Of a stretch of 64,000 bases of DNA, positions 1 through 64,000 are shown piece by piece. The stretch comes from Oxalobacteraceae bacterium OTU3CAMAD1 (lineage in GTDB: Bacteria > Pseudomonadota > Gammaproteobacteria > Burkholderiales > Burkholderiaceae_D): positions 7,068,001 to 7,132,000 of the forward strand of contig CP099650.1 of assembly GCA_024123915.1 (NCBI GenBank), in the 5' to 3' direction. The stretch's first letter is position 1; each line of letters starts with the position of its first letter. The translations under genes and the position numbers were made by a program. The notes below the pieces were generated by a model. That model saw nothing but the letters and a program-made list of their open reading frames with translations, made no database searches and was not told where the DNA came from.

Positions 1-1
1 A

Positions 2-187
2 CGCGGGGAATTGAACGACGCCGCGCTGGCGGCGCTGGCGGCGGGCGTCGGCGGCGCCGGCGCGCCGGCCGCGCTGACGCGGCAAATGGCCGACATCGAA
101 AACGCCTTGAATGAATTTGACTTACCGCTCGCGCACGCGACACTGGAAGCCATGCTGGAGAGCCTGGCCGAGGAGGAAAACCAATGA
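2..187 (+). CDS. 3' end of a signalling protein, probably a hybrid histidine kinase (partial)
   Basis: An open frame enters from the left edge and stops at TGA 185-187. The visible 61 residues are Ala/Leu/Glu-rich and look helical, ending in LESLAEEENQ. No catalytic motif is visible. The stop overlaps the ATG of the HD-GYP response regulator (ATGA), so the two are translationally coupled. A C-terminal helical tail of an Hpt domain or hybrid sensor kinase would fit both composition and context, but this is inference. The last codons (GAGGAGGAAAA) also provide a strong ribosome-binding site for the next gene. Confidence 0.6.
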   Translation, partial: RGELNDAALAALAAGVGGAGAPAALTRQMADIENALNEFDLPLAHATLEAMLESLAEEENQ

Positions 188-1182
188 TAACGACGCACCA
201 ACCAAACATGCCGTTGATCCTCGCGGTCGACGACGAACCGAACAACCTGCAGCTGCTGCGCCACATCCTGCAAGACCAATACCGCCTGCTGTACGCCAAG
301 GACGGCGCGCGCGCGCTGGAGCTGGCGCGCCAGGAGCTGCCGCAGCTGATCCTGCTGGACGTGATGATGCCGGGGATGACGGGCTACGACGTCTGCCGCG
401 CGCTCAAGGCCGACGGCGCCACCGCCGACATCCCGGTCATCTTCGTCACCGCGCTGACCGAAGGCGAGGATGAAGTCATCGGCTTCGACGCCGGCGCCGT
501 CGACTACATCACCAAACCGGTCAACCCGGCGATCGTGCGCGCGCGCGTGCGCACCCACTTGTCGCTGGTGCGCGTGGACGAACTCAAACGCACGCGCCTG
601 GAGATCGTCCAGCGCCTCGGCCTGGCCGCCGAATACAAGGACAACGAGACCGGCCGCCACGTGATCCGCATGAGCCACTATTCGCGCATCCTCGGCCTGG
701 CGCTGGGCATGGGCGAGGCCGAGGCGGACGACCTGCTGCACGCGGCGCCGATGCACGATGTCGGCAAGATCGGCATCCCCGACAGCATCCTGCGCAAACC
801 GGGGCCGCTGGACGCGGACGAATGGAAGATCATGCAATCGCACGCCGCGATCGGCGGCGAGATCATCGGCCAGCACGCGCACGGCATGCTGGCGATGGCG
901 CACCAGCTGGCGGTGACGCACCACGAAAAATGGGATGGCAGCGGCTATCCGAACGGCCTGGCCGGCGAACAGATTCCGCTGGTGGGACGCATCGTCGCCA
1001 TCGCCGACGTGTTCGATGCGCTGACGTCGGCGCGGCCCTACAAGGAGGCCTGGCCGGTGGAGAAGGCGGCCGAGCATTTGCTGCAGCAGCGCGGCAAGCA
1101 TTTCCAGCCGGAGCTGGTCGACCTGTTCCTGAAACAGATGCCCGCGCTCCTTGAGGTCAAGGAGCGCTGGGCAGAGCATTGA
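184..1182 (+). CDS. Response regulator with HD-GYP c-di-GMP phosphodiesterase domain (RpfG-type)
   Basis: 332 residues. Residues 9-125 form a receiver domain with acidic cluster DDE (16-18), phospho-acceptor Asp59 in LLDVMMPG and conserved Lys111 (TKP). Residues 140-330 form an HD-GYP domain: His191-Asp192 in MHDVGKIGIPD, HHEKWDGSGYPNGL with the GYP triad at 254-256, and the helix VAIADVFDALTS. Proteins of this layout hydrolyse cyclic di-GMP in the cytoplasm when activated by a partner kinase. The start overlaps the stop of the upstream kinase-like gene and has GAGGAGG 8-14 bases ahead, so that gene probably encodes the cognate kinase. All metal-ligand motifs appear intact, so an active phosphodiesterase is likely. 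The downstream gene converges. Confidence 0.93.
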   Translation: MITTHQPNMPLILAVDDEPNNLQLLRHILQDQYRLLYAKDGARALELARQELPQLILLDVMMPGMTGYDVCRALKADGATADIPVIFVTALTEGEDEVIGFDAGAVDYITKPVNPAIVRARVRTHLSLVRVDELKRTRLEIVQRLGLAAEYKDNETGRHVIRMSHYSRILGLALGMGEAEADDLLHAAPMHDVGKIGIPDSILRKPGPLDADEWKIMQSHAAIGGEIIGQHAHGMLAMAHQLAVTHHEKWDGSGYPNGLAGEQIPLVGRIVAIADVFDALTSARPYKEAWPVEKAAEHLLQQRGKHFQPELVDLFLKQMPALLEVKERWAEH

Positions 1183-1189
1183 GTAGGCC

Positions 1190-2410
1190 TCAGGCCACCA
1201 TGCGCAACGCGCGTCCCGCCATGCGCGCCATCACGCCGACCACGTGGTCGATCTGCGCCTTGGTATGGCCGGCGTTCATCATGAAGCGCAGGCGCGCCTG
1301 GCCCACCGGCGCGGCCGGGAACTGGATCGCGTCGACATGGATGCCCTCGCGCCGCAGCTCGATGGCGTAGCGCTGGCAGGTCTCGGCGTCGCCGATCAAG
1401 ACCGGCAGGATCGGTGTCTGCGTCGAGATGATGGTGTAGCCCAGCGGCGCCATCTTCTCGATGAAATAGCGCTGGTTGTCCCACAGGCGCTGGCGGCGCT
1501 GCGGCTCCTCTTCCAGTAAATCCAGGGCCGCCAGCAGCGCGGCCGCCTGGTCCGGCGGCGGCGGGCAGGTGAAGCCGTAGGCGGAACTGGTCAGGCGGAT
1601 CACGTCGGCGACGTCCGGTTCGACGGCGACGAAGCCGCCGATCGAACCGAGCGCCTTGCTCAGGGTCCCCATCTGCATGATGTTCTCGCTGTAGCAGTTG
1701 AAATGCTCGGAGGTACCGCCGCCGTTGGCGCCCAGGATGCCGGTGGCGTGGGCGTCGTCGATGTACAGCAGCGCGCCATAGCGCTCGGCCAACGCCACCA
1801 GGTCCGGCAGCGGCGCGATCGTGCCCTCCATGCTGAACACGCCGTCGCTGACGATCAGCGGCGTGGTGCCCTCCTCGGCGCCGGCCTTCAGCAGCGCCTC
1901 CAGGTGGTTCATGTCGCAGTGGCGGTAGTTGTAGCGCAGCGCGCCCGACATCTGGATGCCTTCGCGGATGCTGATGTGATTGAACTCGTCCGAGTAGTAG
2001 GCGTACTTGTGGCGCTTCTTGGTGCGGAAGCCGTGCAGCCGCGCCAGCGTGGCCGCCTTGACGATCGACGACAGCACGCCGATGTTGGTCATGTAGCCGG
2101 TCACGAACAGCACCGCGTCGCCCTTGTGCTTGAGCGCCCCCAGGCGCCGTTCCAGCTCGCGGTACACTTCCAGGTCGCCGCCCAAGAGGCGCGATTCGCA
2201 GTTGCCGACGCCGTAGCGGTCCAGGCCCTGCTTGGCCGCCGCCACCAGGCGCGGATGGTTGGCCAGCGCCAGGTAGTTGTTGGTGCTGAAGGAGACCACG
2301 GTCTCGCCGCGCGTGACGAAGGTCGGATCGGGCAAGGTGCTGTGCACCAGCGAGTCGTGGTGGATCGGGTGGTGTTGCAGCCAGTGGGCGATGTCGCTTA
2401 AATCGTGCAT
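1190..2410 (-). CDS. Alpha-oxoamine synthase family PLP enzyme (BioF/KBL/CqsA-like)
   Basis: 406 residues from ATG 2410; a GTG 23 codons upstream has no better support. Fold-type I PLP enzyme: SFSTNNYLALANHP near the N-terminus, YIDDAHATGILG (cofactor Asp and His near 219-221) and GTLSKALGS with the PLP-binding Lys near 252. The family condenses an amino acid (or SAM) with an acyl-CoA. The gene is not beside biotin, heme, threonine or sphingolipid genes, so substrate cannot be read from context. HISIREG in the active-site loop recalls the HMSLWEG of Vibrio CqsA rather than the HASLIDG of BioF, and an insertion rich in Lys/Arg (ARLHGFRTKKRHKY) precedes it. It lies between two signalling gene pairs. 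An autoinducer synthase of the CqsA/LqsA/JqsA group is plausible but unproven. Confidence 0.8.
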   Translation of the reverse strand: MHDLSDIAHWLQHHPIHHDSLVHSTLPDPTFVTRGETVVSFSTNNYLALANHPRLVAAAKQGLDRYGVGNCESRLLGGDLEVYRELERRLGALKHKGDAVLFVTGYMTNIGVLSSIVKAATLARLHGFRTKKRHKYAYYSDEFNHISIREGIQMSGALRYNYRHCDMNHLEALLKAGAEEGTTPLIVSDGVFSMEGTIAPLPDLVALAERYGALLYIDDAHATGILGANGGGTSEHFNCYSENIMQMGTLSKALGSIGGFVAVEPDVADVIRLTSSAYGFTCPPPPDQAAALLAALDLLEEEPQRRQRLWDNQRYFIEKMAPLGYTIISTQTPILPVLIGDAETCQRYAIELRREGIHVDAIQFPAAPVGQARLRFMMNAGHTKAQIDHVVGVMARMAGRALRMVA

Positions 2411-2518
2411 GGTCTTGGAGAGTCGAGTGAGCGTATATCCATGATAGGAGCGCGCGCCTCTCCGCAAGCTTGCGGTCACATTACAGGTAGGATAGCTTGA
2501 CGCCGCGCCCCCCCGCCT

Positions 2519-3949
2519 TCAACCCGGCGCCAGCGGCAGCAGGATGCGCGCGACCAGGCCGGGCGCGCCGTCCTCCAGCGCCAGCGAGCCGCCGTGCGAG
2601 GTGGCGGTGGCGCTGACGATGGACAATCCCAGGCCGTTGCCGGGCAAATGGCGGCTCTTGTCGAGGCGATAAAAGCGCTGCGTCACGTTGCCGCGTTCCG
2701 CCTCCGGGATGCCGGGGCCATTGTCGTGGATGGCGATCGAGGCCTGGCCGTGGTGAAGGCCGGCGCGCACGCGGATGGCGGCGCCCGGCCCGGCGTACTT
2801 GATGGCGTTGTCGAGCAGGCTGGCGACGGCGCTGGCCAGCAGGTTGCGGTCGCCGTCGACGTACAGCGAGGCCGGCGCGTCGACCGTCAGCGCGATGCCG
2901 CCATCCTCGGCGATGGCCTCGTACATCTCGCCGATGTCGGCCACCACCCGCCCCAGGTCGAGCCGCTCGAACAGGCGCGCGCGCATGCCCGATTCCGCCT
3001 CGGCGATCTGCAGCAGGCGTTCGAACAGGCGTATCAGATCGTCGATGTCGTCGATGGCGTCATGGGCGGCGCCGGACAGGCGCGGCACCGTCATCTCGTG
3101 GCGCAGCGCGTCGTCGAGCCGCCCGCGGATGCGGCTGAGCGGCGTGCGCAGGTCGTGGGCGATGGCGTCGGAGACGTGGCGGATGCCCTCCATCAGCAGC
3201 TCGATGCGGTCGAGCATGCGGTTGATGTCGCGGTTGAGCAGCGCGAATTCGTCGCCGCCGGAGACGGGGATGCGGTGACTGAGGTTGCCCGCCTCGATCT
3301 GCGCGGCGGTGCGGCGAATCTCGCCCAGCCTCCCCTCTATGCCACGGCGGAACAGCAGCGCGCCGCCCACCGTCAGCAACAGCGACACGCCGGCGCCGGC
3401 CAGCAGCGCGCGCCAGATCACTTCGCGCACCGCGTGCTGCTCGCTCAGGTCGCGCCCGACGATCAGCAGGCCGCCGTCGCCCATGGGCCGCAGGTACAGG
3501 CGCGCCGGCCGGTCATGGCCATTGCGCTTGACGACGGTGGTGAACATGGCCGCCGCGCGCCGCCGCCCAGGCGCGGTGGCGACGCCGGCCGGCACGGCGT
3601 CGAGGTTGCCGGCTGCGGGCGCGCCGTCGCTGGTGAGGAGCTGGAAAATCTCGCGGTCGGTGTCGATGCCGTCGGCCAGCTGGCGCCGCACCTCTTCCAC
3701 CAGCGAGCCGTGGCCGGGGAAGCCCGCGTGTTCGAGCAGGCGCTCGGATTGCATGACGATCTTGCCGTCGAGGTTATCGTCGAGCACACCGATGGTGCCG
3801 GTGTAGAACACCGCCGACACCACCACGATCGAGAAGGTACCCAGCAGGCCGTAGCCCAGTGCCAGCTTGGCGGCGATCGACGCCCGCCCAAGCGGGCCGA
3901 AAGGCCGCTTGACCGGGAACCCGCCGACGCGGTTGGACGAATCAGCCAA
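2519..3949 (-). CDS. Two-component sensor histidine kinase
   Basis: 476 residues. First membrane helix about 27-50, a periplasmic segment to about 178, second helix about 180-200, HAMP (about 200-255), HisKA with phospho-acceptor His265 in SDAIAHDLRTPLSR, and a C-terminal HATPase with LLDNAIKYA (N box), DNGPGIPE (G1) and GLGLSIV (G2). An inner-membrane sensor that phosphorylates the OmpR-type regulator encoded just upstream; the genes overlap by 8 bases (3942-3949), so they are one operon. The periplasmic segment gives no recognisable ligand fold, so the signal is unknown. Confidence 0.93.
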   Translation of the reverse strand: MADSSNRVGGFPVKRPFGPLGRASIAAKLALGYGLLGTFSIVVVSAVFYTGTIGVLDDNLDGKIVMQSERLLEHAGFPGHGSLVEEVRRQLADGIDTDREIFQLLTSDGAPAAGNLDAVPAGVATAPGRRRAAAMFTTVVKRNGHDRPARLYLRPMGDGGLLIVGRDLSEQHAVREVIWRALLAGAGVSLLLTVGGALLFRRGIEGRLGEIRRTAAQIEAGNLSHRIPVSGGDEFALLNRDINRMLDRIELLMEGIRHVSDAIAHDLRTPLSRIRGRLDDALRHEMTVPRLSGAAHDAIDDIDDLIRLFERLLQIAEAESGMRARLFERLDLGRVVADIGEMYEAIAEDGGIALTVDAPASLYVDGDRNLLASAVASLLDNAIKYAGPGAAIRVRAGLHHGQASIAIHDNGPGIPEAERGNVTQRFYRLDKSRHLPGNGLGLSIVSATATSHGGSLALEDGAPGLVARILLPLAPG

Positions 3950-4664
3950 GCGCCTGCCCCGTGTCGCCGGCCGCGCCGGCGCCCATGCGGTAGCCGACGC
4001 CGCGCAAGGTGTGGATCAGCATGACGGGGAAATCCTTGTCCACCTTGGCGCGCAGGCGGCTGATCTGGACGTCGATCACATTGGTCTGCGGGTCGAAGTG
4101 GTAGTCCCACACCGATTCGAGCAGCATGGTGCGCGTGACGACCTGGTTCTCGTTGCGCATCAGGTACTCGAGCAGCCGGTACTCGCGCGGCTGCAGGGTG
4201 ATGACCTTGGGGCCGCGCGTGACGCGCATGGTGCGCAGGTCCAGGGTCAGGTCGGCCACCTGCAGCTGGGTGCTGTCGGCGCCGGGGGCGCTGCGCCGCA
4301 GCAGCGCCTCGACGCGCGCCAGCAGCTCGGAGAAGGCGAAGGGCTTGGACAGGTAGTCGTCGGCGCCGCCGCGCAGGCCCGTCACGCGGGCGTCGATGGT
4401 GGTCAGCGCGCTGACGATGATGACGGGGGTCTGCTTGCCCAGCGCGCGCAGCTTGTCGACGATGGACAGGCCGTCGATGCGGCCCGGCAGCATGCGGTCG
4501 AGGATGATCAGGTCCCACTGCTCTCCGGTGGCGTAATCGAGTCCGTCCGGACCGGTCGCGCAGGCGGTGACCAGATAGCCCGCTTCGCGCAGGCCCTTGC
4601 AGATGTAGTTCGAGGTTTCTACTTCATCTTCGATGACCAGGCAGCGCACGCGGTTCTCCATCAT
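3942..4664 (-). CDS. OmpR/PhoB-family response regulator
   Basis: 240 residues. N-terminal receiver: acidic pair EDE (12-14), phospho-acceptor Asp56 in LIILDRMLPG, and Lys in YLSKPFAFSE near 106. C-terminal winged helix of the OmpR type: LQPREYRLLEYLMRN, VWDYHFDPQTNVIDVQISRLRAKVD and LRGVGYRM. Activated by the overlapping sensor kinase gene downstream. Two adjacent Met codons (4664, 4658) could start it. The upstream 266 bases up to 4930 hold one copy of the CGTAGGGCGGATTA palindrome family and presumably the promoter. Confidence 0.93.
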   Translation of the reverse strand: MMENRVRCLVIEDEVETSNYICKGLREAGYLVTACATGPDGLDYATGEQWDLIILDRMLPGRIDGLSIVDKLRALGKQTPVIIVSALTTIDARVTGLRGGADDYLSKPFAFSELLARVEALLRRSAPGADSTQLQVADLTLDLRTMRVTRGPKVITLQPREYRLLEYLMRNENQVVTRTMLLESVWDYHFDPQTNVIDVQISRLRAKVDKDFPVMLIHTLRGVGYRMGAGAAGDTGQALG

Positions 4665-4730
4665 TTGGGGCGATGGCGGTATTCTACCCGCTTGCGGAGT
4701 ACGCGGCTTGGGGCGCCGTCGGCGGCTCGT

Positions 4731-4770
4731 GGCCGATTACGGCGTGCCGCCTGATCCGCCCTACGTGTGT
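4731..4770 (-). repeat. Diverged copy of the CGTAGGGCGGATTA palindrome family
   Basis: Read on the minus strand, this begins ACACGTAGGGCGGAT and ends GTAATCGGCC, matching the arms of the composite element at 47620-47726. The centre is altered (CAGGCGGCACGCC), so the hairpin is imperfect. It lies between the response regulator start and the end of the glycosyltransferase gene. Confidence 0.7.
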
Positions 4771-4930
4771 GTGCTGTTTTTCTGGAGTGGTGAACTCCCG
4801 CCCGGACGACGTCGTTGCGTCGCACAGGGGGTGGCACCATCTTGGTAGCGCCATCAATGAGGACCGTCGGCAGGGCGCGGAGTTCGGTGACCATGATAGC
4901 CGCCGGCCTCCCTAAAAGACTTGCGCCAGA

Positions 4931-6082
4931 TCAAACAGCGCGGTCGCGCGGGGCCGGGCGCTTGCCGCCGTGGCGCGCCGACAACTCGCGGTACAGCGCG
5001 TGGTAGTTCTCGGCCATGCGCTCGGCGGTGAACAGCTCCCAGTAGCGCGCCTCGGCGCGGCGGCCCATCTCGGCGGCGCGCTCCGGCTGCTCCCACAGCA
5101 GGCGCATGGCGCCGCTGAAGGCCTGCGGGTCGTTGGGCGGCACCACCAGCCCGGTCTCGTTGTCGATGTTGATGTAGGTGGTGCCGGTGCCGATCTCGCT
5201 CGAGATCATCGGCTTGCCGAACATCGCGCCCTCCAGCAGCGAGATGCCGAACGCCTCCGAGCGCAGGTGCGACGGGAACACCATCGCGTAGCACAGGCGC
5301 AGCAGCGCGATCTTGTCCTCCTCCTCCACCGCGCCGACGAAGGTCACGTGGGTCAGCCCCAGGCGGGCGGCGTGCTCCTTGAGCTCCTGCTCGATCGGCC
5401 CGGCGCCGACGATCACCACCGGATAATCGATGTTGGCCATGGCGTCGAGCAGGATGTGCAGGCCCTTGTAGTAGCGCAGCACGCCGACGAACAGGAAGAA
5501 GCGCCCGCCGCAGCGCTCGCGCCACTTGTCCATCACCGCCGCCGACGGCTGCGGATAGATGCTTTTATCGAGGCCGTAGGTGATGGTGCGGGTCTTGTGT
5601 TCGAAGCGCTTGAGCACCGGCGACGAGGCAAGGTAGTTGGGCGAGGTGGCGATGATGGTGTCGACGCTGCGCAGAAAGCGGCGCTTGAGCGGGCTATAGA
5701 CGCGCAGCAGGTTCTTCTGCCGCACGATGTCCGAGTGGTAGGTCACCACGCTCGGCTTGTTGATGCGCGCCATGAAGTGGGCGATGTCCATGAACGGCCA
5801 CGGAAAATGGTAGTGGATCACGTCGGCCTTGCGCGCCAGGCGCGCCAGCGCGCGGATCGCCGCGAACGAAAAGCCGGTCGAGGCGATCTCGAAGTCCATG
5901 CGCACGCGGTGCACGGTATGGCCCTCGAACTCGATCTGCGCCGGGCCGCTGTCGCGGGTCAGGGTCAGCACTTCGTTGGTCACGCCGAGGCGGCCGGTCC
6001 CCACGCACATCTGGCGGATGACTTGCTCGATTCCGCCCCAGGTGTCGGGGTAGTAGGTCTTGTAGAAATGAAGGACGCGCAT
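4931..6082 (-). CDS. GT4-family glycosyltransferase (WbpZ-like, D-rhamnosyl/mannosyl)
   Basis: 383 residues, GT-B fold. The N-terminus MRVLHFYKTYYPDTWGGIEQ with a Gly-Gly donor-side loop and the C-terminal segment SEAFGISLLEGAMFGKP (E-x7-E signature) are typical of GT4 retaining transferases. Lacks signal peptide and membrane helices, so it acts at the cytoplasmic face on lipid-linked acceptors. It is the last gene of a minus-strand train gmd-rmd-GT-GT. WbpZ/WbpY of the Pseudomonas A-band D-rhamnan are the nearest comparison I can make from memory. Donor GDP-D-rhamnose or GDP-mannose is inferred from the neighbours. Confidence 0.85.
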   Translation of the reverse strand: MRVLHFYKTYYPDTWGGIEQVIRQMCVGTGRLGVTNEVLTLTRDSGPAQIEFEGHTVHRVRMDFEIASTGFSFAAIRALARLARKADVIHYHFPWPFMDIAHFMARINKPSVVTYHSDIVRQKNLLRVYSPLKRRFLRSVDTIIATSPNYLASSPVLKRFEHKTRTITYGLDKSIYPQPSAAVMDKWRERCGGRFFLFVGVLRYYKGLHILLDAMANIDYPVVIVGAGPIEQELKEHAARLGLTHVTFVGAVEEEDKIALLRLCYAMVFPSHLRSEAFGISLLEGAMFGKPMISSEIGTGTTYINIDNETGLVVPPNDPQAFSGAMRLLWEQPERAAEMGRRAEARYWELFTAERMAENYHALYRELSARHGGKRPAPRDRAV

Positions 6083-6125
6083 GGCTGGTGGTCGGGCTGC
6101 TCGGCGCAGCCGGGGTTATGTGGCG

Positions 6126-7292
6126 TTAGTGTGACAGGACGTCATGATACACGGCGGCGGTGCGGCGGGCCGCCTCGTCCCAGGTCAGTTCGAGCGCGCG
6201 GCGCCGGCCGGCGGCGACCAGGCGCTGGCGCAGCGCGTCGTCGCGCGCGATAGACGTCATGGCGGCGGTCATCTCCGGCACCGACAGCGGATCGAATTCG
6301 AGCGCGGCGCCCTGCGCCACTTCCGGCATCGAGGTGGCGTTGGAGGTGGCCACCGGAATCCCGCTGGCGAAGGCCTCGACCACCGGCAGGCCGAAACCCT
6401 CGTACAGCGACGGGAAGACGAAGGCGCCGGCGCCCGCGTACAGGTGGCGCAACTGGCCATGGTCGGTCAGCTTGTCGAGCCAGACGACGTTCTCGCCGCG
6501 CTGCTGCGCCGCCTTGACGCGGTTGACCAGCTCCTCGCTGCGCCAGCCCGGCGCGCCGACGATGACCAGCTGGCGCGCAGAACGCAGCACCGGCGGCAGC
6601 GCCAGATAGGCCTCCAGCAGGCGCGCGATGTTTTTACGCGGCTGCAGCGTGCCGACGAACAGGAAGTAGCCGGCCTGCAGCTTGTACTGCGCCAGGGTCG
6701 CGTCGCGCGCTTCGGCCGCCGGGGCGTCGAACCATTCGGCGCCGACGCCGTGGTGCACCACGCTGATGCGGCGCTCGTCGACGCCGAAGCACTCGACCAG
6801 TTCCCGGATCGAATAGCGCGAGCCGGTGATCACATGCTGCGCCTTGCGGGCGGCCTTGGCCTGCAGCCAGTTCTTCAGGCGCCGCATCTTCGGGCTGCAC
6901 CACTCGGGATGGGAAATCGGCAGCGCGTCGTGCAGGGTCGCCACGACCGGGCAGTCCATGCGCACGATGCGGTAGTCGGTGGCGTGGAACAGGTCCAGCG
7001 GCGGCGCGTCCTTGCCCATCACGCGGCTCGCGTGCAGGTGCACGCTGGCCGGCAGGACCAGGTCGCCCAGGGTCGCCAGCGGAAACGACAGCGGCAGCGC
7101 GCGGCCCACCGTCAGGCGGCCGGCGTCGCCGGGCGGAGCAAAGCTGAACGGCAGCACCTCGCAGCCGGCGCCGGGCAGGTGCTCGAGCAAGGCGCGGCTG
7201 TAGACGCCGATGCCGTCCAGGCGGCCGCCGGTGAGCACCGGTTCGACGGTGGTGGTGGACAGGCCGACGCGCAGCCGGGGCGTGGCGCCCAC
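6126..7292 (-). CDS. GT4-family glycosyltransferase (WbpY-like)
   Basis: About 388 residues from GTG 7292; a TTG at 7301 overlapping the rmd stop is an alternative giving 391. Motifs: GGRLDGIGVYSRALLEHL (acceptor side loop), GTLQPRKNIARLLEAY and FPSLYEGFGLPVVEAFASG (E-x7-E donor site). Cytosolic, no membrane helix. The start lies 5 bases past the rmd stop, so it is co-transcribed with gmd-rmd. Likely adds D-rhamnose or mannose to a surface polysaccharide. The same frame stays open upstream across rmd, but the protein similarity begins only here. Confidence 0.83.
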   Translation of the reverse strand: MGATPRLRVGLSTTTVEPVLTGGRLDGIGVYSRALLEHLPGAGCEVLPFSFAPPGDAGRLTVGRALPLSFPLATLGDLVLPASVHLHASRVMGKDAPPLDLFHATDYRIVRMDCPVVATLHDALPISHPEWCSPKMRRLKNWLQAKAARKAQHVITGSRYSIRELVECFGVDERRISVVHHGVGAEWFDAPAAEARDATLAQYKLQAGYFLFVGTLQPRKNIARLLEAYLALPPVLRSARQLVIVGAPGWRSEELVNRVKAAQQRGENVVWLDKLTDHGQLRHLYAGAGAFVFPSLYEGFGLPVVEAFASGIPVATSNATSMPEVAQGAALEFDPLSVPEMTAAMTSIARDDALRQRLVAAGRRRALELTWDEAARRTAAVYHDVLSH

Positions 7293-7297
7293 GGCGC

Positions 7298-8218
7298 TCA
7301 AGCCTGGTACATCCAGCGCAGCGTGTCGGCCAGCGGCACGGTGGCAACCGGACCGGTGACGGCGGCCAGGCGGCTGTTGTCGCCGACCAGCCGCACCACT
7401 TCGTTGGCGCGCACGAAGGCGGGATTGACGTGGACGTTGATCTTGTAGCCGGCGATGTCGGCCATCATGTCGAGCGCCTCGCCGAGCGAATAGGCGTGGC
7501 CCGAGCAGATGTTGAACGCCTGGCCGGCGGCGGCCGGCGCGGCCAGCAGGCGGCGGTAGCTGCGCGCCACCATGCGCACGTCGGAGAAGTCGCGCCACAC
7601 GTGCAGGTTGCCCAGCTCGATGTCGGCGGCCTTGCGGCGGAAGTGCGAGACGATTTTCGGCAGCAGGAAGTTCTCGTGCTGGCCCACGCCGGTGTAGTTG
7701 AAAGGCCGCACCACGATCAGCGGCAGCTTGTCCTGCCACAGGCGCGCCATGTATTCCATCGCCAGCTTGCTGACGGCGTAATCGTTGGCCGGCGCCGCCG
7801 GGACGTCCTCGCCGATCACGCCGACGTCGGTGTTGCCGTAGATGTTGGCGCTCGACGCCAGCAGCACGGCCGACGGTTTTTTATCCAGGCCGGCCAGCGC
7901 CTCGAGCAGGTTGCGGGTGCCGGCGACGTTGACGCGGTAGATTTGTTCGACGTCGCCGTGGCCGACGAAGGCGATGGCGGCCAGGTGCGCCACCACGTCC
8001 GGCCGCACCTCCTGCACCACGGCGGCCAGGCCGGCGCGGTCGTTCAGGTCGACCGGGTAGCGCCCCTCGGCCGGCGTGCCGTCCGGGGAAATGGTGCCGA
8101 AGACTTGATAGCCGGCCGCGCGCAGCTCCTGCTCGACATACAAGCCGGTGAAGCCGGACAGGCCGGTGATCAACGCCCGCTTGCCCGTGCCCTCGCTGCC
8201 CTCCAACGCCGCCGTCAC
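7298..8218 (-). CDS. rmd: GDP-6-deoxy-D-mannose (GDP-4-keto-6-deoxy-mannose) reductase
   Basis: 306 residues from GTG 8218, close to the usual Rmd length. Short-chain dehydrogenase/epimerase fold: ITGLSGFTGLYVEQEL carries the GxxGxxG nucleotide loop, ASSANIYG the catalytic Ser region, and YAVSKLAMEYMAR the Tyr-x3-Lys pair. Reduces the 4-keto intermediate made by Gmd to GDP-D-rhamnose. Starts 10 bases after the gmd stop, supporting one operon. Fcl (GDP-fucose synthase) is the main alternative but is usually longer and has a different C-terminus. Confidence 0.85.
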   Translation of the reverse strand: MTAALEGSEGTGKRALITGLSGFTGLYVEQELRAAGYQVFGTISPDGTPAEGRYPVDLNDRAGLAAVVQEVRPDVVAHLAAIAFVGHGDVEQIYRVNVAGTRNLLEALAGLDKKPSAVLLASSANIYGNTDVGVIGEDVPAAPANDYAVSKLAMEYMARLWQDKLPLIVVRPFNYTGVGQHENFLLPKIVSHFRRKAADIELGNLHVWRDFSDVRMVARSYRRLLAAPAAAGQAFNICSGHAYSLGEALDMMADIAGYKINVHVNPAFVRANEVVRLVGDNSRLAAVTGPVATVPLADTLRWMYQA

Positions 8219-8228
8219 CGCGTCCGCC

Positions 8229-9281
<1,053 letters not shown>

Positions 9282-9393
9282 CTACAAATATAAGTAAAAA
9301 TAGGCGGTTATTGTAACAGGGTCGTCACATCTCGCGGCTCGCGGCGGAAGCGAACATTACATAAATTACATCCGGTTACAGGCCCCGCGCCAT

Positions 9394-9432
9394 AAAAAAA
9401 CCGGCCGCGCCCCGGGAGGCGTGCGGCCGGCT
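9394..9432 (-). terminator. Rho-independent terminator of maeB
   Basis: On the minus strand a GC-rich hairpin (GCCGGCCGC ... GCGGCCGGT) is followed by seven T. It starts 16 bases past the maeB stop. Confidence 0.85.
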
Positions 9433-9447
9433 TGTGCGCAGCGCGGT

Positions 9448-11766
<2,319 letters not shown>

Positions 11767-12049
11767 GCTGTGCTGCCTTCCTGTTTGTGCGGTCGGAAAG
11801 CCTACGATTTTATCAGACCAATTCTTTCATTTAAGTAGGTATTTTCACCAACGGTGATAACGGTTATTGGCATAAGTTATCGTTCCCGGGGGCAATTGAC
11901 CGAATTTTCGGCGTTTTTAGCGGCTTTAGGCTATCAATAGCTTCAACATAATCACATTTGAATAACAATTTAGTTTAGCTATTGATGCAGGATTGTTGAT
12001 TGAGATTGTCAATATTGACCGCCCCCGACTAAAAAAAGGTCGTAGCCGC

Positions 12050-12757
12050 TCAGTCGCCCCCTCCGCCACACCCACCACCGCACCCGCCCCCGCAACCGGC
12101 ACCACAGTCGACCCCACCGCCGCAATCGTTGCCGCTCCAATCTTCCGCTGTGACGGAATCGGGTCCCAGATCGGCGGCACAATAAACGGCTGTTGTGCCG
12201 CCTGCGCCCCGCGCGGCGCCCCGCCGTATGTCTTCGACACAATCCGGAAGGTAGACGAAGCCGTTCTTGATCTCCAGCGTTCCGTCCAAGGCGAACAGCA
12301 GTGGAAGCCGCGAGGGCTTTTTGTGGTTGATGCGTTCCTGCTCGCAGACGAGCTTCCAGGTGCGTCGCAAGCCTTTCTGCGTCTTGCGGCCCACGCCGAC
12401 GTCGTGCGCCGGGGTGTGGTGCAGCGTCTTACCAAATGCGCGACGACAGAAATTCTCATAGAGCCGCGTGGACAGGATCATCTCATGCCAGAGATCATCG
12501 GCGACTTGCGAAGGCATCGCTAGAAAATACCTCCGGCGTTCGTGGTGAGCCAGAAAGAACTGGCGTAGCCCCCGAACGACTGTTTCGCAGTCGGCCGTCG
12601 ATAAATGTGGGTGACGGACACGTAGCACGCCCAATAATTCCGGCGGTGGCATGAAGTTTTGGATGAACTCCTTCCGGCTTCGATTCCTGCTGCTCTCGTA
12701 GTAAATCACGCAAGCAGAAATCAGCAAGGCGGCGCCTAGACAAAAGACCATTTCCAT
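12050..12757 (-). CDS. GRDP-like protein with Cys/Gly-rich tail
   Basis: 235 residues from ATG 12757, which has GGGGAGGG 5 bases upstream; an ATG 11 codons further up lacks this. MEMVFCLGAALLISACVIYYES is a single N-terminal membrane helix or lipoprotein-like signal. The middle (about 90-130) has DLWHEMILSTRLYENFC and FGKTLHHTP, resembling the W-H-x-H ... F-G-x-x-x-H-H-x-P pattern of glycine-rich-domain-containing-like proteins (PF07173). The tail after about 210 is Gly repeats punctuated by Cys (CGAGCGGGCGGGC). Function unknown; metal binding or disulfide cross-linking by the tail is speculation. Monocistronic. The 283 bases between it and maeB are AT-rich with no gene I can support. Confidence 0.7.
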   Translation of the reverse strand: MEMVFCLGAALLISACVIYYESSRNRSRKEFIQNFMPPPELLGVLRVRHPHLSTADCETVVRGLRQFFLAHHERRRYFLAMPSQVADDLWHEMILSTRLYENFCRRAFGKTLHHTPAHDVGVGRKTQKGLRRTWKLVCEQERINHKKPSRLPLLFALDGTLEIKNGFVYLPDCVEDIRRGAARGAGGTTAVYCAADLGPDSVTAEDWSGNDCGGGVDCGAGCGGGCGGGCGGGGD

Positions 12758-13270
12758 GTTCCCTCCCCTTAACTTTAAGTGCAACAGCAATATTCCGTTT
12801 CACCGCATACGAGCACCATGCGCGTGCACTACTGCCCGTTCAGTTTCCGTGTGGCAAACCTTAACTCTAAGCCGTCCTGAACGACCGGCGAAATCGCAAA
12901 CATTGCTTCTGCGCTTTTTTAGTAGTGCTCGGCCACGCTGAGGATGCGACGCGGCGGGAACCGGCAAAGGCGTGCAATCGGGGACGGTCAGCGGCAATTG
13001 CTGCAATCGCGTATTGATGCGGCTCTCCTCCCGGAGTGGGGGGAAGTGTGCCGGAAAAATGGTACCGATGTATCCACTGCGGCACCATTTGGCGGATGAG
13101 TTTTTATGCGATCTGCTGGATTTCCGTAAGGACCCCGACTCGCGGTATGTATTGAAAGCTTGGCTTGATCAAAATCAAAACCAAAGAACCGAAGCTGGCA
13201 GCGTTTTCGAACATGCGGATAGATTGTTATTCCGGGCTAGCGTTTTAAGTCGGCAACGGAGCTTGGCGAA

Positions 13271-13296
13271 TTACGCTACGCTAATCCGCCCTACGT
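13271..13296 (-). repeat. CGTAGGGCGGATTA palindrome family, partial copy
   Basis: Minus strand reads ACGTAGGGCGGATTAGCGTAG then CGTAA. The second arm (TAATCCGCC on this strand) is missing, so it is a half copy. It lies 47 bases left of the thiL remnant. Confidence 0.75.
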
Positions 13297-13342
13297 AAAT
13301 TAAATGGTGCTTGCCTTGGCGACCTTCGTGCAAGTCCCCACA

Positions 13343-13443
13343 GTCCTCGTGGAGGACCGCCACTTCTTCTCCGGGAGGATGCGTATGGGCTCAGCTACAA
13401 AAGCCTGGCCATCAACCTGTCCGACGTGGCGGCGATGGGCGCG
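13343..13443 (+). pseudogene. Fragment of a second thiL (thiamine-monophosphate kinase), frameshifted
   Basis: About 101 bases align with 18445-18546 of the intact thiL at roughly 85 percent identity by hand alignment. Reading GTCCTCGTGGAGGACCGCC gives VLVEDRHFFSGR against MLVEGRHFFAGE in ThiL. One base is missing near 13378, after which the AACCTGTCCGACGTGGCGG segment (NLSDVAAMGA in the other frame) continues. Nothing of ThiL is detectable on either side. The number of differences suggests a relative's thiL or an old duplication rather than a recent copy. Confidence 0.75.
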
Positions 13444-13486
13444 GTCGATTGCTCCTGCGTCTCTCTCCGCACCGAAAGGCAACACC

Positions 13487-15010
13487 TTATTTTTGGAGCG
13501 TCGCAACGACAGTCACCACCGACATGGGGCGCGAATCCACGGACAAGCTGGCGCCGCATGCTGCGGGTTCCAACGCCGTGAGGTTATCCTTTGCCTGCGT
13601 AATAAAAGTTTTGCAGGTCAATTTGCCGCGTTTGGCGTCGGGCAGTCGGATGTCCAGCCGCCGCGAAACGATACCCGGATTGACCATCACTATCGCCACT
13701 TCATTGGTCTTGGGATTTTCAGCCACCAGCACATCCGGGTTGTCGGATTTTAAGAACCGATATCCCGGCCTAATGAATTTGGTGAAATTCGCAAACGCCC
13801 AGAATTTCTTCGTCACCTGATATTCCGGTCGCTCAAGATTCGAAAAGTCAGCCTTGATTAATCCCCAGTTCGAACTGTTCTTGGGATCGGAAGAAGACTT
13901 ATTTTCGATGGCTTGCCACAGGACCCACGCGCTGGGGTTCATGCTGTTGATGTCGGTGATTATCTGCTGGGCCAGCGCAATGGCTGGACGCATGTCGTTG
14001 ACGTCTTCACGTACATTGCTCGGCGATAGATCGGCTTCCGACATCCACAACCGTTTTCCAGAAACTTCCGCAATATCCCTCACCCCACTTTTTCCGATCC
14101 ATTCGTAGGTATGGACGTTGATTTGCCGGATGACGGCTTTCGCATCGGCTGACAAACCAGCCCAATCTAGAAAAAAAGTCTGGGGATTGGTTTCGTCCGG
14201 CCCGGCTATTTCCGTCTGCATGCCGTATTCGTTCAACACCTGGGCCAGCGCAATAAAAATTCGTGACTGCGCTTCCGGCGACCAATGCGCGCCTTCCTGT
14301 GTGTTCGTGGAAAACCAATAGGGCGTATTGGGCTCATTGACCGGCGACAATGTCCTAAAACGAATGCCATGGCGTCGCTCAAGCTCCGCTGTTACCCGCG
14401 CCAAATACTTCGAAAATTTGGTTTCAAAACCAGGAAGAAGGTTGTCCTCCAACGCATTGACGTTACCGGAAACTTTTCCGCTGCGCGTCATGAAATATGG
14501 CGGGGAGTTTGAAAACGCCTCGAAGATCAATTCATGCGGAGTTACCCGGGCTTTTATCGCATCAAGCCACCAGCGCTGCCCCGCATCCGCAGACCATTCC
14601 CAGGCATCTTCGGCGTCCGGATTCCACCCATCCATCCCGGATCGCTCGCCCGGCTTGCGCCAGAATCCTGGGACATCTCCACCAAGGCGCAAATACGAAG
14701 GCGTCTCGGGCGCATTGCCGCCGCCAATATTGTACCGCCCGATATTCAGCGAAAGACCGTCCCGCCCATAGAGCAAATCGGCCAACTGGGTGCGATGTGG
14801 CTCGGCGAATCTCCCTGACACGTGGGCAAACCAGGCCAGCGCGGTTCCCCATCCTTCGAAAGGAGGACCCGCATGCCGCCGGTCGACGTTAACAACTGCC
14901 GACACATACTCGGGCTTTTGGTCGCCGTTTCCGGCATGCGCACCGCTTTGCAGGGAACACAGTCCCATTAAAACCGGTAACGAAAAAATCCGCAGTGAAC
15001 GGGAGATCAT
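13487..15010 (-). CDS. Secreted glycoside hydrolase family 30 (endo-beta-1,6-galactanase-like)
   Basis: 507 residues from ATG 15010, preceded by AGAGGA; residues 1-26 are a Sec signal peptide ending AHA-GN. PPFEGWGTALAWFAHVSG and LNIGRYNIGGGNAP are the opening of GH30 barrels, of the type seen in subfamily 5 endo-beta-1,6-galactanases. Proposed acid/base Glu226 in SPVNEPNTPYW and nucleophile Glu325 in LWMSEADLSP. The last ~90 residues form the usual beta side domain. Exported to periplasm or surface, where it would cut galactan-type glycan for the TonB-dependent receptor encoded 126 bases upstream in the same direction. Codon use is more AT-rich than in surrounding genes, suggesting acquisition. 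Other GH30 activities (glucosylceramidase, xylanase) are possible. Confidence 0.85.
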   Translation of the reverse strand: MISRSLRIFSLPVLMGLCSLQSGAHAGNGDQKPEYVSAVVNVDRRHAGPPFEGWGTALAWFAHVSGRFAEPHRTQLADLLYGRDGLSLNIGRYNIGGGNAPETPSYLRLGGDVPGFWRKPGERSGMDGWNPDAEDAWEWSADAGQRWWLDAIKARVTPHELIFEAFSNSPPYFMTRSGKVSGNVNALEDNLLPGFETKFSKYLARVTAELERRHGIRFRTLSPVNEPNTPYWFSTNTQEGAHWSPEAQSRIFIALAQVLNEYGMQTEIAGPDETNPQTFFLDWAGLSADAKAVIRQINVHTYEWIGKSGVRDIAEVSGKRLWMSEADLSPSNVREDVNDMRPAIALAQQIITDINSMNPSAWVLWQAIENKSSSDPKNSSNWGLIKADFSNLERPEYQVTKKFWAFANFTKFIRPGYRFLKSDNPDVLVAENPKTNEVAIVMVNPGIVSRRLDIRLPDAKRGKLTCKTFITQAKDNLTALEPAACGASLSVDSRPMSVVTVVATLQK

Positions 15011-15136
15011 GGTTGGAATCCTCTGGTTGCAATACTTCATTCCTGGTTACCCTCACCAGACTGGAAGTACGCGCTGCGGAAAGATGCGCGGCGCGTTCGC
15101 CCATGTCAGCCTTGCGTGGGGCAACCCCGCGAGGTG

Positions 15137-17980
15137 CTAGAAGCTTGCTTTCAGCGACACGCTATACCGACGGTCGTTAAGTTGCCACAACAAACCGCCC
15201 GAGGGGCGCTCGACATACGTACGGTACATGGAGTTATTCAAATTAACGGCGTCCGCCGAAAGCGTGAAGATCTTGTTAATTTGGTAGCTCACCGAAGCAT
15301 CGATTGACGAGTAAGGCGCTGCATATTGGTTTGCACCAAAAACCCCACTACCATTGATTTGGTCCAGGTAAGCGGAACGCCAGTTGTACGCCACACGGGC
15401 CTGTATAGCTCCCAATTCATAGAGGGCGATCAGGTTGTAGCTGTTCTTGGACAACTTCGGCAACGGAGCAAGAGACCCGGGCTTGATCTCAACTTTCGAG
15501 TCCACATAGGTATAGTTTGCCTGTAAGCCCAATCCACTGAACGGGCCCGGCAGGAAATCGAAGAATTGCGTAAAGCCGGCTTCAATGCCTTTTACCGAAC
15601 CCTTACCCAGATTGATGCTGGTTCCAACATCGTAGATGACTCCACCGAAATTCATCGGCTCGATGCCGCCGGCCAGGTAACCCTTGATATCCTTCTTGAA
15701 TACACCCAGGAACGCCAGATTGGACGGCCCCCAATAGTATTCCGACGTCAAATCATACGCGGTCGCAGTCATAGGCTGCAGGAAGGGATTACCGGAACTG
15801 CCGGTCGGGCGTCCGTTAGCGTTGTACTGCGAGGGGATGTTCGGATTCAGCTGAACGTGGGCGGCCATATCGCTAAAGTTTGGCCGTGTCATCGTCTTGC
15901 TATAGCCGAAGCGGAGCTGCAAATCGTCGTTCACGTGCAGCCGTGTGTTGAGGCTGGGGAGAATATTCGAGTAGCTATTCTTGAGAGTCGCTTGGCGCGC
16001 CCCAGTGCTTTCCTGGATAAAGCCAATAGAGGTCTGATCGGTCCTTACAGCTCGCACACCGGCGGTGCCATCGAGTTCGTAACCGAATACGGCTGTACTA
16101 AAGTCGCCGGTCAGGAAGAGGGACCGCGTCTTTTCGCGTTGGTCGTTGATATCCCCGGGAGCAAACGACGTATCGAACGTATATGAATTTGGCTTTCCGT
16201 CGAATAACTGCGCGTACGTCTTGACGGTTCGATCGTAAACGCTCGAGTTGGGATCGGCGTACTCGGGGAACACCGCAACGGGGAAGCCAACGCCCGGTTT
16301 CATGAAGTTGCTTGGAGGCCCAACGTAGGCGAGATTCGGATGCTGTGCCACTGGAATCAGCGGGCATGCGCCCCAGTTAGGGTTGGTGCCCGTATCGTTA
16401 CAGACGCCGGTATTCTTCCAGTTGCCCCGCAGGTGCACCTTGGTATCGGCCAAGCGTATGCCGGCGTGCAGCTTGGTAAAGAAACCATTACCCAGGTGGT
16501 AGTCGAAATCCTGGCTCAGCGCCGACATTTTCAGCTCATGGCGGTCGAACCCATTCGCCAGCCACTCATAATACCAATTCTTCGGATCGCCAAAACGCGC
16601 GTAGGGGGCGCTTGGGTTGGCTGGATCGATGATGGAAAAGGCGGGGATCTTGCCGCGCACGTCGAAGGCCAGATTCAGATTCGGGATGTTGGCAACGCTT
16701 CTGCTTTCGTTGTCGTAAAGCTTAACGGAGTCGCCATTGCGTTCAGCGTCATAGTTGGCGCGTTGGTAAGCGAAGTCGGTCTTTGACCTGAGCTTATCCG
16801 AGATGCGCCACTTAAGGTTCACGGCGGATAAGTTGGTGCGATTGCGAACATCCTGGTCGAAGCGCGAGGCCGAGAAAATTTGCGGCGACAAAATGCCGCT
16901 CGTGGCGCTGCCATCGGCCGCCCAAGTCCAGGTGGAACCCGCCGCCGCGTGCGGGTCGTTGTTCTTGTCGTCGCCGTAGATGTATTCTCCGCGACGAATA
17001 AACCGATATTTTGAATAGAGATTCTGCGCCGTGAAAAGGATGTCGTCGTTCACCTGCCATTGGTAGGCGAGCGCCAGACCCTCGCGCTTGCGGCTACCCG
17101 AGTCCGCGTACATTTCGAAGGAAGTCGGCACATAGAGTTCGGAGAGACCTCCCGTGTTCGGCATCGAATTGAAGGCCGCAACCTTGGCCGCCGAGGGAGC
17201 TTGCGCCGGGTCGTTGGTACATCTTCCAACCGTCGCGGTAAGACAGTGCTGCTGCTGTTGAAGAACGGCATCTTGGCGGTAGTGGGTCTCACTGACCGTT
17301 GCATTCACCAGGATGCCCATGCCGCCGACGCCCGTATTGAACCGCCGGCTCAAAAGGCCCGACACCGACGGTGAAGACTTACGAGCTCGATCGTAGTAGT
17401 TGGACTTTACCGTCAGAACGTTGAGGTCTTCTTTAGAATCGAATGGCATCCGCGTGCGGATGTTGACCACGCCGCCGATACCGCCTTCGATCAAGTTGGA
17501 CGCTGCGTTCTTATAGACGTCAACTCCGGCCATGAGTTCGGAGGGGAGTCCTTCCAGGTCCGGTGCCCGCCCACCGCTGGCCGTAAAAAAGTCTCGTCCG
17601 TCGATCAAGTTGCGGACCTGTGTAATGCCACGGATCGTCATCGCGGGCTCGGTGCGATGGTCGTAATCCGTGCCGCCCTCACCATAGCGGCGCTGGATCT
17701 GCACCCCGGCGACCCGCTGCAGCGACTCGACAACATTCACGTCCGGCAGCTTTCCGATATCGGTTGCCTGGATCGAGTCGACGATCTGATTGGCGTCCCG
17801 CTTGAGATCGCGAGCCGACTTCAACGCCGCTCGCTGACCGGTGATGACAACGCTGACCGGGGGGGTCGCCTCCTCGCTTGCACTGGCAGGGTTGGCCTCT
17901 TGCGCATTCGCGACAAATGGCGCCGCCATCGCGAGCGCACAAGCTTGAGCCAAAATCGTTTTTTTATGATTGTTTCGCAC
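15137..17980 (-). CDS. TonB-dependent outer-membrane receptor (carbohydrate type)
   Basis: 947 residues. Signal peptide ending NAQ-EA; a TonB-box-like VSVVITGQ near 43-50, plug domain (LPDVNVVESLQRVAGVQIQRR, MTIRGI, VDVYKNAASNLIEGGIGGVVNIRTRMPF), then a 22-strand barrel ending in KASF with the C-terminal Phe needed for BAM insertion. The long plug with DIGKLPDVNVVESLQR is typical of the TonB-Xanth-Caul class that imports oligosaccharides. It probably brings in products of the GH30 enzyme encoded downstream; the two form an operon. It is the first gene after a promoter region at 18134-18180. No SusD partner is present, as expected in Proteobacteria. Confidence 0.9.
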   Translation of the reverse strand: MRNNHKKTILAQACALAMAAPFVANAQEANPASASEEATPPVSVVITGQRAALKSARDLKRDANQIVDSIQATDIGKLPDVNVVESLQRVAGVQIQRRYGEGGTDYDHRTEPAMTIRGITQVRNLIDGRDFFTASGGRAPDLEGLPSELMAGVDVYKNAASNLIEGGIGGVVNIRTRMPFDSKEDLNVLTVKSNYYDRARKSSPSVSGLLSRRFNTGVGGMGILVNATVSETHYRQDAVLQQQQHCLTATVGRCTNDPAQAPSAAKVAAFNSMPNTGGLSELYVPTSFEMYADSGSRKREGLALAYQWQVNDDILFTAQNLYSKYRFIRRGEYIYGDDKNNDPHAAAGSTWTWAADGSATSGILSPQIFSASRFDQDVRNRTNLSAVNLKWRISDKLRSKTDFAYQRANYDAERNGDSVKLYDNESRSVANIPNLNLAFDVRGKIPAFSIIDPANPSAPYARFGDPKNWYYEWLANGFDRHELKMSALSQDFDYHLGNGFFTKLHAGIRLADTKVHLRGNWKNTGVCNDTGTNPNWGACPLIPVAQHPNLAYVGPPSNFMKPGVGFPVAVFPEYADPNSSVYDRTVKTYAQLFDGKPNSYTFDTSFAPGDINDQREKTRSLFLTGDFSTAVFGYELDGTAGVRAVRTDQTSIGFIQESTGARQATLKNSYSNILPSLNTRLHVNDDLQLRFGYSKTMTRPNFSDMAAHVQLNPNIPSQYNANGRPTGSSGNPFLQPMTATAYDLTSEYYWGPSNLAFLGVFKKDIKGYLAGGIEPMNFGGVIYDVGTSINLGKGSVKGIEAGFTQFFDFLPGPFSGLGLQANYTYVDSKVEIKPGSLAPLPKLSKNSYNLIALYELGAIQARVAYNWRSAYLDQINGSGVFGANQYAAPYSSIDASVSYQINKIFTLSADAVNLNNSMYRTYVERPSGGLLWQLNDRRYSVSLKASF

Positions 17981-18133
17981 AGCTAGTCTCCTCTAATATT
18001 ATCGGGCAGTGCCCTCTTATGTCTGTCGGCTCGATATCAATCACATTCCAGCTATGGCCGGAACGCCGCTCGGGCCCAACAGGTCCCTGACGCCCGTGTC
18101 AACGGGATCGCCATATTCCTTCTCCTCGATGGT

Positions 18134-18180
18134 TACCGCAATTCAAGTGTATTCCTGTCAATTATGAAACTGGTATCATG
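18134..18180 (-). promoter_or_regulatory. Putative promoter and operator of the TonB receptor/GH30 operon
   Basis: Minus strand: a perfect -35 TTGACA lies at 18157-18162 with a weak -10-like CGGTAA 17 bases on. Directly upstream is an imperfect dyad, ATGAAACTGGTATCAT (18165-18180), with half-sites ATGA-x-AC, of the size recognised by LacI/GntR-type sugar regulators. No regulator gene is adjacent, so the protein that binds is unknown. The leader to the ATG at 17980 would be about 150 bases. Confidence 0.4.
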
Positions 18181-18309
18181 CTTTTAACGCAACCCATTTC
18201 GTTTTCGTATATCGAAGCGTGGAGGGAGGAATGCGGTCGCTGGCCGGCGGGGCGCGCTCGCTGTGCGCATTTGCCGTGCCCTTCTCCACCCGGCTGGGTA
18301 CAATAGGGC

Positions 18310-19278
18310 ATGCTCTCCGAATTCGACCTCATCAAGGAATACTTCCAGCGCCCGCAGCAGCCGGGCCGGGCCACGCTCGGCATCGGCGACGATTGCGCGC
18401 TGCTCACCCCCACTCCAGGCATGCAGACGGCGATTTCGTCCGACATGCTGGTCGAGGGCCGCCACTTCTTCGCCGGCGAGGACGCGTATCGGCTCGGCCA
18501 CAAGAGCCTGGCCGTCAACCTGTCCGACCTGGCGGCGATGGGCGCGCGGCCGGTGGGCTTCACTTTGGCGCTGGCGCTACCGCTGGCCGACCGCGCGTGG
18601 CTGGCCGGCTTCTCGCAAGGACTGTTCGCGCTGGCCGACGCCTTCAACATCGAGCTGATAGGCGGCGACACCACCAAAGGTCCGCTGACTATCTGCATCA
18701 CCGTGTTCGGCGAGCTGCGTCCCGGCCAGGCGTTGCGCCGCAACGCCGCGCAAGCGGGCGACGATATCTGGGTCTCGGGAACATTGGGCGACGCGCGCCT
18801 GGCGCTGGCCGGCTACCGCCTGGAACAATCGATGGACGCGGCCAGCCTGCATACGGCGTCGGTGCGCATGCACACGCCGGTGCCGCGCGTGGAGCTGGGC
18901 GCCGTGTTGGCGGAACAGGGCATCGCCCGCGCGGCCATCGATATCTCCGATGGCCTGGTCGGCGATCTCGGTCACATCCTGGCGATGTCGAATGTGGGCG
19001 CGACCTTGAATGTGGACGCGCTGCCGCCGGGCGAGGCGCTGACGGCCTTCCCGCAGGAGCTGCGGCGCGTGTTCACCGCCGCCGGCGGCGACGATTACGA
19101 GTTGTGCTTCACGGCGCCGGCGTCGGCGCGCGCGGCGGTCATCGCGGCCGCCGGCAGCGTGGCCACGCCGGTCACGCGCGTCGGCAGCATCGAGGCACAA
19201 TCGGGCCTGCGCCTGGTGGACGCCGCCGGCCAGCCGCTAGACCTCAAACTCGCCGGCTTCGATCACTTCACGTCCTGA
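18310..19278 (+). CDS. thiL: Thiamine-monophosphate kinase
   Basis: 322 residues, full length. PurM/ThiL fold: the N-terminal SEFDLIKEYF and GIGDDCALL (ATP/metal site), SSDMLVEGRHFF, NLSDLAAMGARPVG, GGDTTKG and DISDGLVGDLGHIL are all ThiL signatures. Phosphorylates thiamine monophosphate to the pyrophosphate cofactor. In many Proteobacteria it precedes pgpA and pncC; here a convergent c-di-GMP gene sits between thiL and pncC, and pgpA is absent. A fragment of a second thiL is found 5 kb to the left. The last 16 bases overlap the end of the convergent gene. Confidence 0.95.
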   Translation: MLSEFDLIKEYFQRPQQPGRATLGIGDDCALLTPTPGMQTAISSDMLVEGRHFFAGEDAYRLGHKSLAVNLSDLAAMGARPVGFTLALALPLADRAWLAGFSQGLFALADAFNIELIGGDTTKGPLTICITVFGELRPGQALRRNAAQAGDDIWVSGTLGDARLALAGYRLEQSMDAASLHTASVRMHTPVPRVELGAVLAEQGIARAAIDISDGLVGDLGHILAMSNVGATLNVDALPPGEALTAFPQELRRVFTAAGGDDYELCFTAPASARAAVIAAAGSVATPVTRVGSIEAQSGLRLVDAAGQPLDLKLAGFDHFTS

Positions 19279-21869
19279 AGCGCGGTCACATCCTCGTCCG
19301 GCTGTCCCACCCTGCGTCCGCTGCCGTGCATCAGCCAGTAGTGGTGGAAGGCCAGCCGAATGTTGTCGCGCAGTTGCGTGTCGTCCCACGGCTTGGTGTA
19401 GAAGCGGTAGATGGCGCCCTGGTTGACCGAGTCGAGCACCGCGTCGAGCCCCATGAAACCGGACAGGATGATGCGTATCGTCTCCGGGTACATGTCCTTG
19501 ACCTGGCCGAGGAACTCGGTGCCGTTCATGCCTGGCAAACGCTGGTCGCACAGGATCACCTGCACCGGGTGCAGCGCCAGCAGCTCGAACGCTTCGGTGG
19601 CCGATCCGGCCGTCAGAATCTGATAGGCGTCGCGCTGGAACAGCTGGTCGAGCGACCATAATATATCCGGATTGTCGTCGACGATGAGCAGCGTTTGCGC
19701 CGGCTGGTTGGGCGCGGCCGGATCGACCGGCAGGCAGCGCCCCGATTCGACCAGCACCGCCATGTCGGCTGGCGCCACCGGACGGCTGAAAAAATATCCC
19801 TGGATTTCGTCGCAGCGGCTGCGCCGCAGATATTCGAGCTGCGCGCGCGTCTCCACGCCCTCGGCGATCACGCGCAGCTTGAGGCTGTGCGCCATGCTGA
19901 TGATGGCCGTGGCGATGGCGGCGTCGTTCGGATTGGTGGTGATCTCGCGCACGAAGGCGATGTCGATTTTGAGCTTGTCGATCGGGAAGCGCTGCAGATA
20001 CGCCAGCGACGAGTAGCCGGTGCCGAAATCGTCAATCGCCACCTTGATGCCGATCGCCTTCAGATTGGTCAGCACCATGATCGTGCGCTCGGCGTTGGAC
20101 ATCAGCGCGGTCTCGGTCAGCTCCAGTTCGAGCAGGTCCGGCGGCACCTCATGGCGCACCAGCGCAGAACGCACCACCTGTTCCAGGTCGCCCTCGATGA
20201 ATTGGCGGCTGGCGACGTTGACGGCCACGCGCACGGCGCCGACGCCGCTGCGCAGCCAGGCGCCGATCTGCTTGCAGGCGGCGTCGATGATCCAGGCGCC
20301 GACGCGCACGATCAGGCCCGTATCCTCCAGCACCGGCACGAACTCGGACGGGAACACCAGCCCGAAGCCGGGCCGCTGCCAGCGCAGCAACGCCTCGGCG
20401 CCGGCAATGGCGCCGGTGTGCAGGTTCACCTTGGGCTGGTAGTACAGCAGCAGTTCGTCGTTGTCGAGCGCGCGGCGCAGCGCCAGCTCCATGTCCAGCC
20501 GCGCGAGCACCTGCACGTTCATGCCGGCGGTGAAGAAGCGGTAGCCGTCGCGGCCCGCCTGCTTGGCGCGCTCCATCGCGGTGTCGGCGTATTTGAGCAG
20601 CGTTTCGGGATCGGTGGCGTCGTCCGGATACATGGCGATGCCGATGCTGGCGCTCAGCACCGCCGGGTGCCCGTTCAAGTCGAACGGCAGGCGCAGCGCC
20701 TCCCTCACCTCGTTGGCCGTGTGGACGGCGTCCTGCTGGTCGCGCGGCATCGACAGGATCAGCGCGAATTCGTCGCCGCCCATGCGACCGACCGTGTCGC
20801 GCAGGCGCACGCATTGCACCAGCCGGTTGCTGAACTGGCGCAGCAGCTCGTCGCCGAGCGCGGCGCCGAGCGAGTCGTTGATATTCTTGAAGCGGTCCAG
20901 CGCGATGAACAGCACCACGATGCGCCACGATTTTTCCTGCGCCAGCGAGATCGCGTCGGCCAGGGTCTGGAAAAACAGCGTGCGGTTGGGAAGACCCGTC
21001 AGGCTGTCGTAATGGGCCATGTGCTGCAGCAGCTCCTCCGAATGGCGCCGCTCGCTGATGTCGCGCGCCACGCCCAGCATGACGTTCGACTGGCCGGGCC
21101 GATTGAGCAACTGCCAGTAGATCTCCACCGGCACCGAGACCAGGTCGCGCCGCATCAATTCGAGTTCGGCCAGCTCCGGCGTGCGCGCCTGGCCGATGGC
21201 GGCGGCGTAGTCGTCGAGCCGGTGCGCCTGCGCGCGCAACAGCGCCTGCGTGCCCAGTCCCAGCCGGCTGGCGGTCTGGCCCAGCATCTCGTCGCGCGGG
21301 TAGCCCAGCATGCGGCAGGCGCCGTCGTTGACGTCGACCAGTTCGGCGGTGGCCGCGTCGAGCAGGAAGATGGCGTCGGCGGTGGCGTCCATGGCGCTGC
21401 GGAAGCGCTGCAGTTCGAGGGTGCGCTCGCGTACCGTCTGCTCCAGGCGCACGTTGTAGTTGCGCGCCTCGCGGTGCAGCAGGCGCACCTCGAGCATATT
21501 GCGGATGCGGGTGAGCACCTCGACCGGGTCGATCGGCTTGCTCAGGAAGTCGCGCGCGCCCGCTTCGAGCGCCTTGAGTTTATGGTCCGGCTGCGCCGTC
21601 ACCACCAGCACCGGCAGCCAGGAATCGGCCTCGAGCGGGCGCAGCGCGTCCATCACTTCGAAGCCGTCCATGCCGGGCATCTGCAAGTCGAGGATGATGA
21701 GGTCGTATCGATGTCGGCTGTGCCAGTCGGCCACCACGCGCGGGTCCGTGGTGGAGGTGACCGCCTCATAGCCGGTCGACTTGAGCAGGAATTCGAGCAG
21801 CTCCACGTTGACGACCTGGTCGTCGACGATCAAGATGCGTGCGTGAAAAATATCGGTCTGGCTGATCAT
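19263..21869 (-). CDS. REC-PAS-GGDEF-EAL-REC c-di-GMP signalling protein
   Basis: 868 residues from ATG 21869, which has GGAGG 10 bases upstream; an in-frame Met 40 codons earlier lacks one. Order: receiver (Asp61 in LIILDLQMPG), a coiled linker, PAS (about 155-275), GGDEF (intact at 364-368, with an RLRD inhibitory site five residues before it), EAL (EALLRW at 492-494, ELTETALM, IDDFGTGYSSL, IAEGVET), and a second receiver at the C-terminus (Asp775 in ILCDQRLPG). Both cyclase and phosphodiesterase residues look intact, so either or both activities may occur. With two receivers it could be driven by two kinases; none is encoded next to it. Convergent overlap with thiL. Confidence 0.92.
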   Translation of the reverse strand: MISQTDIFHARILIVDDQVVNVELLEFLLKSTGYEAVTSTTDPRVVADWHSRHRYDLIILDLQMPGMDGFEVMDALRPLEADSWLPVLVVTAQPDHKLKALEAGARDFLSKPIDPVEVLTRIRNMLEVRLLHREARNYNVRLEQTVRERTLELQRFRSAMDATADAIFLLDAATAELVDVNDGACRMLGYPRDEMLGQTASRLGLGTQALLRAQAHRLDDYAAAIGQARTPELAELELMRRDLVSVPVEIYWQLLNRPGQSNVMLGVARDISERRHSEELLQHMAHYDSLTGLPNRTLFFQTLADAISLAQEKSWRIVVLFIALDRFKNINDSLGAALGDELLRQFSNRLVQCVRLRDTVGRMGGDEFALILSMPRDQQDAVHTANEVREALRLPFDLNGHPAVLSASIGIAMYPDDATDPETLLKYADTAMERAKQAGRDGYRFFTAGMNVQVLARLDMELALRRALDNDELLLYYQPKVNLHTGAIAGAEALLRWQRPGFGLVFPSEFVPVLEDTGLIVRVGAWIIDAACKQIGAWLRSGVGAVRVAVNVASRQFIEGDLEQVVRSALVRHEVPPDLLELELTETALMSNAERTIMVLTNLKAIGIKVAIDDFGTGYSSLAYLQRFPIDKLKIDIAFVREITTNPNDAAIATAIISMAHSLKLRVIAEGVETRAQLEYLRRSRCDEIQGYFFSRPVAPADMAVLVESGRCLPVDPAAPNQPAQTLLIVDDNPDILWSLDQLFQRDAYQILTAGSATEAFELLALHPVQVILCDQRLPGMNGTEFLGQVKDMYPETIRIILSGFMGLDAVLDSVNQGAIYRFYTKPWDDTQLRDNIRLAFHHYWLMHGSGRRVGQPDEDVTALQDVK

Positions 21870-22174
21870 GGGATGCGCCTCCGGTGGGCTATCGAACCGG
21901 CGTTCTGGCCGGATCAGTCCGCTTTCTTCCCGCAAGCGACTTCGGCTTGCTTGACTGGTGCGCGTTTCCGCAGTTTTTAGGTAGAGCACGCCACGCAGTG
22001 CTATTGAGTGTACGCAAGTTCAAATCGCCGGTCTAATGTTTTTATGCAAAGTTAGGTTTGCTGCTAATCAGCAGTGCATCGCTGGCAACGATTGTGATCT
22101 GCATGGTACAGTGGCAGCACACCCTGCGGGATATCCCAGCCGGCTCCCGAACGCCGCTTCAGAAGGAGATTTAG
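21870..22174. other. Divergent intergenic region between the GGDEF-EAL gene and pncC
   Basis: 305 bases that should hold both promoters. A small hairpin CTGCTAATCAGCAG lies near 22060. The strong ribosome-binding site AAGGAGAT for pncC is at 22162-22169. I see no small gene. Confidence 0.5.
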
Positions 22175-22693
22175 ATGAGTATCGAGACGAAACACGAGAC
22201 GAAAACCGATAACGCCACCACCATCCTCGACCTGGCCGCGCAGGTCGGCAAGGCGCTACAGGACAAGGGCCTGATCCTGGCCACCGCCGAATCGTGCACC
22301 GGCGGCGGCGTGGCGCAGGCCATCACAGAGATCGCCGGTTCGACGGCCTGGTTCGACTGCGGCTTCATCGCCTATTCCAACGCCTCCAAGAGCGAGCTGC
22401 TGGACGTGTCGGCCGCGCTGATCGCGCAGATGGGCAGCGTTTCCGAGGAAGTGGCGGCGGCGATGGCGAGCGGCGCCCTCGGTTCGAGCAACGCCCATCT
22501 GGCCGTCTCGACCACCGGCATCGCCGGCCCGACCGGCGCGGTGCCGGGCAAGCCGGTGGGCACCGTCTGCTTCGGCTGGGCCAACGCCGACACCGTCCAC
22601 ACCGAGCGCCTGGTCTTCAGCGGCGACCGCAAGGCGGTGCGCGAGCAGACCGTGATCCACGCGCTGCAGGGCCTGCTGCGTTTCATCGACTGA
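22175..22693 (+). CDS. pncC: Nicotinamide-nucleotide amidohydrolase (CinA C-terminal family)
   Basis: 172 residues, the stand-alone CinA-C domain. TAESCTGGGVAQAITEIAGSTAWFDCGFIAYSN holds the catalytic Ser of the family, and STTGIAGPTGAVPGKPVGTVCF the conserved glycine-rich segment. Deamidates NMN to nicotinic-acid mononucleotide in NAD recycling. Preceded by AAGGAGAT, a strong ribosome-binding site. The N-terminal ~15 residues are polar and not conserved in the family. Confidence 0.9.
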   Translation: MSIETKHETKTDNATTILDLAAQVGKALQDKGLILATAESCTGGGVAQAITEIAGSTAWFDCGFIAYSNASKSELLDVSAALIAQMGSVSEEVAAAMASGALGSSNAHLAVSTTGIAGPTGAVPGKPVGTVCFGWANADTVHTERLVFSGDRKAVREQTVIHALQGLLRFID

Positions 22694-22822
22694 CACCCGG
22701 TCTTTTCTCCCCAACGGCGCCATCACGTCAGTGATGGTTGCCTTCCTGCCACAAAACAATTACTCTCGATGCGTTCGAGCGCGATGGTGCGCCCATTTCC
22801 AGCAGATTCAGGGGTGATTTCG

Positions 22823-23575
22823 ATGCAAAACACGGTACATTTTATTCTTCAAGGTAAAGGCGGCATCGGCAAGACCTTGGTCTCGACCATCCTCGCGCAA
22901 TGGCTCGCCAGCAAGGATGCGGACGGGGATTTGGAAGCGCCGCGCCAGCCGCTGCGCTGCTACGACACCGACCAGGAGAACGCCACGTTTTCGCGCTACA
23001 AGGCAATGGACGTCAAACATGTGCCGGTGATGACCGACAGCCGCACCATCGACCCCAAGCGCTTCGACGCGCTGATGATCGACATCCTCGAAGAAGAAGG
23101 CAACTGCGTCATCGACAACGGCGCCAACACCTTCTCGCCGCTGATGGGCTATCTGCTTGAAAACGATTGCTTCGCGCTGCTCGAGGAATCGGGCCGCAAG
23201 GTTTACATCCACACCATCGTCGGCGGCGGCGACACTTTGCACGACACGGCGATGGGCTTCGTCTCGACCGCCAAGGCCACCAAGGTGCCGCTGGTGCTGT
23301 GGGAAAACGAGCACTTCGGCCTGCTGCAATCGGCGTCCGGCAAGCAGTTCACCGAGTCGCAGACCTACGCCGACAATTCGTCGCGCGTGCGCGGGCGCAT
23401 CGTACTGTCGGCGCGTAACGCCGACACCTTCGGCGCCGACATCAAGAAGATGAACACGGCGCGCCTGACCGCCAACGAAGTGCGCGAAAGCGACAAGTTC
23501 AACGTCATGGAAAAGCAGCGCATCAAGGTGGTGTTCCGCGACTTGTTCGAGCAGCTTGACAAGGTCGAGTGGTAA
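22823..23575 (+). CDS. TraL-like P-loop ATPase (chromosomal orphan)
   Basis: 250 residues from ATG 22823 (AGGGG ahead). HFILQGKGGIGKTLVSTILAQ carries a deviant Walker A (residues 11-18), followed by CYDTDQENATFSRYKAM, CVIDNGANTFSPLMGYLLEN and IHTIVGGGDTLHDT. These blocks match, from memory, the TraL protein of IncP plasmid RP4 along its length, including the closing LFEQLD. TraL is a MinD/ParA-like ATPase of the conjugation region with an unclear role. Here no relaxase, coupling protein or mating-pair genes are nearby; the only partner is the TraM-like gene 6 bases downstream. Base composition matches the chromosome, so the pair looks resident rather than newly arrived. Confidence 0.82.
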   Translation: MQNTVHFILQGKGGIGKTLVSTILAQWLASKDADGDLEAPRQPLRCYDTDQENATFSRYKAMDVKHVPVMTDSRTIDPKRFDALMIDILEEEGNCVIDNGANTFSPLMGYLLENDCFALLEESGRKVYIHTIVGGGDTLHDTAMGFVSTAKATKVPLVLWENEHFGLLQSASGKQFTESQTYADNSSRVRGRIVLSARNADTFGADIKKMNTARLTANEVRESDKFNVMEKQRIKVVFRDLFEQLDKVEW

Positions 23576-23581
23576 GCGGCC

Positions 23582-24166
23582 ATGGATCAGCAAAAGCTGC
23601 GGAGTCTGGTGTTTGAAAAAACCGGCGTCAAGATCGACATCGACGATCCGATTTTTGCGCTGGTGGCGCTGAACGAGGCGGTGTTGGAGGAAGCGGTCGA
23701 GCGGCATATCGCGGCCATCGATGCAGCCTCGCTCGAGTTGACGCAGCATGCGCGCCTGGCCGGTGGCTTGCCGCCGGCGCAGGAGTCGGCGCGCAAGGCG
23801 GCGGCGCTGGATGCGACCAACGAGCCGGTGACGGGTGCGGCGCCCTCCACTTCCGGCGCTAATGCCGGCTACGTGCCGACGCCGCCCGGTCCGGTGCGGC
23901 CGATCGCCACGCAGTCGCCGGCGATCACGCCGCGCGAGTTGCGGTTGCTGGGGGCCGCTGCGGGTATCGCCATACTCAGTGCACTGATCGTTGTTGGAGC
24001 GCAGGCGCTGTTTTCCAAACCGGCGCCGGCACCTGTGATCGAACAGGCCAAGACGCTGACGCCGGAGCAGACGCTGGCCTTGCGCAACGCTGAAAAATTG
24101 ACCAAGGCCATCGAGAAGCTGGACCCGAAGGTGCGCAGTCAGTTGCAGGCGGAGTTGCAGAAATAG
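23582..24166 (+). CDS. TraM-like membrane protein paired with TraL
   Basis: 194 residues, 6 bases after the TraL-like gene. The N-terminal DIDDPIFALVALNEAVLEEAVERH resembles the start of IncP TraM. Then an Ala/Pro-rich linker (60-118), one membrane helix (about 122-143, LLGAAAGIAILSALIVVGA) and a C-terminal helix of about 45 residues with EKLTKAIEKLDPKVRSQLQ. The arrangement suggests a single-span inner-membrane anchor presenting cytosolic helices to the ATPase. Function unknown. The coupling with the ATPase gene is the main evidence for a joint role. Confidence 0.72.
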   Translation: MDQQKLRSLVFEKTGVKIDIDDPIFALVALNEAVLEEAVERHIAAIDAASLELTQHARLAGGLPPAQESARKAAALDATNEPVTGAAPSTSGANAGYVPTPPGPVRPIATQSPAITPRELRLLGAAAGIAILSALIVVGAQALFSKPAPAPVIEQAKTLTPEQTLALRNAEKLTKAIEKLDPKVRSQLQAELQK

Positions 24167-24228
24167 CGATGGGGCGGCGGATGCGGCATCCGCCATTTAG
24201 CCCTATGGATCTCTTTTTTCGTGCTAAC

Positions 24229-24248
24229 ATGTGAATACCTGTTCACAT
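24229..24248. promoter_or_regulatory. SmtB/ArsR-type metal-responsive operator
   Basis: A perfect inverted repeat ATGTGAA-TACCTG-TTCACAT. Its minus strand contains TGAACA-GG-TATTCA, the 12-2-12-style core bound by SmtB/ZiaR/CzrA regulators. A -10-like TAACAT (24225-24230) abuts it, so a bound repressor would block the promoter of the regulator-exporter operon. Confidence 0.8.
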
Positions 24249-24594
24249 GATGAGTTGTACAAAATACATGAGTTGCCAACACGACTATACCGGCATCGAT
24301 CCCGCCATCGCGCAATTGGCCGATCTGTTTCACCTGCTGGGCGATCCGACCCGCTTGCGCATCGTGCTGGCCTGCGTGGCGGCGCCGATCGCCGTCAGCG
24401 ACATCGCCACCTCCCTTGAACTGAGCAGCTCCCTGGTGAGCCACCACTTGCGCTTGCTGCGCGCGGCGCGCATTGTGAAGTCCGAGCGACAGGGCAAGCA
24501 AGTTTTCTACTCCGCCGCCGATGCGCATATCAGCGACGTCCTGAACGATATGCTCGAACATATCGCCGAACCTGCCAACGGGAACGAAGCATGA
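24247..24594 (+). CDS. ArsR/SmtB-family metal-sensing repressor
   Basis: Up to 115 residues. Winged helix with [16 protein letters not shown] and [28 protein letters not shown], the recognition helix of the family (here [19 protein letters not shown]). Cys4, Cys9 and the Cys-Gln-His at 9-11 could be metal ligands. The operator dyad overlaps the first ATG (24247), so translation more likely starts at 24250 or 24268 (MSCQHDYTG, 108 residues); no clear Shine-Dalgarno decides between them. Stop overlaps the exporter start (ATGA). Expected to release DNA on binding Zn, Co or Ni and so induce the downstream exporter. Confidence 0.88.
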
Positions 24595-25652
24595 GCAAGC
24601 ACCACGACCATCACGACCACGATCACGGCCATGATCACGGCCACCACGATCATGATCATGAGCACGGACATGATCACGGACATGCGCCCGCCAAGCCCGC
24701 CGTAAAAGGCCACTCCCACGATCACGGTCATGGGCATGGGCACGATCACGCGCACGGCCATCACCACCACGGCGATCCCAACACCATGGGCCGCGCCTTC
24801 GCCATCGCCATCGTGCTCAACCTGGCCTTCGTCGGCATCGAATTCTTCTACGGTTTCCTGGCCAACTCCACCGCGCTGATGGCCGACGCCGGCCACAACC
24901 TGTCCGACGTGCTGGGCCTGATGCTGGCCTGGGGTGCGGCCATCCTGGCCAAGCGCCTGCCGAACCAACGCTACACCTACGGCCTGCGCAGCACCTCGAT
25001 ACTGGCCGCGCTGTTCAACGCGATGCTGCTGATGGTCGCCTGCGGCGGCATCGCCTTCGAGGCGGTGCAGCAACTGGCCCATCCAGAGCCGGTGGGCGGC
25101 TTGACTGTGTCGGTGGTGGCCGGTGTCGGCATTCTGGTCAACGGTTTCTCGGCGTGGTTGTTCATGTCCGGGAGCAAGGACGACATCAATATCCGTGGCG
25201 CCTATCTGCATCTGGCCGCCGACGCCGCCATCTCGCTGGGCGTGCTGGTGGCCGGCGTGATCGTCCGCTTCTCCGGCTGGAATTGGGTCGATCCGGCGGT
25301 CAGCATGGTGATCGTTGCCATCATCGTCTACAGCACCTGGTCGCTGCTCAAGCAGTCGCTGCGGATGATGCTGGCGGCCGTGCCGGACAATGTGGACCGG
25401 GGCGAGATCGAGCGGTTCCTGCGCGAGCGGCCGGGTGTGACCGAGGTGCACGACCTGCATATCTGGGCGATGAGCACCACCGAGACCGCGCTGACCGCGC
25501 AGCTGGTCACGCCGGGGGGTTATCCGGGCGACGTGGCGGTTGATGACATTTCCCGGCAGCTGCGCGAGGATTTTTCGATCCAGCACAGTACCTTGCAGGT
25601 GCGGCTGGGTACCACCGTGCATGAGTGTTGTTTGCAGGAGCCGGCGCATTAG
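24591..25652 (+). CDS. Cation diffusion facilitator with His-rich N-terminus
   Basis: 353 residues. The first 62 residues hold 28 His in Asp/Gly/His repeats, a cytosolic metal-gathering tail. Six membrane helices follow, with the Zn-site pairs in [10 protein letters not shown] and [12 protein letters not shown], then a C-terminal ferredoxin-like domain ([25 protein letters not shown]). Exports Zn(II), Co(II) or Ni(II) from cytoplasm in exchange for protons. Overlaps the ArsR gene by 4 bases and shares its operator. The DmeF/ZitB-like His tail favours Co/Ni/Zn, but the metal cannot be fixed from sequence. Confidence 0.92.
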
Positions 25653-25674
25653 GGACGAGCCGGCGACGGCTCGT

Positions 25675-25713
25675 GGATGGCGGATTACGCTTCGCTAATC
25701 CGCCCTGCGTGGT
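25675..25713. repeat. CGTAGGGCGGATTA palindrome family
   Basis: GGATGGCGGATTACGCTTCG then CTAATCCGCCCTGCGTGG; arms GGCGGATTA and TAATCCGCC. One arm base differs (CTGCG instead of CTACG). Lies between convergent CDF exporter and cysK, where it could act as a bidirectional hairpin. Confidence 0.8.
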
Positions 25714-25744
25714 TCCGAGGTAAGTCGGCGCGCGGGCCGGCGCA

Positions 25745-26677
<933 letters not shown>

Positions 26678-26748
26678 GGAAAAAACCTCCGCGCGATGGG
26701 GAGTAGCCAGTCTACTCCTCCCGCGCGGACAACGACGCATTTATACGC

Positions 26749-27318
26749 TTACTTCACATCCATCAGTTCGACGTCGAAGATCAGCGCCGAATTCGGCGGG
26801 ATGCCGCTGCCCGGCGACGGACGCGAGCCGTAGGCCAGCTCGGACGGAATGATCAGGGTGCGCTTGCCGCCGACCTTCATGCCCTGAATGCCCTGGTCCC
26901 ACCCCTTGATGACGCGGCCGGCGCCGAGCACGAAGTCGAGCGGTTCGCCGCGTGGAATCGACGAATCGAACTGTTTGCCGTGCATGTTTTTCGCCAGTGG
27001 ACGATACAGCCAGCCGGTGTAGTGCATGTAGACGGTGGCGCCGGTGCTGGCCTCCTTGCCGGTGCCGACCTTGGTGTCGGTGATGATCAGTTGCTCGGCG
27101 GCCGGGCCGGGGGTGGCCGAACCGACGACCATCGGCGGCGGTGGCGGCGCGACGGCGGGCGTGGCGGTGGTGGTTGGCGCCGCAGGTGCTGGTTGCGCGG
27201 TTTGCGCCGCCGGAGCGGCCGGGGCCGCTGGTGCTGCAGGAGCGGCGGGAGTCTGGGCCTGGGCCACGGAGGCCGCCAGCGCGCACAGCATTGCTACTAA
27301 AACGGAACTACGCGTCAT
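26749..27318 (-). CDS. Exported FKBP-type peptidyl-prolyl isomerase
   Basis: 189 residues from ATG 27318. Signal peptide MTRSSVLVAMLCALAASVAQAQ, then an Ala/Pro low-complexity linker (about 22-70) and one FKBP domain (about 78-189) with VYMHYTGWLY, FDSSIPRGEPLDFVLGAGRVIKGWDQGIQGMKVGGKR and IPPNSALIFDVELMDV. Active-site residues (Tyr, Asp, Phe, Val-Ile, Trp) are present. Periplasmic proline isomerase/chaperone. The Pro/Ala linker may act as a spacer. Shares the strand with cysK but with a 71-base gap. Confidence 0.9.
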   Translation of the reverse strand: MTRSSVLVAMLCALAASVAQAQTPAAPAAPAAPAAPAAQTAQPAPAAPTTTATPAVAPPPPPMVVGSATPGPAAEQLIITDTKVGTGKEASTGATVYMHYTGWLYRPLAKNMHGKQFDSSIPRGEPLDFVLGAGRVIKGWDQGIQGMKVGGKRTLIIPSELAYGSRPSPGSGIPPNSALIFDVELMDVK

Positions 27319-27463
27319 GTTTTTTCTTTCAATGAGTTTCTGTGGACAGCACGGCGGCCGTGCCAGCGCGCACAATGATAGCAAACCTGCCCGGCGCACC
27401 GGATAAAATTGGCGGTTAAGACAAACCCGCGCGCTTTCGCCTGGCCGCCGGCGTCATCACTTA

Positions 27464-27490
27464 GGGGTCGTACCCGCAGGGTACGACCCC
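27464..27490. repeat. Perfect inverted repeat GGGGTCGTACCC (12-bp arms)
   Basis: GGGGTCGTACCC (27464-27475), loop GCA, GGGTACGACCCC (27479-27490). No T-run follows on either strand, but it is placed 15 bases past the tcdA stop where a terminator is expected. Its GGGGTC/GACCCC ends match the dyads at 39149-39241 and 58818-58859. Confidence 0.8.
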
Positions 27491-27505
27491 GCCCGGCAGT
27501 GCGGG

Positions 27506-28351
27506 TTAAAGCGGCTCCAGTGCCGCCTGCGCGCCATCGGCCAGCTGCCGCAGCACGTGGCCGGCGGCGACCATGCCGAAGGTGGCCGTGACCACCATCG
27601 CCGAGCCGAAGCCGGCGCAGTTCAAGCCGGTCACGCCGCCGGCGCGGTCGTCGCCGTCCACCGCGCACACCTCGCCCGTTTCGGGAAACTTGAGCGGCTC
27701 CATCGAGAACACCGCATCCACATGGAACTTGGTTTTCTCGCCGCGCGGATAGCCGTACTGGCTGCGCAAGACCTTGCGCACCTTTTTCAGTAGCGGTTCC
27801 TGCTCGGTGCGGGCCAGGTCGCGCACGGCGATCTGGGTCGGGTCGGTCTGGCCGCCGGCGCTGCCGATGATGACCAGCGGCAGCGCGTGCTGGCGGCAAT
27901 ACGCGATCATCGCGGCCTTGGCCTTGACGCTGTCGATGGCGTCGACCACGTAGTCGAACTTGCCGGCGCCTATCATCTCGTCGAGATTGTCGGCGCTGAC
28001 GAAGTCTTCGATCTGGTTGACCACGCAGTAGGGATTGATCTGCCCGATGCGCTCGGCCAGCGCGCTGATCTTGGCCTGGCCGACGGTGCCGGTCAACGCC
28101 TGGATCTGGCGGTTGATGTTCGATTCGGCCACGTTGTCGAGGTCGATCAGGGTCAGTTGGCCGATGGCGCTGCGGGCCAGCGCCTCGACGATCCACGAGC
28201 CGACGCCGCCGACGCCGACCACGCACACGTGGGCGCCACGGAAGCGCGCCAGCGCGCGTTCGCCGTACAATCGGGCGATGCCGCCGAAACGGCGGTCGAA
28301 GTCGATGGCGTCCGGGCCTTGGTCGACATTAAGGTCAGAGATACTGTTCAT
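27506..28351 (-). CDS. tcdA: tRNA threonylcarbamoyladenosine dehydratase
   Basis: 281 residues. E1/ThiF/MoeB fold: CVVGVGGVGSWIVEALARS (ATP loop), LIDLDNVAESNINRQIQAL (Asp and Arg for adenylation), VVDAIDSVKAKAAMIAYCRQ. Length and GYPRGEKTKFHVDAVFSMEP match TcdA/CsdL. Converts t6A37 in tRNA to its cyclic form using ATP. The partner step of t6A formation, tsaC, lies elsewhere in this window (39290). Divergent from the hemerythrin-PdxH gene. Confidence 0.93.
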   Translation of the reverse strand: MNSISDLNVDQGPDAIDFDRRFGGIARLYGERALARFRGAHVCVVGVGGVGSWIVEALARSAIGQLTLIDLDNVAESNINRQIQALTGTVGQAKISALAERIGQINPYCVVNQIEDFVSADNLDEMIGAGKFDYVVDAIDSVKAKAAMIAYCRQHALPLVIIGSAGGQTDPTQIAVRDLARTEQEPLLKKVRKVLRSQYGYPRGEKTKFHVDAVFSMEPLKFPETGEVCAVDGDDRAGGVTGLNCAGFGSAMVVTATFGMVAAGHVLRQLADGAQAALEPL

Positions 28352-28424
28352 CCCGCCATTTTACCGGACGCGGCGACAAGAATTATTCTAGAATGACTTT
28401 CCCACCCAGCCTGAGCCCCACGCC

Positions 28425-29672
28425 ATGAGCAACGCAGCAACTAATTCCCTGTTCGACACCGCCCCCGACTTCAGCCAGCCGATAGCAGTTTTGAAACATT
28501 GCCACGACCGTATCCGCAAGCAATTGTTGACGATGCAAAACCTGCTGGCCCACCTGCCCGCCCACGGCGCCGATTCCGAGGCGCAAAAAGCCGCGCAGGC
28601 CGTGCTCAAATATTTCAACAACGCCGCCCACCTGCACCATGACGACGAAGAGCAGAACCTGATGCCGATGTTGCAGGCCACTGCCCGCGACGCCGACGCC
28701 GCGCTGCTCGACGAATTGGTGCCGGGCATCCTGGCCGATCATCAGGATATGGACAAGGACTGGGAAATCGTCCGCGCCCAACTGGAAAAAATCGCCGCCG
28801 GGCACAGCGCCGAACTGTCCGCGCCGGACGTGCAGCGCTTCTGCGACGCCTACGCGGCCCATATGGCCAAGGAGGAAGCCAACATCGCGCCGATGGCCAA
28901 GCGCCTGTTCAGCCCAGAGCAGATGGCGCAACTGGGCAGCGCCATGCAATTGCGACGCGGCATCACGCCCGAACTGCCGCAAAGCCAGGTGCCTGAACAG
29001 CAACAGGTCGCCGTCGCCAACGCCGTGGCCGACGGCGTGGTGCTGGCCGATCTGCGCCTCGATTACGGCCGCGCCAGCCTGACGGAAGCGGACGTCCTCG
29101 ATGACCCGATCGCGCAGTTCGGCAAATGGTTCGACGAAGCGCTGCACGCCAAGGTCAACGAGCCGAACGCGATGAGCGTTGCCACGGTGGGCGCCGACGG
29201 CAGGCCGACTTCGCGCATTGTGTTGATCAAGCAATTCGACCAGCGCGGCTTCACCTGGTACACCAACTACGACAGCCAGAAGGGACAGCAATTGCGCGAC
29301 AACCCGCACGCGGCGCTGCTATTCTTTTGGAACGAACTCGAGCGTCAGGTGCGCATCGAAGGCAAGGTCGTCAAAACTTCGGCCGAGGAAAGCGATCAAT
29401 ACTTCTATAGCCGGCCGGTGAAAAGCCAGATCGCCGCGATCGCCTCGCGGCAGAGCGCGCCCGTCGCCAACCGGGAACAGATGGAAGCCAATTACGATGC
29501 GGCGGCCGCCGTCAGCGGCGAGCATCCGGTGCGGCCGGAACACTGGGGCGGTTACCGCCTCGAACCGGTGCGCATCGAATTCTGGCAGGGGCGCCGCTCG
29601 CGCTTCCACGACCGGATCGTGTATGTCAAACAGGCAGATGGCAGCTGGATCAAGGAGCGCTTGCAGCCGTAA
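28425..29672 (+). CDS. pdxH: Hemerythrin-like domain fused to pyridoxamine 5'-phosphate oxidase
   Basis: 415 residues in one frame. Residues 15-170 are a hemerythrin/HHE four-helix domain with the di-iron ligands in place: His25, His72-x3-Glu76, His106 and His146-x3-Glu150. A linker (178-205) leads into a full-length PdxH (about 205-415): [49 protein letters not shown] (FMN), [18 protein letters not shown] and the closing [18 protein letters not shown]. PdxH oxidises pyridoxine/pyridoxamine phosphate to PLP with O2 and releases H2O2. No stop or Met lies at the junction; a GTG near 29038 could in principle start a separate PdxH. Followed by a terminator at 29709. PdxH is normally about 215 residues, so the fusion is unusual. 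Confidence 0.9.
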
Positions 29673-29708
29673 CCACGGCACGCGAACGCGCGCCGATTCG
29701 GAAATCCA

Positions 29709-29733
29709 GACCATCGCTTGCGGTGGTCTTTTT
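29709..29733 (+). terminator. Rho-independent terminator of the hemerythrin-PdxH gene
   Basis: GACCATCGC-TT-GCGGTGGTC (one G-T pair) followed by TTTTTATTT. It ends 22 bases before the cfa start, so cfa needs its own promoter or read-through. Confidence 0.8.
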
Positions 29734-29755
29734 ATTTCTGAACCGGAGGTGCATC

Positions 29756-31039
29756 GTGTTAGCACAAGTGTTCGTACAAAATCGCTTCAGCGCCTGGATC
29801 GCCGGCATCCGGCGGCAGATCGCGCTACCGCTGCGCATTGAATTATGGAACGGCCAGTGCGTCGACTTTTCCAGCGAGGCGCCGCGCGTGACGATACGCC
29901 TGCCCAACGTGTCGGCCGCGCGCTACCTGCTCAAGCCGTCGCTGGCCAACCTGGGCACGGCGTATGTCGAAGGCGCGATCGAGGTCAAGGGCGCGGCGCG
30001 CGACATGATCGCCGTCGTCAACGCGCTGGCGCGCACCACGCTCAAGCCCGAGCGCAAGTTCTCGCGCCTGGCGCGCGGCATGAAGCACGACAAGCACAAG
30101 GACGCCGAGGCGATCCGCTACCACTACGACGTCTCCAACGATTTCTACGCGCAATTCCTCGATCCCAACATGGTCTATTCCTGCGCCTACTTCGAGGACG
30201 GCGACGAGGACCTGGCCGCCGCCCAGCTCAAGAAGATCGACCACATCCTGCGCAAGATCGCCCTGCGACCCGGGCACACCTTGCTCGACATCGGCTGCGG
30301 CTGGGGCGCGCTGGTGATCCGCGCGGCACAGCAATACCGGGTGCGCTGCGTCGGCGTCACCCTGTCGGAAAACCAGTGCGCGCTGGCCAGGCAGCGCGTG
30401 CGGCGGGCCGGGCTCGAGCACCTGGTCGAGATCCGCCTGCAGGACTACCGCGACGTGCGCGGACAATACGACCGCATCACCAGCGTCGGCATGTTCGAGC
30501 ATGTCGGCCTGCGGCATTTGCCGGAGTATTTCGCCGCCATCGAACGCCTGCTGGCGCCGGACGGATTGGTGATGAATCACGGCATCACCTCCACCGATGC
30601 AGATAACGGCCAGACGCCCTATGGCGGCGGCGAGTTCATCGACAAATACGTTTTCCCGCATGGCGAGCTGGCGCACGTGGGCAGCGTGCTCAAGGCGATG
30701 CAGCAAGGCGGTCTGGAGGCCTACGACGTGGAAAACCTGCGCCGGCACTATGCGCGCACGTGCGCCATCTGGACCGACAATTTCGAAGCGCACGCCGAGC
30801 GCCTGCGCGCGCTGGCCGGCGACAAGCGCTACCGGATCTGGCACGTATATCTGGCGGGCTGCAGCTACGCGTTCGAGCAGGACTGGATCAGCCTGTATCA
30901 AATCGTCGGCCACAAGGCGGGGCAACGCAGCGGCACGTTGCCGTGGTCGCGCAAATACATGTACCCGGCCACGCCAGGCCCCGTTTTGGCATCGGACACG
31001 GACGACCGCTCAGGCGCGGAGACACGTAGGGCGGATTAG
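29756..31039 (+). CDS. cfa: Cyclopropane-fatty-acyl-phospholipid synthase family methyltransferase
   Basis: 427 residues from GTG 29756, chosen because CCGGAGGTGCATC is ideally spaced; the frame is open 11 codons further up but that overlaps the terminator. HYDVSNDFYAQFLDPNMVYSCAYF, LLDIGCGWGALVIRAAQQY (SAM site), GVTLSENQ and SVGMFEHVG are CFA-synthase motifs. Transfers a methylene from SAM to cis double bonds of membrane phospholipids. The final codons (CGT AGG GCG GAT TAG) come from a palindromic repeat, so the C-terminal RRAD and the stop are repeat-encoded; the catalytic domain ends well before. Confidence 0.9.
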   Translation: MLAQVFVQNRFSAWIAGIRRQIALPLRIELWNGQCVDFSSEAPRVTIRLPNVSAARYLLKPSLANLGTAYVEGAIEVKGAARDMIAVVNALARTTLKPERKFSRLARGMKHDKHKDAEAIRYHYDVSNDFYAQFLDPNMVYSCAYFEDGDEDLAAAQLKKIDHILRKIALRPGHTLLDIGCGWGALVIRAAQQYRVRCVGVTLSENQCALARQRVRRAGLEHLVEIRLQDYRDVRGQYDRITSVGMFEHVGLRHLPEYFAAIERLLAPDGLVMNHGITSTDADNGQTPYGGGEFIDKYVFPHGELAHVGSVLKAMQQGGLEAYDVENLRRHYARTCAIWTDNFEAHAERLRALAGDKRYRIWHVYLAGCSYAFEQDWISLYQIVGHKAGQRSGTLPWSRKYMYPATPGPVLASDTDDRSGAETRRAD

Positions 31040-31060
31040 CGTAGCGTAATCCGCCCTACG
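31025..31060. repeat. CGTAGGGCGGATTA palindrome, perfect copy
   Basis: Arms CGTAGGGCGGATTA (31025-31038) and its exact complement TAATCCGCCCTACG (31047-31060) around an 8-base centre GCGTAGCG. It contains the stop codon of cfa and lies 11 bases from the msrA stop, between convergent genes. Confidence 0.92.
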
Positions 31061-31071
31061 TGGTTCAGAAG

Positions 31072-31623
31072 TCATTTGCTGCGGTGGCCGTGGATCTTAC
31101 GGAACTTGGCCACCTTGGGCGCGACCACGAAGGCGCAATATCCCTGCAACGGATGCCGGCGGAAATAATCCTGGTGATAGTCCTCGGCCTTGTAATACGG
31201 CTGGGCCGGCGACAACTCGGTGACGATGGGCGCGTCCCACACATTGGCCATCTCGGCAACGACCTGGCGCGCGGTCGCCTCCTGCTCCGGCGAATGGTAA
31301 TAGATGACCGAGCGGTACTGCGTGCCGACATCGTTGCCCTGGCGGTTCAGGGTGGTCGGATCGTGGATCGTGAAGAAAATCTCCAGGATGTCGTGATAGG
31401 CGATGACAGATGGATCAAATTGCAATTTCACCACTTCCGCGTGGCCGGTGTCGCCGACGCACACTTGTTCATAGGTGGGATGGGGCATGGCGCCGCCGGT
31501 GTAGCCGGACTCTACGCTAACTACCCCCTTCACCTCCAGGTACACGGCCTCCAGGCACCAAAAGCAGCCGCCGCCCAGAACCGCCGTCTCCAACGCCGCG
31601 CTCGGCGCGCCATTGCTGCCCAT
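31072..31623 (-). CDS. msrA: Peptide-methionine (S)-S-oxide reductase
   Basis: 183 residues from ATG 31623, which has GGAGGGAGCA directly upstream; two earlier in-frame Met codons lack a site. GGGCFWCLEAVYLEVKGV carries the catalytic Cys of GCFWC, then GYTGG, HAEVVKLQFDP and FFTIHDPTTLNRQGNDVGTQYRS. Reduces methionine sulfoxide in proteins using thioredoxin. No MsrB domain is fused. Cytoplasmic, with no signal peptide from this start. Confidence 0.94.
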   Translation of the reverse strand: MGSNGAPSAALETAVLGGGCFWCLEAVYLEVKGVVSVESGYTGGAMPHPTYEQVCVGDTGHAEVVKLQFDPSVIAYHDILEIFFTIHDPTTLNRQGNDVGTQYRSVIYYHSPEQEATARQVVAEMANVWDAPIVTELSPAQPYYKAEDYHQDYFRRHPLQGYCAFVVAPKVAKFRKIHGHRSK

Positions 31624-31770
31624 TGCTCCCTCCGTATCGAAGCCGCATGCCATGGCCCACTGTAACGCAATCGCGCGCCGCACGCAGCTAGTTTACCGCC
31701 TCCCCGTGGGACGCAATCCGACGCCGCCACAAATCTTTGGCATAATGGCTAAAAGAACCCAGGCCGAGCC

Positions 31771-32274
31771 ATGCATACCATTTCCCCCCGCGCTGAAGAA
31801 CGCGCTTTCGACACCGTCCATTTCCGCCAGGCCCTGGGCCAGTTCGCCACCGGCGTGACCGTGATCACCACCCGGCTGGCCGACGGCACGTTCCGCGGCC
31901 TGACGGCCAGCTCCTTCAACTCGGTCTCGCTCGATCCGCCGCTGGTGCTGTGGAGCCTGTCGAACGGCGCCAACAGCATGCCCATCTTCACCGGTAACTC
32001 CCATTATGTAATCAACGTGCTCAGCGCCGGCCAGGCCCACCTGGCCAAGCTGTTCGCCACGCGCGGCAGCAACCCATGGGAAACGGTCGAGTACGAACTG
32101 TCGCGCACGGGCCAGCCCATCCTCAAGGGCGGCTCGGCCTGGTTCGAATGCCACAACCGCAGCCGCTATCCGGAAGGCGACCACGTCATTTTCGTCGGCG
32201 AGGTCGAGTTGTGCGAATTTACGCCGGCGCCGCCGCTGATCTTCCACAGCGGCCAGTTCGGCAGCCTGGGGTAA
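31771..32274 (+). CDS. Flavin reductase family protein (FMN-binding)
   Basis: 167 residues. FRQALGQFATGVTVITTRLADGTFRGLTASSFNSVSLDPPLVLWSL is the flavin-reductase-like split-barrel opening, with LTASSFNSVSLDPP as the flavin phosphate loop and HVIFVGEVELCEF near the end. Such proteins reduce free FMN/FAD with NAD(P)H to feed a two-component monooxygenase. No monooxygenase is adjacent, so the partner is unknown. The next gene, gcdH, starts 88 bases downstream. Confidence 0.87.
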   Translation: MHTISPRAEERAFDTVHFRQALGQFATGVTVITTRLADGTFRGLTASSFNSVSLDPPLVLWSLSNGANSMPIFTGNSHYVINVLSAGQAHLAKLFATRGSNPWETVEYELSRTGQPILKGGSAWFECHNRSRYPEGDHVIFVGEVELCEFTPAPPLIFHSGQFGSLG

Positions 32275-32362
32275 AAACGGAAATTGGTGTCGCCATTTGA
32301 AAAGCCGGGGTCTGCGGCGCGGCATAGAATGCTGGCAGCATTCACCATAATGAGAGACCACC

Positions 32363-33547
32363 ATGAGCCAAGCCCGCGCCCAATTCCACTGGGATGACCC
32401 CTTGTTGCTGGACCAGCAACTGACCGACGACGAGCGCATGGTGCGCGACGCCGCCGCAGCCTATTGCCAGGACAAGCTGGCCCCGCGCATCCTGGAGGCG
32501 TTCCGCCACGAGAAGATGGACACCTCGATCTTCCGCGAAATGGGCGAACTGGGCCTGCTGGGCCCGACCATCCCCGACCAGTACGGCGGCCCCGGCCTGA
32601 ACTACGTCTCCTACGGCTTGATCGCGCGCGAAGTCGAGCGCGTCGACTCCGGCTACCGCTCGATGATGAGCGTGCAATCGTCGCTGGTGATGGTGCCGAT
32701 CTTCGAATTCGGCACCGAGGCCCAGCGCCAGAAATACCTGCCGAAGCTGGCGACCGGCGAATGGATCGGCTGCTTCGGCCTGACCGAGCCCAACCACGGT
32801 TCCGATCCCGGCTCGATGATCACCCGCGCCAAGAAGGTGCCGGGCGGCTACGCGCTGACCGGCGCCAAGATGTGGATCACCAACTCGCCGGTAGCCGACG
32901 TCTTCGTGGTCTGGGCCAAGGACGACGAAGGCGCGATCCGCGGCTTCGTGCTGGAAAAAGGCATGGCCGGCCTGAGCGCGCCCGCCATCCACGGCAAGTT
33001 CGGCCTGCGCGCCTCGCTGACCGGCGAGATCGTCATGGACAACGTGTTCTGCCCGGAGGAGAACGCCTTCCCGGACGTGCGCGGTCTGAAGGGCCCGTTC
33101 ACCTGCCTGAACTCGGCGCGCTACGGCATCGCCTGGGGCGCGCTGGGCGCGGCCGAGGCATGCTGGCACATCGCCCGCCAGTACGTGCTGGACCGCTCGC
33201 AGTTCGGCCGTCCGCTGGCCGCCAACCAACTGGTGCAAAAGAAGCTGGCCGACATGCAAACCGAAATCACCTTGGGCCTGCAGGGCTGCCTGCAACTGGG
33301 CCGCATGAAGGACGCCGGTACGGCGGCGGTGGAAATCACCTCGATGATGAAGCGCAATTCCTGCGGCAAGTCGCTCGACATCGCCCGCGTGGCGCGCGAT
33401 ATGCTCGGCGGTAACGGCATCTCGGACGAGTTCGGCGTCATCCGCCACATGGTCAACCTGGAGGTGGTCAACACCTACGAAGGCACGCACGACATCCACG
33501 CCCTGATCCTGGGCCGCGCGCAGACCGGCATCCAGGCGTTCCAGTAA
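32363..33547 (+). CDS. gcdH: Glutaryl-CoA dehydrogenase
   Basis: 394 residues, acyl-CoA dehydrogenase fold. [20 protein letters not shown] and [17 protein letters not shown] are FAD/substrate segments; the catalytic base is the Glu in [17 protein letters not shown], and the Arg in the substrate pocket lies in [16 protein letters not shown]. These match GcdH, which oxidises and decarboxylates glutaryl-CoA to crotonyl-CoA in lysine/tryptophan catabolism, passing electrons to ETF. Monocistronic as far as seen. Confidence 0.9.
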
Positions 33548-33592
33548 GCGACGCAACGCGGATTCGGCCGGGCCGGCGAATCCGCGTCACCT

Positions 33593-35047
33593 TCATTTCG
33601 GGCCGCCCAACGCCCGCGATTTCTCGTACAGCTTCTTCGCCTTGTCATTGTCGCCTTGCGCCTGCCAGGCCTCCGCCAGGCTATCCCAGGCATTCGCCGA
33701 CGACGGGAACAACAGCGTATTCAGTTCGAACAAGCGGATGGACTCCGCCACCCCGATGATTTCACGCACCGCATAGCCTGTTCCGTTGACGGCGCCCTCC
33801 AGCGCCGCGCCACGCACGGCGGGATTCGTACGCAGTTTGGCGGCCTGCGCCGCCGCGCCACCATCGGCGGAAGGCTCGAACGCGTAATCGATCAGTCCCG
33901 CCGACACCGCCTCGGTCGGGAAGTCCTTAGGCGCCACCGCCGCCATCACGCTGTTCACCAACGTGCGCGACCAGACATTCTTTACGCTGCCACTGGTCAG
34001 ATAGATGAAAACATAGCCATCGCCCGCTGGTGTATCCCGGAAAGTCCACCGGAGCCTCACCCGCGCGCCGCCGTCATGGCCGACATGCCGGTACTCGCCG
34101 CTCTCGCCATATTCCCAACCGGCGGCAAACACGCCGCGCTGGCCGTTGGACAAGGTCGGCGGCTGCCACAAGCGCGCCAGGGTCGCCCGGTCCACCAATG
34201 CGCCGCTGCGCAGCGCTTGAAGGAATGTGGCAAGGTCGTCCAAGGTCGAATACAGCTCGGCGTGACCGTAGGCGTATTCCGGCCATGACACCACCGGGCT
34301 GGGCTCCAGCCGGCCATTCTTGCTGGTATAAGCGGTCACTGCCCCGCCTTGGGGCAACGCCCCGCCTTGGGGCAACGCCCCGCCTTGGGGCAACGCCCGG
34401 CCGCCCAGCGAGGTATGGCCGAGGCGCAGCTTATCGACGATGCGCTCATGCGCGATTTGCGCGTACGGCTTGCCGTAGCGGGCTTCCAGCAGAGCCGTCA
34501 GCACGAGGTAATTGGTCTGCGTGTAGCGCGACGCCGAACCGGGCGCAAATTGCAGCGGTTTGCCGGCAAGCGCGGTCAGCGCGGCCGGCAAGGTGCCCGG
34601 AAACGACGGCATCGCCTGCGCCTCGTTGAAATACTCCGGCACGCCCGACGTATGATCGAGAAACTGGCGCACGGTGATCGCCTGCCACGCGGCAGGCAGC
34701 AATGGCACATGGGCGCTGGCCGGTCCATCGAGGTCGACCTCGCCCCGCTCAACCAGCTGCATGACGAGCGTGCTGGCGAACAGTTTCGCCAGCGAATACA
34801 CGGGGAAAATGTCAGTGGTGCGCACCGGCCTGCCGCTGGCGATGTCGGCCTGCCCTTCGGCGCCACGGAACAACACTTTACCGTTGTGCGCCACCAGCAC
34901 GGCCTGCCCGGCGATGCCATAGCGCTCCTGGTTGACGTGCATCTGCCTTGTGATCGCAGCGGAAAGGCGATCCGGCGCGGCGCGCGCCACGGCAGGCAAT
35001 ACCAGCTCCAGCATCAGTGCAAGACAATGGAAACGCCGCAAGCTCAA
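33593..35047 (-). CDS. Exported serine hydrolase, beta-lactamase/class C family
   Basis: 484 residues from TTG 35047, chosen because CGGAGG stands ahead and it gives a clean signal peptide ending VARA-APD; upstream frame lacks signals. SLAK (Ser85-x2-Lys88) is the nucleophile motif, RYTQTNY replaces the usual YxN with Gln, and GHDGGARVR stands for the third (HxG/KTG) box. Such proteins are usually esterases or D-amino-acid peptidases, not resistance enzymes. A threefold ALPQGG repeat sits in a loop (about 218-235). A C-terminal TPR-like pair of helices (ANAWDSLAEAWQAQGDNDKAKKLYEKS) ends the protein. Substrate unknown. Confidence 0.82.
   Translation of the reverse strand: MSLRRFHCLALMLELVLPAVARAAPDRLSAAITRQMHVNQERYGIAGQAVLVAHNGKVLFRGAEGQADIASGRPVRTTDIFPVYSLAKLFASTLVMQLVERGEVDLDGPASAHVPLLPAAWQAITVRQFLDHTSGVPEYFNEAQAMPSFPGTLPAALTALAGKPLQFAPGSASRYTQTNYLVLTALLEARYGKPYAQIAHERIVDKLRLGHTSLGGRALPQGGALPQGGALPQGGAVTAYTSKNGRLEPSPVVSWPEYAYGHAELYSTLDDLATFLQALRSGALVDRATLARLWQPPTLSNGQRGVFAAGWEYGESGEYRHVGHDGGARVRLRWTFRDTPAGDGYVFIYLTSGSVKNVWSRTLVNSVMAAVAPKDFPTEAVSAGLIDYAFEPSADGGAAAQAAKLRTNPAVRGAALEGAVNGTGYAVREIIGVAESIRLFELNTLLFPSSANAWDSLAEAWQAQGDNDKAKKLYEKSRALGGPK
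34341..34394. repeat. Three tandem 18-bp units inside the serine hydrolase gene
   Basis: Three identical copies of GCCCCGCCTTGGGGCAAC. Being a multiple of three, copy-number change would keep the frame and only alter the number of ALPQGG hexapeptides. Perfect identity suggests recent expansion. A fourth, diverged unit (GCCCGGCCGCCCAGC) follows. Confidence 0.9.
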
Positions 35048-35140
35048 GATATGCCCTCCGCAGATTAAGTGCCCGCCGACCGGGCGCAACCGGACACAGT
35101 ATATGATGGTATTTAAGCAAAAGTGGATGCGTCCGGGCGA

Positions 35141-35173
35141 AAAAAAACCGCTGCACATCGCAGCGGTTTTTTT
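35141..35173. terminator. Bidirectional rho-independent terminator
   Basis: ACCGCTGC-ACATC-GCAGCGGT flanked by seven A on the left and seven T on the right, so it can stop transcription on both strands. On the minus strand it follows the ompW stop by about 14 bases. Confidence 0.9.
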
Positions 35174-35186
35174 ACCCGGGGCACAA

Positions 35187-35885
35187 TCAGAAATTGAAAC
35201 CCTTGAAGTTGTAGCCGACGCTGACGCTCACCGCCAGCGGATCGAGGCGGATGTCCTGGGTCTGGCCGGTCGAGAAATGCACTTTGGTCTTCAGCATGGT
35301 CTTGATCACGGTCGCATCGACAAACCACTGCTCGTTGATCTTGACGGTGCCGCCGATCTGGTAGCTGGCCGCCCACTTGTCGTCGACCTTGAAGGTCGCG
35401 CCCGGACCGCCGGTGTTCAGGATCGCCGTCAGCTGGCCCGAACCGCGTTCCTTCTGGAAGTGCGCGTACGTGATGCCCAGGCCGACGTATGGCCGGAACA
35501 TCGCGTTCGCCGGCAGGAAGCGGTACTGGATGAACGCCGTCGGCGGCAGCACTTCCGACGTGCCCAGCCTGCCCGTGCCCTCGATCGAGCCCGCGCCGAC
35601 CAGGTCGTGCTTGTACGGCAGGCCCAGGTCGATTTCAGCCGAAATATTATCGGTGACCATGTACGCGAATGCCACGCGCGGTTTGGTGTCCGGGTCGATG
35701 TCGGCCTTGGTGCCCGGCAGCGCCGGCGCGGACACGTCGCCGGAGTCGACCTTCGGCGTGATCTTGTTGATACCGGCGGTGACCAGCCAGGTGCCGGCGG
35801 TTTGTTGCGCCGACGCGGCCGTGGCCACCGACATCGCGGCGGCCAGCGCCAGCAGTTTTACGGTGGTGTTGAAACCCTTGTTCAT
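35187..35885 (-). CDS. ompW: OmpW-family outer-membrane protein
   Basis: 232 residues. Signal peptide ending ASA-QQ; GTWLVTAGINKITPKVDSGD is the OmpW opening, then eight beta strands such as PRVAFAYMVTDNISAEIDLGLPYKHDL, LPPTAFIQYRFLPANAMFRPYVGLGITYAHF and a C-terminal strand VSVSVGYNFKGFNF with terminal Phe. Small eight-stranded barrel thought to pass hydrophobic compounds. Preceded by GGAGACGAT, followed by a terminator. Confidence 0.92.
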   Translation of the reverse strand: MNKGFNTTVKLLALAAAMSVATAASAQQTAGTWLVTAGINKITPKVDSGDVSAPALPGTKADIDPDTKPRVAFAYMVTDNISAEIDLGLPYKHDLVGAGSIEGTGRLGTSEVLPPTAFIQYRFLPANAMFRPYVGLGITYAHFQKERGSGQLTAILNTGGPGATFKVDDKWAASYQIGGTVKINEQWFVDATVIKTMLKTKVHFSTGQTQDIRLDPLAVSVSVGYNFKGFNF

Positions 35886-35950
35886 ATCGTCTCCTGATTT
35901 TTTAATGTGTTGTCCGGCGCGCCGCCTTGGGCGGCGGCCCGAAGACAGAA

Positions 35951-37330
35951 TTACAGCCAGCCCTTGGTCACCAGGCTTCTGGACACGTAGCGGGCCAGCA
36001 GCAGGTTGTTGAACGGGGTCGGGTGGACTTCATCGGCGAACGAGTAGTGGCTGACGTCGCCCGGCTTGAGGTTGCTGCCGTTGCACACCAGCGAGGTGCC
36101 CAGCGCGTTCTTCGGCGAGGTCAGGTCGCAAGCCGGCTCGGTCACGTTGGTCAGGCCGTAAGGGCCGGGATTGGTCGCCTGGTCGTGGCTGACGGCGAAC
36201 ACGTCGACGATCACCACCTTCGGTTCCGCCGACAAGCCGGCGGTCAGCGCGGTGTTGAAGGCGCTGACCATGGCGTTGATCAGCGCCTGGGTCGCGGCCG
36301 ACTGGCCACGGCCCGACGGCGTGGTCGCCACGTCCGGCAGGTTGTTCACCGTCACGAAGTTGGCGCCGTTGGCGATGATCTGCGTCTTGACCAGGTTGGC
36401 CAGCTCGGTGCCGGCGGCGCCCAGCGCGGCGACCAGTTCCGGTCCCTTGGCGGTGGCGTAGTCCAGTCCGGCCTTGTTGCCGGCGGCGGTTGCGTCGGCG
36501 GTCGCCTTGGCGACCATCGGGCCGTAGACGGCCTGCGTAGCGACCGCCGAGTTGCCCGGCTGTACGGCGGCGGCGCCGATGGCCACCTGGGTGATGCTGG
36601 CCTGGCTGCTGCCGGCACGCGCCGCTTCCGTTTGCGCGGCAAAGGCGATGGCCTGGGCGGCGGTTTGCGGATTGGTCGCGCCGGCCGCCAGTTGTGGCAC
36701 CAGGCTTTGCAAGTAAACAGGGCCGCCAGCGGCGGTGCCGGCAGCCGTGGCGCCGGCGCTCAGCGCAGCCAGCTGGAACAGCACGTCGTTACCGCCGGCC
36801 ATGACGAACACCATCTCATCGCCCTTGAACTTGCCGCCGACCGCCTTCAGGTGGTTGGCCACCTGGGTGACGACGGGAATGGTCAGCGCGCCCAGCGCGC
36901 TGCCGGTCAATTTGTTGCCCGGTCCAACAGGATTGGTGACGCGGGCGCCGCCCTGGGCGTAGCCGTAGCAGCCGGCATTGGCCTTCTGAGGCACCGAGAA
37001 GCCTTTGGTGGGGTCGCCGTCGAGGCCGGTGACCGCCGCGCAAGGCGCTGGCAGGCCCAGCTGAGCGGCGACCAGTTCGGTCCAGTTTCTGCCGGTCAGG
37101 GTGGAGGCGATCGCGGTGTTGTCGCCGTTGATGGTGAACTTGCCGCCTTTGAGCGCAGCGACGGTGCCGACGGCATACGAACCCACGTCGGACAGGCTAT
37201 CGCCAAACGACACTTGCGCGCTGTACTTGTTTTTGATGGTCTGATCGCCCGGCTTCGGGTCGGCGCTTCCGCCGCAACCCGCCAGGACGGCCAGAGTCAT
37301 TGCAGCGAGTGCAAATTTGGTGTTGCGCAT
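35951..37330 (-). CDS. SGNH/GDSL-type esterase lipoprotein
   Basis: 459 residues from ATG 37330 (AGGAGACAAT upstream). Lipobox LAVLAGC with Cys at about 18, so a lipoprotein. Hydrolase blocks: FGDSLSDVG (nucleophile Ser), AQGGARV (Gly block), MAGGNDVLFQL (Asn block), and DEVHPTPFNNLLLARYV (Asp-x2-His). A long Ala/Thr-rich insertion (about 195-290) separates blocks III and V. Probably an outer-membrane or periplasmic esterase/lipase. A GC-rich hairpin without T-run lies at about 35921-35938 after the stop. Confidence 0.85.
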   Translation of the reverse strand: MRNTKFALAAMTLAVLAGCGGSADPKPGDQTIKNKYSAQVSFGDSLSDVGSYAVGTVAALKGGKFTINGDNTAIASTLTGRNWTELVAAQLGLPAPCAAVTGLDGDPTKGFSVPQKANAGCYGYAQGGARVTNPVGPGNKLTGSALGALTIPVVTQVANHLKAVGGKFKGDEMVFVMAGGNDVLFQLAALSAGATAAGTAAGGPVYLQSLVPQLAAGATNPQTAAQAIAFAAQTEAARAGSSQASITQVAIGAAAVQPGNSAVATQAVYGPMVAKATADATAAGNKAGLDYATAKGPELVAALGAAGTELANLVKTQIIANGANFVTVNNLPDVATTPSGRGQSAATQALINAMVSAFNTALTAGLSAEPKVVIVDVFAVSHDQATNPGPYGLTNVTEPACDLTSPKNALGTSLVCNGSNLKPGDVSHYSFADEVHPTPFNNLLLARYVSRSLVTKGWL

Positions 37331-37514
37331 ATTGTCTCCTGTAAATATTCTTTTATGATTTGATACGAACGGGCGTGCTATTCGCATGCCAGCTAATATG
37401 CCAGCGCCGGCCGTGCTTGTATAGCAAAACACCCGACAAACTGTCTAGTTGTGCGAAAAAAGGAACAATTGCTCGGCTTTTTCCGTGCAAGCTTAATTTT
37501 CCTCAACTGGCAGG

Positions 37515-39032
37515 CTAGCGGTTTGCGGCAGAATCGAAAAACGCCCGCGCTTCCCGCAAGCAAAGCGGCGCCACCAGGCCGGCATGATAGCTGTCTTTCA
37601 CCGACTTGTTGGCCAAACGAAGCGCCTGCTTGGCGGCCGCGAATTGCAGCCGGGTGGTCAAGTACGGCGCCGTCAGCGACGTCTCCTCCAGATCCAGTCC
37701 CGTCACCGCCGTCGCGCCGTTGGCGGCGAAGTAGGCGCCCGCCGCCAGGGTGTTGATGAACGACACCACCGGATCGTCATTACCGCCGCAAAAGAACAGC
37801 GGCACGGCCGGCGTGTAGGTGCGCAGATCGTTTTTAAGCAGCCAGCGGCGCAACGGCTGGGCCGGCGCGCAAGCGAGCGGACTGGCGGCGCTGGTGTTGC
37901 ACGGGTTGGCCCTTAAATCGGCCAAGTAGGCGTCGCGGTAGGCGGTCCGGATCAAATGATCGGCCCCGAAGAACGACGCATAGCCGCTCGCCTGCGGCAA
38001 GGAATCCTGCGCGAACAGCACATCGTCGGGCAGCTTGCCGGCGGCCACCAGATCGCCGAACCCGCGCGCGCCAGGCAGCAGCGCATCGATGCCGGTGGCG
38101 TACCTGGCCTCGTAGATATCGGCCGTGCCTGCATAGAGCGCGGCGCCGGCGCGCTGGCCGGCGTTGATCACCAGCGGCAGGAAGCCGGTCGCCCCCACCG
38201 TCGGTGCGCCCCGGAAAATGGTATCGCCGGTCAACAACAGCGCATACGGGCCGGACAGCGGCGCGGCGGCGGTGACGGCGAACTCGCCGGCGTAATCGGC
38301 CTGCATCGCGCGCTGCGTCGCCAGCGCCACATAGCCGCCCTGCGAATAGCCGCTCAGCATCAGCCGGCTCGACGCGCCGGCCTTCATCGAGCCGAAGGCG
38401 GCGCGGGCGGCGCGCAGGGCGTCGACCATATCGCTCGATTGCTGGGCGGCGTCGAGGTAGGCGTGATAGCCCAGCGACGAGCCCGCATAACCGGCATAGT
38501 TGGGCGCCACCACGATGTAGCCCTGGGCGGCGAACAAGGCCGCGATCATCAGCGGTTCGCTGGCCGACAGGTCGGCCATGTCGGTGGTCTTTTTCACGGT
38601 GGTGCCATGCGCGTACAGCAGCACCGGCCGGCTACCCTGGCAGGCCGGGTCCTTACCTGACGGAACCATGACGGCGGTGCTGGCGTCGGTGGCGGCCGCC
38701 ATCGCATCGACGGTATGATATTTGAGCGTATAGGTGGTGATGGCGCATACGGGTGTGCTGGTCAAGGCCGTTCCCAGCACCACCGACGCATCGACCAGCA
38801 ACTTGAGTTCGCCGGGCTCCAGTGTCGTGGCGGCGGCGCCGCCTGCCAGCGTCACCGGCACCAGCATCGCGCCGCCGATGACGGCCCCGCGCGGCGGCGG
38901 TGGCGGCTGCAAGACCGGCGGCTGGACCACAACCGAGCTACTGCTCTGGCCGTTGGCCCCACCACCGCCGCCACCACCACACGAAGTCAACACCACCGCC
39001 CCTGAAATCAGCATCAATGTAGCCCAGCGCAT
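37515..39032 (-). CDS. Secreted alpha/beta-hydrolase lipase, lipoprotein
   Basis: 505 residues from ATG 39032 (GGAGGCGAT ahead). Signal with lipobox LTSC followed by seven Gly, a Pro/Val-rich linker (about 30-48), then an alpha/beta-hydrolase: LLYAHGTTV (oxyanion region), LSGYSQGGYVALATQ (nucleophile Ser in GYSQG), FFCGGNDDPVVSF (Asp) and VKDSYHAGL (His). Resembles secretory lipases/PHB-depolymerase-like esterases. It lies 184 bases from the SGNH gene on the same strand, and the two may act together on extracellular esters. Several Cys pairs suggest disulfides. Confidence 0.83.
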   Translation of the reverse strand: MRWATLMLISGAVVLTSCGGGGGGGANGQSSSSVVVQPPVLQPPPPPRGAVIGGAMLVPVTLAGGAAATTLEPGELKLLVDASVVLGTALTSTPVCAITTYTLKYHTVDAMAAATDASTAVMVPSGKDPACQGSRPVLLYAHGTTVKKTTDMADLSASEPLMIAALFAAQGYIVVAPNYAGYAGSSLGYHAYLDAAQQSSDMVDALRAARAAFGSMKAGASSRLMLSGYSQGGYVALATQRAMQADYAGEFAVTAAAPLSGPYALLLTGDTIFRGAPTVGATGFLPLVINAGQRAGAALYAGTADIYEARYATGIDALLPGARGFGDLVAAGKLPDDVLFAQDSLPQASGYASFFGADHLIRTAYRDAYLADLRANPCNTSAASPLACAPAQPLRRWLLKNDLRTYTPAVPLFFCGGNDDPVVSFINTLAAGAYFAANGATAVTGLDLEETSLTAPYLTTRLQFAAAKQALRLANKSVKDSYHAGLVAPLCLREARAFFDSAANR

Positions 39033-39148
39033 ATCGCCTCCGACCAAGATGGCCGGGCGAGCTTTTCGGCCGGCAACAATTCATCTTAGCACTGGAGTCC
39101 GGAAATTTCCTCCAAAGCGAGCGCAACGAAACACCCCAAAAAAACTTG

Positions 39149-39241
39149 GGGGTCAGGTCCGACATTCGGACAAACTGAGAAAAACGGGAACTTTTAGCGC
39201 GCCAAAAAGTTCCAAAATGTCCGAATGTCGGACCTGACCCC
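39149..39241. repeat. Palindromic MITE-like element with 24-bp perfect arms
   Basis: Left arm 39149-39172 begins GGGGTCAGGTCCGAC; right arm 39218-39241 is its exact complement, ending GTCGGACCTGACCCC. Inside is a smaller nested hairpin, GGAACTTTT ... AAAAAGTTCC (about 39187-39213). A further GGAACTTTTGGCGCG lies just outside at 39254-39268. No coding capacity. Resembles ends of REP/RAYT-type or MITE elements; no transposase is in the window. Confidence 0.85.
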
Positions 39242-39289
39242 GGTGGTTTTTTTGGAACTTTTGGCGCGGTGTTTGCTGCTCGGGGATGA

Positions 39290-40360
39290 TTAACGCAGCA
39301 GGGAGTCGATTATGCCGGCGGAGCCGAACACTGACCGGCGCAGGCGGTCGTTGACGCCCAGCCATTGCGCATCTTGCGGCGGGGTTTCGACCAGGATCAC
39401 ATCCGAGCCGGTCTGGTCCATGTCGCGCAGGGCGGCGTAGAGGCCGTATGCGTAGCCTGCCGGATCGGCGGGCAGCATTTGCTGGCTGGACACCAGCTGC
39501 GGCAGCGCGTGGCTGATGATGGCGACCTTGATGCCCTTGGCTTGCAGCTGCTGCAGCTTCGCGGCTAAGGTGGCGCCGTCGAGCATCGTTACAGGCGTAC
39601 GCGGCGCGTAATGCGATTCGAGCGTGCCGGAGGCGCGCGGCGCGGCCTGGTCCGGCGCGGCGGGCAGGCTGCCGATGACGTCGGCGATTTGCTGGGCTCT
39701 GATATGGCCGGGACGCAGCAGCACCGGGCCGTGCGTCGCCAGCCGCGACAGGTCGACGATGGTCGATTCGATGCCTACCTGGCTGGGGCCGCCCTCCAGC
39801 ACCGTGTTCAATAAGGCGGCCGAACAGGCGTCATCGCCAGTGATCGAGCCTTCATCCTCGTCGTCCAGCGCGAATTCGTCGCGCACGTGCTGGGCCGTGG
39901 TCGGGCTGACGTTGCCAAACTTGTTGGCGGACGGCGCGGCCACACCTCCCTTGCCGCCCCTGAAGGCGCTCAGCAAGGCGATCGCGACAGGATGCGATGG
40001 GCAGCGGATGCCGACCGTGTCCTGGCCGCCGGAGACGGCGTCGGGAATGTGGCCGGCGCGCTTCAAAATCAGGGTCAGCGGTCCCGGCCAGAAGGCGGCG
40101 ACCAGTTGCCGCGCCTCGTCCGGGATGTCGGTGACCCAGTAGTCCAAATCGGCGCCGGGCGCGACGTGCACGATCACCGGGTGATCGTTCGGACGGCCCT
40201 TGGCCTGGTAGATGCGCGCCACGGCGGCAGGGTTCTCGGCGTCGGCGCCGAGGCCGTAGACGGTCTCGGTCGGGAAGGCGACCAGGCCGCCCTCCTCCAA
40301 TACAGCGGCCGCAGCCGCAATGTCGGCGGCGTCGGCTACCGCGTGATGCTGTTTCTTCAC
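39290..40360 (-). CDS. tsaC: L-threonylcarbamoyladenylate synthase (Sua5 form)
   Basis: 356 residues: N-terminal YrdC domain (about 8-220) with [44 protein letters not shown] and GIESTIVDL, then a C-terminal Sua5 domain (about 240-356). Makes threonylcarbamoyl-AMP for t6A37 modification of ANN-decoding tRNAs. Its start overlaps the stop of purK by 4 bases, so it is the last gene of the purC-purE-purK train. The two-domain (Sua5) rather than short TsaC form is used. Two t6A-pathway genes are therefore in the window (with tcdA). Confidence 0.93.
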
Positions 40361-41562
40361 GGCGCGATACCCAGGATGGCGCAGGCGGCGTTCAGCTGGC
40401 GTTGCGCCTCATCCAACGTCGGGGCGACGATGGTCAGGTGGCCCATCTTGCGGGCGCGGCGCGGATCGTCCTTGCCGTACAGATGCAGGCAGGCGCCCGG
40501 CAGGGCCAGGATGCGATCCCAGGCCGGCTCGCGGGCAGTGTCAGTTTCCCCCGTGCTGTCCCCTTCGAACCAGACATCGCCGAGGATGTTGAGCATGACG
40601 GCCGGCGAATGCTGGCGCACGTCGCCCAGCGGCAAGCGCGCCATCGCGCGGACCTGCTGCGCGAACTGGCTGGTGACGCAGGCGTCCATCGTGTAGTGAC
40701 CGCTGTTGTGCGGACGCGGCGCCATTTCGTTGACCACCAGGCTGCCGTCGGTCAGCACGAAGAATTCAATGCACAGCACGCCTACGTAGCCAAGTTCGGC
40801 CACGATCGCCTGCGCCGCCTGCTGCGCCACTTTGGCGCTGGCGTCCGAAACGTTGGGGCCGGGCACGGTGGTGGTGAACAGGATGCCGTCGCGGTGCACG
40901 TTCTCGGCGATCGGATAGACCACGGACGCGCCATCGGCGCCACGCGCGGTCAGCACCGAAACTTCGTAGGCCAGCGGCAGCATCTTTTCCAGCAGGCAGG
41001 TGACCTTGTCCATGCTTTCAAACGCGGCGCGCACGTCCTCGCGCGACTTCACGCGGACCTGGCCCTTGCCGTCGTAACCCATGCGTACCGTCTTCAGAAT
41101 GCCCGGCAGCAGATCGTCGGCGATATCGTCGATATCCTGCTGCGATGCGATGACTTTGTGCGGCGCCGGCAGCACGCCCGAGCGCGGCGCGCAGTCGACA
41201 AAGAATTTCTTCTCGGCGATGCGGTCCTGCGCCACCGACACGCCATGCGCGTTGGGGGCGACGAACACGCGTTCGGCCAGACGCGAGAGGCTGTCGGCGG
41301 GCACGTTCTCGAATTCAGTGGTGACGGCCAGGCATTGTGCGGCCAGCGCGTCTAGGCCAGCGGCGTCGCTGTAGCCGGCGTTGACCAGGCGCTGCGCTAC
41401 CTGGCCGGCGGGGCATTCATCGGCAGGCTCGAGCACGGCGACCTGATAACCCATGCTTTGGGCGGCCTGGGCGAACATGCGACCCAGTTGACCGCCACCC
41501 ATCACGCCCAGCCACGCCGCTGGATTGGCGGCAGGCAGAAGTGGAGAAAAATCTTTACTCAT
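40357..41562 (-). CDS. purK: 5-(carboxyamino)imidazole ribonucleotide synthase
   Basis: 401 residues, ATP-grasp. [36 protein letters not shown] is the PurK N-terminal signature; [15 protein letters not shown] is the ATP loop and [19 protein letters not shown] the metal/ATP-binding core. Converts AIR and bicarbonate with ATP to N5-CAIR, the substrate of PurE encoded 16 bases upstream. Overlaps tsaC by 4 bases. Confidence 0.96.
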
Positions 41563-41578
41563 CGATTTATTTCAAACG

Positions 41579-42082
41579 TTATTCAAGCGGCAGCGTCATG
41601 GCCTTGGCGGCTTCGGTCTGCGTCACGCGGAAGGCTTCCAGCTTGTCGGCCAGCGCGTCGTCGTTGGCGGCGATCATGGCCACGGCCGTCAGCGCGGCAT
41701 TGGCGGCGCCCGCCTCGCCGATGGCGAAGGTCGATACCGGCACGCCCTTCGGCATCTGCACGATGGACAGCAACGAATCCTCGCCGCGCAGATACTTCGA
41801 CGGCACCGGCACGCCCAGCACCGGCACGATGGTCATGGCCGCGACCATGCCCGGCAGGTGCGCGGCACCGCCGGCGCCGGCGATGATGGCGCGCAAGCCG
41901 CGCGCACGCGCGCTCCTGGCGTACGCGTACATCTCGTCCGGCATGCGGTGCGCGGAAATGACTTGCGCCTCGAACGGCACGCCGAACTGCTTGAGGATGG
42001 CGACCGCGTTTTGCATCACGTCCCAGTCCGAGGACGAGCCCATGATGACGCCGACCAGCGGTTTGTTGTTAGCGTCCGCCAT
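41579..42082 (-). CDS. purE: 5-(carboxyamino)imidazole ribonucleotide mutase
   Basis: 167 residues, class I Pur[43 protein letters not shown] contains the phosphate loop (GSSSDWD) and the catalytic His in SAHRMP. Isomerises N5-CAIR to CAIR. One base separates it from the purC stop, so purC-purE-purK is a tight operon in pathway order around the CO2-fixing step. Confidence 0.96.
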
Positions 42083-42083
42083 C

Positions 42084-42977
42084 TCAGGCCTTCAGCTTCT
42101 GGCCGGTCAGGCGCTCGATCGCTTCGAAGTACTTGGCCTGGGTTTTGTCGATGACGTCGGCCGGCAGCGCAGGCGCCGGCGCGGTCTTGCCCCAGTCCAG
42201 CGTTTCCAGGTAATCGCGCACGAATTGCTTGTCGAACGACGGCGGCGACATGTCCGGCGCGTACGAATCCGCAGGCCAGAAGCGCGACGAGTCGGCCGTC
42301 AGCACTTCATCCATCAGGTGCATGACGCCGTTTTCGTCCAGGCCGAATTCGAACTTGGTGTCGGCGATGATGATGCCGCGCGTGGCAGCGTAGTCCGCTG
42401 CTGCCGTGTACAGTTTGATGCTGATATCGCGCATTTTGGCGGCCAGTTCGGCGCCGATGCGGCTTTCCATGTCGGCAAAGCTGATGTTCTCGTCGTGCTC
42501 GCCCAGATCGGCTTTCGCGGCCGGGGTGAACAGCGGTTCAGGCAATTTCTCCGCCTGGCGCAGGCCCGCAGGCAACTCGATGCCGCAGATGCTGCCCGTC
42601 GCCTGGTAATCCTTCCAGCCCGAACCGATGATGTAACCGCGCACCACCGCCTCGACCATGATCGGCTTCAGACGCTTGGCGACCACGGCGCGGCCTTTGA
42701 CCTGCTCCACCTCATCGGCTGCCACCACGGACTCTGGCGCGACGCCGGTCAGGTGGTTCGGCACGATGTGGCCCAGTTTCTCGAACCAGAAATCGCTCAT
42801 CTGGTTCAAAACCATGCCCTTGCCGGGGATAGGTTCGTTCATGACAACGTCGAAGGCCGACAGGCGGTCGGTGGTGACGATCAGAATTTTATCGTCGCCG
42901 ACGGCGTAGTTGTCGCGGACTTTGCCATGGCCGAGCAGTGGCAGGGATTTGATGGAGGATTGGTAAAGGCTGTTCAT
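42084..42977 (-). CDS. purC: SAICAR synthase
   Basis: 297 residues from ATG 42977; the frame is open upstream but the family starts here ([25 protein letters not shown]). GKVRDNY (ATP loop), [26 protein letters not shown] and [15 protein letters not shown] are PurC signatures. Joins CAIR and aspartate with ATP. Longer than the E. coli enzyme, as in other Betaproteobacteria. A hairpin with T-run stands between fba and purC, suggesting separate or attenuated transcription. Confidence 0.96.
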
Positions 42978-43002
42978 AGCGGAGAATGTATTAACCAAAC
43001 GT

Positions 43003-43045
43003 AGAAAAAGCGAAAACCGGCGACAAGGAAACCTTGCCAGCCGGT
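43003..43045 (-). terminator. Terminator or attenuator after fba
   Basis: Minus strand ACCGGCTGGCAAGG-TTT-CCTTGTCGCCGGT (one bulge) followed by TTTTCGCTTTTTC. It stands 40 bases past the fba stop, ahead of purC. Confidence 0.65.
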
Positions 43046-43084
43046 CAAGAGATTCGGGCAACCTTCGCCCGTCCAACCCGAATT

Positions 43085-44149
43085 TTACTTCACAATCTGT
43101 TGCAGCTCGCCGGCCTTGTAACGCTCGGCCATTTTTTCCAGCGTAACTTGCTTGATTTTCGATGCCTGACCGGCGCAACCGAACTGCTCGAAACGGGCGC
43201 GAACGATTTGTTCGGCGGCCAGACGGGCAGGCTTCAGGTAATCGCGCGGATCGAATTTCGATGGGTTCTGGAACATGAACTGACGGATCGCGGCGGTCAT
43301 CGCCAGGCGGATGTCGGTGTCGATGTTGATCTTGCGAACGCCGTGGCGGATGCCTTCCTGAATTTCTTCAACCGGCACGCCGTAGGTTTCTTTCATGTCG
43401 CCGCCGAATTCGCGGATGATGGCCAGCAGTTCCTGCGGCACCGACGACGAACCGTGCATCACCAGGTGGGTGTTAGGAATGCGCGCGTGGATTTCCTTGA
43501 TGCGGTCGATCGCCAGGATGTCGCCGGTTGGCTTGCGGGTGAACTTGTAGGCGCCGTGCGAGGTACCGATGGCGATGGCCAGCGCGTCGCACTGGGTTTG
43601 CTTGACGAAGTCGGCGGCCTGGTTGACGTCGGTCAGCAGCTGCTCGCGGGTCATGGTGCCGTCGGCGCCGTGGCCGTCTTCCTTGTCGCCCTTCATCGTT
43701 TCCAGCGAACCCAGAACGCCCAGCTCGGCTTCCACGGTAACGCCGATGGCGTGCGAGAACTTGACCACTTCACGCGACACTTCCACGTTGTACTCGTACG
43801 ATGCGACCGACTTGCCGTCCGCTTCCAGCGAGCCGTCCATCATCACCGACGAGAAGCCGGAGCGGATCGCGGCCATGCAGACCGCCGGCGATTGGCCGTG
43901 ATCCTGGTGCATAACGACCGGAATGTGTGGGTAGGCTTCAATCGCGGCGTCGATCAGATGACGCAGGAACGCTTCGCCGGCATACTTGCGGGCGCCAGCG
44001 GATGCTTGCATGATGACCGGGCTGTCGAGCGCGTCGGCGGCGGCCATGATGGCTTGCACTTGTTCCAGATTGTTGACGTTGAAAGCAGGAATGCCATAGC
44101 CGTTTTCAGCGGCGTGGTCCAGCAGTTGACGCATGGATACGAGGGACAT
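43085..44149 (-). CDS. fba: Fructose-bisphosphate aldolase, class II
   Basis: 354 residues from ATG 44149 (GGAGT ahead); 6 extra codons upstream are unlikely. Zn ligands in [30 protein letters not shown] and [12 protein letters not shown], then [13 protein letters not shown] and [10 protein letters not shown]. CalC/CbbA-type class IIb aldolase cleaving fructose-1,6-bisphosphate into triose phosphates, and acting in gluconeogenesis. Follows pyk by 77 bases that contain a hairpin. Confidence 0.96.
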
Positions 44150-44193
44150 GATGTGTACTCCAAACAATAAAAAAACTTGGTTGCCGGAGCGTT

Positions 44194-44216
44194 GCGCCCC
44201 CGTTCCGCGGGGGCGC
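44194..44216 (-). terminator. GC-rich hairpin between pyk and fba
   Basis: GCGCCCCCG-TTCCG-CGGGGGCGC, 9-bp stem, 10 bases past the pyk stop. No T-run follows on the minus strand, so it may stabilise the upstream mRNA 3' end or pause polymerase rather than terminate. Confidence 0.5.
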
Positions 44217-44226
44217 GCTATCGGAC

Positions 44227-45672
44227 TTACTTAATACCTACTTTGACGATCTTGAGCGCGTTGGTGCCGCCGGCCTGGCCCATCTGGCCGCCCCACGTCA
44301 CAACGATCATATCGCCCTTCTTGACGATGCCGTTCTGCACCAACAAGTCTTCGGCAGCCTGAAGCACGGCGGCGCTGTCGCCAGCCTGCGCTAAATTGTA
44401 TGCCTTCACGTTGCGGTACAGCGCCGCCTTGCGCTGGGTCGTCACGCTCGGCGTCAACGCGTAAATCGGCGTGTCGATGTTGTGACGGCTCATCCACAGC
44501 GCGGTCGAACCGGACTCGGTCAGCGCGATGATCGCCTTGACCGCCAGGTGGTGCGCGGTGAACAGCGCGCCGTAGGCGATCGACTGGTCGATGCGGGTGA
44601 AGGTCACATTCAGGAAGTCGGCGTCGAGCTTGTTGTACTCGGACTGCTCGGCTTCCACGCAAATGGCGGCCATCATTTCTACGGTCTCGATCGGGTAGCG
44701 GCCGGAGGCGGTTTCCGCCGAGGTCATCACCGCGTCGGTACCGTCCAGCACGGCGTTGGCCACGTCGGACACTTCGGCGCGGGTCGGCACGGCGTTGAAG
44801 ATCATCGACTCCATCATCTGCGTCGCGGTGATCGCCAGCTTGTTCGACTCGCGCGCCATTTTGATCATGCGCTTTTGCAACGCCGGCACCGCCGCGTTGC
44901 CCACTTCCACCGCCAAGTCGCCACGGGCGACCATGATGCCGTCGGAGGCGTCGAGGATCTCCTGCAGCACAGGGATCGCTTCGGCGCGCTCGATCTTGGC
45001 GATCATCATCGGCTTATGGTTGAACGGCTCGCCGGCGATATTGGCCAGCGTGCGCGCCATTTCCATGTCGGTTGCGCTTTTCGGGAACGAGATCGCCAGA
45101 TAATCGCACTGGAAGCTCATCGCCGTCTTGATGTCTTCCATGTCCTTGGCGGTCAGCGCCGGCGCGGTCAGTCCGCCACCCTGGCGGTTGATGCCCTTGT
45201 TATTGGACAGCTCGCCGCCGATTTTCACGGTGGTGAAGATTTCATGGCCGACGATCTTGTCGACCACCAGCACGATCAGGCCGTCGTTCAGCAGCAGCTT
45301 GTCGTCGGCGCGCAGATCCTGCGGCAGCGCCTTGTAATCCAGACCGACGCGTTCCTGGTTGCCCAGTTCGCCGTTCTCGCCCCACTTGGCGTCCAGGATG
45401 AACTTGTCGCCGTTGGTCAGATCGATCTTACCATTTTCAAATTTGCCCACGCGGATCTTAGGACCCTGCATGTCCGCCATGATCGCCACTTCGCGACCGC
45501 ATTCGGCCGCCGCCTCGCGCACCAGCTTGGCGCGGTCGATATGGTCCTGCGCCTTGCCGTGCGAGAAATTCAAACGCACGACATCCACCCCGGCGCGTAT
45601 CATTTTTACCAGAACGTTGAAGTCTGTAGAGGCCGGGCCGATCGTTGCGACAATTTTGGTACTACGGGACAT
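44227..45672 (-). CDS. pyk: Pyruvate kinase
   Basis: 481 residues from ATG 45672. [18 protein letters not shown] (metal/ATP), [22 protein letters not shown] segment [26 protein letters not shown] and [10 protein letters not shown] (nucleotide loop) identify it. Converts PEP and ADP to pyruvate and ATP. Sits between pgk and fba in a minus-strand glycolytic group. The 263-base gap to pgk contains dyads (45800-45834) that may form its own control region. Confidence 0.96.
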
Positions 45673-45799
45673 AGGATTCCTTAGCGTTGGGTCATGCGGA
45701 AAGCCCCCGCGACACCGGCGGGAACCAGGAAAAAACCAGGAAAGCTGCACTGTAAGCTCGTGTTGAGCTTGGTGTCGCCCGTTTCGAAGCTGCCAAAGT

Positions 45800-45834
45800 G
45801 GCTACCGATGTAGCCAAACTACAAACCTTTGTAG
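45800..45834 (-). promoter_or_regulatory. Twin dyads upstream of pyk
   Basis: GGCTAC-CGAT-GTAGCC (45800-45815) is followed 3 bases on by CTACAAA-CC-TTTGTAG (45819-45834). The segment can also be read as imperfect direct repeats, TGTAGCCAAACTACAAACC and TGTAGCAAACTTTCACAAA. It lies about 130-170 bases ahead of the pyk start, where a regulator site would be expected. I cannot assign a protein. Confidence 0.4.
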
Positions 45835-45935
45835 CAAACTTTCACAAACCGGGCTTTTTTCAGCTATTACTAGGATTTTACTGGCAATTTGCTACACCGC
45901 ACGACCGTGCTTTTTACGTCACATTGAGTCAAAAG

Positions 45936-47153
45936 TTATTGCGCCGCAGCACGCTGCGTCAGGATCTCCACCGCTGGCAAGGTCTTGCCTTCCAGGAATT
46001 CCAGGAAAGCGCCGCCGCCGGTCGAGATGTAACCGATCTGCTCGGTGATACCGTATTTGGCGATCGCCGCCAGGGTATCGCCACCGCCGGCGATCGAGAA
46101 CGCCTTGGAGTTGGCGATGGCCAGCGCCAGGGTCTTGGTGCCTTCGCCGAACTGGTCGAACTCGAACACGCCGACCGGACCGTTCCAGACGATGGTGCCG
46201 GCGCCCGCGATTTGCGCGGCCAGGGTGGCGGCGGTTTTAGGACCGATATCCAGGATCATGTCGTCGTCGGCGACGTCTGCCACGTCCTTGACGGTGGCGA
46301 CGGCGGTTGGCGAGAATTCCTTGGCACACACGACATCGACCGGGATCGGCACTTGCGCGCCGCGCTTTGCCATGATGTCGATGATGGCCTTGGCTTCTTC
46401 CACCAGTTCGTTCTCGACCAGCGATTTACCGATGTTCAGGCCGACGGCCTTCATGAAGGTGTTGGCGATGCCGCCGCCAACGATCAGATTGTCGACCTTG
46501 TCGGCCAGCGCTTTCAGAATCGACAGCTTGGAAGATACTTTGGAACCGGCGACGATGGCCAGCAGCGGACGGGCCGGGGCGCCCAGCGCCTTGCCCAATG
46601 CGTCCAGCTCGGCGGCCAGCAGCGGACCGGCCGACGCGACCGGCGCGAACTTCGCGATGCCGTGGGTCGAAGCCTCGGCGCGGTGGGCGGTGCCGAAAGC
46701 GTCGTTGACGTAGATATCGCACAACTTGGCCATTTTTTGCGCCAGTTCGTCGTTGTTCTTCTTCTCGCCCTTGTTGACGCGGACGTTTTCCAACAGCACG
46801 ACCTGGCCCGCTTGCAGGTTCTCCAGACCGGCGCCATCGACCCAGTTCTGTTTCAGCTCGACCGGCTGGCCCAGCAGCTCGGACAGGCGCGCGGCGACTG
46901 GCGCCAGGCTGTCTTCCGGTTTGAACTCGCCTTCGGTCGGGCGGCCCAGATGGGACGTCACCATCACTTTGGCGCCGGCGGCCACGGCCGCCTTAATGGC
47001 GGGAACGGAGGCGCGAATGCGCGTATCTTCGGTGATATTGCCCGCATCATCCTGCGGCACGTTCAAGTCGGCACGGATGAAGACGCGCTTGCCTTGCAGC
47101 GCATTCTGGGCGATGAGATCTTGCAGACGGATGAAGTTCAAAACAGCGGACAT
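45936..47153 (-). CDS. pgk: Phosphoglycerate kinase
   Basis: 405 residues. [19 protein letters not shown] (substrate Arg/Asp), [64 protein letters not shown] and [19 protein letters not shown] (Mg-ATP) are all present; the nucleotide-binding GGGDTL closes it. Makes ATP from 1,3-bisphosphoglycerate. First gene of the pgk-pyk-fba-purC-purE-purK-tsaC train. gapA, often next to pgk, is not here. Confidence 0.96.
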
Positions 47154-47217
47154 GGCGACCCAAGGGTGAGTTGAAAGAAGACCGCTATTTTACCGCAAGC
47201 CGAGCCGTGTTTTATTG

Positions 47218-47577
47218 TTATTGAAATACAGGAACAAGGGTAGACAGCAAGCTGGGAAGCAAGCGTAGTGCCGTGAAGAAAGCCATGCCGAAGATAATCG
47301 TTTCGAGCATGTTGCGACGCAGCAAATAATAGCCGGTGGCCACCACGCCGGCGATTAATTTCAGGTTACTGAAATCGAGGACCGCGTGGCCGTCCGGGGC
47401 CAGCAGCAGATCCGGGAAGATAATGGCTGCAAGCGCGCAGGCCGGCGCATAGCGCAGCATTTCCTGCACCCGTTTGGGGATGGTGATGTGATGGCCGATC
47501 AGCCAAAACGAACTGCGGGTGGCGGCGGTGGCCAGCGCCAGCACACCGATGACGACCCAAATTTCCCAATCAGCCAT
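47218..47577 (-). CDS. azlD: AzlD-family branched-chain amino-acid exporter subunit
   Basis: 119 residues from ATG 47577 (MADWEIWVVIGVLALATAATRSSFWL). Four predicted membrane helices; RVQEMLRYAPACALAAIIFPDLL is the AzlD signature. Small partner of the AzlC permease encoded upstream. Between the two genes is a 100-base palindromic element, unlike the usual overlapping azlC-azlD arrangement. The open frame upstream of this ATG reads through the element and is unlikely to be translated. Confidence 0.88.
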   Translation of the reverse strand: MADWEIWVVIGVLALATAATRSSFWLIGHHITIPKRVQEMLRYAPACALAAIIFPDLLLAPDGHAVLDFSNLKLIAGVVATGYYLLRRNMLETIIFGMAFFTALRLLPSLLSTLVPVFQ

Positions 47578-47619
47578 GTGTGAATGCCAACCTTTTTCAA
47601 CGTTATCAAGATATTCACT

Positions 47620-47726
47620 GAGACACGTAGGGCGGATTAGGCGGAACGCCGTAATCGGCCATGCATGCGTCAACGAGGCGCCAGCATGGCCGATTACGCT
47701 GCGCTAATCCGCCCTACGTGTTTCCT
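47620..47726. mobile_element. Composite palindromic element (MITE-like) inserted between azlC and azlD
   Basis: Two arms of about 45 bases in inverted orientation. Each holds ACACGTAGGGCGGATTAG near its outer end and GTAATCGGCCATGC at its inner end, around a ~19-base centre. The outer cores match the dispersed CGTAGGGCGGATTA family. The right arm supplies the TAG stop of azlC (47714-47716). No coding capacity and no transposase. Confidence 0.8.
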
Positions 47727-48469
47727 CGGTTACGCCACTTCTCTGCGCCCTCTTCGACTGCCATGGAGGTCAGCATTCCTACCAGCACCGCCAGCAACAG
47801 GCCCAACTTGTAGGGCAAACCCGCCGCGACCACCGACACGCCGCCCGCGACGAGCACGCCGCACAATGCCGGCCGTCCCACCATCAACGGGATCATCACG
47901 CAAATAATGGCCAACGTGCCGGCAAAACCCAGCCCCCACTCCGGCGGCACCGTGCTGCCGAGGAAGATGCCGGCGATCGAGCCGACCTGCCACGCGCCCC
48001 AGTTCGGATACATCAAGCCCTTCAGATAAGACAGCTTGCCAACCTGAGGCGCTTCGGACGGATATTTTTGCAAAAACAGCGCCACCGTCATATCCCCGGA
48101 GACATAGCCGAGCAAAAACCGGCGCGTCCACGGAAGATGTGCGAAGTGCGGCGCCAGCAAGGCCGCGAAGATAACGAAACGCAGATTGACGACAAACGCC
48201 GTCAGGAAGATGACCCAGATCGGCGCGCTCGCCGCGATCAACGGCAGCGCCGCCAGTTGGGCGGAGCCGGCGAACACCAGCAACGTCATACCCAACGCCT
48301 GCGGCACGCTCAAGCCGGACTTGACCATCGCGATGCCCACCACCAGCCCCCAGGCGCCGATGCCGAACAACGTGGGAGTGCCGACCTTCAGCCCTTCCCG
48401 CCAGGAAGGCTCATGGTGTTCCGGCACGTAGCGGCCGGGCGCGGGAGGGGTACTGCTCGGTTGGGTCAT
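47714..48469 (-). CDS. azlC: AzlC-family branched-chain amino-acid exporter
   Basis: 251 residues, about seven membrane helices. GTPTLFGIGAWGLVVGIAMVKSGLSVPQALGMTLLVFAGSAQLAALPL and FVVNLRFVIFAALLAPHFAHLPW are AzlC signatures. With AzlD it exports branched-chain or related amino acids. Its last codons, AAC ACG TAG, run into the palindromic element, so the current C-terminus may differ from the ancestral one by a few residues. The start has no strong ribosome-binding site visible. Confidence 0.9.
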   Translation of the reverse strand: MTQPSSTPPAPGRYVPEHHEPSWREGLKVGTPTLFGIGAWGLVVGIAMVKSGLSVPQALGMTLLVFAGSAQLAALPLIAASAPIWVIFLTAFVVNLRFVIFAALLAPHFAHLPWTRRFLLGYVSGDMTVALFLQKYPSEAPQVGKLSYLKGLMYPNWGAWQVGSIAGIFLGSTVPPEWGLGFAGTLAIICVMIPLMVGRPALCGVLVAGGVSVVAAGLPYKLGLLLAVLVGMLTSMAVEEGAEKWRNRGNT

Positions 48470-48616
48470 GTGGCTTCAGCTACTCAGGTGGTTGTGGCAT
48501 TCCCGCCACACAGCAGGCCACACCCGTATTGTGGAGGCGCTATTTTACCGATGATTTTTGCTCAATGCGCAATTCCGTTAAAATCGTGGTTTTCACGCCT
48601 TTCGGAGCATTACAAC

Positions 48617-48829
48617 ATGACCAACGCCAACACGTCCGCCGCAGCCGCCACCAACGCCGTTGAGCTGGATGGCAAGGATTTGCCGGCACATTGCCCGAAC
48701 CCAGCGATGCCGCTGTGGTCGTCGCACCCACGCGTGTTCCTGGAATTCAACCACGACGGCGTCGCCAAGTGCCCTTACTGCGGCACCGCCTACCGCCTGA
48801 AGCCGGGCACCGTCGTCGGCCACCATTAA
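48617..48829 (+). CDS. Small zinc-finger protein (CHCC type)
   Basis: 70 residues from ATG 48617; CGGAG 11 bases ahead. LPAHCPNPAMPLWSSHPRVFLEFNHDGVAKCPYCGTAYRLKP contains Cys, His and Cys-x2-Cys ligands of the zf-CHCC family, related to the NDUFS6/YCR-type Zn protein near complex I. Role in bacteria is not established. Not part of a clear operon: the next gene starts 35 bases on. Confidence 0.85.
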   Translation: MTNANTSAAAATNAVELDGKDLPAHCPNPAMPLWSSHPRVFLEFNHDGVAKCPYCGTAYRLKPGTVVGHH

Positions 48830-48864
48830 TATGCACACCGCCAGCCGCGTCCTCCGGAGCCAGC

Positions 48865-49293
48865 ATGCCCATTAAACGAGAAAAACAGTTGAACGGCAGC
48901 GCCGTCGAGGTGGAAACGGCGTTCTACGCCGCGCTCAACCGCGCCGACCTGGACGCGCTGATGGCCCTGTGGGCCGACGACGAAGAGATCGTCTGCGTCC
49001 ATCCGGGCGGCACCCGCCTGATCGGCCACGCGGCGATCCGCTCCTCGTGGAGCAAGATCCTCGAACACGGCGGCCTGCACATCATGCCGTCGCAGCTGCA
49101 CGAAACCCACAATCTGATGAGTTCCGTGCACACGGTGGTCGAAGGCACGACCGCCGCCAGCGGCGAACCGGCGCACCTGCTGGCCACCAACGTCTACGTC
49201 AAAACACCGCGTGGCTGGCGCATCGTGCTGCACCATGTGTCGGTCGCGCCCGGTCCTGTGCCCGCCGACACGGCGACGCAAATCCTGCATTAA
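48865..49293 (+). CDS. NTF2/SnoaL-like protein (DUF4440 type)
   Basis: 142 residues from ATG 48865 (CCGGAG upstream). EVETAFYAALNRADLDALMALWADDEEIVCVHPGG and GHAAIRSSWSKIL are typical of the SnoaL/DUF4440 cone fold, ending with VYVKTPRGWRIVLHHVSV. Often a ligand-binding or small-enzyme domain. No substrate evidence. Lies between the zinc-finger gene and a YheT hydrolase on the same strand with gaps of 35 and 21 bases, so perhaps one transcript. Confidence 0.82.
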   Translation: MPIKREKQLNGSAVEVETAFYAALNRADLDALMALWADDEEIVCVHPGGTRLIGHAAIRSSWSKILEHGGLHIMPSQLHETHNLMSSVHTVVEGTTAASGEPAHLLATNVYVKTPRGWRIVLHHVSVAPGPVPADTATQILH

Positions 49294-49314
49294 CGCCACC
49301 ATCGACCGTCCGCC

Positions 49315-50319
49315 GTGAAGTACACCGCTCCGTTCTGGCTGCCTAGCGGTCACCTGCAAACCATCTACCCGGCCGTCGCCATCGCCAAGCCGGCGGTGAC
49401 GTTCCGCCGGGAACGCTGGGATGCGCCGGACGGCGACTTCGTCGATGTCGACTTCGTCGACGGCAAGCCGGGGCAACCGTTCGTCGTGCTATTCCACGGC
49501 CTGGAAGGCTCGTCCGACAGCCACTACGCGCGCGCCCTGATGGCAGACATCGCCGCGCGCGGCTGGTCCGGCGCGGTGCCGCATTTCCGTGGCTGCTCCG
49601 GCGAGGCCAACCGCGCGCCGCGCTTTTACCATTCCGGCGACGCCACCGAAGTCGACTGGATCATCCGCCGCCTGCACGCACAGCGCGTCGAACAAGGCGG
49701 CGGCAAGTTCTACGCGGCCGGCGTCTCGCTGGGCGGCAACGCGCTGCTGCGCTGGCTGGGCGAATCGCAGCACCAGGCCGACTTCGTCGACGCCGCGTGC
49801 TCGGTGTCGGCGCCGCTGGACCTGGCGCAGGGCGGCGCCTCGCTGTCGAGCGGCTTCAACATGATCTACACGCGCATGTTCCTGCAAACGCTCAAGCCCA
49901 AGTGCATCGCCAAGCTGCGGGAGTTCCCCGGCCTGTTCGACCTCGACGCGCTGCACGCGGCGCGCGACCTGTACGCCTTCGACAACGTCGTCACGGCGCC
50001 GCTGCACGGCTACCGCGACACCGACGACTACTGGGACCGCGCCAGCGCCAAGCACGTGCTCAACGACATCACCGTGCCCACCCTGGTGCTCAACGCCAGG
50101 AACGATCCCTTCCTGCCCGGGCGCCATCTGCCGCAGCGTGCGGCACCAAACGTCGTATTGGACTATCCTGACCACGGAGGCCATGTCGGCTTCGCGGTCG
50201 GCGGGCTGCCGGGCAAGCTGCACTGGCTGCCGCAGCGTCTGATTCACTTTATGGAAGGCGCCAACGACGGTATGGACAACGGTATGGACAAGAAGCGGAT
50301 GGCCAAGAAACATGGATGA
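49315..50319 (+). CDS. YheT-family alpha/beta hydrolase
   Basis: 334 residues from GTG 49315. YTAPFWLPSGHLQTIYPA is the YheT N-terminus; FVVLFHGLEGSSDSHYARAL (oxyanion), FYAAGVSLGGNALLRWLGE (nucleophile Ser in GVSLGG), LNARNDPFLPG (Asp) and DHGGHVGF (His) complete the triad. Cytoplasmic esterase of unknown substrate. The C-terminal tail repeats DGMDNGMDKKRMAKK, encoded by near-identical ATGGACAACGG/ATGGACAAGAA segments. Overlaps the next gene by 8 bases. Confidence 0.9.
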   Translation: MKYTAPFWLPSGHLQTIYPAVAIAKPAVTFRRERWDAPDGDFVDVDFVDGKPGQPFVVLFHGLEGSSDSHYARALMADIAARGWSGAVPHFRGCSGEANRAPRFYHSGDATEVDWIIRRLHAQRVEQGGGKFYAAGVSLGGNALLRWLGESQHQADFVDAACSVSAPLDLAQGGASLSSGFNMIYTRMFLQTLKPKCIAKLREFPGLFDLDALHAARDLYAFDNVVTAPLHGYRDTDDYWDRASAKHVLNDITVPTLVLNARNDPFLPGRHLPQRAAPNVVLDYPDHGGHVGFAVGGLPGKLHWLPQRLIHFMEGANDGMDNGMDKKRMAKKHG

Positions 50320-50917
50320 CATCGTCAAGCAGGCCTTGGCCAAATGGCCGAACGTGCCGCACTGCTACGGCTGGCTGGGTCTGGACGCGCGCGGCAACTG
50401 GCGCATGCGCGACGAGCGCGCCCAGCAGCAGAATCTACCCGGCGACAAGCTCGCGCACGAGGCGCTGATCGCCTTCATCGTGCGCAACTACGCGGCCGAC
50501 GAACGGGGTTGCTGGTATTTCCAGAACGGCCCGCAGCGCGTCTACGTGAACCTGGAAGCGACGCCCTACATCGTGCGCACCGATCCGTCCAGCGGATGGC
50601 TGCTGCACACGGGCACAGCGATGGGCGGCATCGACAAAGCGGTGTTGACGGAGACCGGCGCGCTGGTCTTGCGCAGCGGTGAAATCGTCGCCCAGCTGGA
50701 CGACCGCGACTTCGCGCAGGTGCTGCCATTGCTCAGGATGAACGACGAGCCGGTGGCCGACGAGACCTTGCTGGAATGGATGGAGAGCGACGCGCACTCG
50801 GTCGCCTCCACGTTGACGCTGACCGATCACGAGCGTCAGGTGCCGGTGTACCGCGTGGCCGCCGCGCAGTTGGCGGCGCACTTCGGCTTCGTCAGCGAAC
50901 CGACCGCCCCGGCGTAA
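50312..50917 (+). CDS. Conserved DUF29xx-type protein of unknown function
   Basis: 201 residues. WPNVPHCYGWLGLDARGNWRMRDERAQQQ and RGCWYFQNGPQRVYVNLEATPYIVRT occur in a betaproteobacterial family known only as a domain of unknown function. No signal peptide, membrane helix or catalytic motif that I recognise. Overlaps the YheT gene by 8 bases and so is co-translated. The end overlaps the convergent M48 protease gene by 26 bases. Confidence 0.75.
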   Translation: MDDIVKQALAKWPNVPHCYGWLGLDARGNWRMRDERAQQQNLPGDKLAHEALIAFIVRNYAADERGCWYFQNGPQRVYVNLEATPYIVRTDPSSGWLLHTGTAMGGIDKAVLTETGALVLRSGEIVAQLDDRDFAQVLPLLRMNDEPVADETLLEWMESDAHSVASTLTLTDHERQVPVYRVAAAQLAAHFGFVSEPTAPA

Positions 50918-52658
50918 GGTCCGGGGAACCCTGGCGCAGCCGGTCGAACGGATTGGTCGACTGGTTGGAGAACGGGCTGTTCGGGTTTTTGGTACGGTCG
51001 TCGTCCTCGGCGCGGGAACCCGAACGCATCTCCGCCTTGAACGCCGGGCGGTTCTCGGCCTCGCGCAAATCCTTCTTGCCTTTTTCGCCCAAGTCCTCGC
51101 GCCGGCGCGCCTGCAACTCGCGCTCACGCGCATCGATCACGGCTTGGTCGTAGAACGACGCATCGGGCGCCTTGCGCGCATAGCCCAGCTGGTCGAGCGC
51201 CGACAGCACCCCACCCTGCAACACGTACGACTCGGCCAGCGCCATGTGCTGCAACGCCACCTTGCCCTGCTTCGAATACGTCTGCGCCAGCAAATCGTAG
51301 GCGTTCGGATCTTCGCGGTACAACTGCACCTGTTCGCGCAGATAGCTGCCCGCCTCCTCGTACTTGCCGGCGGCGATCAGCGCCTCGCCGTACAGGTGCG
51401 CGATGCCGCGCGACAGCGGATAACGCTGGTGCGCCGCCTCGGCGTCGACCACCGCCTGCGCGAGGACGGCCTTGTCGTTGGTCTGCGCCAGTTTGATCTC
51501 GATGGCCGTGCTGACGAAGATCGCATCTGACGACGGCTTCGGCGCCGCACTGAAGGTGCCGGCGGCGGGCGCCTTGCCGAACGTCGCGCGCGCCTTGTCC
51601 AGCCACACCTGCGCGTTGGCGGTGTCGCCTTTTTTCAGCGCCAGGAAGGCCATACCGTACTGCCCCGCCGTCAGCTGATGGCGGTTCTCCTGCAACATCT
51701 GATTCTCAAAAAACGTCTTCGACTCGGCATAGCCCTGCGACGTCTGATCCTGCAACACGCGCGCGCGCGACCGAACCAGATAGAAATCGAGGCTGTCGAC
51801 CCGCTGCTTGTACGGCTGGTCGCGGATGCGCGCCTGGATGTCGGCGATGCGCTCGGTCGTCAGCGGATGACTCTGCAGGTAAGCAGGCACCAGATCGCTG
51901 TAATTGCGGCTGGCAGCCTGCATGCGCTGGAAGAAGCCCACCATGCCGGTCGTATCGAAGCCGGCCTCGCCCATGATCTGGAAACCGATGCGGTCGGCCT
52001 CGCGCTCGGCGTCGCGGCCGAAATTCAGTTGACGCTGGATCGCCAGTCCCTGCCCGCCCATGAACACGCCCATGGCCGCGTCGCCGCCGGCACGGGACGC
52101 CAGCGCGGCCAAGATCATCGCCGCCAGCGGGATCAGCGCATCCTGCTTTTGCTGGCCGATGGAACGGGCGATGTGGCGCTGCGCCACGTGGCCGATCTCG
52201 TGGCCGAGCACGGACGCCAGTTCCGATTCGGACTGCGCCGCCAGCAGCAGCGCCGAGTGCACGGCGATAAAGCCGCCCGGCAACGCGAACGCGTTCAGGT
52301 TCGGATCGCGCACGGCGAAGAAGTAATAGTCGAAATTGGCCTCGCCGCGCGCGTCCGGGCGGGCCGCCACCAGCGCGTTGCCGAAAGTGTTCAGGTACTC
52401 GAGGATGGGACCGTCGTCGAGGAAATCGCGGTCGCGCCGGATATCGCGCATGATCTCCTCGCCCAGCTTGCGCTCCATCAGCGGCGACAGGTCCTGGCGT
52501 TCGGTATCGCCCAGCGCCGGCAGATTGGGAATCCTGGCGGGCGCGAGCGCGTTCTGCGCCATGGCCATCGGCATGGCGACCAGCAGGGCAGCCGCGATCA
52601 TGCGCATGCGCAGCGGACGGCGGCCATCGTAAGGAGGGGGGCAACGGTTCGATTTCAC
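50892..52658 (-). CDS. bepA: M48-family metalloprotease with TPR repeats (BepA/YfgC-like)
   Basis: About 588 residues if GTG 52658 starts it; ATG 52607 (571 residues) is an alternative, and both give the signal peptide MIAAALLVAMPMAMAQ. Zn protease: HEIGH in LGHEIGHVAQRH and the third ligand Glu in DAEREADRIGF. The C-terminal half (about 320-540) is TPR-like helices. The family works in the periplasm on outer-membrane assembly, degrading stalled LptD or BAM substrates. The tail (KAEMRSGSRAEDDDRTKNPNSPFSNQSTNPF) is low-complexity and not conserved. Divergent from moaC. Confidence 0.88.
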   Translation of the reverse strand: MKSNRCPPPYDGRRPLRMRMIAAALLVAMPMAMAQNALAPARIPNLPALGDTERQDLSPLMERKLGEEIMRDIRRDRDFLDDGPILEYLNTFGNALVAARPDARGEANFDYYFFAVRDPNLNAFALPGGFIAVHSALLLAAQSESELASVLGHEIGHVAQRHIARSIGQQKQDALIPLAAMILAALASRAGGDAAMGVFMGGQGLAIQRQLNFGRDAEREADRIGFQIMGEAGFDTTGMVGFFQRMQAASRNYSDLVPAYLQSHPLTTERIADIQARIRDQPYKQRVDSLDFYLVRSRARVLQDQTSQGYAESKTFFENQMLQENRHQLTAGQYGMAFLALKKGDTANAQVWLDKARATFGKAPAAGTFSAAPKPSSDAIFVSTAIEIKLAQTNDKAVLAQAVVDAEAAHQRYPLSRGIAHLYGEALIAAGKYEEAGSYLREQVQLYREDPNAYDLLAQTYSKQGKVALQHMALAESYVLQGGVLSALDQLGYARKAPDASFYDQAVIDARERELQARRREDLGEKGKKDLREAENRPAFKAEMRSGSRAEDDDRTKNPNSPFSNQSTNPFDRLRQGSPDLTPGRSVR

Positions 52659-52731
52659 GGTGATATGATACCCGCATCTTGGGTGCTTCCGCACAGTGCC
52701 CGCCACTGAATTATTTTGTTAGCTCTTCATC

Positions 52732-53238
52732 ATGACCGACACCACATCCGCTCCGCCATCCGACCACCTGACCCACTTCGACGCCTCCGGGCAAGCCCAC
52801 ATGGTCGACGTCGGCGCCAAGCAGGAAACCCACCGCATCGCGCTGGCCAGCGGGACCATCCGCATGAAGCCGGAGACCCTGGCGATCATCACCGGCGGCA
52901 CGGCCAAGAAGGGGGATGTGCTCGGCATCGCGCGCATCGCCGCGATCATGGCGTCCAAGCGCACCAGCGACTTGATCCCGCTGTGCCATCCGCTGGCGTT
53001 GACGCGGGTGACGGTGGATTTTGAGACGGATGTGGGGAATTCGAGTGTGCACTGCAAGGCGCAGGTGGAGACTTACGGCAAGACCGGCGTGGAGATGGAG
53101 GCGCTGACTGCGGTGCAGGTCGGCCTGCTGACTGTTTACGACATGTGCAAGGCGGTGGATCGCGGGATGGTGATGAGCGACATCCGGGTGATGGAAAAGC
53201 ATGGTGGGAAGTCGGGGGATTGGAGCGCGACGAGCTAG
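52732..53238 (+). CDS. moaC: Cyclic pyranopterin monophosphate synthase (molybdenum cofactor)
   Basis: 168 residues. [31 protein letters not shown] (catalytic), and [42 protein letters not shown] are MoaC blocks. Works with MoaA to convert GTP to cPMP. Other moa genes are not in the window. The region upstream is only 73 bases and is shared with the bepA promoter. Confidence 0.95.
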
Positions 53239-53431
53239 TTCGCTCCCGGCGATGCTATCGCATCCGACTTATCCACGGCGGCGCCGGCCATCGCCTCCCC
53301 CGGCGGGCACGGAGGACAACACCGCCGTTATTAAAATTCACAAATCCGCATCTTTTTTCCGTAATAAATCGTCAAAACACAACGCTTTTCCCCCTTAGTC
53401 CTTGTCCATGGCAGCCTGATCGATGGCTGCT

Positions 53432-53460
53432 TTGTTACTCTAAGTTAACGCGTATATAAT
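53432..53460 (+). promoter_or_regulatory. Sigma-70-like promoter of the PilZ gene
   Basis: TTGTTA (53432-53437), 17-base spacer, then TATAAT (53455-53460). Transcription would start near 53467, leaving about 66 bases of leader. The rest of the 294-base gap after moaC shows nothing else. Confidence 0.55.
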
Positions 53461-53532
53461 AAATAGCACGGAAGTAATTTTTTGACAGTTACGTTGCCGT
53501 GGTCGCCGATGCGCCTGCGAGAAAGAACTTGA

Positions 53533-54243
53533 ATGAGCAGCAACCCGCCCCCGAGCGAAGCCAAGACTCAGGAATACGAATTCGAACAGATGAACCTGCA
53601 GGTGGGCGGCAGGATCCAGTTCATCACGCATCGGACCATGAAGCCGATCCAGCACTTTTCGACCATCATCGGCTGGGTCAAGGATGAATATTTGATCGTG
53701 AAGGTGCCGTTTGAGAACAACGCGCCGATCTCGATCAACGATGGCGACAAGCTGACCATCCGCGTGTTTTCCGGCGTGAACGTCTGCTCGTTCTCGTGCG
53801 TCGTGCAGCGCGTGTTTCCTCGTCCGTTCTTTTATGCGCATCTGTCGTTCCCGGTGTCGATCCAGGGGACCAGTCTGCGAGCGGCGATGCGGGTGAAGGT
53901 GGATATTCCGGCGCAGGTGACGACGCCGACTGGCACGTCGTCGGTGTTCCTGGTGAACCTGAGCGTGTCCGGGGCGCTGATCGAGTCGCCGAAACGGTTG
54001 CCGGAGGATGATGCGCAGGTTGGGCTGTCGTTCTATTTGATCGCGCAGCCGGGCAACCGGCAGGTGCGCGTTAATCCGAATGCGACGATCCGCAATATCA
54101 ATGTGGTCAAGCCGGCGGCCGGGGATAAGCCGGAGGTGTTCACGTACGGCGTGCAGTTTGTGGATTTGGATCCAGTGCATTACACGATGTTGCAGAATTT
54201 GACGTATGAGGCCTTGATCGCGGATCGGCAGAAGATTGTGTAA
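53533..54243 (+). CDS. YcgR-like flagellar brake / PilZ c-di-GMP effector
   Basis: 236 residues. An N-terminal YcgR-N domain (about 22-110) is followed by PilZ (about 112-225) with the c-di-GMP motif RAAMR (RxxxR) and NLSVSG (D/NxSxxG). Binds cyclic di-GMP and would slow motility or pilus/EPS output. It is encoded next to (convergent with) pilA, sharing a terminator, and the window also carries HD-GYP and GGDEF-EAL genes for the same messenger. Confidence 0.9.
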   Translation: MSSNPPPSEAKTQEYEFEQMNLQVGGRIQFITHRTMKPIQHFSTIIGWVKDEYLIVKVPFENNAPISINDGDKLTIRVFSGVNVCSFSCVVQRVFPRPFFYAHLSFPVSIQGTSLRAAMRVKVDIPAQVTTPTGTSSVFLVNLSVSGALIESPKRLPEDDAQVGLSFYLIAQPGNRQVRVNPNATIRNINVVKPAAGDKPEVFTYGVQFVDLDPVHYTMLQNLTYEALIADRQKIV

Positions 54244-54257
54244 GGATTCGTACCAAT

Positions 54258-54286
54258 AAAAAAAACCGGCCGAGGCCGGTTTTTTT
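54258..54286. terminator. Bidirectional terminator between the PilZ gene and pilA
   Basis: ACCGGCC-GA-GGCCGGT with A-run to the left and T-run to the right; stops both converging transcripts. Confidence 0.9.
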
Positions 54287-54300
54287 ATGCAACATCGCTG

Positions 54301-54771
54301 TTATGGTGTGATGTTGTTTTTCAAGAGCGCTGTCTTGGCTGCGTCATGGGTGACCGTGGTTGTGGTAGTCCATACGAGATTGGTGGCGCCAGCCGCGATC
54401 GCCGGCGTGTAGGTCACGGTTTGGCCGTTGACGCCGGTACCCAGACCACCTTGCAAGGTCAATACGACAACCCCGTCCGCAACCGTTGCCGAAAGGACTT
54501 CCTTGGTGGTGGTGAACGCGGCTGGAATGCCGTTTTGGCCGGTATCGCAGTCCGTCAGCACGCCGCCGGCTTCTTGCGCACACAATGCGACAGCCGTTTT
54601 CAGCGAGTCGGCGGCGCCTTGGATATTGGCGACTTTTGCTTTGACCGTGTAGTCGCTATACGCAGGGATCGCGACCGCTGCCAGAATGCCGATAATCGCA
54701 ACCACGATCATCAGTTCGATCAGGGTGAAGCCGGCCTGTGCTTGTTTCTTCATCATTTTCATGGATTTCAT
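54301..54771 (-). CDS. pilA: Type IV pilin major subunit
   Basis: 156 residues from ATG 54771 (AGGAGTCGCAAA ahead). Short leader with Lys ([14 protein letters not shown]), cleaved by PilD before [24 protein letters not shown], the conserved hydrophobic stalk with Glu5. A Cys pair in [14 protein letters not shown] is a plausible disulfide, though a pilin D-region normally sits nearer the C-terminus. Assembled into pili for twitching or adhesion. Transcribed from a sigma-54 site (54820-54835), consistent with PilSR control. Three Met codons (54771, 54762, 54753) could start it. Confidence 0.93.
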
Positions 54772-54819
54772 TTTGCGACTCCTGTGGGGTGAAAAAATTG
54801 GGTGGTACACCTGTCTTAT

Positions 54820-54835
54820 CGCAAGCGGTGTGCCA
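54820..54835 (-). promoter_or_regulatory. Sigma-54 (RpoN) promoter of pilA
   Basis: On the minus strand TGGCAC-ACCGC-TTGC: the -24 GG and -12 GC are exactly spaced. Transcription would begin near 54810, giving a leader of about 40 bases to ATG 54771. PilR binding sites would lie further upstream, in 54840-54960. Confidence 0.85.
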
Positions 54836-54961
54836 GCCTATTTTTTAAGCAAAACGGGCCGGAATATTTTCAGAAACCTCATTTTCTCCCCTCAGAGTGC
54901 CGTTTTTTGTCAGTTCGTACCGCCGCGTTTTGTCAGCTGTGACAATGCGTGACAATTATTG

Positions 54962-55537
54962 TCAGGCGATGCGGAAGGCCATCTGCGTGCCGCCGAGGTC
55001 GATGACATCGCCATGCGCGAGCCGCCATGCCTGCTTTCCGACCGCGACGCCATTGACCAGCGGCGCCTGCCCTCCCTCGATATGCGTCAACGTATACACA
55101 TCCGGCTGGCGCTCGATCACCACCACCTGCACGCCGGTGCGGCCGAGCGTGGTCTGGGGCTTGGTCAGCGCCATTTGTTTACCAGTATTGTTGCCATTTA
55201 AGACTTCGATGTGGGCCAGCAGCGGCTCGGCGGCCATGCTCGGCCGCACGCCGTCGGCAACGAACTCGACCTGGAACTTGGCCATCTTGATGAGGTCCTG
55301 GTGCTGGAGGAAATGCTTGCCAATGCGGTGGCCGTTGACGAAGGTGCCGTTGGTGCTGTGCAGGTCTTCCAGGAAGGAGTCGTCGAGGATGGTGACGATG
55401 ACGGCGTGCTCGCCGCTGACGGCCGGGTGCGCCAGCACGATGTCGTTGCGCGGATGGCGGCCGATGGTCATCCGTTCTTTGCTCAGCTGAACCTGCTGTT
55501 CCACCTGGCCGTCGCGTGTGACGATGATCTTCGCCAA
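54962..55537 (-). CDS. Twin FHA-domain protein
   Basis: 191 residues. First FHA (about 10-95): ERMTIGRHPRNDIVLAHPAVSGEHAVI with the phospho-Thr-binding Arg, Ser and His, then NGTFVNGHRIG. A second FHA-like domain (about 115-190, TTLGRTGVQVVVI ... PLVNGVAVG) lacks the Ser-x-x-His and Asn-Gly pairing and may not bind phosphothreonine. Cytoplasmic. No kinase or secretion genes are adjacent; located between pilA and sucCD. Confidence 0.87.
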   Translation of the reverse strand: MAKIIVTRDGQVEQQVQLSKERMTIGRHPRNDIVLAHPAVSGEHAVIVTILDDSFLEDLHSTNGTFVNGHRIGKHFLQHQDLIKMAKFQVEFVADGVRPSMAAEPLLAHIEVLNGNNTGKQMALTKPQTTLGRTGVQVVVIERQPDVYTLTHIEGGQAPLVNGVAVGKQAWRLAHGDVIDLGGTQMAFRIA

Positions 55538-55549
55538 ATCCGATTCTCC

Positions 55550-55580
55550 AAAAAATAAAGGGGAGCGCTAGGCTCCCCTT
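55550..55580 (-). terminator. Terminator of sucCD
   Basis: Minus strand AAGGGGAGC-CTAGC-GCTCCCCTT followed by TATTTTTT. 28 bases past the sucD stop. Confidence 0.88.
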
Positions 55581-55608
55581 CATTATTCCACATTCAACCG
55601 GGCTGTTA

Positions 55609-56490
55609 TTACAGCATGGCTTTCAGCAGACGCGCCATTTCGGACGGGTTTTTGGTGACGGTGATGCCGCAAGCTTCCATGATTTCCAGTTTGGCTTGTG
55701 CGGTGTCGGCGCCGCCGGAGATCAGCGCGCCGGCGTGGCCCATGCGCTTGCCCGGAGGAGCGGTAACACCGGCGATGAAGCCGACGACCGGTTTTTTCAT
55801 GTTGTCTTTGATCCAATAAGCCGCGTTGGCTTCGTCTGGACCGCCGATTTCGCCGATCATGATAACCGCGTCGGTGTCAGGATCGTCGTTGAACATCTTC
55901 ATGACGTCGATGTGCTTCAGACCGTTGATCGGGTCGCCGCCGATGCCGACTGCCGACGATTGGCCCAGGCCCAGCGCCGTCAGCTGACCGACTGCTTCAT
56001 AGGTCAGGGTGCCCGAACGCGAAACCACGCCGATACGGCCCTTCTTGTGGATGTGACCTGGCATGATGCCGATCTTGATTTCGTCCGGGGTGATCAGACC
56101 TGGGCAGTTAGGGCCCAGCAGCAGGGTCTTCGAGCCGGCTTTGGCCATGCGGTCCTTCAGGGCCATCATGTCGCGGACAGGAATGCCTTCGGTGATGCAA
56201 ATTGCCAGGTCCAGCTCGGCTTCCACGGCTTCCCAAATAGCGGCGGCGGCGCCTGCTGGTGGGACGTAGATGACCGACACGTTGGCGCCGGTTTCTTTTT
56301 TCGCTTCAGCGACGTTGGCGAAAATTGGAATGCCTTCGAAGTCTTCGCCGGCTTTCTTTGGGTTCACGCCTGCGACGAACGCATTTTTGCCGTTCGCGTA
56401 ATCGCGGCAGCCACGGGTGTGGAACTGGCCGGTCTTGCCGGTGATCCCTTGGGTAACGACTTTGGTATCTTTATTGATCAGAATGGACAT
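55609..56490 (-). CDS. sucD: Succinyl-CoA synthetase alpha subunit
   Basis: 293 residues. KVVTQGITGKTGQFHTRGC, VIYVPPAGAAAAIWEAVEAELDLAICITEGIPVRDM and GHIHKKGRIGVVSRSGTLTYEAV; the catalytic His lies in PPGKRMGHAGALISGG. Makes ATP or GTP from succinyl-CoA in the TCA cycle together with SucC, encoded 13 bases upstream. Confidence 0.97.
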   Translation of the reverse strand: MSILINKDTKVVTQGITGKTGQFHTRGCRDYANGKNAFVAGVNPKKAGEDFEGIPIFANVAEAKKETGANVSVIYVPPAGAAAAIWEAVEAELDLAICITEGIPVRDMMALKDRMAKAGSKTLLLGPNCPGLITPDEIKIGIMPGHIHKKGRIGVVSRSGTLTYEAVGQLTALGLGQSSAVGIGGDPINGLKHIDVMKMFNDDPDTDAVIMIGEIGGPDEANAAYWIKDNMKKPVVGFIAGVTAPPGKRMGHAGALISGGADTAQAKLEIMEACGITVTKNPSEMARLLKAML

Positions 56491-56503
56491 GTTGATTCCT
56501 TAA

Positions 56504-57673
56504 TTAAGCTTGACCGGCAGCGGCGGCGACGACGCTCTTCGCTGCATCTTCCATGGTGTCGGCAGCGATGATAGGCAGACCGGAATCGGCCAGCATCTTC
56601 TTGCCCAGGTCTTCGTTGGTGCCCTTCATGCGGACGACCAGCGGCACGTTCAGCGAGACAGCTTTCACAGCGGTGATCACGCCTTCGGCGATCACGTCGC
56701 AGCGCATGATGCCGCCGAAGATGTTGACCAGGATGGCTTTCAGGCCTGGGTTTTTCAGCATGATCTTGAATGCTTCGGTGACTTTCTCAGCCGTCGCACC
56801 GCCGCCCACGTCCAGGAAGTTGGCCGGCTCGCCGCCGAACAGCTTGATGGTGTCCATGGTGGCCATGGCCAGACCGGCGCCGTTAACCAGGCAGCCGATG
56901 TTGCCGTCGAGGGAGATGTAGGCCAGGTCGAATTTCGATGCTTCGACTTCAGCTGGATCTTCTTCGTCCAGATCGCGGTAAGCGACGATTTCCGGTTGAC
57001 GGAACAGCGCGTTGGCGTCGAAGTTGAACTTGGCGTCCAGAGCGATGACTTTGCCCGAACCGGTCAAGATCAGCGGGTTGATTTCGGCCAGCGACGAATC
57101 GGTTTCCCAGTAGGCTTTGTACAGGCCTTGCAGGTTGGCGCGGGCGTCGGCGATCGACTCGGCAGGCACGCCGATTTTGGTCGAGATCGCGTCGGCATCA
57201 GCGTCGGTCAGGCCGACGGCTGGATCGATGGCGATCGAGTGCAGCAGTTCTGGGTGGGACTCGGCAACTTCTTCGATGTCCATGCCGCCTTCGGAGGAAG
57301 CCATCAGGACAACGCGCTGCGAAACGCGGTCGGTGACCAGCGAAACGTACAGTTCTTTCTTGATGTCCGCGCCTTCTTCGATCAGCAGGCGGCGTACTTT
57401 TTGGCCTTCAGGGCCGGTCTGGTGCGTGACCAGCTGCATGCCCAGGATCTGCTCGGAGAATTCTTTGACTTGTTCCAGCGATTTCGCAACTTTCACGCCG
57501 CCGCCTTTACCACGGCCACCGGCGTGGATTTGTGCTTTCACAACCCAGACCGGGCCGCCCAAGGTTTCCGCAGCTTTAACTGCTTCTTCAACGGACATGC
57601 ACGGAATACCGCGCGGAACCGTCACTCCGTATTTTCGGAGGATTTCTTTGCCTTGATACTCATGGATTTTCAT
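56504..57673 (-). CDS. sucC: Succinyl-CoA synthetase beta subunit
   Basis: 389 residues, ATP-grasp. [40 protein letters not shown] (nucleotide loop), and [22 protein letters not shown] plus [12 protein letters not shown]. Forms the alpha2-beta2 (or alpha-beta) complex with SucD. The 580-base region upstream should carry the promoter; 2-oxoglutarate dehydrogenase genes are not adjacent. Confidence 0.97.
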
Positions 57674-58253
57674 GCTGGCTTCCCTTCTGATGCTGATGTG
57701 TATAAATCGGTTGATACTGCGAAATGTGTGATGCTAGATAAGCAGATGTTGCTACGCGCTACCCGGTGCTGCTTTGTCCACCCAGCGCGGGTAAAACCGG
57801 CCCGTGCGACGGCGTCGTGACGCAGTGCGGGGCAATGTTTTGGAATTGAGGGGTGTGGCGACGATCAGGGGGGTGCTGCCAGCGCGAGGGCCGGAGGTGA
57901 AACAGGCGTCAATCTTCCATAGGCAACCGGTATGCGGATATGCTGGGACGACCGTGCGGAACGCACGACAGTGAACTGGTATTGACAGTGACATAAGAAT
58001 ATACCGCTCTCGCGGCATGAGTTAGTTAGCAGCCTTGCGCATTTCTCTTATCGAAAATGCACGTTGCCGTAGCTTCTACGGACAACCACCGCACCCACGG
58101 TGCTGCAAAAACCCTAAAAGTGTAGCACACCCCAGCCCGACTTGCGACGTGCCTGATGCCAAGTTCTTCATAAATGCTGCGGCGCGGGGGAAATGGTGTC
58201 GCGTGATGGCACCGCCGGATTTCGATATCTGGTGGAAAGGGGATGTGATGAAT
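57674..58253. other. Long gap between sucC and recX
   Basis: 580 bases. A minus-strand open frame at 57752-58018 (88 codons) has no ribosome-binding site or recognisable domain, so I leave it uncalled. A small hairpin CCGTAGCTTCTACGG lies at 58063-58077, and TTGACA occurs on the plus strand near 57982. The sucCD promoter should be here. I see no RNA gene. Confidence 0.45.
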
Positions 58254-58718
58254 TTAGTGGTCGTCGAACTCGTCGAGGTCGACGCCTTTCATCGCGGCTT
58301 GCACGGCGCGCTGGGAAAAACCACGCAGCATCAGAAACCGCATCTGCTTGTTGCGCTCCTTCGGGTCGGTGGCGACCACGCCGAATTTGCGCTCCCACAC
58401 TTCGCAGGCGCGCGCCGTTTCGCTGTCGGCCAGGCCGGCTTTAAGTTCCTGCAACGCTTCGCCTTTGACGCCGTGGCTCTGCAATTCCGCCACGATCCGG
58501 CTGTTGCCGAAGCGCGCGGAGCGGCGGTGGATCAGCGATTCCGAAAACCGCTCCTGCGATAGCCAGTTGTTTTTTTCCAGCAGGTCGAGCAAGGCTTCGA
58601 TGTCGTCGCCCTCCTCCGCATACTTGGACAGCTTGCGGCCCAGCTCCAGCCGGCTGTGTTCGCGCATCGACAGAAACCGCAGCGCGCGTGCCTTCAGGCT
58701 AAGTTGAGGTGCGGCCAT
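58254..58718 (-). CDS. recX: RecA regulator RecX
   Basis: 154 residues from ATG 58718 (AGAGGG ahead). Three-helix repeats: [49 protein letters not shown] and [19 protein letters not shown]. Binds RecA filaments and limits strand exchange. It lies downstream of recA, 157 bases away, with an inverted repeat between them that may limit co-expression, as in other bacteria where recX is read through from recA at low frequency. Confidence 0.92.
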
Positions 58719-58817
58719 AAAACCCTCTGCACAATGAGAAAACCACCGGCCATGTGGCGCGGTGGTCGGTTGGGGCATCGGCGGGGCGGCGTTTTAACCC
58801 GCACGACGCATAGCCCC

Positions 58818-58859
58818 GGGGTCTGACGGGGACGCCGAGACCCCTTGGGGTCAGACCCC
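58818..58859. repeat. GGGGTCTGAC ... GTCAGACCCC inverted repeat in the recA-recX gap
   Basis: Perfect 10-base arms GGGGTCTGAC (58818-58827) and GTCAGACCCC (58850-58859) around a GC-rich loop that holds another pair, GGGG/CCCC. No T-run. It could pause or partly terminate recA transcripts before recX. Shares its ends with the dyads at 27464 and 39149. Confidence 0.8.
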
Positions 58860-58875
58860 TCTGGTGTGGGGTTGC

Positions 58876-59985
58876 TTACGCCGCGTCGGCCTTGTCGCCT
58901 TTGTCCGCCTTGTCGACGGACTTCAGCTTGACGACGCTCTCGGCCTTGTCGGCGGCCAGCGGCGGCAAGGTGCGCACGCCCAGCGATTCGCGGACCTTGT
59001 TTTCGATTTCCCACGCCAGCGCCGGACGCTCCTGCAGGAAGATACGGGCGTTGTCCTTGCCCTGGCCGACGCGCTCGCCGTTGTAGCTGTACCACGAACC
59101 GGACTTCTCGACGATCTTCGCTTCCACGCCCAGGTCCAGGATTTCGCCTTCGCGCGAGGTGCCGGCGCCGTACAGGATGTCGAAGTGCGCTTCCTTGAAC
59201 GGTGGCGCGATCTTGTTCTTGACGACCTTGACCTTGGTTTCGTTACCGATCACCTCGTCGCCCGACTTGATCGAGCCGGTGCGGCGGATGTCCAGACGCA
59301 CGGAGGCGTAGAACTTCAGCGCGTTACCACCGGTGGTGGTTTCCGGCGAACCGAACATGACGCCGATCTTCATACGGATCTGGTTAATGAAGATAACCAG
59401 GGTGTTGGTGCGGTTGATCGAGCCGGTCAGCTTGCGCAGCGCTTGCGACATCAGACGGGCTTGCAGGCCCGGCAGCGAATCGCCCATGTCGCCTTCGATC
59501 TCGGCGCGTGGCGTCAGCGCGGCGACGGAGTCGATGACGACCAGGTCGACCGAGCCCGAACGCACCAGCGCGTCGCAGATTTCCAGCGCTTGCTCGCCGG
59601 TGTCCGGCTGCGAGATCAGCAGTTCGTGCAGGTTGACGCCCAATTTTTGGGCATAGCCGACGTCCAGCGCGTGTTCCGCGTCGATGAACGCGCAGGTGCC
59701 GCCCAGTTTTTGCATTTCCGCGATGGTTTGCAGCGTCAGCGTGGTTTTACCGGACGACTCAGGACCGTAGATTTCCACCACGCGGCCGCGCGGCAGGCCG
59801 CCCACGCCCAGCGCGATGTCCAGGCCCAGCGAGCCGGTCGACACCACTTGCACGTCCTCGATCGGCGCGTTGGCGTCCATGCGCATGACGGAGCCTTTGC
59901 CGAATTGCTTTTCAATCTGTGCCAGCGCGGCGGCCAGCGCCTTGGCTTTTTCAGATGCGGGAATTACAGCTTTTTTGTCGTCCAT
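58876..59985 (-). CDS. recA: Recombinase A
   Basis: 369 residues. [13 protein letters not shown] is the Walker A loop, [12 protein letters not shown]alker B, and the L1/L2 loops [19 protein letters not shown] and [37 protein letters not shown] bind DNA. Length and an acidic, Lys/Asp-rich tail are normal. Drives homologous recombination and LexA self-cleavage. A LexA box and overlapping promoter sit 50-80 bases upstream of the ATG. Confidence 0.98.
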
Positions 59986-60035
59986 AATGTGCTTTCAACC
60001 AGTGGGTGGTGGGACAATTCGTCGGTTCAGGCAGT

Positions 60036-60064
60036 ACTGTATAAAAAAACAGTGATCAATGCAA
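60036..60064 (-). promoter_or_regulatory. recA promoter with LexA box
   Basis: CTGTATAAAAAAACAG (60037-60052) is a perfect CTGT-N8-ACAG LexA site. On the minus strand it overlaps a -35 TTGCAT (60059-60064) and -10 TACAGT (60036-60041) with a 17-base spacer, so LexA would block the promoter directly. Transcription would begin about 45 bases ahead of the recA ATG. Confidence 0.9.
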
Positions 60065-60159
60065 GCGGATTTCTACAGAATCGGCGAAATCGTACAAAAA
60101 CTCGCCACCTTGCGGGAAATGAAACACAATACAAGCTTCTGTAGCCGGAGTGTTCTGAC

Positions 60160-60876
60160 ATGCGTATTTTACTAGCCGAAGATGACAGCGTGCTGGCCGA
60201 TGGGCTGACGCGTTCGCTGCGCCAGTCCGGCTACGCCATCGATTGCGTCCGCAACGGCCAGGAGGCCGACACCGCCCTGTCGACCCAGGAATTCGATCTG
60301 CTGATCCTGGACCTGGGCCTGCCCAAGCTGTCCGGCCTGGAGGTGCTGCGCCGCCTGCGCTCGCGCTCGTCGCTGCTGCCGGTGCTGATCCTGACGGCGG
60401 CCGATTCCATCGAACAACGGGTCAACGGCCTCGACCTGGGCGCCGACGATTACATGGCCAAGCCGTTCGCGCTGTCCGAGCTGGAGGCGCGGGTGCGCGC
60501 GCTCACGCGCCGGGGCGCCGGCGGCGGCGCCACCATCATCAAGCACGGGCCGCTGTCGTACGACCAGGTCGGCCGCAGCGCCTATATTAACGACCAGATG
60601 CTGGACCTGTCGGCGCGCGAACTGGGCCTGCTGGAAATCCTGCTGGCGCGCACCGGCCGCCTGGTATCGAAAGAACAACTGGTCGACCACCTGTGCGAAT
60701 GGGGCGAGGAAGTGAGCAACAACGCCATCGAGGTTTATGTGCACCGGCTGCGCAAAAAGATCGAGGTGGGCGGCGTGCGCATCGCCACCGTGCGCGGGCT
60801 GGGCTACTGCCTGGAGAAATATTCCGAAGCGGCCCGCGTCAGCGCCAACGTCGACATCGGCGACGCCGTCAAGTGA
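60160..60876 (+). CDS. OmpR-family response regulator (TctD-like)
   Basis: 238 residues. Receiver with Asp51 in LLILDLGLPK and Lys in YMAKPFALSE; C-terminal winged helix with LDLSARELGLLEILLARTGRLVSKEQLVDHL and AIEVYVHRLRKKIEVGGVRIATVRGLGYCLE. Divergent from recA. Overlaps the kinase gene by 4 bases (GTGA). The group, with the downstream symporter, fits TctDE-like control of organic-acid uptake. Confidence 0.93.
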   Translation: MRILLAEDDSVLADGLTRSLRQSGYAIDCVRNGQEADTALSTQEFDLLILDLGLPKLSGLEVLRRLRSRSSLLPVLILTAADSIEQRVNGLDLGADDYMAKPFALSELEARVRALTRRGAGGGATIIKHGPLSYDQVGRSAYINDQMLDLSARELGLLEILLARTGRLVSKEQLVDHLCEWGEEVSNNAIEVYVHRLRKKIEVGGVRIATVRGLGYCLEKYSEAARVSANVDIGDAVK

Positions 60877-62426
60877 ACCGCCTGCCCGCGCCCGAGCAGT
60901 TGTCCGAGCAGTTCAAGGACGCGGACGCGGACGGCCCGGAATACCAGCCGCCCGCCGCCGAGGCCGACGAGGGCGTGCAAAACTCGCTGTTCGGCGAGAT
61001 CCTCGACTGGATGCTGGCGCCGCTGCTGTTGCTGTGGCCGATGAGCATCGCCATCACCTACCTGGTTGCGAAGTCGATCGCCAACCAGCCGTTCGACCAC
61101 GCGCTGGAGGACAGCGTGACGGTGCTGGCGCAGCAGGTGCGCTCGATCGACGGCAAGATCATCAAAAGCCTGTCCGGCTCGGCGCGCGACATCCTGCGCG
61201 CCGACGACGTCGACAATGTGTACTTCCAGATCCACGGCCCGCGCGGCGAGCACATCGACGGCGACCGCGACCTGCCGCCGCCGCAGGTGGAAGAGGACGA
61301 ACACTACCGCGCCGGCAGCGTGCGCTTCCGCAACGACAGCATGCACGGCACGCCGGTGCGCGTGGCCTATTCTTATGTGCGGCTGGAAAGGGTCGGCGAC
61401 GACGAGCCGCAGCTGGCGCTGGTGCAGGTGGCCGAGACCCTGGAAAAGCGCGGCCAGTTGGCCAACGAGATCATCAAGGGCGTGATCCTGCCGCAGTTCA
61501 TCATCCTGCCCATCGTGCTGGCCCTGGTGTGGTTCGCGCTGGCGCGCGGGCTGTCGCCGCTGGCGCAGTTGCAGGAGCGCATACGCGCGCGCGGCTCGGA
61601 CGACCTGAGCCCCATTGAATCGAGCGACGTGCCGGAGGAGATTTCGCCGCTGGTGCGCTCGCTCAACGAGATGCTGGCGCGGCTGTCGCTGTCGATCGAG
61701 ATGCAAAAACGCTTCATCGCCGACGCCGCGCACCAGATGCGCACGCCGCTGGCGGGCATGCGCATGCAATCGGAGCTGGCGCTGCGCCAGACCGACGGCG
61801 GCGAGATCCACCGCTCGCTGGAACAGCTGGCCAAGAGCTCGCAGGCGGCCACGCGGCTGGTGAACCAGCTGCTGGCCCTGGCGCGCGCCGAGAACCAGCC
61901 GCAGACCGGCACCGCCATGCTGCCGCTGGAACTGTCCGAGCTGGCGCGTAGCGTGGTGCAGGATTGGGTGCAGGCCTCGTTCTCGCACCGCATCGACCTG
62001 GGCTACGAGGCGCCGCACCACCCGGTGCAGATCGTTGGCGATCCGACCATGCTGCGCGAGCTGCTGTCCAACCTGATCGACAACGCGCTGCGCTACACGC
62101 CGGCCGGCGGCAGCGTGACGGTGCGGGTGCGCGGCCACCAGGGCGAGCCGGGCTATCTGGAAGTCGAGGACACCGGCCCGGGCATCGCCAAGGCCGAGCG
62201 CGAGCGGGTGTTCGAGCGCTTTTACCGCATCCTCGGCCACACCGCCGAAGGCAGCGGCCTGGGGCTGGCGATCGTACGCGAGATCGCCCAGCAGCACGGC
62301 GCCGAGGTCGACATCTACAGCAATCCCCGTTCGCTGCAACCGAAGCTGCCGGGCTGCCTGTTCCGCGTCAGCTTCCCGCCGCCGCCACCGCCGGAAGAAG
62401 AAAACGAAGCGCCACATTATGGATGA
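60873..62426 (+). CDS. Sensor histidine kinase (TctE-like)
   Basis: 517 residues from GTG 60873 overlapping the regulator stop. An acidic 40-residue cytosolic lead, membrane helix about 48-65, periplasmic domain (about 70-205, with the TctE-like VLAQQVRSIDGKIIKSL), second helix about 212-232, then HAMP, HisKA with His in IADAAHQMRTPLAGM, and HATPase with LIDNALRYTPAGG, DTGPGIAKAERERVFERF, GSGLGLAIV. A Pro-rich tail (FPPPPPPEEENE) ends it. Senses a periplasmic ligand, probably the substrate of the symporter encoded after it. 8-base overlap with the next gene. Confidence 0.92.
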   Translation: MNRLPAPEQLSEQFKDADADGPEYQPPAAEADEGVQNSLFGEILDWMLAPLLLLWPMSIAITYLVAKSIANQPFDHALEDSVTVLAQQVRSIDGKIIKSLSGSARDILRADDVDNVYFQIHGPRGEHIDGDRDLPPPQVEEDEHYRAGSVRFRNDSMHGTPVRVAYSYVRLERVGDDEPQLALVQVAETLEKRGQLANEIIKGVILPQFIILPIVLALVWFALARGLSPLAQLQERIRARGSDDLSPIESSDVPEEISPLVRSLNEMLARLSLSIEMQKRFIADAAHQMRTPLAGMRMQSELALRQTDGGEIHRSLEQLAKSSQAATRLVNQLLALARAENQPQTGTAMLPLELSELARSVVQDWVQASFSHRIDLGYEAPHHPVQIVGDPTMLRELLSNLIDNALRYTPAGGSVTVRVRGHQGEPGYLEVEDTGPGIAKAERERVFERFYRILGHTAEGSGLGLAIVREIAQQHGAEVDIYSNPRSLQPKLPGCLFRVSFPPPPPPEEENEAPHYG

Positions 62427-62733
62427 CACCAAGGCCCCGACCACCCCACCGCTGACGCGCAAACAGCACTGGCGCAAGACCCGCGCCATGACCGGCTGGC
62501 TATTGCTGCTGTGGCTGCTCACCGGCTTCTGCGTCGCCTTCTTCGCGCGCGAGCTGACGGGGCTCAGCGTGTTCGGCTGGCCGTTGTCGTTCTACCTGGC
62601 CGCGCAGGGCGCCTCGCTGGTGTCGCTGGCCATCCTGGCGTTCTACGCCTGGCGCATGCGCCGCCTCGACCTGGCGGCCACATCGCCCAGGTCATCGGTC
62701 CAGCCATCGGCCCTGAAGGAGCCGCGCGCTTGA
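62419..62733 (+). CDS. DUF4212 small subunit of a sodium:solute symporter
   Basis: 104 residues, two membrane helices (about 25-44 and 57-79) in the DUF4212 pattern, with HWRKTRAMTGWLLLLWLLTGFCVAFFARELTGLSVFGWPLSFYLAAQGA. In other bacteria it accompanies ActP/MctP-like symporters for acetate, lactate or pyruvate. Its start lies inside the kinase gene and its stop overlaps the TTG of the symporter, so the four genes are tightly coupled. Confidence 0.9.
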   Translation: MDDTKAPTTPPLTRKQHWRKTRAMTGWLLLLWLLTGFCVAFFARELTGLSVFGWPLSFYLAAQGASLVSLAILAFYAWRMRRLDLAATSPRSSVQPSALKEPRA

Positions 62734-64000
62734 AAGAGAACAGTTCCTTCTTCCGGCGGCTGAGCCGCTACTACCTGCTATTCACGCTCGGCTTCGTCTT
62801 CTTCCTGATCTCGCTGGCCGTGCTGGAACAAGAGGGCATGCCGCGCGTGTGGATCGGCTACCTGTTCATGTTCGCCACCATCGTGCTGTACGCCACGCTG
62901 GGCGTGCTCAGCCGTACCTCCAACGTGCTGGAATACTACGTCGCCGGGCGCCGCGTGCCGGCCATGTTCAACGGCATGGCCACCGCCGCCGACTGGATCT
63001 CGGCCGCCAGCTTCATCAGCCTGGCCGGCGGCCTGTATCTGCACGGCTTCGACGGCCTGGCCTACATCATGGGCTGGACCGGCGGCTATTGCCTGGTGGC
63101 GCTGCTGATCGCGCCCTACCTGCGCAAGTTCAGCCAGTACACCATCCCCGACTTCCTGGCCGTGCGCTACGGCGGCGCCAGCGGCGACATCAGCCGGGGC
63201 GGCCGCGCTGTGCGCATCATCGCCGTCATCGCCACCATCATCGTCTCGTTCACCTACGTGGTGGCGCAGATCTACGCGGTCGGGCTGATCGCCTCGCGCT
63301 TCACCGGCGTCGACTTCTCGGTCGGCATTTTCCTCGGCCTCGCCAGCATCCTGGTGTGCTCCTTCCTGGGCGGCATGCGCGCCATCACCTGGACCCAGGT
63401 GGCGCAATACATCATCATCCTGGTCGCCTTCCTGATGCCGGCCATCTGGCTGTCGGCCAAGCACAGCGACAACCCGATCCCGCAGGTGGCCTACGGCAAG
63501 CTGCTGCCGCAGCTGAGCGCGCGCGAGGCGGTGCTGCAGGAGGACCCGAAGGAGGCCGAGGTGCGCGCCATCTTCCGCCAGCGCGCCGACGATTATCAGT
63601 TGCGCCTCAACACCCTGCCATCGTCGTGGGAGGCCGGACGGCTGCAAATGCAGCGCAAGCTCGACGACGTTAAGCTGCGCAACGCCTCGCTGCTGGAGAT
63701 CCGCAACGCCGAGCGCGCGATGATCGCCTATCCCAAGGACGCCGACGAGGCGGCGCGCATGTGGTCGGACGCGCGCGCCCAGAACCTGGCCCGCGCCGAG
63801 CCGATCACGCCGCACGCCACGCCCTACCCCGGCGATCCGGCCACCTCCGACATCAAGCGCAACAACTTCCTGGCGCTGGTGTTCTGCCTGATGTTGGGCA
63901 CGGCCGCGCTGCCGCACATCCTGATGCGCTCGTACACCACGCCGTCGGTGCACGAGACGCGCGTGTCGGTGTTCTGGACCCTGTTCTTCATCCTGCTGAT
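62730..64000 (+). CDS. Sodium:solute symporter, ActP/VC2705-type (partial, runs off the window)
   Basis: Open from TTG 62730 to the right edge with no stop. KENSSFFRRLSRYYLLFTLGFVFFLI, VAGRRVPAMFNGMATAADWISAASFISLAGGLYLHGFDGLAYIMGWTGGYCLVALLIAPYLRKFSQYTIPDFLAVRYGG and FLALVFCLMLGTAALPHILMRSYT are SSS-family helices with the conserved sodium/substrate segments. A long hydrophilic stretch (about residues 245-360) between helices is characteristic of the VC2705 subgroup. Transports a small organic acid with Na+. The start codon overlaps the DUF4212 stop (TTGA). Confidence 0.9.
   Translation, partial: MKENSSFFRRLSRYYLLFTLGFVFFLISLAVLEQEGMPRVWIGYLFMFATIVLYATLGVLSRTSNVLEYYVAGRRVPAMFNGMATAADWISAASFISLAGGLYLHGFDGLAYIMGWTGGYCLVALLIAPYLRKFSQYTIPDFLAVRYGGASGDISRGGRAVRIIAVIATIIVSFTYVVAQIYAVGLIASRFTGVDFSVGIFLGLASILVCSFLGGMRAITWTQVAQYIIILVAFLMPAIWLSAKHSDNPIPQVAYGKLLPQLSAREAVLQEDPKEAEVRAIFRQRADDYQLRLNTLPSSWEAGRLQMQRKLDDVKLRNASLLEIRNAERAMIAYPKDADEAARMWSDARAQNLARAEPITPHATPYPGDPATSDIKRNNFLALVFCLMLGTAALPHILMRSYTTPSVHETRVSVFWTLFFILL

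Follow-up and report, generated by a model that had tools for sequence, protein, structure and literature searches.

A hemerythrin (Hr) domain read in one frame with PdxH raises two questions at this locus: whether the parts are truly made and kept as a single protein, and what a di-iron centre might do beside an oxidase that uses O2. PdxH oxidises PNP and PMP, using FMN and O2; the E. coli PdxH, which carries out the final step in making PLP, has no such domain. The genome that holds the window (the 64,000-nucleotide stretch of DNA analysed here) is a single contig of 7,481,272 bases (7.48 Mb), in which the fusion gene is the sole place matching the PdxH C-terminal family and the only PNP oxidase recognised; no PdxS family member was found there. 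As far as sequence can tell, the sole PdxH recognised in this genome thus appears to carry a conserved di-iron domain, unlike that of E. coli. The domain is one of four Hr matches in the genome.

Parts of the frame and the predicted metal site

The first-pass annotation had read the locus as one uninterrupted frame joining Hr to a complete PdxH. ORF scan, Pfam and NCBIfam agree on this reading of the 415-residue ORF, which starts with ATG and is stop-free inside (Table 1), and the frame is conserved in relatives, the closest named one being that of Duganella sp. CF517 (94% protein identity). It is close to certain that the gene unites a complete PdxH, its active site intact, with a di-iron HHE domain of NMB1532 type.

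Table 1. Coordinates of the fusion gene, its parts and its downstream features in the window
Feature	Position	Strand	Basis or remark
Hr-PdxH fusion gene	28425..29672, stop included	+	415 aa; Pfam and NCBIfam; frame repeated in relatives
Hemerythrin (HHE) domain, residues 19-158	28479..28898	+	Pfam, YtfE ligand map, invariance, models
Hr fourth-helix end and C-terminal tail helix, residues 159-180	28899..28964	+	dN/dS, model
Linker, residues 181-206	28965..29042	+	Length variation, pLDDT, dN/dS
PdxH (pyridoxine/pyridoxamine 5'-phosphate oxidase), residues 207-415	29043..29669	+	Pfam, NCBIfam, active-site residues
Terminator-like hairpin, then T-run, 3' of fusion gene	29708..29729	+	9 pairs
CMAS methyltransferase with N-terminal DUF7884	29723-31039	+	Downstream of fusion

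The Hr part scores 48.9 bits against Pfam Hemerythrin (PF01814; cut-off 25.3) over residues 19-158, and its predicted structure (pLDDT 94.8) has four long helices and a short fifth. MAFFT alignment to E. coli YtfE predicts H27, H71, E75, H106, H146 and E150 as di-iron ligands, a set of four His and two Glu whose H-HxxxE-H-HxxxE pattern is present in 90/90 fused and 28/28 split proteins; the ligand map rests on this alignment, as hhalign of the Hr profile against YtfE covers just 25 columns at a probability of 5.5. The ligands first proposed were partly the same: H106 and H146/E150 stand, and the YtfE alignment replaces H25 and H72/E76 with H27 and H71/E75. H25, H72 and E76 are likewise invariant in the relatives examined here, and NMB1532 has Ala at the place of H25. 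Two further residues, Cys26 (28500-28502), between H25 and H27, and Tyr63 (28611-28613), eight residues ahead of H71, are invariant in the 90 fused and 28 split proteins and are kept in NMB1532; Tyr is described as serving as a ligand in mycobacterial Hr-like proteins (PMC8913304). Residue 110 (28752-28754), one turn past H106, is Asp or Glu in 90/90 fused proteins versus 16/28 split ones, a contrast which could reflect shared ancestry or an altered metal surrounding. Membership in two families was rejected on score, namely RIC/YtfE (TIGR03652, 26.9 versus a cut-off of 204.7) and the ribosome-binding persister protein PA2171 (NF053874, 21.4 versus 190), and fold matches to designed proteins and vinculin were set aside, as they reflect the helical bundle only.

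The PdxH part matches PNPOx_N (96.4 bits, residues 236-359) and PNP_phzG_C (70.1 bits, residues 374-415), both above the Pfam cut-offs, and scores 262.3 bits against the NCBIfam pdxH equivalog TIGR00558 (cut-off 180); assignment to PhzG was rejected (NCBIfam model 175, cut-off 270). Its active-site residues K269, Y326, R330, S334, R393 and H395 are kept, corresponding to K72, Y129, R133, S137, R197 and H199 in E. coli. In the E. coli enzyme, mutation of K72, Y129, R133 and H199 is described for a variant with an impaired active site, and a part in binding and catalysis is ascribed to R197; S137 is an active-site residue as well. Across the 90 distinct fused proteins the metal ligands are all kept, as is the PdxH active site bar two single exceptions. 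The Arg23/Arg24 pair of the E. coli allosteric PLP site is replaced by Thr/Glu in the window PdxH, and is likewise missing in 28/28 split relatives; among the 11 PdxH-only relatives none has Arg at the first of these positions and 2 have it at the second. Its loss is therefore not tied to fusion, and was rejected as a reason for it.

Between the domains, residues 186-205 have pLDDT below 50 and are predicted to be disordered in the AlphaFold2 monomer (structure alignment A1, 90 rows picked from the loci examined; L139, which was assigned a CTG start and is kept in the counts, was omitted). The model shows two confident domains with a pTM of 0.54, that is, with their arrangement undefined. Both the sequence and the length of the linker vary between relatives: the stretch equivalent to residues 150-234 runs from 64 to 102 residues across the 90 fused proteins, always in frame. 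Median dN/dS (up to 250 pairs at 80-97% identity) is 0.184 for Hr, 0.085 for its tail (161-180), 0.308 for the linker and 0.090 for PdxH, and on these sequence comparisons the fusion is kept under purifying selection. The tail (159-180) carries a conserved motif that is kept in stand-alone Hr proteins too. GC3 is equal along the chain (Hr 0.81, linker 0.81, PdxH 0.82), and GC at codon position 1 is higher in the linker (0.88) than in Hr (0.67) or PdxH (0.65).

Whether the two parts are always made together depends on internal starts. The full-length chain is very probably synthesised, since a ribosome starting at 28425 meets no stop and any internal start would yield a further protein beside the long one without abolishing it. 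The suggestion that no Met lies at the junction holds for the linker proper (about residues 181-206) and fails just ahead of it, where M167 (28923) and M174 (28944) stand; the GTG proposed near 29038 exists as a pair, at 29037 and 29040, and not as a single codon. Further in-frame GTGs lie at 28989 and 29025; in genes this rich in GC, GTG commonly just encodes Val. Among the 90 fused genes, 60 have ATG, GTG or TTG within six codons ahead of residue 207, and 80 have a start-like codon between Met174 and Tyr214 (ATG in 21); ten have none in that interval (L016, L022, L025, L029, L069, L074, L075, L081, L095 and L097). A Shine-Dalgarno-like match of at least 4 bases precedes some start-like codon of the scanned stretch in 46/90. 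The main start itself fares no better, its Shine-Dalgarno energy of -1.9 kcal/mol (background mean -2.8) not being strong, so that this measure does not discriminate. Against an internal start stand the ten genes just named, the everyday use of GTG for Val and the position of the invariant Met174, which is part of the Hr tail helix, a helix shared with stand-alone Hr proteins. An additional, shorter PdxH is thus possible on this codon evidence; a separate PdxH as the sole product is not favoured.

Around the gene, no sigma-70-like promoter was found in 28200-29900, and the scanned region has 4 terminator-like sites (mean of shuffles 2.0). Elsewhere in the window, 24591-25652 (+) encodes a protein whose N-terminus is very rich in His; what comes after it looks by eye like a cation-efflux transporter.

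Distribution and origin of the fusion

Hr-PdxH is one conserved protein in the Duganella-Massilia group. Within the family 276/294 genomes match, and among the matches listed 102/294 have an uninterrupted frame over both parts; 20 more have both parts in a single match with one to three stops, pairs found as two separate matches (e.g. G028, G063) falling outside those 20. All 26 sampled genomes of the genus, this one included, have the fusion, and fused frames occur in eight genus codes (g1, g2, g4, g6, g10, g12, g19 and g20). Two g12 genomes are ambiguous: G222, identical in sequence to L092, contains runs of N and has its Hr part and the remainder in different frames, and G238 (48% complete) has four weaker matches.

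Closer inspection covered 149 loci, comprising 104 fused (90 distinct proteins, some genomes being present in two collections), 34 split (including L092) and 11 PdxH-only. The 28 split proteins used for ligand counts are the 34 less L092 (assembly gap), L129 (whose Hr is broken), L148 (at a contig end) and three duplicates. Named fused loci belong to Duganella, Rugamonas, Pseudoduganella, Massilia and Janthinobacterium; named split loci belong to Collimonas, Noviherbaspirillum, Paucimonas and a Herminiimonas assembly. Comparison of pdxH among relatives, as the first-pass annotation proposed, thus finds the fusion common to the genus and two adjacent genes in others. Such two-gene relatives, which that annotation had taken as grounds for refuting a fusion, do exist, but the tree places them apart from the fused group, and they resemble an ancestral arrangement and not a corrected error.

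In the split relatives about 1 to 75 bases separate the Hr stop from the pdxH ATG; the two codons overlap, as ATGA, in seven loci from Collimonas. The split Hr protein ends shortly after an AM-xRRxI-like motif and split PdxH mostly begins at or near MSIADLRxDY; in fused proteins the linker is flanked by the same AM-xRRxI-like motif and MSIADLRxDY-like start. A divergent ThiF-like gene, presumably tcdA, lies upstream in 94/104 fused and 31/34 split loci, and a CMAS (cyclopropane synthase family) gene lies downstream in 89/104 and 22/34, with short flanks and contig ends scored as absent. With both neighbours present in most fused and split loci, the locus appears mostly unchanged and the junction changed.

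A tree of 82 rows (43 of the 90 fused proteins, thinned at 87% identity, with 28 split and 11 PdxH-only) requires two changes for the fused state, a number that drops to one without L107 and L141, both PdxH-only. Placing every fused row in a single clade gives a tree that the AU test does not reject (p-AU 0.80). On this evidence the two-gene arrangement looks like the ancestral state and the adjacent pair was probably fused once within the family. No clear return to two genes was found in the fused group, L141 being a possible Hr loss and the two g12 genomes ambiguous.

Two loci show pdxH apart from a working Hr partner. L129 (G102, a 1.7-Mb genome; 179-1315) has an intact pdxH and an adjoining Hr gene broken by stops, which suggests that Hr is dispensable there. 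At L141 (G038; 1465-2139) a PdxH with a short linker-like N-terminal extension lies beside the divergent ThiF-like gene, and Hr was not detectable at that place. In the tree L141 is placed beside the fused group, and the divergent gene upstream is still there (neighbour judged by eye); L141 may be a fusion that lost its Hr part.

Beyond the family the pairing fades. At the level of the order 212/349 genomes match, and among the matches listed the full-length fusions (G000, G056, G079 and G018) and the split pairs all belong to this family. Hr orthologues were found in 107/349 genomes of the order, with 8 of the 107 belonging to this family; in the 52 non-family genomes with both places listed Hr adjoins pdxH in 0/52, the two lying on different contigs, which does not strictly exclude adjacency, or more than 100 kb apart. 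Five genomes of other families with an apparent reach into Hr (G863, G872, G300, G717 and G857) gave no convincing Hr (best E 1.8), and in G863 the upstream frame stops before PdxH and is unlike Hr. For stand-alone Hr outside the family, an all-against-all comparison of 14 loci found no neighbour common to more than a few. In the class 17/369 genomes match at a threshold of 1e-60, and among the matches listed the fusion is in the window's own genome only, this being the one family member to match. With no Hr-PdxH fusion seen outside the family among the matches listed, the pairing appears, as far as sampled, to be a trait of this family, and the fusion a later step.

What the attached domain may do

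The explanation that best accounts for the whole, held tentatively and at less than even confidence, is a fused pair whose tethered di-iron centre acts on O2 or H2O2. By the sequence evidence, an adjacent and probably translationally coupled hr-pdxH pair lost its stop, the spacer came to be read in frame, and the joined frame has been kept under purifying selection. In this chain PdxH would oxidise PNP or PMP with FMN and O2, releasing H2O2, and a metal-bound four-His/two-Glu centre would be held nearby by the floppy linker, where it might react with or dispose of oxidant made close at hand by catalase- or peroxidase-type chemistry and so shield FMN, PLP with its reactive aldehyde and iron proteins close by. 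As no fixed geometry is needed, tethering would suit a linker of variable length. That the Hr centre consumes or senses the H2O2 or O2 of the FMN reaction, protecting or pacing PLP synthesis, is a conceivable role in which we place limited belief.

Among such roles, local H2O2 disposal by the tethered centre is preferred, doubtful as it is when taken by itself, because PNP oxidase is described as producing H2O2, because free-linker tethering fits scavenging better than allostery, and by analogy with mycobacterial proteins. Weak catalase and NO peroxidase activity is reported for a hemerythrin-like protein of mycobacteria that has four His and two Glu along with a Tyr, catalase activity has been shown for its relative Rv2633c (PMC8913304), and an Hr protein of M. 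smegmatis affects H2O2 susceptibility (PMC4660385). Counting against disposal are Hr orthologues without pdxH, pdxH without Hr (broken in L129, none found in L141) and the account of the mycobacterial ligand pattern as unlike that of other sources (PMC8913304).

The same points, that Hr and pdxH live apart and that the mycobacterial pattern differs, make a fusion without functional coupling about as likely, and thus equally doubtful. Here a stop would have been lost between neighbouring genes and the domains would work separately, Hr in an iron/redox or NO-related role and PdxH for PLP, the joined chain being kept as harmless and fixing a 1:1 ratio. The closely spaced ancestral-type pairs, down to the ATGA overlap, fit this well, as do the predicted disorder and free length of the linker, the unlinked Hr orthologues elsewhere and the ratio of Hr to PdxH distances, which is similar in fused (median 1.35) and split (median 1.28) proteins, Hr being about 1.3 times more divergent in both. 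Harder to square with it are the adjacency of the pair in several genera that never fused, the lack of any clear reversion in the fused group and the uniformly acidic residue 110 of fused proteins, although shared ancestry could explain the last.

A redox, oxygen or iron gauge, in which the state of the di-iron centre alters PdxH activity, dimer stability or turnover so that PLP follows supply, is unlikely. A disordered linker of variable length and an undefined domain arrangement are poor material for allostery, and Arg23/Arg24 are absent from the split relatives too, so that their loss has no tie to fusion. PdxH does not need Hr, as the relatives with intact pdxH and a broken or missing Hr suggest, which counts against tight obligatory coupling.

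The built-in O2 carrier or store for the oxidase that was first envisioned is highly improbable. PdxH does use O2, and a role in delivering O2 to methane monooxygenase is described for McHr (PMC4919030), but O2-binding hemerythrins are described as having five His, one Glu and one Asp (PMC9388753), and here a four-His/two-Glu set is found with the fifth-His position (110) acidic in 90/90 fused proteins and Glu at both 150 and 151; identity as an O2-carrying hemerythrin was rejected on account of these ligands. A base error that removed or hid a stop between two genes, exactly such a stop as other genera carry, has a negligible chance, given that the open frame is common to 90 distinct proteins, that these come from many assemblies and that their linkers, all in frame, vary so much in length.

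Return to the preferred reading shows what would follow from it. If Hr handles H2O2 or gates the enzyme, B6 supply would be tied to oxygen or iron state, and the protein would be a case of a hemerythrin that works directly on the flavin oxidase to which it is joined. The family displays the stages adjacent, overlapping, fused and Hr lost, so that natural fused and split forms should allow a test of whether a flavin oxidase that uses O2 is coupled to a di-iron protein.

Relation to known hemerythrins and oxidases

Among stand-alone proteins, NMB1532 of Neisseria meningitidis (PDB 2p0n) is an HHE protein related to the Hr part by sequence and fold; it differs in being unfused in the solved chain (172 residues), in the Ala noted above and in a His aligned with residue 110. 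RIC/YtfE, which repairs iron centres with a di-iron site, offers six ligands that pair one-to-one with those predicted here (H84, H129, E133, H160, H204 and E208; PMC9268430), although its N-terminal part has little counterpart in the fusion under MAFFT alignment. The mycobacterial Hr-like protein (Rv2633c homologue, PDB 6q09) gave no sequence match at E 10; it is described as monomeric, with four helices and an additional fifth and no enzyme fused to it, and Hr proteins of other sources are said to lack both its Tyr ligand and its ligand pattern (PMC8913304).

Relative to E. coli PdxH (TIGR00558; PDB 1jnw, 1dnl), the protein described here gains an N-terminal Hr and has Thr/Glu for Arg23/Arg24. 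No paper on a hemerythrin-PdxH fusion was found among titles and abstract starts in open-licence PMC; for O2-binding Hr 56 domain architectures are reported (PMC4919030), and S2 Fig of that paper or Pfam/InterPro may list this one. Hr domains fused to other domains are thus known, and PdxH as the partner is apparently unreported. The nearest likenesses are DcrH, Bhr-DGC and Bhr-HD-GYP, in which Hr is likewise fused to another functional domain (PMC9388753); there the partner is a signalling domain, whereas here it would be a metabolic flavoenzyme joined to an Hr with a ligand set other than the five-His one.
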